Shown here piece after piece: positions 1 through 34,259 of a stretch of DNA of 34,259 nucleotides; positions within the stretch are counted from its first letter, which is position 1, and the number at the start of each line of letters is the position of its first letter. A model generated the notes under the pieces. The model searched no databases. It saw only the letters and a list, made by a program, of their open reading frames with translations, and had not been told where the DNA came from. The position numbers and the translations under genes are program-made. The DNA lies in the IMG/VR virus record IMGVR_UViG_3300020583_000030, positions 1 through 34,259 of that record, one strand, 5' to 3'. The DNA is from a virus.

Positions 1-479
1 GCCACGACCACCGTAGCGCCTTTAAGCCCCGAGAGCGGCACGTACATCGGGTTGTAGAGTGGGCTGCTGACCGCAATGCCTAGGAAGTTAGTCGCAGTAG
101 CTGCGGCATTGAAGATCGTCACTTTGTTGTAGGAGGTCGAGGTCGCCGTACCGCCCGCAAGCGCCGGAGACGCTACGCCAGTGGCGGTGCCGAAGGCCTG
201 TGCATAGAGCGAATACAAGGTAAGCGTGATCTGATCCGCCGCGGTCGGAGCGACGATGGGGACCACGGTCAGCGACTTCAACTGCCGTTGCGCAACGCCA
301 GTGAAAGAGACCGAGGCGCCGCTCGTAACGGTCGCCGTGCCTCCGACATAGGTGACGTTCGCGACAGCCGGAATCGTCGCGTCCAATGCGTCGACCGTGA
401 CGAAATTCGCGTTGTCATAAGCATACGACTTCGCTGTTGACGTGCCCAGCGGTTGGGCAAGATTGAGTGCTGTTGCCAT
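1..479 (-). CDS. beta-rich phage protein, paralog A (partial, runs off window)
   Basis: The reading frame is open from an ATG at 479 to the left window edge (about 159 codons), so the C-terminus is missing. A strong ribosome site (AAGGAGGG) sits just upstream. The protein is rich in Thr, Ala, Val and Gly with alternating hydrophobic residues, which suggests a beta-structured virion or surface protein; no catalytic motif is visible. It is a clear paralog of the next gene (489-1094): both start MAT-NL-QPLGT, and a central stretch containing PTAADQ, TLTLYSLYAQAFGTATG and GGTATSTSYNKVT is almost identical. It is the last gene seen of the leftward operon, 9 nt after its paralog. Function is unknown; a decoration or fibre role is only inference. 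Confidence 0.8.
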   Translation of the reverse strand, partial: MATALNLAQPLGTSTAKSYAYDNANFVTVDALDATIPAVANVTYVGGTATVTSGASVSFTGVAQRQLKSLTVVPIVAPTAADQITLTLYSLYAQAFGTATGVASPALAGGTATSTSYNKVTIFNAAATATNFLGIAVSSPLYNPMYVPLSGLKGATVVV

Positions 480-488
480 GGGCCCTCC

Positions 489-1094
489 TTAAGCGGTGAA
501 GCTTGCGCCGGGGGTGTAGTTCGTCTCGGCAGTCACCTGCAGCACGCCGACTGAGTCGGTGGCCTTGGCAAGCACTAGGACGTCGCCCGGGTTGATCGTG
601 AGACCGCCGGTGGGGCCGGAGGGGAACTTGTAGCCGCCTTGGGTGTTGGTGCCTCCCGGGCCCGCCACAACCACCGTTCCCGTCACGCCGTCAAGCTGCA
701 CGTAGATCGGGTTGTAGAGCGGTGAGTTGGCCGCCCATGCGGTGAAGCTCGCACCGGTTCCCAAGGTCACGGTCACCTTGTTGTAGGAGGTCGAGGTCGC
801 CGTGCCCCCGGAGAGCGCCGGCGAGGCCGCGCCGGTCGCAGTGCCGAAGGCCTGCGCATAGAGCGAGTAGAGCGTCAGAGTGACTTGGTCGGCCGCAGTC
901 GGAACAACGGTCGGAACGAAGGTCACGGACTTCAGCTGCCGCTGGCCGACAGTCGTGAACTGGAATGCGGAGTTGACAGCGGCCGCGATGGAGCCGATGA
1001 CTTCGTTGACGTTGGTGTAGAGCGCGTTGTCGTACGCGCGCGAGAAAGAGACCGCGGTGCCGAGCGGCTGGACTAGATTGATTCCTGTGGCCAT
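489..1094 (-). CDS. beta-rich phage protein, paralog B
   Basis: This is a complete 201-residue protein of low-charge, Thr/Ala/Gly/Val-rich composition, predicted to be mostly beta strand. It has no signal peptide or membrane segment. The ATG at 1094 follows an AGAGGGG ribosome site. Residues about 50-110 (from QRQLKS to SYNKVT) are nearly identical to the neighbouring paralog at 1-479, while the region between the N-terminus and that core differs in length and sequence. The C-terminal part has a short TGTVVVAG segment that also appears in the forward-strand protein at 15252-15614. Duplicated beta proteins next to a glycosyltransferase suggest a virion-surface or host-surface role, but this is inference from position and composition. 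Confidence 0.8.
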   Translation of the reverse strand: MATGINLVQPLGTAVSFSRAYDNALYTNVNEVIGSIAAAVNSAFQFTTVGQRQLKSVTFVPTVVPTAADQVTLTLYSLYAQAFGTATGAASPALSGGTATSTSYNKVTVTLGTGASFTAWAANSPLYNPIYVQLDGVTGTVVVAGPGGTNTQGGYKFPSGPTGGLTINPGDVLVLAKATDSVGVLQVTAETNYTPGASFTA

Positions 1095-1184
1095 GAAAGT
1101 ACCCCTCTAAAAGTAAGCAAAGCGCCTCCCGCTGAAGTCATCGGCTCCCAGGGCAGGCTGGACGATTAGAGGAGCCAGCGTCTC

Positions 1185-2201
1185 TTATACGGGCGCGGGA
1201 GCTTCAAGGGGTAGCTGAAGCACCTGATTCTGGGACACGTCTATCATTCCTACCGCCAGATTGGCCAGCTGGCAGGATAGGGCGAGGTACTGCTGCACCT
1301 GAGGATCGCTAGCAAATTGTTCGTAGGCCCCCGGCACGGTCATCAAGTTGTAGCCGCGCAGCACAAGGTAAGCCTGCATGACGGAATTGAAATTGAGCGC
1401 CGACATCACGCCGCGGTTCACTTCTTGAATGTGCTCGCTCGCGATATCGGCAACATGCTTGCACCACTCGAGCTGGTTATAGAAATCGCGCGGACCTGCG
1501 GCAAGGATCTCTTTCGACAAGTGCTTCTGGCCGTATTTCTCCAAGCTCGAGTCCGCGGGCGGCGCACGCATGATGAGCTTGGCCGAAGACTCGTAGAGTA
1601 CCTGCCCGAGCATCGCGGCGTGCATCACGATGAGGTGATCCCAGCCCGAGCACTCGTGCCGGATAGGGACTTGTCGGCGGGTCTCTTCGTTCCACAAGCC
1701 ATAGACTTGTGGCGAATCGACGCTCGTGATAACGCGCACGGGCAACGTCGGCATGTTGGGATGCGACCACTGATCGTAGTTCAGGTACAGGCCGCAAATC
1801 TGCCCCGCCTCGTTCATCTGATAAACTTCGGGATAGGCGATCGCTCGCGGCCGCTCGCCGTGGATCGGGGCCGACTCCATGCGCGCAACGAGTCGCTCAA
1901 GACAGTTCTTATCCCATGTGTCATGGGCTCCTAACATGATTGAGTACTTGTGGCCGCCGGCACTCAGCCGCTGCCAACAGAAATTCATGTGAGGAATGCC
2001 GGCTAGGTGCGTCGGCGGCGTCATGAGTTCAATCCGGGGATCCTGGCGCTTTAGGATCTCCTCGAGCGTATTATCGGTGCAGAAGTTCTCAGAGATTATA
2101 AGCTGCCAGTCGGTGAAAGTCTGCGCAAGCACCGACTCGATTGCGGCGCCTATATGCGCGCCCTCATTATAGGCCGGCATCCAGATCAGAACTTTAGCCA
2201 T
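1185..2201 (-). CDS. family 2 (GT-A) glycosyltransferase-like protein
   Basis: This 338-residue protein begins with the typical GT2 nucleotide-sugar-binding half: a beta strand then MPAYNEG (residues 8-14), a helix with IESVLAQTF, a strand LIISENFCTDNT (35-45), and a later GAHDTWDKNCLERL segment (91-104) where the family normally has the metal-binding D-x-D. Here that site reads A-H-D rather than D-A-D, so the metal ligand set is altered. The C-terminal 200 residues are not recognised. It probably transfers a sugar to a phage or host surface target in the cytoplasm, but donor and acceptor cannot be read. The ATG at 2201 has only a weak, distant ribosome site and overlaps the stop of a hydrophobic 29-codon frame upstream, so translation may be coupled. 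Confidence 0.82.
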   Translation of the reverse strand: MAKVLIWMPAYNEGAHIGAAIESVLAQTFTDWQLIISENFCTDNTLEEILKRQDPRIELMTPPTHLAGIPHMNFCWQRLSAGGHKYSIMLGAHDTWDKNCLERLVARMESAPIHGERPRAIAYPEVYQMNEAGQICGLYLNYDQWSHPNMPTLPVRVITSVDSPQVYGLWNEETRRQVPIRHECSGWDHLIVMHAAMLGQVLYESSAKLIMRAPPADSSLEKYGQKHLSKEILAAGPRDFYNQLEWCKHVADIASEHIQEVNRGVMSALNFNSVMQAYLVLRGYNLMTVPGAYEQFASDPQVQQYLALSCQLANLAVGMIDVSQNQVLQLPLEAPAPV

Positions 2202-2283
2202 TGAGAAACCATGCCTCGAATAGCAGGCTAGGGTGAATTAGCACCAGCACACAAAGCAAGAGCAAAAATAAAATCAGGCGCAT
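2194..2283 (-). CDS. 29-residue hydrophobic membrane peptide (micro-ORF)
   Basis: A 30-codon frame starts MRLILFLLLLCVLVL and ends FLNG. Residues 3-16 are almost pure Leu/Ile/Val/Phe, enough for one membrane span after a positively charged residue. Its ATG lies inside the end of the zinc-motif gene 2274-2609 and has an AGGA ribosome site 5 nt upstream. Its TAA overlaps the glycosyltransferase ATG in the sequence ATGGCTAA, the same overlap used between 2602-3000 and 2274-2609. It fills an otherwise empty gap exactly. It may be a small membrane partner or a leader peptide that couples translation. No homolog is recognised; the case rests on layout and hydrophobicity. Confidence 0.5.
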   Translation of the reverse strand: MRLILFLLLLCVLVLIHPSLLFEAWFLNG

Positions 2284-2609
2284 GATTTTCCTGCGGCATC
2301 AGACTGTGAGCCATAATTTGGAACGAAGCCTAGCTGAGCAAGAACTGCGCGAGCTTGATCGGCCAGGTTTCCAGCGCAGTCAGCGTCGTTCGTGTAAAGC
2401 TCGCTGCGAGCGTCGTAGCACTCGACAATGTTCTGAAGCGTCTTCTTGAACTTGTCGTAATGCACGTAGCAAGTGTGGGGGACAAATTCGTTCCACGGCT
2501 CGGCGCACTCGGAGCATATGCCGCTGCGTGCAGGGGGTCGCGGCGTCAGGCAAAAGACACAGACCCCAGCGCTCCCAAAGATGTGACCATCCTTCTCGCA
2601 ATTAGCCAT
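2274..2609 (-). CDS. small Cys-rich, probable zinc-binding protein
   Basis: This 111-residue protein starts at the ATG at 2609, chosen because it forms an ATGGCTAA overlap with the stop of the preceding gene; a longer frame upstream lies within that gene. Cys4/His9 near the start and two knuckles, CVFC (17-20) and CSEC (32-35), suggest a zinc ribbon or treble-clef fold. The rest is helical and acidic. Its last residues (YGSQSD) echo the end of the neighbouring protein (YRGSQSD), and both genes carry the same 12-bp sequence there. The specific role is unknown; protein or nucleic-acid binding is the usual use of such motifs. Confidence 0.7.
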   Translation of the reverse strand: MANCEKDGHIFGSAGVCVFCLTPRPPARSGICSECAEPWNEFVPHTCYVHYDKFKKTLQNIVECYDARSELYTNDADCAGNLADQARAVLAQLGFVPNYGSQSDAAGKSCA

Positions 2610-3000
2610 GCTTCTCGTCTCCGCTGACTGCCTGATCAGACTGTGAACCTCGGTACTCGGCAATCGCCCCATCGGCAATCTTGACGCTGGCGCATGCGGT
2701 ACATTCGGAATGGACTATCCCACTCAGCGCCGCCAGAAGCCGTTCGATTTGAAGTCCCAGGCCGCGAATCGTCGCGAGCGATAGGTCATGCGCCATTGTG
2801 GCGACTTCGTTCTTTCGTTCCGCCTCTCGCGCCAGATCCGCGGCAGTCGGCTTTTGAACTTTAGCGAGAGAATCCAGCGCCGATTGCAATCCATTGAGCG
2901 CCGAGTCAAGAAATACTTTTTGAGCCTGGGGACTGTCCGCGCCTGGGAGCATTGCCAGCGATGCCATGACACTCCCGATGATTTGCCTCGCATCGCTCAT
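2602..3000 (-). CDS. hypothetical helical phage protein
   Basis: This 132-residue protein is predicted to be mainly alpha-helical, with a central charged helix (residues about 55-85) and a CTAC pair late in the chain. No family is recognised. The ATG at 3000 overlaps the stop of the upstream gene as ATGA, and its own stop overlaps the next start by 8 nt, so it belongs firmly to the leftward operon and is probably translated by coupling. A small structural or regulatory role cannot be separated from the sequence. Confidence 0.65.
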   Translation of the reverse strand: MSDARQIIGSVMASLAMLPGADSPQAQKVFLDSALNGLQSALDSLAKVQKPTAADLAREAERKNEVATMAHDLSLATIRGLGLQIERLLAALSGIVHSECTACASVKIADGAIAEYRGSQSDQAVSGDEKHG

Positions 3001-3167
3001 GACTTCACTTCTCCGCTGTTAGGAATCACCTCGTTTAAAAAGTCCCTGAGCTGTCGAGCCTCGTCGGTTCGTAGGTAAATCCAATCGGTGCGAGTGGCAA
3101 GGTTGAAGCAAAGTTCGTGATCGCTGTCGAACTCGATATCGATCCCGTGCAGCCGTATTTCAGCCAT
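2997..3167 (-). CDS. small hypothetical protein (56 aa)
   Basis: The start MAEIRLHG at 3167 is preferred over an ATG five codons earlier because a GGAGG ribosome site lies at proper spacing before 3167 and overlaps the earlier ATG. The product is 56 residues, acidic, with beta-like segments (IDIEFDSDHELCFNL) followed by a helix (TDEARQLRDFLNEVI). The 3' end overlaps the next gene as ATGA. It resembles the general style of short phage proteins that fold as a small alpha/beta unit, but I do not recognise a family. Confidence 0.6.
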   Translation of the reverse strand: MAEIRLHGIDIEFDSDHELCFNLATRTDWIYLRTDEARQLRDFLNEVIPNSGEVKS

Positions 3168-3206
3168 GCTCTGATCCTCCATCGGCAGGAGTGGGCTTTT
3201 CGCTCA

Positions 3207-3626
3207 TTAGAATGCGAACCGTAGGCCGAGCCGGTAGTTGTGCACCACAAGATCGGTCTCATATCCGATCGTTCCGAGTTCCCACACAGTAACGAGCGAC
3301 CGCGGTGCGTTCAGATCGACGAGGATGCGCGTTATGCCGTAGTGCAATAGATCGTACGCAGCGAAGTAGCCTAGTACCCGGTCGTCGGAGGGGTGCGGCC
3401 CCATCAGCGGATTGGTCTCATGGATGCCCGGATGATTCTTGATGTCGAGCGTCGTCAGCATGTCGGCGAGTGCGGCACCTTGGTACGCCCACTCGAGCAC
3501 CGGCGTCTTTGGAGTCTCATCCAGGACGTCATCCGCGCGTGCGCATTTCACTGCGCATACACAGCAGCTTACCGAGATCGCTGCGCTAAGCAGCAGGACG
3601 AGGTTGCGGGGCGTTCGATGCGTCAT
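3207..3626 (-). CDS. exported hypothetical protein with signal peptide
   Basis: The 139-residue protein begins with basic residues and a hydrophobic stretch (LVLLLSAAISVSCCVCAV), followed by a plausible signal peptidase site near CARA-DD, so it is probably exported to the periplasm or membrane. The mature part includes QGAALADMLTTLDIKNH and NPLMG, a pattern seen in small bacterial and phage membrane-associated proteins with two further weakly hydrophobic helices. A strong AGGAGG site precedes the ATG at 3626. Four cysteines cluster in the signal region. Function is unknown; a superinfection or envelope role would be inference only. Confidence 0.7.
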   Translation of the reverse strand: MTHRTPRNLVLLLSAAISVSCCVCAVKCARADDVLDETPKTPVLEWAYQGAALADMLTTLDIKNHPGIHETNPLMGPHPSDDRVLGYFAAYDLLHYGITRILVDLNAPRSLVTVWELGTIGYETDLVVHNYRLGLRFAF

Positions 3627-3636
3627 TTGAAGCCTC

Positions 3637-3723
3637 CTAGCTACTGTGACAGAACGTTAAACATAAAATCAGCACGCAGAGAACCATGCACGCGCATATC
3701 GATTCGACTTGCTCATTTGTCAT
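3637..3723 (-). CDS. 28-residue hydrophobic Cys-rich peptide (micro-ORF)
   Basis: A 29-codon frame starts at an ATG inside the end of gene 3713-3922 and encodes an acidic N-terminus (MTNEQVES) followed by ICACMVLCVLILCLTF, long enough for one membrane span and containing five of its cysteines. It stops just before the AGGAGG site of the exported-protein gene 3207-3626. No clear ribosome site of its own is seen, so translational coupling would be required. The evidence is the gap-filling position and the membrane-like composition; it could be chance. Confidence 0.35.
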   Translation of the reverse strand: MTNEQVESICACMVLCVLILCLTFCHSS

Positions 3724-3922
3724 TGCTTGGCTCAGGGCGGAAGGGGAGAATCGATGCGGGCACCAGCACCAAGCAAGGCTCACCGGCCGGATTCGTGCAG
3801 CGCTCAGTGCGCCCTATCTGGGTGATCGAGTTTGCGGGATTGCGGTAGGATGGCACTACGATCTCGGCGTTGTCTGGCATGTCGGCGAGTAGCGAGAGTA
3901 GTTGGATTTTAGTTAGCGCCAC
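3713..3922 (-). CDS. small phage protein of the 'pDdaeIvv' type
   Basis: A 69-residue protein starts with GTG at 3922, 8 nt after a GGAG site. Its beginning (LTKIQLLSLLADMPDNAEIVVPS) matches the common small-phage-protein pattern in which an N-terminal helix is followed by a 'lpddteIvv' strand; such proteins are widespread in phage genomes and have no agreed function. The rest is a short beta region with two cysteines. Its start codon overlaps the end of a TTG-initiated micro-ORF (3909-4010), and its end overlaps micro-ORF 3637-3723. Confidence 0.6.
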   Translation of the reverse strand: MALTKIQLLSLLADMPDNAEIVVPSYRNPANSITQIGRTERCTNPAGEPCLVLVPASILPFRPEPSNDK

Positions 3923-4010
3923 GGCAGTACTCCTGTTTGTACTTTGCGCGCCACCATTGGATCATGAAAACAGCGCGAGCGCGCTCCGAGACATGCTCAA
4001 TGACTTTCAA
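3909..4010 (-). CDS. 33-residue basic peptide starting at TTG (micro-ORF)
   Basis: Immediately after the zinc-ribbon gene 4007-4195, the sequence TTGA combines that gene's stop (TGA) with a possible TTG start. The frame runs 33 codons (KVIEHVSERARAVFMIQWW, then RAKYKQEYCRGAN) and ends inside the start of gene 3713-3922. The peptide is amphipathic and basic with adjacent tryptophans. It fills the whole 84-nt gap. The same TTGA arrangement is seen at 15087, which supports this reading. No homolog is recognised. Confidence 0.4.
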   Translation of the reverse strand: MKVIEHVSERARAVFMIQWWRAKYKQEYCRGAN

Positions 4011-4195
4011 GTCGGTTCTCCTTTGCGGGCAGGATTGGTCGAATCGTTGATGAGCGTATTGCAGTCACAGCGGCCGCATAGCTTCTGGGTGAGGAAGATA
4101 GGCACCGGAGTGCCCAACGGCACGAACACACCGCCTTGAGCTCCGCAATTACGGCAGAAAGTGCGCGCGGCGTAGTTAGTAACTGGCTTCTCCAT
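4007..4195 (-). CDS. zinc-ribbon mini-protein
   Basis: This 62-residue protein carries two Cys pairs, CRNC and CGRC, about 25 residues apart, separated by beta-type segments (GGVFVPLGTPVPIFLTQKL). This is the classical zinc-ribbon layout. It has no other domain, so it may bind nucleic acid or a protein partner. The ATG at 4195 follows AGGA at about 10 nt. A CGCGC-TTT-GCGCG hairpin lies just upstream at 4212-4224. Its stop overlaps a TTG start downstream. Confidence 0.65.
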   Translation of the reverse strand: MEKPVTNYAARTFCRNCGAQGGVFVPLGTPVPIFLTQKLCGRCDCNTLINDSTNPARKGEPT

Positions 4196-4226
4196 GGGGC
4201 TTCGATCCTATCGCGCTTTGCGCGTG

Positions 4227-4436
4227 TCAGTCAATATGCGTCCAGATTTTCCTAGCTTTGACCCGCTGCGCAGTTCGCAAGCTCACGCCGTGTTGCATTG
4301 CCGCCATTCGAGGCGATGCGGCGGCGCGGATGGTGCGTACTGCGGCCGCGTTCAGCTTGGCAGCATTGTTATCCTCACCACGCTGATGCTTCACACCGGT
4401 ACGCCAAGCCGAGCGCGGAATGAATCCTATGGGCAC
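4227..4436 (-). CDS. solitary helix-turn-helix of the HNH/homing-endonuclease C-terminal type
   Basis: The 69-residue protein contains GEDNNAAKLNAAAVRTIRA, then a short turn, then HGVSLRTAQRVKARKIWTHI. This matches the pattern 'G..N..aKLt...V..IR...' plus 'yGVs..t...I..gk.W.h' that forms the DNA-binding helical module at the end of phage HNH homing endonucleases. The nuclease part is absent, so this is either a stand-alone DNA-binding protein or the leftover of an endonuclease. The start is a GTG at 4436, overlapping the previous gene by 10 nt, with only a weak ribosome site. Confidence 0.65.
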   Translation of the reverse strand: MPIGFIPRSAWRTGVKHQRGEDNNAAKLNAAAVRTIRAAASPRMAAMQHGVSLRTAQRVKARKIWTHID

Positions 4437-4672
4437 GGGCCACCCGAACCGCCAGAGCCAAAACCTTCAACCTTCCAGCCGCGCACTGTCAGTGCATCGC
4501 TCTTTAGCGGAGCGGCCACATTCCGCGGTTCTTCGAGCGTTAGCTTGTCGCCGTCGGCCAGCGTATGCGCAGTGAGCGCGTACTGGGCTTTAGCATCGGC
4601 AGCAGGCACATGGATGTAAGTGCCGCGGAGTCGGCTAGTGAAAGTTTCGTCTGTGTAGAGATGATAGCGCAT
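4427..4672 (-). CDS. hypothetical protein (81 aa), Gly-rich tail
   Basis: This 81-residue protein has an N-terminal beta segment (MRYHLYTDETFTSRLRGTY), a central helical part and a C-terminal FGSGGSGGPCP tail. No family is recognised. The ATG at 4672 lies 1 nt after the stop of the upstream gene, indicating coupled translation. The glycine tail could be a flexible linker, possibly to the downstream DNA-binding protein, since the two frames overlap by 10 nt, but no fusion is seen. Confidence 0.6.
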   Translation of the reverse strand: MRYHLYTDETFTSRLRGTYIHVPAADAKAQYALTAHTLADGDKLTLEEPRNVAAPLKSDALTVRGWKVEGFGSGGSGGPCP

Positions 4673-4673
4673 T

Positions 4674-5054
4674 TCAATAGTCCTTGGCTTCCTGCTCCGT
4701 GATGAAGAAGTGAATGCCGTGGCTGCATTCGACGCGCGGATCGGGATCGAAGCTATCTGGCACGACTTTGCCGCGCTTCGGGTATTTCATGCCGTCGTGC
4801 ATTGCGCCAGCGCCGCTGCTTGAGAGCACGAAAGCGTACTCGGCGCGGCACTTGCGAGAACCATAAGCGTTCACTCGTTTTGCTGTTGCAGATATGCGAA
4901 GCGTGGCGATGCTGTCATCTTCAAGCTTTTTATATCCGATCAGCTGGCCTGCCGGAAGTATGCATTGCTGTTCCAAACCTTTCGCGCTCCTCAGGTTCGC
5001 GCTCCTCAGGTCCGCGATTTCTCGCGATGTCCCATCAAGGAATTTAATCAGCAT
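4674..5054 (-). CDS. pentapeptide-repeat / DUF5758-like phage protein
   Basis: The 126-residue protein has an N-terminal run of A-[D/N]-L-R-S units (ADLRSANLRSA, residues 14-24), the signature of pentapeptide repeats, followed by a domain with YKKLEDDSIATLRI, a conserved RKCRAEYAFVL segment, PDSFDPDPRVECSHGIHFFI and a final helix. This order matches the DUF5758 type of phage protein, which is common and of unknown function. At DNA level the repeat is visible as near-identical 15-nt units around 4983-5015. The ATG at 5054 is preceded by AGGAGAG. The invariant-looking C-S-H-G-I-H-F-F segment suggests a binding or catalytic site. Confidence 0.75.
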   Translation of the reverse strand: MLIKFLDGTSREIADLRSANLRSAKGLEQQCILPAGQLIGYKKLEDDSIATLRISATAKRVNAYGSRKCRAEYAFVLSSSGAGAMHDGMKYPKRGKVVPDSFDPDPRVECSHGIHFFITEQEAKDY

Positions 5055-5066
5055 TTGTCTCTCCTG

Positions 5067-5168
5067 TTAAAACTCAAGCCAAATATCGTCAACATATCTG
5101 CCGGCGAGGGCCTGCGCTCGTCGCGCAGTTACCCGCGCCGCCAGCCAACGCTCGTGCAGAGGCCTCAC
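5067..5168 (-). CDS. 33-residue basic peptide starting at GTG (micro-ORF)
   Basis: A GTG start overlaps the stop of gene 5165-5632 as GTGA. The frame encodes RPLHERWLAARVTARRAQAL then AGRYVDDIWLEF and ends 12 nt before the next ATG, leaving room for that gene's AGGAGAG site. The predicted product is a single amphipathic basic helix with an acidic end. The fit to the gap and the overlap support a real gene; the lack of a recognised homolog keeps confidence moderate. Confidence 0.48.
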   Translation of the reverse strand: MRPLHERWLAARVTARRAQALAGRYVDDIWLEF

Positions 5169-5632
5169 TCCTCGTCCCCCTGCTCATCGTGCGGCGTGGG
5201 TCCGTGCAGCGGCCTCGATTTGTGTTTGGGCCACACAATTACGGAATTCTTCCGCACAGCTTCAGATACGGCCTCGGCGTCGTCCCAAAAGGACCGCAAT
5301 GCGTGCTCAAACTTGGCAAACGCCTCAGCTGTGACTTGCCGGGACAATGCCGGGCCGTTGATCGTAGAATCGAGCAGCTCCGAGACTTTGCTCTCATCCT
5401 GATACTCGAGCGGCATAATGCGAGAGGCCAATTCTACGGCCGTACGCGCGCCCTTGGTGGCATTGCCGGCACCTAGGATGCGCATCAAGCCATAGAGCGG
5501 CATCGGCACCACGAGGTTGATGCGGCCTAGCGGTGTTCCTGGCGGGTACAGAGCGCCTCGCCCCTTCCTATTGCCTTTGCGCGATTCGCCGCGAGTCCAG
5601 TTTCCGCCGCCTTTGTTGCCAAACTTTCCCAT
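5165..5632 (-). CDS. hypothetical phage protein (155 aa), first gene after the inverted repeat
   Basis: This 155-residue protein has a glycine- and arginine-rich basic N-terminus (GKFGNKGGGNWTRGESRKGN), then a mostly helical acidic body (residues about 40-130) and a charged tail (HDEQGDEE). The basic start suggests nucleic-acid contact, while the body shows no known motif. The ATG at 5632 follows AGGAGAAACC. It is the first gene downstream of the promoter inside the 5680-5878 inverted repeat, so its expression would depend most directly on that element. Confidence 0.68.
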   Translation of the reverse strand: MGKFGNKGGGNWTRGESRKGNRKGRGALYPPGTPLGRINLVVPMPLYGLMRILGAGNATKGARTAVELASRIMPLEYQDESKVSELLDSTINGPALSRQVTAEAFAKFEHALRSFWDDAEAVSEAVRKNSVIVWPKHKSRPLHGPTPHDEQGDEE

Positions 5633-5679
5633 TGTCGGTTTCTCCTATGTCAGTAGACGCTAAATACACAAAGCCTGTA

Positions 5680-5878
5680 TGCTATTAGACGATAAGTACA
5701 TCGGAAGGGCAGGTTACCAAAACTCCCCTAAGAAGTGTTTTAGCATTACCAGTATAGCTCTTAAGATCAATGTATACAAGCCTCGCATCACGTACAATAG
5801 TAAATAGGGGTGTACTAAAACACTTCTTAGGGGAGTTTTGGTAACCTGCCCTTCCGATGTACTTATCGTCTAATAGCA
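5680..5878. repeat. perfect 64-bp inverted repeat with 71-nt spacer
   Basis: The left arm (5680-5743) and right arm (5815-5878) are exact reverse complements over 64 bp. The spacer (5744-5814) is AT-rich. The arms have 27 G/C in 64, clearly lower than the surrounding genes. The element lies between the stop of gene 5881-6081 (3 nt away) and the start of gene 5165-5632. No target-site duplication is seen at the outer ends, and no transposase is encoded. It could be an invertible DNA segment, a long RNA hairpin, a MITE-like insertion, a recombination site, or an amplification artefact of assembly. Confidence 0.97.
5751..5779 (-). promoter_or_regulatory. leftward sigma70-like promoter inside the inverted repeat spacer
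   Basis: Read on the reverse strand, a -35 box TTGTAT (5774-5779) is followed after exactly 17 bp by a -10 box TATACT (5751-5756). Transcription would start near 5745, at the inner edge of the left arm, and read gene 5165-5632 and the rest of the leftward operon. The whole promoter is in the unique spacer, so inversion between the arms would turn it to face right. This is motif matching only. Confidence 0.6.
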
Positions 5879-5880
5879 CT

Positions 5881-6081
5881 CTAGTATTCCGGTTTTCTGG
5901 GCTCTACTTGGGGCAAATCTACGTTGTCGTCTTCCCGGAGTCCGGACAGTGCGAGTTTGCGCAGTCTGGCCCGAGCGGCGAGTTTTTCCAGCCGTGAGGC
6001 GACAGCGGCCTCGAGCGCCGGGACCGCACGGACGTTGGGGGAGCGCTTGGATTTAGGCCAAGCTGTGAAGCGAAATGCCAT
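5881..6081 (-). CDS. small hypothetical protein (66 aa)
   Basis: The 66-residue product is basic at its start (FRFTAWPKSKRSPNVR) and has an alanine/leucine-rich helix (ALEAAVASRLEKLAARARLRKLAL) followed by an acidic, Pro-rich end. This could be a short coiled coil. No good ribosome site precedes the ATG at 6081, so the start is uncertain. The stop is 3 nt from the large inverted repeat; if that repeat forms an RNA hairpin it would act as the 3' end structure of this gene. Confidence 0.5.
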   Translation of the reverse strand: MAFRFTAWPKSKRSPNVRAVPALEAAVASRLEKLAARARLRKLALSGLREDDNVDLPQVEPRKPEY

Positions 6082-6117
6082 TATTGTTAACTACTACGGT
6101 TATTGGGTTTGGATCGA

Positions 6118-6175
6118 CCGCCTAGGAAGCCCTAGGAGCGGCGATCGGCAGGGGGCCGCTACCTGCGCACCCCCT
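6118..6175. other. two short hairpins in the 6082-6192 gap
   Basis: The gap between genes 5881-6081 and 6193-6378 contains CCTAGG-AAGC-CCTAGG (6121-6136), a 6-bp stem with a 4-nt loop flanked by CCG and CGG, and AGGGGG (6150-6155) paired with CCCCCT (6170-6175) over a 14-nt loop. Neither has a T-run, so these are not standard terminators. They may mark a processing or attenuation site between two parts of the leftward operon. I find no gene in this 111-nt gap. Confidence 0.45.
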
Positions 6176-6192
6176 CAATCCGGTAATCCGGG

Positions 6193-6378
6193 CTAGACCT
6201 CTTTGGCGACTCTGCGCGCCTTAGACAGCCGAGCTTGCGCGTCTGCCAAGTCACGACAGCATTCGTGTTCCTCATTGGCGTCGAAGCCTTCATAGCTCCA
6301 ATGCGGGCACTGTGCTTCGGCAAACTCGTATTCCTGGCGGGCCTCAGCAAGTGCTATCAGCGGCGAGTGCTTGGTCAT
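6193..6378 (-). CDS. small helical protein (61 aa)
   Basis: The 61-residue protein (starting MTKHSPLIALAEARQEYEF) is mainly helical with Cys and His residues in the middle (CPHWSYEG, HECCRDL), which could bind a metal but do not form a standard knuckle. The ATG at 6378 lies 3 nt after the stop of the upstream gene, so translation is probably coupled. Family not recognised. Confidence 0.55.
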   Translation of the reverse strand: MTKHSPLIALAEARQEYEFAEAQCPHWSYEGFDANEEHECCRDLADAQARLSKARRVAKEV

Positions 6379-6381
6379 GGC

Positions 6382-6915
6382 TCAGCCCTCCCCAAAGTAG
6401 AAACAGCGTGCATAGGCGAGGAGCGTGTCCGGATCGGCCGGAAAGTACTGTGTCCACGGTTTGCCCCAGTCTTGGACTTCGAGCCAAGCACGATCGGGCT
6501 CGCCATGTTCGTCAAGCTCGCCACGTATCTGCACGGCGGGGCCGCCAGTCGCTATAAGGATTCTGAACTCTACGGGCTTGGCTGCGTCCACGGGCTCCGT
6601 ATTGTAGATGTACCAGTCACCGCGCATCTCGACGGACAGCGCGTCCTCTTGAATGCGGTCTTCGGCGTCCTCACGGCTAGTGCATTCGCCGGCGGCCTCA
6701 AGCAGTTCCATGAGTTCTTCGGCCTCTTCTGCTGTCAAAGCTTCTGGCTTAATCGGATACTCTGCATCGGGATCTAGCTTGGCGAATAGGTCGCGCGCGC
6801 CGCGCAATTCCTCAAGCCGGTCATAGTCGCACTCAAGCGCTGCGACCATTTCAACGATGCTGGCGTAGGAGGGCGTGCCTACTTCTTCGACCCAATTGCG
6901 TTCTGTGTTGCTCAT
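6382..6915 (-). CDS. conserved-type phage hypothetical protein (177 aa)
   Basis: The start is the ATG at 6915 (MSNTERNWVEEVGTPSYASI), which forms an ATGA overlap with the upstream gene; a longer frame upstream runs through two other genes and is not used. The N-terminal half is helical and acidic (TAEEAEELMELLEAAGECTS), followed by a DALSVEMRGDWYIY segment and a beta domain containing EFRILIATGGPAVQIRGEL and RAWLEVQDWGKPWTQYF. I know this layout (acidic helices, then 'filltTGGPavri..' and 'eyQDWgtpw') from unannotated phage proteins. No catalytic site is evident. Confidence 0.7.
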   Translation of the reverse strand: MSNTERNWVEEVGTPSYASIVEMVAALECDYDRLEELRGARDLFAKLDPDAEYPIKPEALTAEEAEELMELLEAAGECTSREDAEDRIQEDALSVEMRGDWYIYNTEPVDAAKPVEFRILIATGGPAVQIRGELDEHGEPDRAWLEVQDWGKPWTQYFPADPDTLLAYARCFYFGEG

Positions 6916-7133
6916 GACTTTAGCTCCGAGTAAGCGCGCTCGATGCGCGTGAGATAGGCGAACAATTCCGGTTCTTGCACGGCCATTGTCCGAGTGTCGT
7001 ATCCGAATATCCCGCCGCCAGTGTAGGCGCGCATGTAGGCGCGGACCAAGGCTCGGTGCTGCTGATCGGCGCCGCGCTTGGACTTCGGGAACTTGGCCAC
7101 TCCTTTGCGCACTGCAGCCAGTAATTTGCTCAT
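6912..7133 (-). CDS. small basic phage protein (73 aa)
   Basis: The start is placed at the ATG at 7133 (MSKLLAAVRKGVAKFPKSKR) because it overlaps the stop of the membrane-protein gene 7130-7276 as ATGA; extending upstream would read through that gene in another frame. The product is basic, with a tyrosine- and arginine-rich helix (RALVRAYMRAYTGGG). It could bind nucleic acid, but no named fold is seen. Its own end overlaps the next start as ATGA. Confidence 0.6.
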   Translation of the reverse strand: MSKLLAAVRKGVAKFPKSKRGADQQHRALVRAYMRAYTGGGIFGYDTRTMAVQEPELFAYLTRIERAYSELKS

Positions 7134-7276
7134 GATCGCACCACAGCATAAGCAGTACAGGCCACAATCATTGCCCAAACAACGCAGAGGGCAATCAGCT
7201 GCCATTGCGTCAGCGCTTCGGTGCGGCAGCGTCGGCCGTCCGTGCGAAAGCTTGCGTTCAATCCAAAGTTAGACAT
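7130..7276 (-). CDS. 48-residue single-span membrane protein
   Basis: This frame starts at 7276 after an excellent AGGAGG site at 4 nt spacing and encodes a polar, arginine-containing N-terminus (residues 1-23) followed by WQLIALCVVWAMIVACTAYA, a clear membrane span, and a short C-terminal RS. Its TGA overlaps the next ATG as ATGA. It would place about 23 basic residues in the cytoplasm. Such small membrane proteins in phage early regions can act on the host envelope, but the role here is unknown. Confidence 0.7.
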   Translation of the reverse strand: MSNFGLNASFRTDGRRCRTEALTQWQLIALCVVWAMIVACTAYAVVRS

Positions 7277-7309
7277 AAAGCCTCCTATAGATCGCAGATT
7301 CGGCAAATT

Positions 7310-7657
7310 TCAGCGTATCGGCTTAGCGCTCAATTCCTCAAGCGCTACAAAGCCTTGCTCGGAGTACCAAAGCGCGACGTGCTGAATATCCGGCAGGATA
7401 TCGAATGCCTCGCGCTCTTCGGCGTCAATATCGAAGAGGTCGCCTTGGCAGCTGCCGTCTTCGTCGTCTATCGAGTAGATCGATTCGCCGTCGCCATTGA
7501 GCGCGCATTCGTAGAAGTACGGCGCGTACCACGGCTCCCTTTCGAACTTACCAGGAGCGGCGTGCAAGTCCGCGACGCGCTCCGTCCATTTGCCCGTGCC
7601 GTCGGCGTAGCCAGCGTCTTTGGCTAGCGCTAGGGCGCGTTGTAAAACTGTCTGCAT
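7310..7657 (-). CDS. acidic hypothetical protein (115 aa)
   Basis: This 115-residue protein begins with a helix (MQTVLQRALALAKDAGYADG), followed by a conserved-looking aromatic part (EREPWYAPYFYECALNG), a strongly acidic middle (SIDDEDGSCQGDLFDIDAEE) and a C-terminal helix. The acidity and small size fit a DNA-mimic or inhibitor-type accessory protein, but this is only a compositional suggestion. Its ribosome site and start (AGGAGGCTTTATG) are identical to those of gene 7130-7276. Confidence 0.62.
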   Translation of the reverse strand: MQTVLQRALALAKDAGYADGTGKWTERVADLHAAPGKFEREPWYAPYFYECALNGDGESIYSIDDEDGSCQGDLFDIDAEEREAFDILPDIQHVALWYSEQGFVALEELSAKPIR

Positions 7658-7665
7658 AAAGCCTC

Positions 7666-7893
7666 CTATTCGTCAAAATCGCCGTATAGCGCTCGGGTTT
7701 GAATTGCAAATTCCTCGGCATTGCGCGGCTCAACCGTGCCGGCGATCAAGGCGTCTATACGTTCCTCGCGCTTAAGGTCGGCGCGCTCGAGGCGTGACAT
7801 GCGAGCATCGTGCGCTTTGTTCTCTCTAGCTTTGGCTTCGCGCTCCGCCTTTGCCAGTTGAGCGCGTACTCGCTCGTGAATGGACTTCGTCAT
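7666..7893 (-). CDS. coiled-coil protein, first gene of the leftward operon
   Basis: This 75-residue product is a nearly continuous charged helix (residues 5-50, Ala/Glu/Arg/Lys-rich with heptad-like spacing), followed by a short acidic tail ending YGDFDE. It is the promoter-proximal gene of the leftward operon, with AGGAG before its ATG at 7893. A first-gene regulatory or host-interaction role is possible, but no DNA-binding motif is visible. Confidence 0.6.
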   Translation of the reverse strand: MTKSIHERVRAQLAKAEREAKARENKAHDARMSRLERADLKREERIDALIAGTVEPRNAEEFAIQTRALYGDFDE

Positions 7894-7934
7894 ATTCGCT
7901 CCTAAGTGCTATTTGATGAGTTTTGACACTCGCG

Positions 7935-7962
7935 AATATACGCGCATTTTATTAATCGTCAA
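7935..7962 (-). promoter_or_regulatory. leftward sigma70-like promoter P1
   Basis: On the reverse strand, TTGACG (7957-7962) and TATATT (7935-7940) are separated by 16 bp. Transcription would begin about 35 nt upstream of the first leftward gene (start at 7893). The region is locally AT-rich. This is a near-consensus host-polymerase promoter. Confidence 0.65.
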
Positions 7963-7970
7963 TATGATCG

Positions 7971-7998
7971 TTTATACAGCACCTAGCAAAGTGATCAA
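7971..7998 (-). promoter_or_regulatory. leftward sigma70-like promoter P2, using a repeat unit as -35
   Basis: On the reverse strand, TTGATC (7993-7998), inside the first 20-bp direct repeat, is followed after 16 bp by TATAAA (7971-7976). It lies upstream of P1 in the same direction. Because the -35 box is part of the repeat, a protein bound to the repeat would block this promoter directly. Confidence 0.45.
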
Positions 7999-8022
7999 TC
8001 CGACCTAGCAAAGTGATCAATC
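7981..8022. repeat. two 20-bp direct repeats (operator- or iteron-like)
   Basis: The sequence ACCTAGCAAAGTGATCAATC occurs at 7981-8000 and again, unchanged, at 8003-8022, with a 22-bp period (about two helical turns). Each copy contains the near-palindrome AGTGATCAAT centred on TGATCA. Two sites on the same DNA face next to promoters suggest cooperative binding of a regulator; origin iterons are the main alternative. Confidence 0.75.
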
Positions 8023-8514
8023 GCAAACCCGCCAGACTAGGCGCTTAAACATAATCTGGCATACGCACATCACGAGCAGTCCGGGAATACGCGCACGACG
8101 CGCCATCGGAGGCGTGAAGGCTCCGGGAGTCCCGGCGGCTGCTTCGGGTCCTTCGCTGAGAGAGGGGCTCGCCTCGCGGAGCTCCCTTTAGCCCGGCCGC
8201 TTCGGCCTCACCTCACACAAAGACGTGTCGATTTGCCCGCGCGTCAGGAGTACCCGGGAACACGGATGTCGCGTTCAGAGAGGAACTCTGTCGTTTTTAG
8301 AACAATCCAAAATTTTTGCGTAGCGCGTCACGCGCGCCTCACGGGCCCCTCGACTTCCCACCGGCAATACCGTATTCCTGGTGCCGCGCAAAAGCCGTCC
8401 TCTCCTGCGGCCCATCATGCGTAGGCGCCGCTCTTCCCCGGGCGGCCGCCTTTTCAGGAGCACGCGGGGCAAGAGGCCACATCCACTTGGATGCAGCCAA
8501 AGAGAGGAACAAAC
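8023..8514. other. non-coding divergent region of about 490 nt
   Basis: No convincing gene is seen on either strand here. Short GC-rich hairpins include GGCCG-CTT-CGGCC near 8191-8205 and the palindrome GCGCGT-C-ACGCGC at 8323-8335. A small AT-rich patch lies at 8291-8318. A weak terminator-like element (CAGAG-AGGAA-CTCTG then TCGTTTTT, 8276-8298) points right. A rightward promoter must exist in or near this region, but I cannot pick one with host-type boxes. A packaging site would also fit here, just ahead of the terminase genes. Confidence 0.5.
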
Positions 8515-8658
8515 ATGGTTAAGCTACTGATCGGCACGGTAATTGCGCTCGCGCTCTACGCCGCGTACCAGCTCTACAAGGCCAAGAAAGCCGTCACCGC
8601 AGCGAACGTGATCGCGCAGGCCAAGACCGACGTCCAGAACCAGAAGTCCAAGCTCTAA
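8515..8658 (+). CDS. 47-residue single-span membrane protein
   Basis: The frame starts at 8515 after GAGAGGA and encodes MVKLLIGTVIALALYAAYQL, a membrane span, followed by a lysine/alanine-rich cytoplasmic-type helix (KAKKAVTAANVIAQAKTD). It is the first gene of the rightward late operon and lies 43 nt before the CHB_HEX_C-like gene. Short N-anchored helices like this occur as small phage membrane or virion proteins; the exact role is unknown. Confidence 0.68.
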   Translation: MVKLLIGTVIALALYAAYQLYKAKKAVTAANVIAQAKTDVQNQKSKL

Positions 8659-8660
8659 GC

Positions 8661-8688
8661 GCTAGTCGCTAGTCGCTAGTCGCTAGTC
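8661..8688. repeat. four perfect 7-bp tandem repeats
   Basis: GCTAGTC is repeated four times without change between the stop of the small membrane-protein gene (8658) and the ATG at 8702. Such a run is prone to slippage. It does not code and would vary the spacing between the two genes. Confidence 0.9.
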
Positions 8689-8701
8689 GCCGGGGATCGA
8701 G

Positions 8702-9130
8702 ATGACACAGCCCGCTACAGCCTCGCCTGTCGCCGCGACGTATCAGGTCGCACAGACTGTCGTCCTCTCGAGCCCCGGCGGCACCGGGACGCTCTACTGG
8801 ACCCAGGACGGTAGCATTCCAAAGACGGGCGTTGAGAAGGGATATCCCGGTACCGCGAGCATCCGGGTGACCGATACCCAGGTTCTTAACGTAATCAACG
8901 TCGACGCCAGCGGTACGAGCGCCCTCGCGAGCTTCCCTTACACGATCGTGCGCAGCGGCGTGAACGTGCCGGCTTACGGCCCCTCGAAGCGCGTCGTCGA
9001 CATACGCTCGTTGAGCTACGGGCTCAGCGGCCAGATTCAGCCCTACCCCGTCTATCAGTTCAGCGGCTACCGGACCAAGTGGGAGCGCGACCGGCACAAT
9101 CCGTTCTCAAGCGTGCCGCCCTACGTATGA
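8702..9130 (+). CDS. CHB_HEX_C-like beta-sandwich protein
   Basis: This 142-residue protein contains, at residues about 28-70, the pattern LYWTQDGSIPKTG, a glycine, TASIRVTDTQVLNVINVDASG. This matches the chitobiase/hexosaminidase C-terminal type of immunoglobulin-like domain ('y.tlDGs.Pt..s..Y...i.vt.s..l.a.a'). Such domains are non-catalytic and occur on surface and virion proteins. The C-terminal part (residues 90-142) is aromatic- and proline-rich. It ends in an ATGA overlap with the small terminase gene, so it is made with packaging proteins; it could be a decoration protein. Confidence 0.65.
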   Translation: MTQPATASPVAATYQVAQTVVLSSPGGTGTLYWTQDGSIPKTGVEKGYPGTASIRVTDTQVLNVINVDASGTSALASFPYTIVRSGVNVPAYGPSKRVVDIRSLSYGLSGQIQPYPVYQFSGYRTKWERDRHNPFSSVPPYV

Positions 9131-9912
9131 TTGTCGCCCAAACCCCTCGAGACATGGCGGACCCTCCCAAGCCGCCGACCCCGCAGCGCCTTTTGACCCG
9201 CTGGGAAGAGTTCCTGGGGTCAATCGCCGCCGGTCTTCCCCTGCAAGACGCAATGATGAAACACTACGTGACTCGAGCCGAGATCGAAGCCAAGTGCCTC
9301 GTAGCGGCCGAGCAGAAGCGCTGGAACGAAGCGCGCGCCGCGGCCCGCCGGCGGAACTGGTCGGTGCTCGACTTGGAGGACGTCTTCGCCCGGATCGGTA
9401 GCGGGCTCACCGTCGTTGATTCCGTTGAGGCGGTAAAGCCCGGCGGGTACCAGGGCTTTCATGACGTCGTAACGATCGATCCGGAGCTGAACGAGCAGTA
9501 CTTGAAGGCCCTGCGCCTGCGGGCGATGCACGTCGGCGAAGGGATCCTCGATATCGCCGATGATGATGACAAGGACACACTCGACACGGGCGGGAAGTCA
9601 GGAATCGTGCCCAATAACGCGAACGTGAATCGCTCCAAGCTGAAAGTTGAGAGCCGGCTCCGGCTGATGAAAGCATGGTATCCGCAGGTCTGGGGTGACC
9701 GGCCGACGACGCAGGTCAACGTTCAGATCAACCACGCCGAGAAGCTCGAGAACGCGCGGGCCCGATCCCGCGAGAAGCGCGCCATTCCGTCTGCCCGGAA
9801 TCTGCTCAACGCCGCGATCGACGCGACGTTCTCGGAAGTTGTTCCCGCGGGAACAAAGGACGGGAACCAGGCGGCAGCGGATCCACTCGACACGACCTGG
9901 ATGGAAGGATGA
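9127..9912 (+). CDS. terS: terminase small subunit
   Basis: The start at 9127 (MIVAQTPRDMADPPKPP) overlaps the previous stop as ATGA; a longer frame upstream lies within that gene. The 261-residue protein has two helical repeats with similar phrasing (GSIAAGLPLQDAM, and IGSGLTVVDSVEAV), as expected for DNA-binding helices, and then NRSKLKVESRLRLMKAWYPQ and VWGDRPTTQVNVQ. The latter follow the 'r.k..vdtRkwl.skl.pk.yGd....' pattern common in small terminase subunits. It would recognise the packaging site and stimulate the large subunit. Position just before the large subunit supports this; the zinc-ribbon gene in between is unusual. Confidence 0.78.
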   Translation: MIVAQTPRDMADPPKPPTPQRLLTRWEEFLGSIAAGLPLQDAMMKHYVTRAEIEAKCLVAAEQKRWNEARAAARRRNWSVLDLEDVFARIGSGLTVVDSVEAVKPGGYQGFHDVVTIDPELNEQYLKALRLRAMHVGEGILDIADDDDKDTLDTGGKSGIVPNNANVNRSKLKVESRLRLMKAWYPQVWGDRPTTQVNVQINHAEKLENARARSREKRAIPSARNLLNAAIDATFSEVVPAGTKDGNQAAADPLDTTWMEG

Positions 9913-10214
9913 AGCTCCTTGATCTGCGGCCAGAACTCAGCATAAAAGACGAATTCCAATGGGCGTTCCTCTCGTACGACTGCCCCGAATGCAAACGCAA
10001 AGGCGTCCAGCATCGGATCGGCAATAATATCGATATATTTGAGTGGGAGTGCGAGAGGCCTTGCTGGGGCATGACAGGAAGTAACTTCGCCGATCTTTCG
10101 CTTACCGGCTCCCGTGCTTGCGCACTCCGCTCAACACGCGTGATGGGCGGATGCAAAGGGCATTGGGATATTGTGAACGGCGAAATCATCTTCCACGGAG
10201 ATTCGGGGCAATGA
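9909..10214 (+). CDS. zinc-ribbon-like protein between the terminase genes (DUF6527-like)
   Basis: This 101-residue protein has a CPEC knuckle at residues 25-28, a WECERPCWGMTGSNFADLSL segment (46-65) and a C-terminal GGCKGHWDIVNGEI (80-93). The order (Cys knuckle, 'W.ltg....tlsl..S', then 'C.GHw.i.nGei') resembles the DUF6527 type of small phage protein. The cysteines and histidine probably bind one zinc ion. It is joined to both terminase genes by ATGA overlaps, so it is made in fixed proportion to them and may be a packaging accessory factor. That role is inference. Confidence 0.6.
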   Translation: MKLLDLRPELSIKDEFQWAFLSYDCPECKRKGVQHRIGNNIDIFEWECERPCWGMTGSNFADLSLTGSRACALRSTRVMGGCKGHWDIVNGEIIFHGDSGQ

Positions 10215-11713
10215 GCGCCGCCCTCAAACACGGGGACACGTCTCGGGCACGCGCCGCGCAGTCCTCGAATTCCATGACCGATGCAGAGTACGAGGAAGCG
10301 CTCACTGCCGACATGGGCGAGATGATCGACAAGTTCGAGGACTGGATCTATTACGCCTTCGACTGGGGCAACGGCGAACTTTCCGAGCATGACGGGCCGG
10401 ACAAGTGGCAGATCGCGGTCGCGCGCTCCGTCGATACGAAGCTCGAGGCGAATCCCGACTGTTCGATCCGTGAAGCGACCGCATCGGGCCACGGCATCGG
10501 CAAGACCTGCGAAGTCGCTTGGATCATTCTCTGGATGATGTCGACCCGCCCGCATCTCGCCGGCGTGGTAACGGCGAACACGATGGGCCAGCTCTCCACC
10601 AAGACCTGGCGCGAGCTTGCGCTCTGGCACAAGCGGCTCATCAACCGGCATTGGTTCAAGTGGTCGGCCACCAAGTTCTGGCACGTCGAGCATCCCGAGA
10701 CTTGGGCCGTGCACGCAACGCCGAATAGCGAGCACAACTCTGAAGCATTCGCCGGATTGCACGCGAAGTACGTGCTCATGATCTTCGACGAGGCGAGCGC
10801 GATCCCCGACAAGATTTGGGAAGTCGCCGAGGGTGCGATGACCACGCCGCGCGCATTTTGGTTCGTATTCGGGAACCCGACGAGGAACACCGGCCGATTC
10901 AAGGATTGCTTCGAGCGTGACTCAAGCCGCTGGACGATCCGGCACGTTGACTCGCGCACCTGCAAGATGACGAACAAAGCTGAGCTCGAGGAATGGATCA
11001 AGGCCTATGGGGAGGACTCTGACTTCGTCCGCATCCGCATCTTGGGACTCTTCCCGCGCAAGGGCGCGATGCAATTCATCGGCACCGACAAAGTTGAGCG
11101 CGCGATGCTGGGCGACGTGCCGTTCGATGCCTACTGCATGATCCCGATCGTCTTCGGGGTCGACGTCGCGCGCTACGGCGACGACAAGTCCTGCATCGCG
11201 GTCCGGCGGGGGCGGAAGCTCCACGAGGTGCGCAAGTTCGTCGAGATCAACACCATGCAGCTCGCCGCCGAGGTGGTCGTTGCGATGAAAGATTGGGGAC
11301 AGGTAGCCGCGGTGTTCGTCGACGGCGTGGGAGTCGGCGGCGGCGTGGTTGACCGATTGCAGATGCTCGGGCATCCGGTGATCGAGGTGAACGGCGGCGC
11401 GGTTGCGCTCGACGATGAGAAGTTTTACAACAAGACCGCCGAGATGTGGGATCGGATGCGCACCTGGATGGAGGGTGCCGATCTTCCTCCCAAAGACAAT
11501 GACTTGCGTCTCGCTTTGATTGGGCGGGAGTATTACTTCGATGACAAAGAGCGTATACGGCTTGAGCGTAAGCAGGACATGAAAAAGCGCGGGCTATCCT
11601 CCCCCGATGAGGCGGATGCTGTCGCGCACTCTTTCGCCGAGGAGCTGGGCGATCTCATCCGGAACAGCTTCGAGCCGACCCAAACAGAAAACAGCGTGGA
11701 GCCAGAACAATGA
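10211..11713 (+). CDS. terL: terminase large subunit (ATPase and nuclease)
   Basis: Starting at 10211 (ATGA overlap) gives a 500-residue motor protein. The ATPase half has a Walker A-type loop SGHGIGKT (92-99), a Walker B IFDEAS (191-196) and a GNPTR coupling motif (221-225). The RNase H-like nuclease half has FGVDVARYGDDKS (315-327), VFVDGVGVGGGVVDRL (369-383) and SSPDEADAVAHSF (463-475), giving acidic metal ligands D318, D371 and D466 or D469. All catalytic residues appear intact. It would pump and cut phage DNA at the portal. The glycine-rich loop G-H-G-I-G-K-T belongs to the subgroup with G-x-G-x-G-K-[S/T]. Confidence 0.96.
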   Translation: MSAALKHGDTSRARAAQSSNSMTDAEYEEALTADMGEMIDKFEDWIYYAFDWGNGELSEHDGPDKWQIAVARSVDTKLEANPDCSIREATASGHGIGKTCEVAWIILWMMSTRPHLAGVVTANTMGQLSTKTWRELALWHKRLINRHWFKWSATKFWHVEHPETWAVHATPNSEHNSEAFAGLHAKYVLMIFDEASAIPDKIWEVAEGAMTTPRAFWFVFGNPTRNTGRFKDCFERDSSRWTIRHVDSRTCKMTNKAELEEWIKAYGEDSDFVRIRILGLFPRKGAMQFIGTDKVERAMLGDVPFDAYCMIPIVFGVDVARYGDDKSCIAVRRGRKLHEVRKFVEINTMQLAAEVVVAMKDWGQVAAVFVDGVGVGGGVVDRLQMLGHPVIEVNGGAVALDDEKFYNKTAEMWDRMRTWMEGADLPPKDNDLRLALIGREYYFDDKERIRLERKQDMKKRGLSSPDEADAVAHSFAEELGDLIRNSFEPTQTENSVEPEQ

Positions 11714-11907
11714 GCAAACCAAATCAGACCGTTATCCCTGTTGTGCCAACTCACGGCGTAACGCCCCCGCCGGCCAATCATATCTACTGGCCCGTAGTGC
11801 GCGTAGCAGATGGCGTCGAAGTGGATCGCTGCGCCGACTATCCCACAGCAGTTGCACGAGCCAAAGTGCTCGCAGCGCAGGCGCTACAATTGGGATTGCC
11901 GGTATAG
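11710..11907 (+). CDS. small hypothetical protein (65 aa)
   Basis: This 65-residue protein overlaps the terminase stop as ATGA. It begins with a Pro/Val-rich segment (VIPVVPTHGVTPPPANHIYW), then a strand (PVVRVADGVEVDRC) and an alanine-rich helix. The strand-helix layout suggests a small compact fold. No family is recognised. It is presumably a minor late protein. Confidence 0.6.
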   Translation: MSKPNQTVIPVVPTHGVTPPPANHIYWPVVRVADGVEVDRCADYPTAVARAKVLAAQALQLGLPV

Positions 11908-11917
11908 GAGCGCGTCC

Positions 11918-12097
11918 ATGGCGCTATTCGTGATGGTGTACACGAAGGCATACTCGAAACCGTTCGATGCGGCGAATCTCGAGGAAGCCGGAAGGAAAGC
12001 CAAAGCCGAGATGGGCGAGGATCACGGCAAGGTGCTGCTCGCCGTTAGAACTGGTGCTGAGCATCAAGCAGCGCTATCCAGAGGGGAGGTCGGATGA
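11918..12097 (+). CDS. small hypothetical protein (59 aa)
   Basis: The ATG at 11918 follows TAGGAGCGCG and is preferred over an upstream frame extension that lies in gene 11710-11907. The 59-residue product has a beta start (MALFVMVYTKAYSKPFDA) then an alpha helix (NLEEAGRKAKAEMGED) and ends in an ATGA overlap with the next gene. It looks like a small alpha/beta domain of unknown role. Confidence 0.6.
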   Translation: MALFVMVYTKAYSKPFDAANLEEAGRKAKAEMGEDHGKVLLAVRTGAEHQAALSRGEVG

Positions 12098-12537
12098 GCC
12101 GCGAGTACATCATCGGGGAAACCAAGGGCAAGCGCCACGTCGTCGACTACAATGCGATCGACGCGGGCAAATCTCACGAAGACACGATCGCCGCGATGGA
12201 ATTCTACTACGCGAAGCAGATCGGTTCGGCGCTCATGTACGTCTACAAGAACCGCAACTGGATGGTCGACGTCGACATTCGCAATCAGATGATAGTGATT
12301 GGCGCGCCCGATCTCTCCAAGGTCAAGGGCTACTACCTCCCGATGAAGCGCGATGCGCTCGTCGAACTCTGCAAGCGCGCTGTGCACGCCGGGGGCGAGA
12401 TCCTTGAGCGCTACAATCTTTCCCGCGCGATGAATGTCTCGCCGGATTCCTTCGAGATGCTGCCGCGCGACTTCCGCGACGACGCGATCTCGGCGGACGC
12501 CGCGCCAACTCCGAGCACCAAGAAGTACAATGCCTGA
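12094..12537 (+). CDS. hypothetical protein upstream of portal (147 aa)
   Basis: This 147-residue protein is alpha/beta in character, with an early helix (EDTIAAMEFYYAKQIGSALM), beta strands (NWMVDVDIRNQMIVIGAPD) and a later helix (REDALVELC-type segment, then KRAVHAGGEILERYNLSR). It overlaps the portal start by 8 nt. The conserved position between terminase and portal suggests a packaging or assembly accessory, but no family is recognised. Confidence 0.62.
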   Translation: MSREYIIGETKGKRHVVDYNAIDAGKSHEDTIAAMEFYYAKQIGSALMYVYKNRNWMVDVDIRNQMIVIGAPDLSKVKGYYLPMKRDALVELCKRAVHAGGEILERYNLSRAMNVSPDSFEMLPRDFRDDAISADAAPTPSTKKYNA

Positions 12538-14896
12538 GCAAACCCGCGAAGCCGTGAATGAAACCCGGGGCGGCGCTCAAGGGTTCACCGTTGATCAGAA
12601 CAACGGCTTCTCGCGCACGGCTGGGGATCTTCCGGTAGGCGAGCATAACAACTCGCCGCTCCCGCCGACGAACGGCATCGGCGGGATGCAACTTCCTCTG
12701 GAGTCCGCGGCCGCGGGCATGGGCAACATGGGCACGCCGATGAAGGGCATGTCGGAGCCCCATCAAAGCGATGCCTGGTGCCTGAAGAAGGCCATGGATA
12801 TCTATGTTAATTCGCGCGACTACATGGAAGCGAATATCACCCTCGGATGGGAACGAAATCTCTACCACTTCAGGAATGAGCATGGCCCCGCAACACCCTA
12901 CGTCCGCGCAGATTGGCGTCGCGCAAGAACCTTCCGGCCGAAGACACGCGCAAACGTCAAAGCCCAGGAGGCCTCCCATGCAGCGGCGGCCTTCTCGACT
13001 GAAGACTACCTGCAGGTCAGTCCTGTCGACGCCACCGATGAGCGTCAAGTTATTTCTGCGTCAATCACAAAAAATTTGGTCCAACAACGCCTCGTTACTG
13101 CGCCTTGGAATTGGTTTCTGACCGCACAGGGTGCCTTTCAAGATACCAAGGTTTACGGCGTTTGCATCTCGCACCAGTATTGGCGCTTCGAGCAGGTCGA
13201 AGAGGTTGTGCCGGCTTATGACGATGACGGCATGCCGATCATGGGCAAGAACGATGAAGGCAAAGACTCGCCGATGGGGTACACGAAGTACAAGACGGTG
13301 GCCGACATGCCGGTCGTCGATATTGAGCCGCCCGAGTGCTTCCTCTTCGATCCGATGTGCGACTGGCGAAACCCGGCTCAGTCGAGTCCCTATCTCTGTT
13401 TGATGCGCGGCATGTACGCGCTTGATGTGCTGCAGTATATGCGGCGCAAGGATACGAAGACAGGGATGCCTATGTGGAGGCAGTATTCGCTGCAGCAGAT
13501 CACCGCGACGCGCAAGGAGAATGTCGACAATCGCACTCGCCGGGCTCGCGAGGGCAGGAAGCGCATCGATCCGCAGATGAACCAGGCCTCCGCCGAGTAT
13601 TCGATGGTATGGGCGCACCTCAACATCTGTCGCGAGAACGGTGTTGACGTCGCCTTTTGGACCCTCGGTACGAACTTGGTGCTTACGGATCCTGTGCCGC
13701 TCGTCGAGATGTATCCGCATCTATCGCCCGGCGAGAGGCCCTTTGTTGTTGGTTTTTCCGTCGTCGAGGCGCACCGGAACTACCCCGACGGCGACGTCGC
13801 GCAGTCGGCGCCTCTGCAGGAAGAGATCAACCAGATCGCGAACCAGCGACTCGATAACGTGCGTCTCGTGCTCAACAAGCGCTACTTCATCCGCCGCGGC
13901 TCGCAGATGGATCTCGATGCGTTGATGCGCAACATTCCCGGCGGCGGCGTGATGACGAACGATCCTGAGAAGGACGTCAACATAGTCAATACGCCCGACG
14001 TCACCGGCTCAAGCTATCAGGAGCAGGATCGCTTGACGCAGGACTTCGATGAGCTCGTGGGCGGTTTTGGCGCGCAGGCCGCGCAAGCGAGCGGTAAGCA
14101 GGTAGATCGCGCGGGTTCGCTCGACCAAATCCAGGGCGCCGCGGGCTCGGTGCAGGACTACTCGATCAAAATTTTCTTCTCGAGTTGGATGGAACCGGTG
14201 CTCCGACAGCTCGTGAAAATGGAGCAGAAATATGAAACTGACGAAACTCTTCTGGCTGTTGCGGCCAAACAGTCCCCTCTCTGGATCCGGTACGGCGAAT
14301 CCACTGTGGACGACACCTACCTTCAGCAAGAACTCGTTACCGTGGTGGACGTTGGGATGGGCAATACCGACCCGGTCAAGAGAATCCAGAAGCTTGCGTT
14401 CGGTCTAGGCCAAGTGATGCAACTGCCTGACATGGGCCGGCGCATCAAATCGCGCGATGTCGCGAACGAGGTCATGGGCGCACTCGGCTATAAGAACGCC
14501 GATCGGTTCTTCATGAACGATCAGGAGCTCGTCGAGCACATGAAAGCACAGCAAGGAATACCGCCACCGCCTCCGCCGCCGGAAGTGCAGATGAAGACGA
14601 TGGAACTCCAGCAGCGCAAGGACGAGGCCGATAAACGCGACCAGCGTGAACGCGAGATCGCCGCTAATGATATAGCCTTCCGCAAAGAGCAGCTCGCCTC
14701 GACGCACGATGTCGCGCACTCGAAACTCGCGGACAACGTTGGCATCCAGGCAGCCAAGAATCACACGATGCGTGATATCGCGGCAGCGAAGGAAGGTAAC
14801 CGGCTTGCCGAGGTCAACATGCAGCGCGCCGATAAGGCTCGGCCCAAGCCACAACCAGCTAGCAAGCCGCCGGGCGGCAAAGGACCACCTAAATGA
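12530..14896 (+). CDS. portal protein (podovirus type)
   Basis: The start at 12530 (MPEQTREAVNETRGG) lies 8 nt before the previous stop. At 788 residues it is in the size range of large P22-like portals. Recognisable parts are an early wing region with YMEANITLGWERNLYHF, a central stem/clip part, the conserved-type stretch SAPLQEEINQIANQRLDNVR followed by NIPGGGVM, helix-rich EQDRLTQDFDELVGG, and a long C-terminal charged helix after a seven-proline run near residue 677, which could form a barrel inside the capsid. It would form the 12-subunit ring at the packaging vertex. Position after terL and before scaffold and capsid fits. Confidence 0.9.
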   Translation: MPEQTREAVNETRGGAQGFTVDQNNGFSRTAGDLPVGEHNNSPLPPTNGIGGMQLPLESAAAGMGNMGTPMKGMSEPHQSDAWCLKKAMDIYVNSRDYMEANITLGWERNLYHFRNEHGPATPYVRADWRRARTFRPKTRANVKAQEASHAAAAFSTEDYLQVSPVDATDERQVISASITKNLVQQRLVTAPWNWFLTAQGAFQDTKVYGVCISHQYWRFEQVEEVVPAYDDDGMPIMGKNDEGKDSPMGYTKYKTVADMPVVDIEPPECFLFDPMCDWRNPAQSSPYLCLMRGMYALDVLQYMRRKDTKTGMPMWRQYSLQQITATRKENVDNRTRRAREGRKRIDPQMNQASAEYSMVWAHLNICRENGVDVAFWTLGTNLVLTDPVPLVEMYPHLSPGERPFVVGFSVVEAHRNYPDGDVAQSAPLQEEINQIANQRLDNVRLVLNKRYFIRRGSQMDLDALMRNIPGGGVMTNDPEKDVNIVNTPDVTGSSYQEQDRLTQDFDELVGGFGAQAAQASGKQVDRAGSLDQIQGAAGSVQDYSIKIFFSSWMEPVLRQLVKMEQKYETDETLLAVAAKQSPLWIRYGESTVDDTYLQQELVTVVDVGMGNTDPVKRIQKLAFGLGQVMQLPDMGRRIKSRDVANEVMGALGYKNADRFFMNDQELVEHMKAQQGIPPPPPPPEVQMKTMELQQRKDEADKRDQREREIAANDIAFRKEQLASTHDVAHSKLADNVGIQAAKNHTMRDIAAAKEGNRLAEVNMQRADKARPKPQPASKPPGGKGPPK

Positions 14897-15090
14897 TGAT
14901 CGACACTAGGCGGGTTGGAGCTTGGCTTGCGCGCGCGTTTTGGTATGCCGCCACTGTTGCCGCGCTCATCCTTGCATTCGTTTTCGTCATGAACGCAAAT
15001 GCCTTTCAGCAAGCGCAGGTCGAGATCGGCGTTTATCAGGCGAAAGCTATCGGGGCGCTGGCGGAACTTTTGAAAGGGCACAGCACTTGA
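14893..15090 (+). CDS. small membrane protein (65 aa)
   Basis: This protein overlaps the portal stop as ATGA (a second ATG at 14896 is equally possible). Arg-rich residues 5-14 are followed by one membrane span (WYAATVAALILAFVFVMNA, about 17-35) and a soluble helical tail ending LLKGHST. An N-in, C-out topology is expected from the charges. It could belong to a lysis cassette with the next, secreted-looking gene (inner-membrane spanin or pinholin type), though the tail is short for a spanin. Confidence 0.6.
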   Translation: MMIDTRRVGAWLARAFWYAATVAALILAFVFVMNANAFQQAQVEIGVYQAKAIGALAELLKGHST

Positions 15091-15230
15091 TCCGCATTGC
15101 AGCGTGCCTCTTGTTGATCGCGCTGCCAGGATTCCATGGCACACATGTGCCGGGCGTGAGGTACTCGGATTGGATGTTCTACGACGATGAGAACATGCCT
15201 GACGAGACGCACGTCACACACGATATTTGA
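15087..15230 (+). CDS. 47-residue secreted or membrane peptide starting at TTG
   Basis: The only in-frame start close to the previous stop is TTG at 15087, giving a TTGA overlap. The product begins IRIAACLLLIALPGFHGTHV, a short signal-like hydrophobic segment, then a polar, acidic part (YDDENMPDETHVTHD). A cysteine sits within the hydrophobic segment but not in a good lipobox. The pair with the preceding membrane protein resembles a small envelope-acting module; lysis is a possibility, not shown. Confidence 0.5.
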   Translation: MIRIAACLLLIALPGFHGTHVPGVRYSDWMFYDDENMPDETHVTHDI

Positions 15231-15251
15231 TGAGAGGAGTAGAAAGCCGCC

Positions 15252-15614
15252 ATGAGCCTTAAATTCGGATCAATCGATGCGCAAGCAGTCTGCGGTGTCT
15301 GTCAAGTCACCGTCATAACTACGGCAACCGGCACAGTGGTTGTGGCTGGCAACATAGCTACGGGCCCTGGCGTTGGCACGCAGGGCGGCAATGTGGTCTC
15401 ATATTACGGCTGCAATGTCATTTCCGTCGGGGGTAACAGCGTGTCGGTGTACCTCGTCAACGGCACGAGCACTCAGCTGGTCGGCATAGGAACAGCGACC
15501 GCGCTCGGGCTAACCGCCGCACCAGGGCCTGCGGGCTTTGGTGTAGCAGGCTCCGGAGCTCTCGTCGCAGTGCTCGGCACCGGCTCGGGCCAGTTGAACA
15601 TCCTTTTCCAGTAG
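15252..15614 (+). CDS. beta-rich Gly/Val/Thr protein (120 aa)
   Basis: This 120-residue protein has very few charged residues and alternating Val/Thr/Gly segments (TGTVVVAGNIATGPGVGTQG), typical of an all-beta, possibly trimeric or decorating virion protein. It has three cysteines (two in VCGVCQ). The TGTVVVAG/TQGG wording also occurs in the leftward protein 489-1094, so a distant relation is possible. Its location between portal and scaffold favours a head-decoration or neck role. The ATG follows GAGAGGAG. Confidence 0.6.
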   Translation: MSLKFGSIDAQAVCGVCQVTVITTATGTVVVAGNIATGPGVGTQGGNVVSYYGCNVISVGGNSVSVYLVNGTSTQLVGIGTATALGLTAAPGPAGFGVAGSGALVAVLGTGSGQLNILFQ

Positions 15615-15623
15615 GAGCGCGCA

Positions 15624-15854
15624 ATGCCTGATTCCAGCGGTTGGGGCGGACGAGTCCGCGAACAGAAGATCATGGATACCGTCGATGCGATGGCGGGTAG
15701 TGGCAAAGGGCATCCTGCTGCAGTGCCCACGCCGCCGGCGACTGGCCCAAAGACACATCCCGCAGCCTCGAGCTACGCGCCCGCCGCTGGCGAACCGGCT
15801 CCCGGACCGCACGTCTACGGCTCTCCGATCGAGGGCAATGGACCCAGCCAATGA
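15624..15854 (+). CDS. small Pro/Ala/Gly-rich protein with two HPAA motifs
   Basis: This 76-residue protein is likely disordered after residue 25. It carries KGHPAA (28-33) and KTHPAA (43-48), the motif shared by several neighbouring small proteins. A TAGGAG site precedes the ATG at 15624. The N-terminal 24 residues (GWGGRVREQKIMDTVDAMAG) form the only likely helix. It ends in an ATGA overlap with a 14-codon frame. Function is unknown; the motif may be a docking peptide for a capsid, portal or scaffold protein. Confidence 0.65.
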   Translation: MPDSSGWGGRVREQKIMDTVDAMAGSGKGHPAAVPTPPATGPKTHPAASSYAPAAGEPAPGPHVYGSPIEGNGPSQ

Positions 15855-15895
15855 AAGGCACCGACGACCTGATCAAAGGCACGGGCGACGCATGA
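15851..15895 (+). CDS. 14-codon micro-ORF linking two HPAA genes
   Basis: The frame MKGTDDLIKGTGDA begins in an ATGA overlap with the stop of 15624-15854 and ends in an ATGA overlap with the start of 15892-16071. It may be a coupling device that carries ribosomes from one gene to the next rather than a functional peptide. Its first residues (MKG) match the start of the protein at 16068. Confidence 0.4.
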   Translation: MKGTDDLIKGTGDA

Positions 15896-16071
15896 GTTTG
15901 ACACCGCGCCAGATCGCGCCAGGAGAGACAGCTAGCTTTCCGTTGCCTGTGGCAGGACAACCTGGTGCGCAATACCAGCGGAACGCTAAGATGCATCCAG
16001 CCGCGATCGAGGCATCTTCGCGCACGAATCCAGCGAACGCGGGGCGCCCGCAACTGGCAGGTAAGCGATGA
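15892..16071 (+). CDS. small protein with HPAA motif (59 aa)
   Basis: The start at 15892 (MSLTPRQIAPGETASFPLPV) uses the ATGA overlap with the micro-ORF. The 59-residue product has KMHPAA at residues 33-38 and is otherwise Pro/Ala/Gln/Asn-rich without a clear fold. Its stop overlaps the next ATG (ATGA). It belongs to the run of HPAA proteins. Confidence 0.6.
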   Translation: MSLTPRQIAPGETASFPLPVAGQPGAQYQRNAKMHPAAIEASSRTNPANAGRPQLAGKR

Positions 16072-16244
16072 AAGGCCCGATGAGCTTGGGAAAGCCTCCG
16101 GGCATGAAAGCCTCGGGGCACATCGCTTCGCCGAAACCGCCTAAAGTTCATCCGGCCGCGCAGCAGGCGCGCATCCGGTTACCTGAGGGCGAACAGACTC
16201 CGAGCGATCCGGCTCCGTTTTTACCGACAGTAGGGAAGGTGTAA
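16068..16244 (+). CDS. small protein with HPAA motif (58 aa)
   Basis: This 58-residue, Pro- and Lys-rich protein (MKGPMSLGKPPGMKASGHIA) contains KVHPAA at residues 26-31 and ends FLPTVGKV. It starts in an ATGA overlap with the previous stop. No globular fold is predicted from its composition. Confidence 0.6.
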   Translation: MKGPMSLGKPPGMKASGHIASPKPPKVHPAAQQARIRLPEGEQTPSDPAPFLPTVGKV

Positions 16245-16245
16245 C

Positions 16246-16464
16246 GTGCCAAGTGTTTCAAGAGCGCAACAGGCAGCCATGCACGCCGCGGCGGCGGGCA
16301 ATTCGACGATTGGAATTCCTCAATCGGTCGGCGAGGATTTCTCAGCAGCGGACCACGCGCGGGGACCGGCGAAGTTGCCGGAGCGAGTGAAGTCTCATCC
16401 GGCTTCGCACAAGTCGGAGCGTTTTAAAAGCTACAAGAGCCGATTCAACTTCAAGGAGAAATAG
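16246..16464 (+). CDS. small phage protein of the 'Q.r.MhAAA...GIP..V..eF..AD' type, with HPAS motif
   Basis: A GTG at 16246 starts a 72-residue protein whose N-terminus (SRAQQAAMHAAAAGN, then GIPQSVGEDFSAADHARG) matches a widespread small phage protein type found in structural operons. The C-terminal half is lysine-rich and adds KSHPAS (49-54), then a basic tail rich in Ser, Lys and Phe. The next gene begins at the very next base (16465). Confidence 0.7.
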   Translation: MPSVSRAQQAAMHAAAAGNSTIGIPQSVGEDFSAADHARGPAKLPERVKSHPASHKSERFKSYKSRFNFKEK

Positions 16465-16800
16465 ATGGATATCCAGGAGATCGAGACCAAACTGCATGTC
16501 GAAGCGGTAGTTGCCGCGTTCAATCGCGCCGAGGATCTGAAGACCAAGCTTGAGAACCTCGTTAAGCTCGATGTTGAGAAAGCGAAAGCCGACCTGCAGA
16601 CAGGCATCGCGTACTTTGAAGGCGAAGTCAAGCGGCTCGAAGGATTGATTCATCCGGCGGTGCTGCCATTGGTGCAGGCCGGGGTGCCGGCCGATCAAGC
16701 GATCAATTTCGCCAAACAAGGAGTAACTGTCGAGCAGCTCGTGGCACAAGGCGGCCCGTCCAATCAGGCGCAGCAGGCTGCGAAACTGATCGTTAACTAG
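16465..16800 (+). CDS. coiled-coil hypothetical protein (111 aa)
   Basis: This 111-residue protein is predicted to be mostly helical, with heptad-like spacing in residues 5-65 (VAAFNRAEDLKTKLENLVKL) and a helical end rich in Gln/Ala. A weaker relative of the local motif (LIHPAV) lies near residue 62. AAGGAG precedes the ATG. The helical rod may be a scaffold or neck accessory. Confidence 0.65.
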   Translation: MDIQEIETKLHVEAVVAAFNRAEDLKTKLENLVKLDVEKAKADLQTGIAYFEGEVKRLEGLIHPAVLPLVQAGVPADQAINFAKQGVTVEQLVAQGGPSNQAQQAAKLIVN

Positions 16801-16808
16801 GAGGATCG

Positions 16809-16994
16809 ATGAAGAGTCATTTTCTCGGCGGTGGCCCTAAGGGCAAACATGGATTTCCGATCGGCGACAAGAAGCACGCGCGCTTGGCCATAGGCGGCGC
16901 GACGCGTAGCTACAACGCTGGGAATATCTCCAAGTCGAAAGAAGAGAGCATTCAGTCCGCGGCAAGGCACAAGTTGCATCCAGCGGCGCGATAA
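16809..16994 (+). CDS. small basic protein of the 'FPI.dkkHAr.Ai' type ending in HPAA
   Basis: The 61-residue protein contains GFPIGDKKHARLAIGGATRS and SKSKEESIQSAARHKL, a wording common in small phage and bacterial proteins ('ypIpdkaHAr.AL....g.....e...i...v..k'). It ends with KLHPAAR, placing the local motif at the extreme C-terminus (residues 55-60). An AGGAGGA site precedes the ATG at 16809. Confidence 0.68.
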   Translation: MKSHFLGGGPKGKHGFPIGDKKHARLAIGGATRSYNAGNISKSKEESIQSAARHKLHPAAR

Positions 16995-17012
16995 CGAAAA
17001 GGGACCTACCGA

Positions 17013-17348
17013 ATGGCGGTCAATGTAGAAGAGATCGACTTCGTCGACGAGAAAGAGCGCGAACTGTTCGCCGCGGTAATGCTCGGCGATGACCTCAGAG
17101 AATTCCTACGCGCAACGCCCGTTGGGCAGTACCTGCACCATCGCGCGAAACTCACCATCCAGCAAGCCGAAATTGACGCACTCAAAGTCAACCCCGACGG
17201 CTTGCGCGGGTGGCTCTATGCTCGGAGGAAGCTCCGGGAGATTCGTGCACGGGCAGATGCCGCGCGCATGCTCATCGGGTGGTTTGGCGACGCCCTTGCC
17301 GATGCGAATAATGCTGAAGTCGCGTTGAAGGAGTATCGAAACCCCTAG
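17013..17348 (+). CDS. conserved-type phage structural-operon protein (111 aa)
   Basis: This helical protein includes LREFLRATPVGQYLHHRAKL (about 28-47), then a helix ending at ALKVNP, and RGWLYARRKLREIRARADAA plus a final GDALADANNAEVALKEY helix. The pattern 'fl.stp.G.yl..Ra...i..A...L..v.p...' is seen in small proteins near capsid genes of many podoviruses. The function is unknown. It is placed just before the scaffold gene. Confidence 0.68.
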   Translation: MAVNVEEIDFVDEKERELFAAVMLGDDLREFLRATPVGQYLHHRAKLTIQQAEIDALKVNPDGLRGWLYARRKLREIRARADAARMLIGWFGDALADANNAEVALKEYRNP

Positions 17349-17361
17349 AGGAGTACTAATC

Positions 17362-18552
17362 GTGCCTATCGAAACCGGCGGCGAATCCACTTCACAGAAT
17401 GACGGCAGCGCAGTTGCAAATGCTGCAGGAGCGCGCAAGATCCCCGCGAAGGCTCCCGGCCCAGATCCATTCGTTCAGTCGCGAGACCAGATGCTCGCGG
17501 ACATCGACGCAAGAATCGTCGAGCAGAGAACCCGAGAGGACCAGGAGTTTCTTGAGAGCGCGGATCCACGCGCAGCTCTCTTGCATCAGCAGATGCAGGA
17601 TGAGGCCGCCGGTCGAGAGACCAGCGCTGAGCGCCGCCGAGCGGGCCAGCAGGAGCGGCAAGAGCATCGGGCTGCTGAACGGCAGGCCATGGATGAAGCG
17701 ATTCAGGTCGCCGATCAAGCAACTAAGATCGACGACCGAGGGGCCGACCCGCTGGCGGACTACATTGTCCGGCGAGACGGGAAGCCGATGTTCAGAGCCG
17801 TTGTTGACGGCCGCACCGTCGAGGTGCCACTCGAGGAAGCTCGAGCGAACATTCAGAAGAACATTGCCGCGGATCGCCGCTTACAGGAAGCAGCGAACCG
17901 TCGTCGAGAGCTAGATGCTCGCGAGGCCGCGCTTCAGAAGCGTGAGCAAGCGCGGATTCAAGCTGCTCCGGTGGACACACTGGACCTCGATGCGGAAGCT
18001 GCGGATTTGGTTAAGGTGCTGGTATCAGCACCGGAAGATGTGGCCGCTAGGCGAATGGCGATGACGTTGAAGAAGATTCGGCAAGCTTCGGCCCCGATTG
18101 ACACAAACGCCATCGTATCGCAGGCAGCGGATGTAGCAGTCCGGACGATTGCAGTCAGGGATGACGTCCAAGCGAAAGCTGTTGGATTCAAGAAATTCCA
18201 GCAGGATTACGCCGACGTTGCGAATGACCCCGTTCTGTACGCGATTGCCGATAATCGAAGTGACGTGATCTTCGCGGAGCATTCCGATTGGACGCCCGAG
18301 CAGATCATGCTGGAGGCGGGCAGGCAGACCCGCGAGTGGCTTGAGCAGAAGACCGGCAAGAAGCTGGTTATTCCGAGCACGGGCCGCACGCAGGAAGAAG
18401 CTAGCCGCAAACGGCAGGAAACGAAACAGCAATTACGGCCGATGCCGGTGTCGCGTACAGTGATTCCGGCCGCCCAAGTCGATGACGGAGCCGACGATTC
18501 GCCGCAAAGCGCATTGGCGGACATCCGCAATAGCCGAGGGCAGGCGTACTAG
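17362..18552 (+). CDS. capsid scaffolding-like protein
   Basis: A GTG at 17362 after AGAGGAG starts a 396-residue, strongly charged, Gln/Glu/Arg/Ala-rich protein with long helical stretches (residues 40-115 and 150-210), typical of phage scaffolds. The N-terminus is disordered (Gly/Ser/Pro-rich), and the C-terminal region contains SDWTPEQIMLEAGRQTREWL and a basic segment KRQETKQQLRP, as expected for a part that contacts capsid protein. It lies 15 nt before the major capsid gene. No protease motif is seen, so the scaffold is probably released rather than self-cleaving. Confidence 0.75.
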   Translation: MPIETGGESTSQNDGSAVANAAGARKIPAKAPGPDPFVQSRDQMLADIDARIVEQRTREDQEFLESADPRAALLHQQMQDEAAGRETSAERRRAGQQERQEHRAAERQAMDEAIQVADQATKIDDRGADPLADYIVRRDGKPMFRAVVDGRTVEVPLEEARANIQKNIAADRRLQEAANRRRELDAREAALQKREQARIQAAPVDTLDLDAEAADLVKVLVSAPEDVAARRMAMTLKKIRQASAPIDTNAIVSQAADVAVRTIAVRDDVQAKAVGFKKFQQDYADVANDPVLYAIADNRSDVIFAEHSDWTPEQIMLEAGRQTREWLEQKTGKKLVIPSTGRTQEEASRKRQETKQQLRPMPVSRTVIPAAQVDDGADDSPQSALADIRNSRGQAY

Positions 18553-18567
18553 ACGGAGGAAGTAACA

Positions 18568-19491
18568 ATGTCAGGCCAACTTTGGAGCACGAACGCAGTC
18601 GGCGGATACATGTGGTCGCCGAACCTCAGCCGCAAACTGCGCACCGCGCTGCAGCCGATGGTTCGCTATCGGCAGTTCTGCGATGCGAAGGAAGCTTTCG
18701 GCTTGGGAATCGGTCAGATTTTCAACTGGAACATCTATAGCGACGTGGCGACGGCCGGCGGAGCACTGGTTGAGAACCAGGTCATGCCCGAGACCAACTT
18801 CACGATCACGCAGAACTCGCTGACCATTACCGAGTACGGCAACAGCGTCCCATTCACCAAGAAGCTCGATGATCTTTCGGAGCATCCGGTCACCGAGATC
18901 ATTCACAAAGTGCTGAAGAATGATGCTCGTAAGGTGCTTGACACGGCAGCCTACAACCAGTTCAACCTGACCCCGATCCGCATTCAGTCGACCAGCTCCA
19001 CGAGCTATACGCTGACCACGAACGGGACGGTCGCTGGCACGGCGTCCACCGCGCTCTACACCTCGCACGTGAAGGCGATTGCGGACTACATGGCGGAGGC
19101 CAACATCCCGGCATTCGACGGGGTCAATTACCTCTCCGTGTTCCGTCCGACTGCTCTTCGCAACATGAAGAACAACCTTGAGGGAATCCACCAGTACACC
19201 CCGGAAGGCTGGCACGTGATCATGAACGGTGAGAAGGGCCGCTACGAAGGCGTCCGTTTCATCGAGCAGACCAATATCGCGAGTCAGGGCTGGGCGAACA
19301 CAGACCGCGGCTTCTTCTTCGGATCCGACACGGTTTGCGAAGCTTTCGCAATCCCCGAGGAAATCCGCGGAAAGATCCCGACGGACTACGGACGTTCGCG
19401 AGGCATCGCTTGGTACTCTGAACTCGGCTTCGGAATCGCGCACACGGAAATCCCGGGTACGCGCATCCTGTGCTGGGACAGCGTGGCTTAA
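18568..19491 (+). CDS. major capsid protein (HK97 fold, N4-gp56 type)
   Basis: The 307-residue protein starts after an excellent GGAGG site. Residues 30-60 (MVRYRQFCDAKEAFGLGIGQ, then FNWN) and the SLTITEYGNSVPFTKKLDDL segment (84-103) followed by helix VTEIIHKVLKNDARKVLDTA fit the N4-gp56 major capsid family: E-loop, spine helix and P domain of the HK97 fold. The C-terminal GRSRGIAWYSELGFGIAH is also typical. It would form the icosahedral shell. There is no N-terminal delta domain, consistent with a separate scaffold gene upstream. Confidence 0.92.
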   Translation: MSGQLWSTNAVGGYMWSPNLSRKLRTALQPMVRYRQFCDAKEAFGLGIGQIFNWNIYSDVATAGGALVENQVMPETNFTITQNSLTITEYGNSVPFTKKLDDLSEHPVTEIIHKVLKNDARKVLDTAAYNQFNLTPIRIQSTSSTSYTLTTNGTVAGTASTALYTSHVKAIADYMAEANIPAFDGVNYLSVFRPTALRNMKNNLEGIHQYTPEGWHVIMNGEKGRYEGVRFIEQTNIASQGWANTDRGFFFGSDTVCEAFAIPEEIRGKIPTDYGRSRGIAWYSELGFGIAHTEIPGTRILCWDSVA

Positions 19492-19522
19492 GGCGCGGGC
19501 AACTGAACGGAGGTAAATGACA

Positions 19523-20059
19523 ATGAGCAAGACCAGTGACCAGAGCCCGAGCAAGAAAATGCGCAAGAGCCACGGCGGGCGCAAGTCCGACGTGACCAAT
19601 CGGCCGGAGGAAACTCCGGCCGACGGGCTGGCTCTCAATGCCAAGCAGGGCATCAAGCAGATCCACTCGGCGGGCGACCCGGTGGCGCACAACAAGTCGC
19701 ACGGGACCGGAGAAGCGGGCTTGGCCCGAATCCTCGAGCCTGCCAAGAATGCGGATGAGTTCGGCAAGGGCACCGTGGGGAAACCCGAGGAGCTCGATGC
19801 GATCCGCGACGATGGCGATCAGGGTGACATGGGTGAAGAGACGCTGCTTTACGGCGGCGGGTACTTTGAGAAGGAAAAGCCAGGGTTGGAGGACGGTGTC
19901 TCTCTGCGAGAGAGTATGGACGCGGATGCGACCGAGCCGAACTACAACTACGACATCGACCCTCTCACGGGCTCTGCCCCAGAACGGAAGATCGGGCGAA
20001 CCAATAACTACGAAGTTAGCGGCAAGCGCGGCAACAGGTTCCTGATCGGCGAGATGTAA
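19523..20059 (+). CDS. hypothetical late protein after the capsid gene (178 aa)
   Basis: Of two in-frame starts, the ATG at 19523 has the better 9-nt spacing to GGAGG; the one at 19517 is too close. The protein is polar and probably disordered at its start (SDQSPSKKMRKSHGGRKSD), with an acidic middle (ELDAIRDDGDQGDMGEE) and a final aromatic part (NYNYDIDPLTGSAPERK). It may be a minor head or internal protein. No family is recognised. Confidence 0.62.
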   Translation: MSKTSDQSPSKKMRKSHGGRKSDVTNRPEETPADGLALNAKQGIKQIHSAGDPVAHNKSHGTGEAGLARILEPAKNADEFGKGTVGKPEELDAIRDDGDQGDMGEETLLYGGGYFEKEKPGLEDGVSLRESMDADATEPNYNYDIDPLTGSAPERKIGRTNNYEVSGKRGNRFLIGEM

Positions 20060-20151
20060 TCGGCACATACCGGCGGTTGGCCAGTTAGTAGCGCCCGAGG
20101 TCTTCGGTCTACGCGAAACCTGGTTGTCCGCCGGGTGCTTTGGAGGTGACC

Positions 20152-20622
20152 ATGGCAATGCGAGTACCTGCCACCGATTACGAATGGGGCCGTGCCCCGG
20201 CGGGCGTTACCGAAGATGAGTTCGACAGCCGCAAGGATCTCCTCGAAGGGATCAATGGCCGCGATCGAATGAATACCCATTTCGAGAATACTGAGCGCCT
20301 GCAAGTGCTGGCTCCGCGCGGAGACGCACGAGGGCGCCCAATGCCGCGCGATGCGCGCTTTGCATCCGCCGACAACCATGGCGAGTGGGGAACTGATAAA
20401 TTCCACCCTCAGATCGAATGCGGCATGGATGGGCCCAATTCAACACACAGCTACCACGGCGCGGGATTGCCCACCCGGCACGACCTATCCTACCCGGCCA
20501 ATCGCGATCATTGCGGTGCGCCGGCGGCGCTTATGGACGAGGACGGCTTGCCTTGCATCGCGCCCTCGCTGCATCCCACCGGAGCGAATCCGAAGGCAGA
20601 TGGAATCGACGGAGACAATTAG
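20152..20622 (+). CDS. hypothetical late protein (156 aa)
   Basis: The ATG at 20152 follows GGAGGTGACC; a possible TTG four codons earlier is disfavoured because it overlaps the ribosome site. The protein is polar with many His, Asp, Arg and Pro residues and little predicted regular structure (HPQIECGMDGPNSTHSYHGA). The 92-nt gap before it holds no gene. It may be a head-completion or internal protein; unknown. Confidence 0.6.
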   Translation: MAMRVPATDYEWGRAPAGVTEDEFDSRKDLLEGINGRDRMNTHFENTERLQVLAPRGDARGRPMPRDARFASADNHGEWGTDKFHPQIECGMDGPNSTHSYHGAGLPTRHDLSYPANRDHCGAPAALMDEDGLPCIAPSLHPTGANPKADGIDGDN

Positions 20623-20633
20623 AGGAGAAGCAA

Positions 20634-20906
20634 ATGCCGACGTTGAAAGAACTCAAGAACATGCTGAAAGCTGCAGAGTCCGCAGTCGAAGCGGAAGTCG
20701 AATCGCTGTTCGAAGAGCAGGATAAAGTCGAAGCTCCTAAAGCGGCCGTCAAGACCGAAGCTGCGCCTGATCCGGCCCCAGTCAGTGCCGAACCCGTGTT
20801 CGAAGGCAACAAGCCCTACGGCCTTGTAGACGGGATCCCCGGCGTCAAGTATCAACAGGGCGGCGCATACTTCAACAACGTACGCAAATTCGTTCGGAAG
20901 GAGTAG
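20634..20906 (+). CDS. small late protein with GI-GV-Y-QG C-terminal motif, copy 1
   Basis: This 90-residue protein has an acidic N-terminal helix (LKNMLKAAESAVEAEVESLF), an Ala/Pro/Glu linker, and a C-terminal motif GLVDGIPGVKYQQG (63-76), then FNNVRKFVRK. The same motif ends in a similar form in the next gene, suggesting a duplicated short domain with different N-termini. AGAGGAG precedes the ATG. It is probably a virion-associated protein. Confidence 0.66.
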   Translation: MPTLKELKNMLKAAESAVEAEVESLFEEQDKVEAPKAAVKTEAAPDPAPVSAEPVFEGNKPYGLVDGIPGVKYQQGGAYFNNVRKFVRKE

Positions 20907-20909
20907 CCA

Positions 20910-21281
20910 ATGGGCACTCTGAAATTGAATCGCGGCAATGCTCCCAAAGAGTCAGCCGTAGAGGAAGCCGTGGACGAAACTCCGCGCTTCGATCCTGAGG
21001 CCAACACGGGTGAAGTGGGAGGCATCGAGGGTGTGCGCTATGTGCAGGGCCCTGGCCATCTCTTCAACGCGCACAGAGCTTATGTGCGTACCGATCCATC
21101 CTTCAAGATGGAACCACTTACCGATGAGCAGGAGCGCAACCGGCGCAAGCAATCCCTCTCCAACAAGCGATTCTTCGCCTCAGCCAATCCCAAGATCCGC
21201 GAGGCCGGACTGCCGCAGCAAGTGATTGACGCAGAAAAGGAGAACGCGCGCGCTCGAGCTGCCGAAGCTTTCGCCGCGTAA
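20910..21281 (+). CDS. small late protein with GI-GV-Y-QG motif, copy 2
   Basis: This 123-residue protein carries GEVGGIEGVRYVQG (34-47) followed by FNAHRAYVR, a clear relative of the C-terminal motif of the previous protein. After it comes a charged helical region (DEQERNRRKQSLSNKRF) and an alanine-rich end. It begins 3 nt after the previous stop. The shared motif may be a binding module for the same partner. Confidence 0.66.
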   Translation: MGTLKLNRGNAPKESAVEEAVDETPRFDPEANTGEVGGIEGVRYVQGPGHLFNAHRAYVRTDPSFKMEPLTDEQERNRRKQSLSNKRFFASANPKIREAGLPQQVIDAEKENARARAAEAFAA

Positions 21282-21284
21282 CAC

Positions 21285-22100
21285 ATGGCCCTGACTGTAG
21301 TCCAACCGCGAAGTTTCCTGACCCTCGTCAATGATCTGTGGCGAGAAGTCGGCGCGGCCGGCTCTGGCATCGTAACCACGGTCAATCAAACTGGCGAAGC
21401 ACTGCGCCTCGTTAATTGGGTGCACGATGCTGAGCTCGATATCCAGAACCTCTGGGTCGACTGGAAATGGTTGCGCAAAACGATCTCAGTTTATACTCCT
21501 TCCGGGACGAACACCGGCATCGTCACGACTTCAGGTGGAAGCATCAGCGCGCAGCCTACAGATCTTGCCGAGTGGGACTACAAAACTTTCATGATCCTGC
21601 CGCAAGGCTCGACATACTACGTCCCTCTGCGAGTGAAGGAATGGCAGGAAGTGCGCCACGAGGTCTTCGATACGACCGATCAAGCGCAGCCCTCTCGCGT
21701 CATCGTTATGCCAGACAACACGCTCAGATGGGATCTAACCCCCGATCAGTCGTATTCTATTCAAGTCGAATATCGCTCACAGCCCTACGATCTCAAAGCT
21801 GATGCCGATGTCTCAAACATCCCGGCGCGCTTCGCTAACCGATTGATCGTTGAGTTCGCGCGCATGAAATACGGTTGGTTCGAAAATGCTCAGGAGCAGA
21901 TCGGGCTTTCGCAGCTTCTCATCATGGGGGGCTCCAACGACTCCGGCATCCTCACTATCCAAAGCCTCTTATCGCAGCTCGAGAATGATCAGTTGCCGAA
22001 TCGCAAGAACTCGCGCTTGCAGCAGGGCAACAATATCACGATCGGCGCGGGCTACGGCTCCGATGGAGACTGGGGAAGCTTCTTCGACGGCGGATACTAA
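21285..22100 (+). CDS. head-tail adaptor protein (SU10 type)
   Basis: The 271-residue protein begins with a helical part (FLTLVNDLWREVGAAGSG), then NQTGEALRLVNWVHDAELDI and QNLWVDWKWLRKTIS. This matches the SU10-like adaptor pattern, in which helices bind the portal clip and are followed by a beta domain (here residues 70-170). The later EFARMKYGWFENAQEQIGL helix also fits. It would sit between the portal and the tail nozzle. Gene order (adaptor, then fibre and nozzle) supports this. Confidence 0.78.
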   Translation: MALTVVQPRSFLTLVNDLWREVGAAGSGIVTTVNQTGEALRLVNWVHDAELDIQNLWVDWKWLRKTISVYTPSGTNTGIVTTSGGSISAQPTDLAEWDYKTFMILPQGSTYYVPLRVKEWQEVRHEVFDTTDQAQPSRVIVMPDNTLRWDLTPDQSYSIQVEYRSQPYDLKADADVSNIPARFANRLIVEFARMKYGWFENAQEQIGLSQLLIMGGSNDSGILTIQSLLSQLENDQLPNRKNSRLQQGNNITIGAGYGSDGDWGSFFDGGY

Positions 22101-23423
22101 ATGGGCGGCACCTCGGTCAGCAAGGGCGTCAATCCGATCCTCACGGCGATCCCTGGGCTTGCGGGCACGTACACAAACCCCACCATGACGCTCAACGCCG
22201 GGGGTCAGATCACCCAAATATCCAACGGCACGAGCGGCACTGGCGGTTCAAGTGGCGTCTCTCAGCTTGAAGCTGGCACTGGAATTTCTCTGTCCCCGGC
22301 AAGTGGTACCGGAACCGTAACTATTACAGCAACCAACACAAATACCGGCTCGGTCACGAGTATTTCGATCGTCGACAATTCTACAGCCCCGATCTATGCG
22401 GCTTCTGGTGTGCCGATCTCGACAGCGGGCACGATGACATTGACGCTTGGAACTCAGACTGCAAATACTTTTCTTGCAGGGCCTACATCCGGAACTAACG
22501 CCCAACCGAAATTCAGGCCAATAAACGCCGCCGATCTATTTCCCGGTGCAAGTTCTTCAAGCACGACATTTGTGCAAACCGGCGGTTTGTCGCAGACATA
22601 CACAATTCCTCCTAGCGCGAATTTCATAGAAGTGGTTTGCATCGGAGGAGGCGGAGGCGGCGGTTCTGGCGGCCTAGTTGCCAGCGGAGCGAATACCGGA
22701 GGCGGCGGCGGCGGGGGCGCTGGAGGGGGAGTGTCAGTAGTTATATTTCGCGCATCCGATTTACGCGCGCTTGGAACGACTGTCACGATCACATTTGGCA
22801 CAACGACTGGCGTTGGGGGTACCGCAATAACTGGGGCTGCAGCTAATGGAGCTCCAGGCAATCAAGGATCCAGTGTTACTTTCGGTGGGCTAATATGGGC
22901 GTATGGCGGATCTCCTGGATTAGGTGGCGGAGACGGGACCGGAAGCGGCGGCGGCGGAAGTAATTCTTCCGGAATTGGAAACGTCGGCCAAGGCACCGCA
23001 GGCGGCAATGGGGGCGCCGGTGGCGCCGCTGCAGCAGGGGCAGCGTTAGCAACCGGGGCTGGTTACATTGCGACAGCATACGGGCCCACAGGAGGTGGTG
23101 GCGGCAGTGGCATGACCACGACGCCCGCCCCTACGGCAGCTGCTGCTGGCGGGTCAGCAGGCAGCACTCCGCTTATATCTCTTGTAGGAGGACCCGCAGG
23201 AACTTCTGGTTCCGCAGGAACTCAAGGTTCCAGCAGCCTAGGACCGGCTCCCGCATCGGGCGGTGGCGGCGGCGCGGGCTCAACATCGGCGCAAGGAGGG
23301 GCCGGTGCTCCTGGTGGAGACTACGGCGGCGGCGGGGGCGGCGGCGCAGCCGGTCTCACTACTCATGGTAGCGGCGCTGGCGGACGCGGCGGCTACGCAG
23401 CTTGCATAGTGGCCGCATGGTAA
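22101..23423 (+). CDS. glycine-rich tail fibre tip / adhesin
   Basis: This 440-residue protein begins 1 nt after the adaptor stop. Residues 1-160 are Thr/Ser/Gly-rich and beta-repeat-like. Then YTIPPSANFIEVVCIGGGGG starts a domain in which many poly-Gly runs (5-8 residues) alternate with short variable loops down to the C-terminus (CIVAAW). This is the layout of glycine-rich phage adhesins, where polyglycine helices pack as a sandwich and the loops bind the receptor. It probably recognises the host surface. The long Gly codon runs make this gene prone to recombination. Confidence 0.75.
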   Translation: MGGTSVSKGVNPILTAIPGLAGTYTNPTMTLNAGGQITQISNGTSGTGGSSGVSQLEAGTGISLSPASGTGTVTITATNTNTGSVTSISIVDNSTAPIYAASGVPISTAGTMTLTLGTQTANTFLAGPTSGTNAQPKFRPINAADLFPGASSSSTTFVQTGGLSQTYTIPPSANFIEVVCIGGGGGGGSGGLVASGANTGGGGGGGAGGGVSVVIFRASDLRALGTTVTITFGTTTGVGGTAITGAAANGAPGNQGSSVTFGGLIWAYGGSPGLGGGDGTGSGGGGSNSSGIGNVGQGTAGGNGGAGGAAAAGAALATGAGYIATAYGPTGGGGGSGMTTTPAPTAAAAGGSAGSTPLISLVGGPAGTSGSAGTQGSSSLGPAPASGGGGGAGSTSAQGGAGAPGGDYGGGGGGGAAGLTTHGSGAGGRGGYAACIVAAW

Positions 23424-23432
23424 AATAGCAAT

Positions 23433-25868
23433 ATGCGCAAACCAGCCAAGCCAGTCACTCAAACCAAGTACTACCCTTTCAATGGAGGCATCGATGTCGT
23501 CACGCCCGCCCTATCAGTTGACCCTGGATTTGCCCTCGCGTTGGTCAACTATGAACCCTGGTACAACGGTGGCTATCGGCGTGTTGACGGATTCGAGCGA
23601 TTCAATGGGGCAGCGAAGCCCAGCGCTGCCGTCTCCGTCGGCGCCCCAGTTTCATCCCTCTCTGGATTTGTCATTGGAACGAATACGACGCAAGGCACAG
23701 GAGTCTCTTCTGGAGCTATTGGAAACTTCGTCATTGGCCTCACGGTCAGCGGCACCAGTTGGGTCGGGATCACAAATATCACTGGCACTTTCACCAACGC
23801 TGAAGGAGTGCTCTTCGGAACTAGTACGAGCACTGGAACTTTCCTAACCATGCCCTCGGTAGGATTTGGCCCCGCAGGGACCAACACTACAACGTTTCTC
23901 TACACGAGCGACATGCTCGCGGCTGCGCAGAGCTATTACCGAGCGCAGATAGCTGCGTTGCCTGGCACAGGGAATGTGCTAGGCGCATGGCAGAACGGCG
24001 CGAACAACTATGCGTGGCGCGGCACCGGCACAGGAACGAGCGCCAAAGCAGTGATGTACTTGTCGACTAGCACCAACGGCTGGGGTACTGGCGGCATTAC
24101 ATACTGCACTACGCTCTACTACAACGGCTTGGTGACGACGAGCGGCACTTTCACTGGCAGTGTCGACACTAATGGCGTGGCGGTGATCACCGGGATAAGC
24201 GTTGGAGCGCTTACCAGCAACATGACAATCAGCGATCCGACCGGATACCTGCCTACTGGGGACACTGTGGTGTCTCAATTATCAGGGACGACCGGCACCG
24301 TCGGAACGTATCAGCTATCTGCAGCACCGGCTGCGGCGATGCCAGCAGGCAGCATCCTGTACGGCTTCAATGCCGGTATCAATATCCCGACGAACGGACA
24401 AATCGTCGTAGGAGTTAGCTCGCTCGCCACTGCAACTATCTACGCCGCTGTCCCGCAAGACATCACAGTTGGGTATCTTGCGCTGACGGGCGTCGTTGGC
24501 ACTTTCACCAACGGTGAGAATCTGAGCATCAACAACCAAATTTTCGCTGCGGCGTCTAGCGGACCGACGGTCTTCAATTTTGGCACCGGCACAAATGTGT
24601 TCAAGAGCTTCTACCGCTTCATGAACAAGAACTTCTTTGCCTCTTCGAGCACCTACAACACCTATGGCGTGAACAATCTGACTGCCGCTTTCCAAATCGA
24701 TCAGAATAATGTCGTCATGCCGATTCTCTTACCGCAGACGGCTCTCACAAATCAGCCTGCGGCGAACACGCCATTCTTCTTGGCGGAATACCAGAATTTT
24801 CTCTGGCTCGCCTTCCCCGGCGGGATAGTGCAACAGTCGGTGCAAGGAGTGCCTTACCAGTTCGACGGCTTTTTAGGCGCAGCCGAGTTCGGCGTGGGCG
24901 CCGAGATCACCGGCATGTACTCGATCGTGGGCCCAGCTCTCGCAATCATGACCACCAAGGACTCATGGACGATCAACGGCACGAGCGATGCGAGCTTCAC
25001 TCTTACGAAGGCGGCTGAGAAAGTCGGTGCAGTCAAGTACGCTGCCCAAGGGCTGGACACTGTCTATGCGCTCAATGAGCTTGGCATCACATCGCTCTCG
25101 CGCACGCAGAGCTACGGCAACTTCGTCGGTGCTACGATCTCGCAACTGATCCAGACTATCGTCGCTGCGCTCCGGCCTAATTTCGCGGACTCGACCATTG
25201 TGCGGGCCACCAACGAAGCCCGCTTCTATTTCACCGACGGAAGCGTGCTCATCATGTACGTCCCCGGATTGGGCCAGCAGAATAAAGCCTGGTCGGCTGT
25301 CGAGAGCGGAGTCACTGCGCAATTCGGGTATGCGACCTATCCCAACCCGATCTACAATATCTCCAATTCAGAGGATCAAAATGGCAACGAAGTGTCGTAT
25401 TTCGGATCCTCAAACGGCGACGGATTTGTTTACCAGGATCGAAGCGGCACGTCGTGGGACGGTGCTCAAATCACCTCATACGTGCGACTCGCTTTCAACA
25501 ATGTCGGGTCGCCTGCGACGAGGAAGTACTTCCGCCGCGCGGACCTCGAACTCAACGCTCCATCTCAGATCGCGCTGAAATTCGACTGGGACCTGTCCTA
25601 CTCTAATGCTGAAAGCTCCAGCGCCGTGTACGGTGTCACAGCTAGCCAAATTCAAGCTGTGAATGTCTTCGGGGGCGGCGGATACTGGGATAGCGTTAAC
25701 TGGAATAATTTCGATTGGGACGGCCAAGTCATCTCAAGCGCTCGAGCATCTCTCAACGGTACGGGCGAGAACATCAGCTTCTTAATCTTCCATCAAGCAA
25801 TCGTCGACGCGCCGTTCATCTTACAAGGCCTTGTGCTCCATTTCGACCCACGAAGGTACCAACGATGA
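23433..25868 (+). CDS. tail nozzle / tail tube-stabilising protein (podovirus type)
   Basis: The 811-residue protein starts with YYPFNGGIDVVTPALSV (13-29), then LVNYEP and GGYRRVDGFERF (44-57), a sequence pattern typical of the beta-propeller-like nozzle or stabilisation proteins of P22- and SU10-like podoviruses. Residues about 65-390 form a beta-rich Gly/Thr insertion containing two GTFTN-x-E units, possibly surface-exposed. The C-terminal half (from about 400) has aromatic beta repeats (YQNFLWLAFPGGIVQQS; DSWTING). It would close the tail channel. No clear ribosome site is seen before 23433. Confidence 0.78.
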   Translation: MRKPAKPVTQTKYYPFNGGIDVVTPALSVDPGFALALVNYEPWYNGGYRRVDGFERFNGAAKPSAAVSVGAPVSSLSGFVIGTNTTQGTGVSSGAIGNFVIGLTVSGTSWVGITNITGTFTNAEGVLFGTSTSTGTFLTMPSVGFGPAGTNTTTFLYTSDMLAAAQSYYRAQIAALPGTGNVLGAWQNGANNYAWRGTGTGTSAKAVMYLSTSTNGWGTGGITYCTTLYYNGLVTTSGTFTGSVDTNGVAVITGISVGALTSNMTISDPTGYLPTGDTVVSQLSGTTGTVGTYQLSAAPAAAMPAGSILYGFNAGINIPTNGQIVVGVSSLATATIYAAVPQDITVGYLALTGVVGTFTNGENLSINNQIFAAASSGPTVFNFGTGTNVFKSFYRFMNKNFFASSSTYNTYGVNNLTAAFQIDQNNVVMPILLPQTALTNQPAANTPFFLAEYQNFLWLAFPGGIVQQSVQGVPYQFDGFLGAAEFGVGAEITGMYSIVGPALAIMTTKDSWTINGTSDASFTLTKAAEKVGAVKYAAQGLDTVYALNELGITSLSRTQSYGNFVGATISQLIQTIVAALRPNFADSTIVRATNEARFYFTDGSVLIMYVPGLGQQNKAWSAVESGVTAQFGYATYPNPIYNISNSEDQNGNEVSYFGSSNGDGFVYQDRSGTSWDGAQITSYVRLAFNNVGSPATRKYFRRADLELNAPSQIALKFDWDLSYSNAESSSAVYGVTASQIQAVNVFGGGGYWDSVNWNNFDWDGQVISSARASLNGTGENISFLIFHQAIVDAPFILQGLVLHFDPRRYQR

Positions 25869-27322
25869 GCAACCCGTACTATACATACTCTGGCTCCCTG
25901 ATTCCGGGCATGCTCGCTCGCGCGGAAGCTGTTGCCTCCGAATTGCAAGGCATACAAGCCGGCTTCGCGGATCTGGCTATCTCGGGCGTGGACTCCGGCA
26001 CAGGGTCCGCGTACGTCGTGACAACTCCCGCCGGGCAGCCCAGCGTAACCCTTGTAGACGGGGATATGGTCTCCTTCAAAGCGGGTAACACCAATCCCGG
26101 CGCGGCGACTTTGAAAGTCAACAATCTGCCAGCAGCCAGCGTACTGCGGCTCAACGGCACTCCTTTGCAGCTCGGGGATATCTCTGCGAATTCGTGGTAC
26201 ACCCTTGTTTATAACTCCAGCTTCTCGGCATGGACTCTCTACGTGCCGCCTGCGACGGTCACCTTCGGAGGCACTATCTCCTCCGCCGCCCCGGTGCACA
26301 AAGTCGGATTGGTTGCGGCTGCCGGCACCGCGACTTCCGCTGCGCCCATCGACGTCACGTTCGCCATCGATCAGACAATCGTGCCGTCATGGACCGGGGT
26401 GCACACATTCTCCGCCGGCATTGTCGCGGCAGGAACGGCGACATCGACATTCAACTCGATCGTGGTCACGGGCAACATCACGCTCGGATCCTCGATATCG
26501 GTCTCAGGCACATCGACATTTGGTTCAATCAATGTCAGCGGCACATCGACATTTGGGCTGCTTGATGCGACGACACTAAGTGTCAACGGTACGGCGACAC
26601 TGGGCGCGCTTACTGTCAGTGGGCTCACGACGCTGACTGGCGGCGCTACAGCGCTCGGCACCTCAACATTCGCTGCAGTGGTTATCAATGGCACATCCGC
26701 CGCTGGCGTCGGCATACTGCAAGTTAGGGGAGCTTCGACTTTCTCGGGGCCTCCCAATAATCTAGCGCTCACCATGACGGGGACAGGATTTGCGGGGTAC
26801 GCGATAAAAATATCCGGGACTTCCACGCTCACCAGCGGTGAGATGGTCATATACCAAGACGCAGGATACAATGGATTTGTCGGCATCAACAGCGATGCCA
26901 TCTTGCACTTGCAGGTCAAAGGCCTAGACTTCATAACAGTCAATGCTGCGAACGGCGTGCAGATCAGCGGCGCCAATATGGAAACGAGCAGCTCGGCTCT
27001 TTCCGTCGGAGGCACCTTCACCGGGGTACTGCTATACGGCGCAGCCTCTTTTGTCGCAGGAACCGGGTACGCTTACGGTCTAGCGGCTTTCCCCTCATCC
27101 GCGAACAGCAGCTTCGCCATAGACTTCGAGACCACAGGAACTGCCACACCGGGCTCCTCGTCTACTCAAGGCTGGGGGCATTTCGGTACCGGCTATTATG
27201 GAACTGGTACCGCCGGAGCGCTCACTTTGACCAACAAGCCCGGAACGAGCACCACGAGCGCGCAATGGCTGGCCGTGTCGTTGAATGGCAGCCTTTACTG
27301 GATGCCTGCGATACCTCACTAA
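25865..27322 (+). CDS. tail fibre protein with 11-residue beta repeats
   Basis: The start at 25865 (MSNPYYTYSGSLIPGML) overlaps the nozzle stop as ATGA, giving 485 residues. After an N-terminal attachment-like part come repeated units of the form GTSTFGSINVS / GTSTFGLLDAT / GTATLGALTVS (about residues 200-270), which would build a trimeric beta-helix shaft. The C-terminal 150 residues (FETTGTATPGSSSTQGWGHF) may form the tip. It is probably a host-recognition fibre, working with the glycine-rich protein. Confidence 0.75.
   Translation: MSNPYYTYSGSLIPGMLARAEAVASELQGIQAGFADLAISGVDSGTGSAYVVTTPAGQPSVTLVDGDMVSFKAGNTNPGAATLKVNNLPAASVLRLNGTPLQLGDISANSWYTLVYNSSFSAWTLYVPPATVTFGGTISSAAPVHKVGLVAAAGTATSAAPIDVTFAIDQTIVPSWTGVHTFSAGIVAAGTATSTFNSIVVTGNITLGSSISVSGTSTFGSINVSGTSTFGLLDATTLSVNGTATLGALTVSGLTTLTGGATALGTSTFAAVVINGTSAAGVGILQVRGASTFSGPPNNLALTMTGTGFAGYAIKISGTSTLTSGEMVIYQDAGYNGFVGINSDAILHLQVKGLDFITVNAANGVQISGANMETSSSALSVGGTFTGVLLYGAASFVAGTGYAYGLAAFPSSANSSFAIDFETTGTATPGSSSTQGWGHFGTGYYGTGTAGALTLTNKPGTSTTSAQWLAVSLNGSLYWMPAIPH
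26507..26556. repeat. 33-bp-period direct repeat in the fibre gene
   Basis: The 17-bp sequence GGCACATCGACATTTGG occurs at 26507-26523 and 26540-26556, encoding the GTSTFG units of the shaft. Related, less exact copies lie on both sides. Identical DNA here would let the shaft lengthen or shorten by units of 11 residues. Confidence 0.85.
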
Positions 27323-27390
27323 ATGGACTTATCGAACTTTACATTTCAAGCTCTTAGGGGTATGCAGTCATCTGCGAAACGAGGTAACCA

Positions 27391-28545
27391 ATGGCCGCCG
27401 CTTCAACAAACAACCTAAACCCGCCGCCGAGTAGCGGCGCGTTGCCACAGCCGGCCCCGGTCAGCATCGGGGTCAGTTCTCCAGCAACCGGGCTGCTTTC
27501 GCAAGGCTCCTCGGCAGCCTCGCCTACCGTGGGCAATAAAACGCAGACTCCGCCGCCTGCGCTTGGAAGCGGACTTACTCCTGAATCAGCAACGAATTTC
27601 AACACGCCACCGGGCACTGTTTCACCAGCCTCTGTCTCGACGTATACCGCGGCAATGGGCAATGTGGGCTCCTCGACGGCGAGCCAGATCGAAGCGCTCT
27701 CTACCGGATCGGCCACTGACTTCAACGCTGCCTCTCTTGGCGGCGGCCAGGATTCAACCAATGCAGCAACGCAACTCAACAATATCACCTCCTCGAACTC
27801 TCCCGCGATGCAGCTTGCCGCTCAGCAGGGATACCTCTCGGCTGCTGGTAGAGGTCTTGGCAACTCAAGCCTTGCTTCGGGAGCGAGCGAGGCGGCTCTC
27901 GTCGCAGGCGCAACGCCCTTAGCACAACAGAATGCTCAAGAAGCGGAAGCAGCGAAAGCGCAGAATGCGCAACTCAATACTCAAGCGAGTGAGTTCAACT
28001 CGGCGCAAAAGACTGCGGCGCAGGAGCAGCAGGCTTCGCTCAACACTCAGAACAGCCAGTTCAATGTATCGACTCAGGCCGCGATGGCCCAGTTCAATGC
28101 GCAGAACGTAACTACCGCAAACGCAACCACTGCGAACGCGCAGAACTCGATGAAGCAGCTCGCCCAGCAGTTGACCACTCAATTGAAAAATACATATACG
28201 AGCGGCCAGCAGGCGCAGGCTCTCGCGAACGTACAGGGGCAATGGAGCTCGCTTATATCCTCGAACTCGGCAGCGGCGAGCCTTTACGGCCAGATGCTAT
28301 CGAGTATTGGCTCGATGATGAACAACCAGAATCTAACTCCGGAACAGGCATCCGCCGGCATAACCGCGATGATCACGCAGATGAACTCGGCGCTTACTGT
28401 GATGAACGAGATTCAGGGAGGTACCAATATTGCGGGCGGCGTGACGCCCTCAGGCCCTAATGCCACTGGTGGCGCAGGCGGCCAAAATACAGTATTCCCG
28501 ACCGGGCCCTACACGCCCAATCAGAGACCGACATTCGCACCATAG
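27391..28545 (+). CDS. Gln/Ala/Asn/Ser-rich probable internal virion protein
   Basis: This 384-residue protein has almost no hydrophobic core in its first 130 residues (Pro/Ser/Thr/Gly-rich), followed by long Gln/Ala/Asn helices (AQEAEAAKAQNAQLNTQ; QQASLNTQNSQFNVSTQAAM) and a Gly/Pro-rich end. This composition is typical of podoviral internal or ejection proteins. GAGGTAACC precedes the ATG. The position after the fibres and before other Ala/Gly-rich genes agrees. Confidence 0.65.
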   Translation: MAAASTNNLNPPPSSGALPQPAPVSIGVSSPATGLLSQGSSAASPTVGNKTQTPPPALGSGLTPESATNFNTPPGTVSPASVSTYTAAMGNVGSSTASQIEALSTGSATDFNAASLGGGQDSTNAATQLNNITSSNSPAMQLAAQQGYLSAAGRGLGNSSLASGASEAALVAGATPLAQQNAQEAEAAKAQNAQLNTQASEFNSAQKTAAQEQQASLNTQNSQFNVSTQAAMAQFNAQNVTTANATTANAQNSMKQLAQQLTTQLKNTYTSGQQAQALANVQGQWSSLISSNSAAASLYGQMLSSIGSMMNNQNLTPEQASAGITAMITQMNSALTVMNEIQGGTNIAGGVTPSGPNATGGAGGQNTVFPTGPYTPNQRPTFAP

Positions 28546-28555
28546 GGAGCCTTGA

Positions 28556-28984
28556 TTGAAGATCAGGGGAATGCAGAGAGCCGACGAACCGTTCATTCGG
28601 GGCGCCGGGGAAGCGTTGGCAGCCGAACTATATCCGGAACTCATTCCGGACATGGGCAAGGAAGTAGAGCTGCTCCGGCGAGCAGAATACGCTAGGGTGA
28701 TTGGAGAAGTGGGAAGGCCACACTCTGCGTTGATCGCATTGGCGAGCAACAATGTATGGGCGACCAAGAGACATGCAGCGGTCGTCCTCTGGTACGGCGA
28801 GAAGTCGGGCGGCGTGAGATTGCTCTGGGACTTCAAGCGTTGGACGCAAGAGCAGAATTTACTGGTGGCTGCGGTGACGGACGACCACGACATGGCAACG
28901 AACGCGAGAGCAATTTTGAGAGCAATAGGTTTCGAGCAGCGCGGAGGGGCTTTCATGTACTTTCCGCGCGGCTCCAAGAGGTGA
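28556..28984 (+). CDS. GNAT-like acetyltransferase-fold protein
   Basis: A TTG at 28556 after AGGGAG starts a 142-residue protein with the GNAT layout: MKIRGMQRADEPFIR at the start, a helical region, strands around HSALIALASNN and HAAVVLWYG, then GGVRLLWDFKRWTQEQNLLV and a C-terminal helix with RAILRAIGFEQRGGAF. The acetyl-CoA loop is not canonical, so activity is uncertain. Similar single-domain proteins lie inside phage structural operons and may act on a virion protein. Confidence 0.62.
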   Translation: MKIRGMQRADEPFIRGAGEALAAELYPELIPDMGKEVELLRRAEYARVIGEVGRPHSALIALASNNVWATKRHAAVVLWYGEKSGGVRLLWDFKRWTQEQNLLVAAVTDDHDMATNARAILRAIGFEQRGGAFMYFPRGSKR

Positions 28985-28988
28985 CCAC

Positions 28989-30143
28989 ATGGGTTGGCTA
29001 TCGATAGTTATCGGAGTGGTGGCGGTTGTCGGCGCGGTTTTCACCGGCGGATCGACACTCGCACTTCTTGCGGGCGGCCTAGCTCTCGCATCCGCAGTGG
29101 CGCAGCAAGGATGGCTAGGTGGAGGATTGAAGAATTTCTTCAACTCAAGTATCGGCAAAGATCTCACTTTGGCCGCGAGTGTCGCCTCCATCGGCTCTTC
29201 GATCGCAAATGTCGCAACCAGCGCTTCAAGTACGGCTGCCACAGCAGACCAAACCGCTGCCAGTGCCGCGGCAAGTTCAGGTGCGAATGGGGGACTCAAC
29301 GCGGCCGGTTTGCCGAATGATGTCGCGGCGCCCGCTGCCGACGCTTCAAGTGTGGCGCAAACGGGGGCTGCTGCAACCGGCGCGGCAAATAGCGCGGCGC
29401 AGACGCCAAGCCAATTCTTGAATAGCGTGCTAGACCCGACGAACAGTGTGGGCTCGTTCGCTGGTGCTCAAGCCAATGATGCAACACTCGCTCCAGGACT
29501 CTCGAGCGCTCAAGATGTGCAACAAGCCAATGCGGCATCGTCCGCATCCAACACGACTGCGGCCACCACAGAAGGCAATACGCAGCAGGCTGCGGGAGCG
29601 GCTGCCGGGAATGCGCCGACGCCAGGGACTCCGACCGCTCAAGCGGGGGCTGCAGCAAATGGTGGAACTCCTGGAGCAGCCAACGCCGCGCCGGGGTCAG
29701 AGCCGGGGGCCTATCCCGGAGAAGCGACCAACCCGAGCATGCTGTCACAAGCCGGAAGCTTCTTGAAGCAGAATCCGAGCGCGGCGCTGATTGGTGGTCA
29801 GGCGCTCTCCGGACTCGCGCAGGGCGCCATGGGCCAGAAGTCGATGCAGGAGCAGATTGCTGCGGAACAGTGGGCCAGCCAACGATGGGCCAATCCGCAG
29901 CTTGCTGCTCAATTTGAGACAGCAGCGGACCAACCGGTCAATGTGCCCGGTGGATATTTGCAGCGCGCGGCGGCCGTGCGCAGCATGGTCTCTGGCGCCG
30001 GCGGCACTGCGCAACCGGGCTCGCAGCCCTCGTCTGCTGCGCCGGCGTCGACAGTCGCCCCGGTCGGAATGGGGCCGTCGCCCAATGGCGGATCGGTGCC
30101 AGTGCTCGGAATGAATGCAACTCCACGCGGCGGGGTAATTTAA
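28989..30143 (+). CDS. Ala/Gly-rich virion protein with N-terminal membrane segments
   Basis: The 384-residue protein starts with two hydrophobic segments (WLSIVIGVVAVVGAVFTGG and TLALLAGGLALASAVAQQ), then a long, low-complexity Ala/Ser/Thr/Gly region, a helical stretch with LSGLAQGAMGQKSMQEQIAA and GGYLQRAAAVRSM, and a disordered end. Hydrophobic starts plus Ala/Gly-rich bodies are typical of ejection proteins that insert in the host membrane during DNA delivery. GAGGTGACC precedes the ATG. Confidence 0.6.
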   Translation: MGWLSIVIGVVAVVGAVFTGGSTLALLAGGLALASAVAQQGWLGGGLKNFFNSSIGKDLTLAASVASIGSSIANVATSASSTAATADQTAASAAASSGANGGLNAAGLPNDVAAPAADASSVAQTGAAATGAANSAAQTPSQFLNSVLDPTNSVGSFAGAQANDATLAPGLSSAQDVQQANAASSASNTTAATTEGNTQQAAGAAAGNAPTPGTPTAQAGAAANGGTPGAANAAPGSEPGAYPGEATNPSMLSQAGSFLKQNPSAALIGGQALSGLAQGAMGQKSMQEQIAAEQWASQRWANPQLAAQFETAADQPVNVPGGYLQRAAAVRSMVSGAGGTAQPGSQPSSAAPASTVAPVGMGPSPNGGSVPVLGMNATPRGGVI

Positions 30144-30144
30144 A

Positions 30145-31326
30145 ATGGCTTTCCTCGACAAGGCAAAAGAGCACAGCAAGAAGAAAAAGCACCCGGCTGC
30201 GGAAGCTCCGCCGTCAGCCGACGAAGAGAGCCAAAGCGATGAGAGCGCAGCTCCCGAGGGCGGTGGCGCTCAAGATAGCGAGAGCGAGCCCCCAAGCCAA
30301 GGTGGCACTGCTGCAGGAGCCGGCGCTGGCGGAACTCCGGATGCCCCACAGGCAGGCGGCAATCAGCCCACGGGTTCCGCTGAGGATCAAGGCAGCGACG
30401 AGGACTCCGATTCCGATCAGGACCAAGATGGCAGCGGCGGGCCACAAGGCGGTGACGACAGCGACAGCGGCGGGCAAGATGGCTCTCCCGGGGGTGGATC
30501 GGATGACAGTACTTCTCAGGCGCTCGGCGGTCAAGATCCCGGAGATCCATCTCCCGCACAAGCGCAGGGCGCCGCAGCGGCAGCGGGCGGAAGTTTGCAA
30601 GAGTTCAAAGATGCGGTAGGCCCGGATGGAGAGCCGGACTTCTCCAAGATCCCATTGCCGCCAGCATTATCCGCGGAGCTTGACAAAGCCAAGGATGCTC
30701 TCAATCAGGCGCTCTATCAGAATGAGAAAGTCGCGCGTGCGGTAATTCAAGCCGTGGTCCCTGGGCAGCAATTGCCTGCGGCCGCTGCGCACATGACGCT
30801 GGTCATTGTCTCATCCATCAACAAGAAGTTACTGTTCTCGAAGAACGCACCACAATTAGTGCTGCCTATTGTGCAGTTAACGCTCAATCACATACTAGAT
30901 ATGGTGGAGCAGGTCCGTAAAGCTCAAATCCCTGACAACCAGGCAGTCGGAGCGCTCGGGCTGGCCCAAGAAGGAGTGATGCGGATGTTCGGCGTGTCGA
31001 AGCAGCAAGTCGCGAATCTGAAATCGCATTTGCCGCCCTCGATGGTTTCGAAGTATCAAGCGCACTACAAGAATGCGCATGCATATGCGACGCAAGGGCA
31101 GCAGGGTAGTGCACAGGGCGCATCAGGAGGCCCACCGGGCGGCGCGGCTCCTCAAGGCCCAGCCGGGGGACCAGAAGGAGCGTCTCAAGGTTCCACTCCG
31201 TCTCAGGCCCCCGGCGGCGCAGCACCGCCCAGTGGAGGCGGCATGGTATCGCAGGGCGCTCAAGCTGCGCAAGGTGGCGCTGAGCCGAGCGGCCCAAGCC
31301 AGGAAGAGCAGGAGGAACAAGAATGA
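30145..31326 (+). CDS. acidic low-complexity protein with a central helical domain
   Basis: The 393-residue protein begins with a basic segment that includes KKHPAA (residues 14-19), the motif found near the portal, followed by a very acidic Ser/Asp/Gly region (about 20-145). A single folded-looking domain (about 150-300, with helices such as DKAKDALNQALYQNEKVARA and HMTLVIVSSINKKLL) is followed by a Gly/Pro/Ala/Gln tail. The pattern suggests an internal virion protein with a compact centre. It starts 1 nt after the previous stop. Confidence 0.62.
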   Translation: MAFLDKAKEHSKKKKHPAAEAPPSADEESQSDESAAPEGGGAQDSESEPPSQGGTAAGAGAGGTPDAPQAGGNQPTGSAEDQGSDEDSDSDQDQDGSGGPQGGDDSDSGGQDGSPGGGSDDSTSQALGGQDPGDPSPAQAQGAAAAAGGSLQEFKDAVGPDGEPDFSKIPLPPALSAELDKAKDALNQALYQNEKVARAVIQAVVPGQQLPAAAAHMTLVIVSSINKKLLFSKNAPQLVLPIVQLTLNHILDMVEQVRKAQIPDNQAVGALGLAQEGVMRMFGVSKQQVANLKSHLPPSMVSKYQAHYKNAHAYATQGQQGSAQGASGGPPGGAAPQGPAGGPEGASQGSTPSQAPGGAAPPSGGGMVSQGAQAAQGGAEPSGPSQEEQEEQE

Positions 31327-32285
31327 GCTTCATGAGCGGCATGGGCGCCCTGAAGGGCTTGGGCGAGGGAGTAACTGAAGCCGGCGAGGTTGGCGTCAAG
31401 CGCCAGCAGATGGAGCGCCAGAATCAGATGGAGACGAATCGGCAGGTCATGCTCCAGAAAATGTCGCAGGAATTCCAGTCTGGCGAAGCCGCAAAAGGCC
31501 GATCCTTCCAAGCAGAGCAGACGCAACGCGAGATCACTGGACGCTCGAACGTTGCGCACTTTGAGCAAGAGCAGCAGAACCTTCGCGCGGGGCAAGAACG
31601 ACAGAGCAAAGAGAAGGTGGCTGGGCAGCACGAAGAAGCGGCGACCGAGCGCGCCGGCATCATGGCCTCGAGCCGGTTGGGTTCCGCAGCGATCCGCACG
31701 GGACAGGGCACCAAGGATAAGCCGGACTTCACCATTTCGCACATCGCTGTCACGCCGAAGGACGCCAACGGAAAGCCCGTGCTCGGCGCGGCACCTGAAA
31801 CGCATCTCGTTGCTGTACACAAGAGTGGACAGCAGTACATGCAGGTCGGAGGCACCGTAGACCCGCAAACCGGAATGCCGGTAGGCGGCAAAATGGTGCT
31901 CTTCGATGCCCAACGCAATCAGCCCATGGATCTTGCAACACGACCTCGACCGAACGCCGGCGCCGTGTCGGATCTCATTCAAAACCCGAATGAGGACCAC
32001 GCAATGGCGTTTCAACAGCGGTACGGCTATCTTCCGTCTGAGTACTTCGGCGCCGCGCACCAACAGGCCCAGCAGAGTCAGCAGAGTTCGGCGAGCGCCT
32101 CCGCGAAATTCCCAGTGTTCAACTACTTCGGAAAAGGTGCGCAAGTTACCCACTCGATCCCGGTGGGTGGGAGTCCCGGCGGGAATCAAGGAGAGGGCTC
32201 GGGGCCCAGCGGCGGCAGCGGCGAAGAGCCGAACGAGAATGAGAGCGCTGATATGGAAGCGGCCGAGGGCGGCCCGACACCGTAG
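31323..32285 (+). CDS. Gln/Glu-rich coiled-coil virion protein
   Basis: The 320-residue protein overlaps the previous stop as ATGA. Residues 20-115 form a charged, Gln/Glu/Arg-rich helix (QQMERQNQMETNRQVMLQKM). Residues 130-200 form a small beta domain (FTISHIAVTPKDANGKPVLG; THLVAVHKSGQQYMQVGG), and the tail is Gly/Glu/Ser-rich. This two-part build resembles internal virion proteins. No enzyme motif is seen. The gap after it (32286-32325) contains the palindrome CGGCTTTAAGCCG. Confidence 0.62.
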   Translation: MSFMSGMGALKGLGEGVTEAGEVGVKRQQMERQNQMETNRQVMLQKMSQEFQSGEAAKGRSFQAEQTQREITGRSNVAHFEQEQQNLRAGQERQSKEKVAGQHEEAATERAGIMASSRLGSAAIRTGQGTKDKPDFTISHIAVTPKDANGKPVLGAAPETHLVAVHKSGQQYMQVGGTVDPQTGMPVGGKMVLFDAQRNQPMDLATRPRPNAGAVSDLIQNPNEDHAMAFQQRYGYLPSEYFGAAHQQAQQSQQSSASASAKFPVFNYFGKGAQVTHSIPVGGSPGGNQGEGSGPSGGSGEEPNENESADMEAAEGGPTP

Positions 32286-32325
32286 CGGGGCCGCGGCTTT
32301 AAGCCGTCGTCCTAGGAGTTGAAGA

Positions 32326-34259
32326 ATGGCAGATCAAAGCACAGGCAATGCATGGCTCGACTCGTTCGGCCCAGACACCCCGCCACCAGGACAGCCATCC
32401 AATCCGCCATCCGCAAGCAGCCAATCGGCGCCGCCCAATCTTCCTCCGGGAGCGCACGACGTCGAAGAGGTTCCAACCGGGAACCAGGCGCAAGTTGATC
32501 GCTGGAAGAAGACCGGCAAAGGCCCAGACGGCAAACCCCATCCGGCTATGGTGCTCGATACACAGGCGCCGACCACCGGCAACTCGTGGCTTGATCAATT
32601 CGGCGCCGAATCTCCTCCAGAGCCGCCTCCGCCGGCGCCACCAACACCGCCTCCCGGACTATGGGACCGCGCCAAGGCCGCAGCCGGAGAAGCCTATCAG
32701 GGCGCGGTCGACGCGACGAGCCGCGGCATGGATCAGTTCCATCAAGCGGACCTCTCGGCGGGTTCAAAGCTCCACGAGCCGATCTCAGGAGAGGACGGTC
32801 TCTTCACCCGCTTCGCCAAGAATTATGTTCAGAGCCGCGACTCCGCCAATCAGCAGATGCAGGAGGCGGGCAACTTCGAAGCCAACTCCGGCGCCGGCGC
32901 CGTTGATCCGCGCAATGTCGCCGCCTTCGCCGCGAAGGCATCGCTCGCCCTCCTGAACGAGGGTTTTTCGATGACCGGGATCCCGGCAGCGATCACTACA
33001 CTCATGTCCCAGCCGACGCAGCAGCTCCTCGATGCAGGCGCCGATGCACTCAACAAATCCGGTATGGTCAAGCAAGGAGCCGCCGGAGAGAAGGGCTTCG
33101 GGATCACCACTGGAGACGTCACGCAGGCTGCGGTGAGTGGCGGGGACCTTCTTGATCAGGTTTATCAGAATATCGTCCCCATCGGTCCGCACATGCTCCG
33201 CGAAGGCGAAACCGTGCAACACGCAGCGCAGGCCGCTGAGCCGGTGGCGCCCCCGGGAACTCTCGCCGGGCGCCGTGCGCGCTTCGACATACAGGAGAAT
33301 CCTGAGACCATGATGGAGCACGCCCAGGCGGCCGCCATGAAGACGGTCGAGGCAGCGGGCGGCGACAAGCTCTCTCAAGTGGTCGCGGCAACGGACGTCA
33401 ACGCGACGATGGGTGCGCATTACCATGCAGGCGAGTACGAGGGTCATGTCGCTACTCGGCATGCCCAAGTTGCGGAAGAGGCGGAAGCTGAGGCCGCGCA
33501 AGCTGCTGAAGAACAACGGAATAACGCCTTCGAGCAATTCCAGGCGAGCGATGCAGGCAAGGCCGCCGCGGGCAAGACGCCGGACGATATCTGGGCTGAG
33601 CACGAGGGCGAGCAGCAAGCGGCCAAGGAAACGGACTTCGGCAAGGCCTTGAATCAGAAAGGCGAGCAGGAAATCGAGCGCGGCGAGACACTGGTCGCGG
33701 GGGCTGAGAAGGGAGGAGCGACGGAGCCTGGGCCGACGATCGGCGAGGCGTTGCCAGAGGAGATCGTAAAAGCTCTCAGGAGCCTCCAGGAGCGGCGCGC
33801 AACTGAGGCGCCCGAGAGTACGATCCCTAAGGAGGTCGCGGCACGGATCAAGGCAGCGACGCCAGAGGGCGAAGATTTCAAGCCATTGCTGCCGGGAGCC
33901 CGGGGCGAGGAGCCCCCAGCAAGCGTCAAGGCTTCTCCGCTGGCCGCGCGGCGCGCGGCAGCCGAGGCCCCGCCTAAGGTTTCTCCGGAAGATGCGGCTA
34001 TGGCTGGTGCGAAAGAGGTGCAGGCCGCGCGCGATGCCGCCAAGCAGTTTCCCGAAGCGTTGAAGGGCCCGGCGCCAGAGCCCGAGATTGTTCTTGCTGA
34101 ACAGCCAAAGCCTGTCAAAACACCTACGGCCGAGCAGTCAGAGCCTGTCAAACCGGCGACGCTAGCCGATAAGCGCATGCAGGCAATTAAGGCGGCCGCC
34201 GAGAAGCGCCAGATGGCTGCTCCTACCCCGGAGATGAAGGCTGAATCGCCGGAGCCGGT
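32326..34259 (+). CDS. large internal virion-type protein (partial, runs off window)
   Basis: Starting at 32326 after AGGAG, the frame is open for 644 codons to the window edge. The N-terminus has two copies of GN-[A/S]-WLD-[S/Q]-FG (residues 7-15 and 85-93), each followed by a Pro-rich stretch, plus GKPHPAM near residue 69, close to the HPAA motif. A helical region with SLALLNEGFSMTGIPAAITT (about 205-225) may insert in membranes. The rest is Ala/Glu/Gln-rich helix and Pro-rich linker. It is probably the largest ejection protein; a lytic or other enzyme domain may lie beyond the window. Confidence 0.68.
   Translation, partial: MADQSTGNAWLDSFGPDTPPPGQPSNPPSASSQSAPPNLPPGAHDVEEVPTGNQAQVDRWKKTGKGPDGKPHPAMVLDTQAPTTGNSWLDQFGAESPPEPPPPAPPTPPPGLWDRAKAAAGEAYQGAVDATSRGMDQFHQADLSAGSKLHEPISGEDGLFTRFAKNYVQSRDSANQQMQEAGNFEANSGAGAVDPRNVAAFAAKASLALLNEGFSMTGIPAAITTLMSQPTQQLLDAGADALNKSGMVKQGAAGEKGFGITTGDVTQAAVSGGDLLDQVYQNIVPIGPHMLREGETVQHAAQAAEPVAPPGTLAGRRARFDIQENPETMMEHAQAAAMKTVEAAGGDKLSQVVAATDVNATMGAHYHAGEYEGHVATRHAQVAEEAEAEAAQAAEEQRNNAFEQFQASDAGKAAAGKTPDDIWAEHEGEQQAAKETDFGKALNQKGEQEIERGETLVAGAEKGGATEPGPTIGEALPEEIVKALRSLQERRATEAPESTIPKEVAARIKAATPEGEDFKPLLPGARGEEPPASVKASPLAARRAAAEAPPKVSPEDAAMAGAKEVQAARDAAKQFPEALKGPAPEPEIVLAEQPKPVKTPTAEQSEPVKPATLADKRMQAIKAAAEKRQMAAPTPEMKAESPEP

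Follow-up and report, generated by a model that had tools for sequence, protein, structure and literature searches.

A palindrome kept in position and divergent in sequence beside the early genes of Xuquatrovirus-like podoviruses

A perfect inverted repeat was found in the window, a 34,259 nt stretch of viral DNA (IMG/VR record IMGVR_UViG_3300020583_000030). The repeat is one case of a palindrome that is kept in position and divergent in sequence in a group of podoviruses, named 'Xuquatrovirus-like' in this analysis. An earlier note on the same DNA, made from its letters, had described the repeat and had missed the lineage-wide conservation of its position, which we judge to be the main point. 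The reading that is tentatively favoured is a DNA-level hairpin or cruciform element, most likely a replication origin, with a leader-RNA hairpin as a close rival; the function is unproven. If symmetry is conserved in place of sequence, the palindrome also points to a candidate origin or a site of early control in phages with a biology called largely enigmatic (PMC11990801). The isolates PTXU04, Pondi and Bas95 permit direct testing in E. coli.

The inverted repeat and the genes around it

The perfect pairing of the arms around their spacer, reported in the earlier note, was confirmed at every position (Table 1). Their low GC content was also borne out, with values of 0.42 for the arms and 0.38 for the spacer, compared to 0.586 for the genome, and the repeat forms the lowest-GC 150-bp interval of the entire 61.4-kb phage. 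It is held in a 248-bp gap (5633-5880) between two minus-strand ORFs. Beyond the arms, a weaker and gapped pairing was detected by relaxed local alignment of the region with its own reverse complement, and short direct and inverted repeats were seen at 5646-5700. No other perfect long inverted repeat was present in the window. In 20 mononucleotide shuffles of the window, the longest exact arm pair within 300 nt was 10-13 bp.

Table 1. Positions of the palindromes and neighbouring features in the window and in related phages
Genome or locus	Feature	Position	Strand	Remarks
Window	Left arm of inverted repeat (64 bp)	5680-5743		64/64 complementary to 5815-5878
Window	Spacer, 71 nt, AT-rich	5744-5814		Weakly self-complementary, with gaps
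Window	Right arm of inverted repeat (64 bp)	5815-5878		64/64 complementary to 5680-5743
Window	Weak outward extension, imperfect gapped pairing outside the perfect arms	5652-5908		Relaxed local alignment with own reverse complement (G001 3360-3616)
Window	DUF5758 gene	4674-5054	-	Pfam PF19062, E 8.5e-16; syntenic anchor common to G017, L153 and L154
Window	155-aa gene, start 47 nt from palindrome	5165-5632	-	Basic glycine-rich N-terminus
Window	Open frame across repeat, judged fortuitous	5685-5879	-	No homologue outside same phage; GC3 0.38
Window	Small upstream ORF, 66 aa, coding status uncertain	5881-6081	-	No family match
L023	Palindrome, 159 bp	856-1014		9 nt before start codon of leftward gene, the homologue of window gene 5165-5632
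G017	Palindrome, 133 bp	57539-57671		14 nt before leftward gene; same DUF5758 cluster, different small gene follows
L153	Palindrome, 140 bp	2744-2883		38 nt before leftward gene
L154	Palindrome, 157 bp	2137-2293		53 nt before leftward gene
PTXU04	Palindrome, 167 bp	61404-61570		51 nt before leftward gene; score 164
Bas95	Palindrome, 230 bp	55854-56083		39 nt before leftward gene; score 100
Pondi	Palindrome, 202 bp	12701-12902		0 nt before leftward gene; score 148

The 64-aa open frame that crosses the repeat was rejected as a gene, because its homologues were confined to the same phage and its codon use was unusual (GC3 elsewhere is about 0.6-0.8). The focal repeat is a real, single-copy, non-coding quasi-palindrome. 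For the 155-aa gene that follows it, the only homologue in IMG/VR was in L023, where it also adjoins a palindrome, and none was found in GTDB genomes. An AlphaFold model of the adjacent gene product had a mean pLDDT of 41 and was unusable.

The phage and its second contig

The window belongs to a podovirus with a circular genome of 61.4 kb. Another contig of this phage, IMGVR_UViG_3300050821_005455 (G001; 61,395 bp), was taken to be circular because its ends overlap by 97 bp. It carries the identical 199-bp element, letter for letter. Across 31,967 bp, the two contigs differ by 3 mismatches, all outside the repeat; these lie within 8 bp (11208-11215) inside the large terminase gene. The contigs may share sample history, so that their independence is not full. 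The artefact of fold-back amplification that had been considered earlier is nevertheless unsupported, because the repeat is present in the second contig and because independently sequenced isolates have long palindromes at the corresponding place.

In the type of its terminase, portal and capsid, the phage matches Escherichia phages PTXU04, Pondi and Bas95; the capsids are 51% identical. The leftward early side encodes PolA, a Gp2.5-like SSB, an exonuclease and a P4-family primase (TIGR01613).

Several further genes of this phage were observed. At the edge of the window, adjoining a glycosyltransferase, are tandem duplicate genes of unknown family (3-479 and 489-1094; DNA 72-79% identical), with homologues in G004, G016 and G017. 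Outside the window, homologues of both HldE halves, heptose-7-phosphate kinase and heptose-1-phosphate adenylyltransferase, are encoded at G001 53969-54334 (L010:13969-14334) and 54767-55669 (L010:14767-15669), and a cupin gene sits between them; the NCBIfam matches (E 3e-60 and 4e-24) do not reach the curated cut-offs. If the phage carries a route to ADP-heptose, this would be relevant to LPS or heptose signalling. A 567-aa protein (G001 56650-58353; L010:16650-18353) combines a methyltransferase domain at its N-terminus with a C-terminal portion that weakly resembles LPS heptosyltransferase I. The gene at G001 40836-41579 (L010:836-1579) matched a PHROG annotated as queuine tRNA-ribosyltransferase (E 4e-59) and is possibly a DNA-modification gene.

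Palindromes at the corresponding place in related phages

Self-complementarity was scanned across 1.1 Mb of relatives (10,845 windows), and L023 856-1014 ranked top of all. The G017 palindrome came from a whole-genome search, and those of L153 and L154 from loci anchored on the DUF5758 gene. Four IMG/VR loci (L023, G017, L153 and L154) and the E. coli phages PTXU04, Pondi and Bas95, seven relatives in total, exhibited quasi-palindromes of 133-230 bp with a self-complementarity of 63-81%, each separated by 0-53 nt from the start codon of the early-side gene that follows. For the three isolates, the palindrome separates the leftward early region from the small terminase gene. The observed score was reached by 0/1000 dinucleotide shuffles in each of G001, L023, G017, L153 and L154, and the best palindrome scores in the controls were 48 (T7) and 60 (first 50 kb of N4). 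A ranking of long stems by windowed RNA folding was too permissive, its signal not being separable from background.

In G001, G017, PTXU04 and Bas95, the palindrome coincides with the minimum of GC content along the genome. AT-richness is not universal, since the L153 and L154 palindromes are 54% GC. Just downstream of the former lies an endonuclease VII-like gene (L153:3171-3539; Pfam E 9e-19). The endonuclease VII family cuts branched DNA.

Borderline palindromes were found in G004, where 11/1000 shuffles reached the score, and in L158 (2/1000). A palindrome-like stretch of repeated TGCCACA/TGTGGCA units was observed upstream of the DUF5758 gene in the latter (L158:2473-2567). In three distant relatives (G022, G026 and G028), an AT-rich palindrome with repeats of roughly 9 bp in its arms is located just 3' of the primase gene, and G027 has a similar AT-rich palindrome elsewhere. 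These four are not claimed to be the same element as the focal type.

No palindrome of comparable level was detected in G020, in Vibrio phages 219E41.1 and 431E45.1, or in loci L155, L159 and L160; the palindrome therefore recurs in the phage group yet is not universal. A high-scoring repeat at G020 9141-9375 was GC-rich (about 0.68) and was set aside. Since the relatives were first found by palindrome search, the prevalence among them is a biased estimate.

Structure is kept while sequence is lost

No convincing sequence relation was obtained when the window palindrome was aligned with that of L023, or that of PTXU04 with those of Bas95 and Pondi. The G001, L023 and G017 palindromes had no k-mers in common beyond chance, the PTXU04, Bas95 and Pondi palindromes had no more common short words than their shuffles, and no motif beyond chance was common to the focal-type palindromes. 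PTXU04 and Bas95 are 95% identical in TerS and 97% in primase residues, and PTXU04 and Pondi are given as 83.8% identical overall (PMC11990801). The structure and position of the palindrome persist through the replacement of its letters.

The gene abutting the palindrome is only 37-45% identical among these E. coli phages, and in G017, L153 and L154 other genes stand in its place. In the E. coli phages (L147:10636-11352, L152:2904-3584, L149:4771-5814), the abutting gene encodes a fast-evolving protein with repeated, zinc-binding-like CxxC motifs and a conserved C-terminal part.

Somewhat more tentatively than the DNA-level reading itself, the palindrome may be a cis element selected for self-complementarity and not for sequence. 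Template switching would keep its symmetry, and it would start replication, or gate early expression or DNA entry, through the hairpin alone or with a fast-evolving partner protein. Should it be the symmetry that is conserved and not the letters, the palindrome offers a tractable example of selection on structure alone in phage DNA. In the main texts on PTXU04 and Bas95, keyword searches that each covered some of these terms gave no mention of a palindrome, an inverted repeat or a phage origin.

Perfect arms may be accounted for separately from function. According to two published studies, template switching between inverted repeats homogenises the arms (PMC8604942) and creates and maintains hairpins (PMC8794818). 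Such switching during replication, or intramolecular conversion, would probably hold the two arms identical, and the arms would therefore drift together. Template switching would offer a route to 64 perfect base pairs that needs no recent insertion. The earlier suggestion that the arms are kept equal by recombination was judged likely.

A candidate replication origin and its alternatives

For the favoured DNA-level element, the palindrome would extrude as a hairpin or cruciform, or open as an AT-rich duplex, and would be the start site of phage DNA replication beside the early genes. A DNA-level role fits the frequent location at the lowest GC, the early-gene neighbourhood and the indifference to sequence. 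The phage's own PolA, SSB, exonuclease and P4-family primase were also counted for an origin. The conserved primase cannot read a conserved sequence there, and either recognition of structure or a fast-evolving initiator protein would therefore be required. Conserved initiator sites were absent, the focal-type palindromes having no common motif despite a 97% identical primase in PTXU04 and Bas95, and 9-bp repeats in the arms were seen only in the distant palindromes of the G027/G028 type. An origin that a conserved initiator reads would not be expected to change its sequence in this way. Cumulative GC skew, which is confounded by gene direction, showed no consistent turn at the palindrome. An origin is a weakly grounded first guess: the skew does not back it, AT-richness is not common to all the palindromes, and conserved initiator sites are lacking.

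A possible, if somewhat less probable, role is at the RNA level. The leftward transcript would cross the palindrome, and the very long stem so formed would control the gene that follows, through processing by RNase III, a stabilised 5' end or a blocked ribosome site; alternatively, it would yield double-stranded RNA. The palindrome precedes the start codon by 0-53 nt in eight phages, and in three of them (L023, G017 and Pondi) it is in contact with the ribosome-binding region. Folded as RNA, the focal element gave -138.5 kcal/mol (z -16.6), the single strand forming one long stem, and the two strands of L023 gave z-scores of -5.6 and -6.8. Among the transition mismatches of the stems, leftward-strand G.U outnumbered the mirror class by 35:17 in six palindromes. 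However, this ratio dropped to 45:33 when L153, L154 and L158 were added (nine palindromes), and a strand-specific C-to-T mutation would produce the same bias, which was set aside as proof of RNA selection once it had faded. The gene following the palindrome is also not conserved. For PTXU04 and Bas95, a sigma-70-like promoter follows the palindrome and precedes the gene, and transcripts might therefore leave out the palindrome; about one such match per scan is expected by chance. A search of Rfam 15 gave nothing at the gathering threshold; the sub-threshold match to MIR6217 (38.3 bits compared to 110) is what a long hairpin would give.

It is unlikely that the palindromes are a mutational by-product with no selected function, made repeatedly by template switching at a replication stall or recombination boundary. 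The complete turnover of their sequence beside conserved flanks and replication genes, the swapping of the abutting gene cassette and the absence of the element in some relatives would all be expected from such a process. Against it, upkeep is suggested by a place that stays constant and a length that stays similar across the eight phages, and by the persistence of a kind of structure that tends to be unstable in bacterial cells.

A role at a genome end, in packaging or in DNA entry was considered improbable. The palindrome would here be a structured stretch in the first-entering end, comparable to the injection stop signal of T5 or to a hairpin at which concatemers are processed. The PTXU04 record does end 30 bp from its palindrome. 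The PTXU04 study reports that the DNA is not circularly permuted and that assemblies were linearised at abrupt read ends (PMC6563267). However, the palindrome is separated from the small terminase gene, with leftward ORFs between, by 4.2 kb in L023 and by 3.2 kb in the focal phage, and the latter distance disfavours a common packaging role.

Mobile and invertible elements usually look like this, with long perfect arms around a spacer, but a MITE or fold-back element, an invertible segment or an assembly artefact is very improbable: as the earlier note had seen for transposases and target duplications, there is no target-site duplication beyond 4 bp, the element is single-copy in G001, an arm 26-mer was found in the same phage only, the corresponding place in relatives is filled by unrelated palindromes, the spacer has one orientation in both contigs, and the phage genes searched yielded no recombinase. 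An intrinsic terminator was likewise rejected, as terminators are far shorter than this 64-bp stem with its 71-nt loop, a point made earlier that held here, and no terminator-like site falls in the gap.

Comparison with known systems

Template-switch quasi-palindromes, as characterised in published work (PMC8604942, PMC8794818), resemble the focal element in their perfect or near-perfect arms and variable centre; they account for the equality of the arms and not for the job of the element. RNase III sites and 5' stem-loop leaders of phage mRNAs are similarly hairpins between or before operon genes, but the stem here, of roughly 60-80 bp, is far longer than typical, and transcription across it is putative.

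The T5 injection stop signal is reported to contain repeats, inverted repeats and palindromic motifs (PMC13250531). The focal element is likewise non-coding, with inverted repeats or palindromic motifs near the earliest genes, but it is a single palindrome instead of many repeats, and two-step entry would be hypothetical here.

A likeness to the P4 origin is provided by the P4-family primase (TIGR01613) of the focal phage, which PTXU04 also has according to its published description (PMC6563267), and by the repeated GGTGGAWWA-like units in the arms of G027 and G028. Unlike the P4 origin, the focal palindrome lacks units of this kind and lies away from the primase gene. The PTXU04 and Bas95 palindromes are unrelated even though their primases are 97% identical.

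Herpesvirus origins of the oriL type are long AT-rich palindromes, intergenic and near early genes. The focal element differs in belonging to a tailed phage, in having relatives whose palindromes lack a common sequence and in being known here from sequence alone; it is like oriL in being a long, non-coding palindrome with an AT-rich centre near early genes.

Follow-up and report, generated by a model that had tools for sequence, protein, structure and literature searches.

The head modules of uncultured phages are full of small proteins with no assigned function, and a tag shared by several of them ties these proteins to one process and provides a handle for finding a common partner. The DNA analysed here (hereafter, the window) comprises one virus record of about 34 kb (34,259 nucleotides) that carries a head module, in which a short peptide, originally written as K-x-H-P-A-[A/S], recurs in small proteins encoded after the portal gene. 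Why should one peptide be found in several proteins that otherwise have nothing in common, and what might it bind? The features on which the following argument depends are these:

9127-9912: small terminase.
10211-11713: large terminase.
12530..14896, plus strand: portal protein (phrog_156), a candidate partner of the tag.
14893-16994: run of small open reading frames after the portal.
15252-15614: open reading frame of 120 amino acids without the tag, seen only in loci of a near-identical phage.
15624..15854, plus strand: S1, 76 amino acids, with KGHPAA (15705-15722), KTHPAA (15750-15767) and a conserved C-terminal YGSPI block.
15892..16071, plus strand: S2, 59 amino acids, with KMHPAA (15988-16005).
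16068..16244, plus strand: S3, 58 amino acids, with KVHPAA (16143-16160); its start overlaps the S2 stop.
16246..16464, plus strand: S4, 72 amino acids, GTG start, with an N-terminal helical domain (phrog_16759) and a tail containing KSHPAS (16390-16407).
16465..16800, plus strand: protein of 111 amino acids, probably a coiled coil, with HPAV at 16651, which is not a tag.
16809..16994, plus strand: S5a, 61 amino acids (phrog_16160), with the C terminus KLHPAAR; tag at 16971-16988.
17013..17348, plus strand: conserved protein of 111 amino acids upstream of the scaffold, found with or without the tag cassette.
17362..18552, plus strand: probable scaffolding protein (from position and composition), a candidate partner.
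18568..19491, plus strand: major capsid protein (MCP, phrog_1357), a candidate partner.
30145..31326, plus strand: late-cluster protein of 393 amino acids, with KKHPAA (30184-30201) in its disordered N terminus and a helical domain at about residues 173-325.

The MCP presumably has the HK97 fold, judging from its match to PHROG 1357 and established knowledge. Among solved structures the MCP gave no useful match, the portal profile matched one solved portal (9k09) weakly, and a family search with the probable scaffold found no match. The small open reading frames of the cassette show pN/pS values of 0 to 0.44 between relatives and are therefore real genes. A distant Klebsiella phage relative of S5a resembles DUF6582, weakly. 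It should also be mentioned that two proteins encoded downstream of the MCP (19523-20059 and 20152-20622) occur in nearly all tagged genomes and are recognisable in few untagged ones, which makes them possible partners, and that in related loci open reading frames resembling LAGLIDADG homing endonucleases by eye interrupt the cassette of small genes and the interval from scaffold to MCP (L004:4659-5033 and L009:10829-11371).

The six K-x-HPA[A/S] copies of the original prediction are all in frame and at exactly the coordinates that it gave. Two of its details need correction: the last copy, described as an exact C terminus, is followed by one more residue (the protein ends KLHPAAR-stop), and the motif, which does have six copies between portal and scaffold, has a seventh outside that interval, in the late gene. 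The HPAV of the first 111-residue protein was rejected as a further copy, because its relatives read HPRV or DPKV. When residues were shuffled within the six small proteins, 0.004 copies of K.HPA[AS] and 0.11 copies of HP[AS][AST] were expected against the six observed, and none of 20,000 shuffles reached six copies. HPA is the sole tripeptide common to all six proteins, although in the 111-residue protein it is not the motif, and the density of HP[AS][AST] in the cassette is 50-250 times that elsewhere in six related contigs. As the original prediction had claimed, the codons differ between copies: His is encoded by CAT and CAC, Pro by all four of its codons, and Ser by both TCN and AGC. This mixture of synonymous codons rules out a DNA repeat or other DNA-level signal and means that selection acts on the peptide; together with the conservation in relatives described below, it gives strong support to the earlier proposal of peptide-level selection on a motif common to unrelated proteins.

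To follow the motif in relatives, IMG/VR was scanned with the portal (23 loci) and with an MCP alignment (80 loci), and the small families S1-S5 were defined by profile searches; the alignment of S3 varied too much to serve in a scan of the collection. The core that emerges is H-P-[A/S]-[A/S/T], with an optional lysine. Among 77 copies, which were picked as HP[AS] sites, HP is followed by Ala in 46 and Ser in 31, and the next residue is Ala in 57, Thr in nine and Ser in five. The residue at -2 is Lys in 41 and Arg in nine, and is thus basic in 50 of the 77. In other words, the hexapeptide is conserved as its HP[AS][AST] core, whereas the lysine, being present in only 41 of the copies, is frequent and not essential. 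Within the families, H and P are invariant in the alignments of S2 (17/17 relatives), S3 (16/16; HP[AS] is present in 18/18 members) and S4 (16/16; HP[AS] is present in all), even though the aligned members of these three families share only about 36-84% identity with the copy in the window. In S1, 14 of 16 members have HP[AS][AS] in one or both of two slots, and the occupied slot varies between genomes; the exceptions are L021, without the tag, and L008, which reads HPNA. In S5 the core is usually present at the C terminus, and a short S5b variant reads HPGA, while the late protein keeps the tag in three of six relatives. Loss of the motif in close relatives that retain the rest of the protein, the outcome that would count against the original proposal, is therefore absent from S2, S3 and S4 and does occur in S1, the late gene and the short S5b. 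AlphaFold models S4 with its tag in a coil after two helices, and in the late protein, whose helical domain matches only uncharacterised phage proteins (E >= 0.003), it lies in the disordered N terminus with a pLDDT of about 40. As separate observations, a YG[S/A]P[I/M/V] block near the C terminus of S1 is invariant, and similar YGAPM/YGQRM blocks occur in small open reading frames of distantly related phages that lack the tag cassette (L062, L093 and L112, for example). Near residue 200, and at much the same position in each, the scaffold linker contains HP[AS] in L009, L004 and L018, three of the 17 clade sequences that could be used, and this could mean drift in Ala/Pro-rich linkers.

How is the motif distributed among these phages? 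The number of copies between portal and MCP splits the genomes cleanly into 11 with four to seven copies and 36 with none or one. In a tree of 49 portal sequences, the 15 genomes with the tag form one side of a single branch (SH-aLRT 100), which corresponds to a single change. The conserved 111-residue (or 110-residue) protein encoded upstream of the scaffold, the scaffold and the MCP are found on both sides of that branch, whereas the tagged cassette is not. In all clade members the tagged genes sit between portal and MCP, and the portals within the clade are 61-69% identical. A portal scan of genome contigs found no relatives, so that no host was assigned. The cultured podoviruses closest to this arrangement, Xuquatrovirus PTXU04, Vibrio phage 1.232.O and their kin, have a homologous portal and MCP (MCP identity about 51-55%) and a similar gene order, and differ in that the interval from portal to MCP encodes no small tagged proteins. 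In PTXU04 virions, mass spectrometry identified the portal, the MCP and two small gene products encoded downstream of the MCP (PMC6563267).

Are the tagged proteins themselves related to one another? Profile-profile comparison of S1-S4 aligned nothing beyond the motif (probability <=18%); common ancestry of the families was rejected on this ground, since the motif alone is recovered. A more direct comparison is possible because S4, S5a and S5b are widespread phage families. None of 119 distinct out-of-clade homologues in these three families has an HP[A/S] tail: 0/41 for S4, 0/28 for S5b and 0/50 for S5a (the fifty-first S5a sequence, L275, is the copy from L007, which is in the clade, and was left out). 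One out-of-clade S4 homologue, a 675-residue NUDIX fusion, has HP[AS] internally. In other words, PHROG 16759 (S4), PHROG 16160 (S5a) and the S5b-type proteins have the same domains on both sides of the clade boundary and different tails; S5a, for example, ends ...AKLGK or similar outside the clade and ...KLHPAAR within it. As an observation apart from the tails, the S4 domain of Shewanella phage vB_Sb_QDWS is the N terminus of a 615-residue head protein that also has a NUDIX domain and a region weakly like DUF2213 (L138:6001-7848), encoded downstream of the portal and one further gene.

The S5 slot provides a case of gene replacement. Two near relatives, L006 and L007, have very similar DNA on both sides of this slot and unrelated proteins within it (L006:11913-12110 and L007:4276-4467, no BLASTP match at E<=100), and both proteins end K-[K/L]-HP-[A/S][A/S]-R. 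Because the DNA directly downstream of the tag is homologous, this pair may have kept the 3' end instead of converging. A third family has a similar end, as the S4 of L009 terminates in KKHPSAR. Sequence comparison indicates that HP[A/S] is a peptide tag which is specific to this clade and which unrelated proteins have acquired.

What, then, would such a tag do? We regard it as probable, with considerable room for doubt, that the tag is a docking or loading peptide for one partner, which most likely belongs to the forming head. In this scheme, the unrelated small proteins would each bind a common partner through H-P-[A/S]-[A/S/T], the partner would most likely be the capsid interior, the scaffold or the portal, and the tagged proteins would enter the procapsid together. 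Both the existence of a single partner and its place in the head are points that we infer. Procapsid docking is the leading explanation because the genes lie inside the head module and because phage T4 and the encapsulins offer precedents. The diverse small internal proteins of T4 have only a capsid-targeting sequence (CTS) in common, by which they are recruited to the precursor scaffolding core (PMC3012670); it is N-terminal, 10-20 residues long, and processed by the prohead protease (PMC5694885). A short peptide common to otherwise unrelated small proteins of one phage is likewise found here; the sequences differ, and the HPAA tag, of four to six residues, is internal or C-terminal in the S families. 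The HPAA tag is akin to targeting peptides, but because it lacks the N-terminal position of the CTS it is a variant of this arrangement and not a member of it. Encapsulin cargoes have a short, mostly C-terminal peptide that is conserved across species and docks on the luminal face of an HK97-fold shell (PMC7355545). Here, too, unrelated proteins encoded near the gene of a shell that presumably has the HK97 fold share a short, mostly C-terminal peptide, but encapsulins are bacterial compartments without an HPAA sequence, and for the HPAA tag docking is putative. In P22, which has a similar portal type, the inner proteins are described as co-assembling on the scaffold, the proposed docking site for the ejection proteins (PMC12005531). 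The part of that source on which we draw describes no common linear tag for gp7, gp16 and gp20, and the HPAA proteins differ in being much smaller and in being located between portal and scaffold. If the HPAA peptide were a loading tag, the principle of the T4 internal proteins and the encapsulins would also hold in short-tailed phages for which no prohead protease is known, such proteins could be recognised in sequence data, and a short peptide would be available for putting foreign proteins into phage heads.

The families of one genome agree more than expected in whether Ala or Ser follows HP (p 0.006 for all 17 genomes, 0.037 for the 12 less redundant ones, both confounded by kinship), as co-evolution with one receptor would give, while kinship also contributes. 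A search for the receptor among clade-specific insertions and residues of the portal, scaffold, MCP, 110-residue protein and terminase found nothing decisive, and a search of the literature for the HPAA motif or a common phage tag found nothing relevant. Points against docking are that the motif is short and partly degenerate, and that it is missing in the S1 of L021, the short S5b and half of the late-protein homologues. The HP[AS] gained by some scaffold linkers counts against it as well, and so does the location, in some other phages, of proteins with shared tags away from head genes.

The docking peptide would fit a host target as well, if the small proteins, expressed late or ejected, all hijacked or inhibited one host factor, for unrelated small proteins with one motif could also share a partner in the cell. 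In another phage (L220), moreover, a pair of proteins with an LGDQF tail adjoins a helicase and a methyltransferase and not head genes. The genes of the HPAA clade, by contrast, are always in the head module, from portal to MCP, and the tag persists across portals that are 61-69% identical and so probably across several hosts. We consider a host target unlikely, though it deserves attention.

Alternatively, the peptide may act alone, as a basic DNA-binding tail or a helix-ending element, with its recurrence due to biophysical convergence. Many copies do lie in Lys/Arg/His-rich tails, in keeping with the basic residue so often found at -2. What stays invariant is the H-P-[A/S] core and not the charge; a basic neighbour is often missing from the copies in S1 and S2 (AIHPAA, PPHPSA), and homologous tails elsewhere are basic yet lack HP. 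This makes such convergence quite improbable.

We find it very doubtful that the motif is left over from a common ancestor, or from the gene conversion of a single short module, and has no common partner. The C-terminal tags of S5a and S5b adjoin homologous downstream DNA, and a gene swap could keep the 3' end. Against this, the families align at the motif alone, the codons are randomised, the position within the protein varies, and purifying selection keeps H and P over the whole range of portal divergence in the clade.

The original prediction spoke of a docking or processing peptide. Docking fits the results and is partly supported by the finding of a conserved peptide tag on unrelated proteins, and the single virion partner of that prediction is plausible, whereas processing is without support. 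Short processing sites are common to the head proteins of many phages, and the motif might be such a site for a head-maturation protease. It often lies only one to four residues from the C terminus, where cleavage would achieve little, and searches of four long contigs for S78 and ClpP-type prohead proteases, with working controls, found none; the searches for S77 and DUF2213 were uninformative, as their controls gave no signal. With a tag that may stop one residue short of the end, and with no S78 or ClpP found in those contigs, processing is highly unlikely. Finally, chance recurrence in proteins that are rich in Ala and Pro has a negligible probability, given the shuffling results (0.11 expected, 0/20,000) and the clade-wide conservation.

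If docking of small proteins through a shared tag is the correct reading, is it peculiar to the HPAA clade? Different shared C-terminal tags are found in other phages, and the principle may therefore be general. Among 95 S4/S5 loci, taken outside the clade except for four in-clade controls, ten have another small open reading frame with the tail of the S protein at p <= 0.01, against about one expected; the controls contribute none of these ten, three of which are Lys-rich and weak. This excess was first spotted by inspection and then tested. We tentatively suggest, as a possibility and not as the likelier case, that many tailed phages use lineage-specific, usually C-terminal address tags for head loading, which would change together with their receptor, HP[AS]A being one of several. 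A search of the open-access literature found nothing on point, and the general pattern of shared C-terminal phage tags seems undescribed. If lineage-specific tags of this kind exist, a small phage protein of unknown function could be recognised as head cargo from its tag alone. The tails concerned are varied. LGD[Q/H]F is the exact C terminus of two unrelated proteins in L213 (2442, 3160) and again in L220 (2438, 3160). K-x-KGFKI is shared by an unrelated pair in L238 (522, 3184), and TIRK[L/M]PLR by an unrelated pair in L230 (2967, 3151). LG[D/E]xLAG ends unrelated pairs in L273 (2964, 3163) and L292 (2930, 3160), beside a major head protein.
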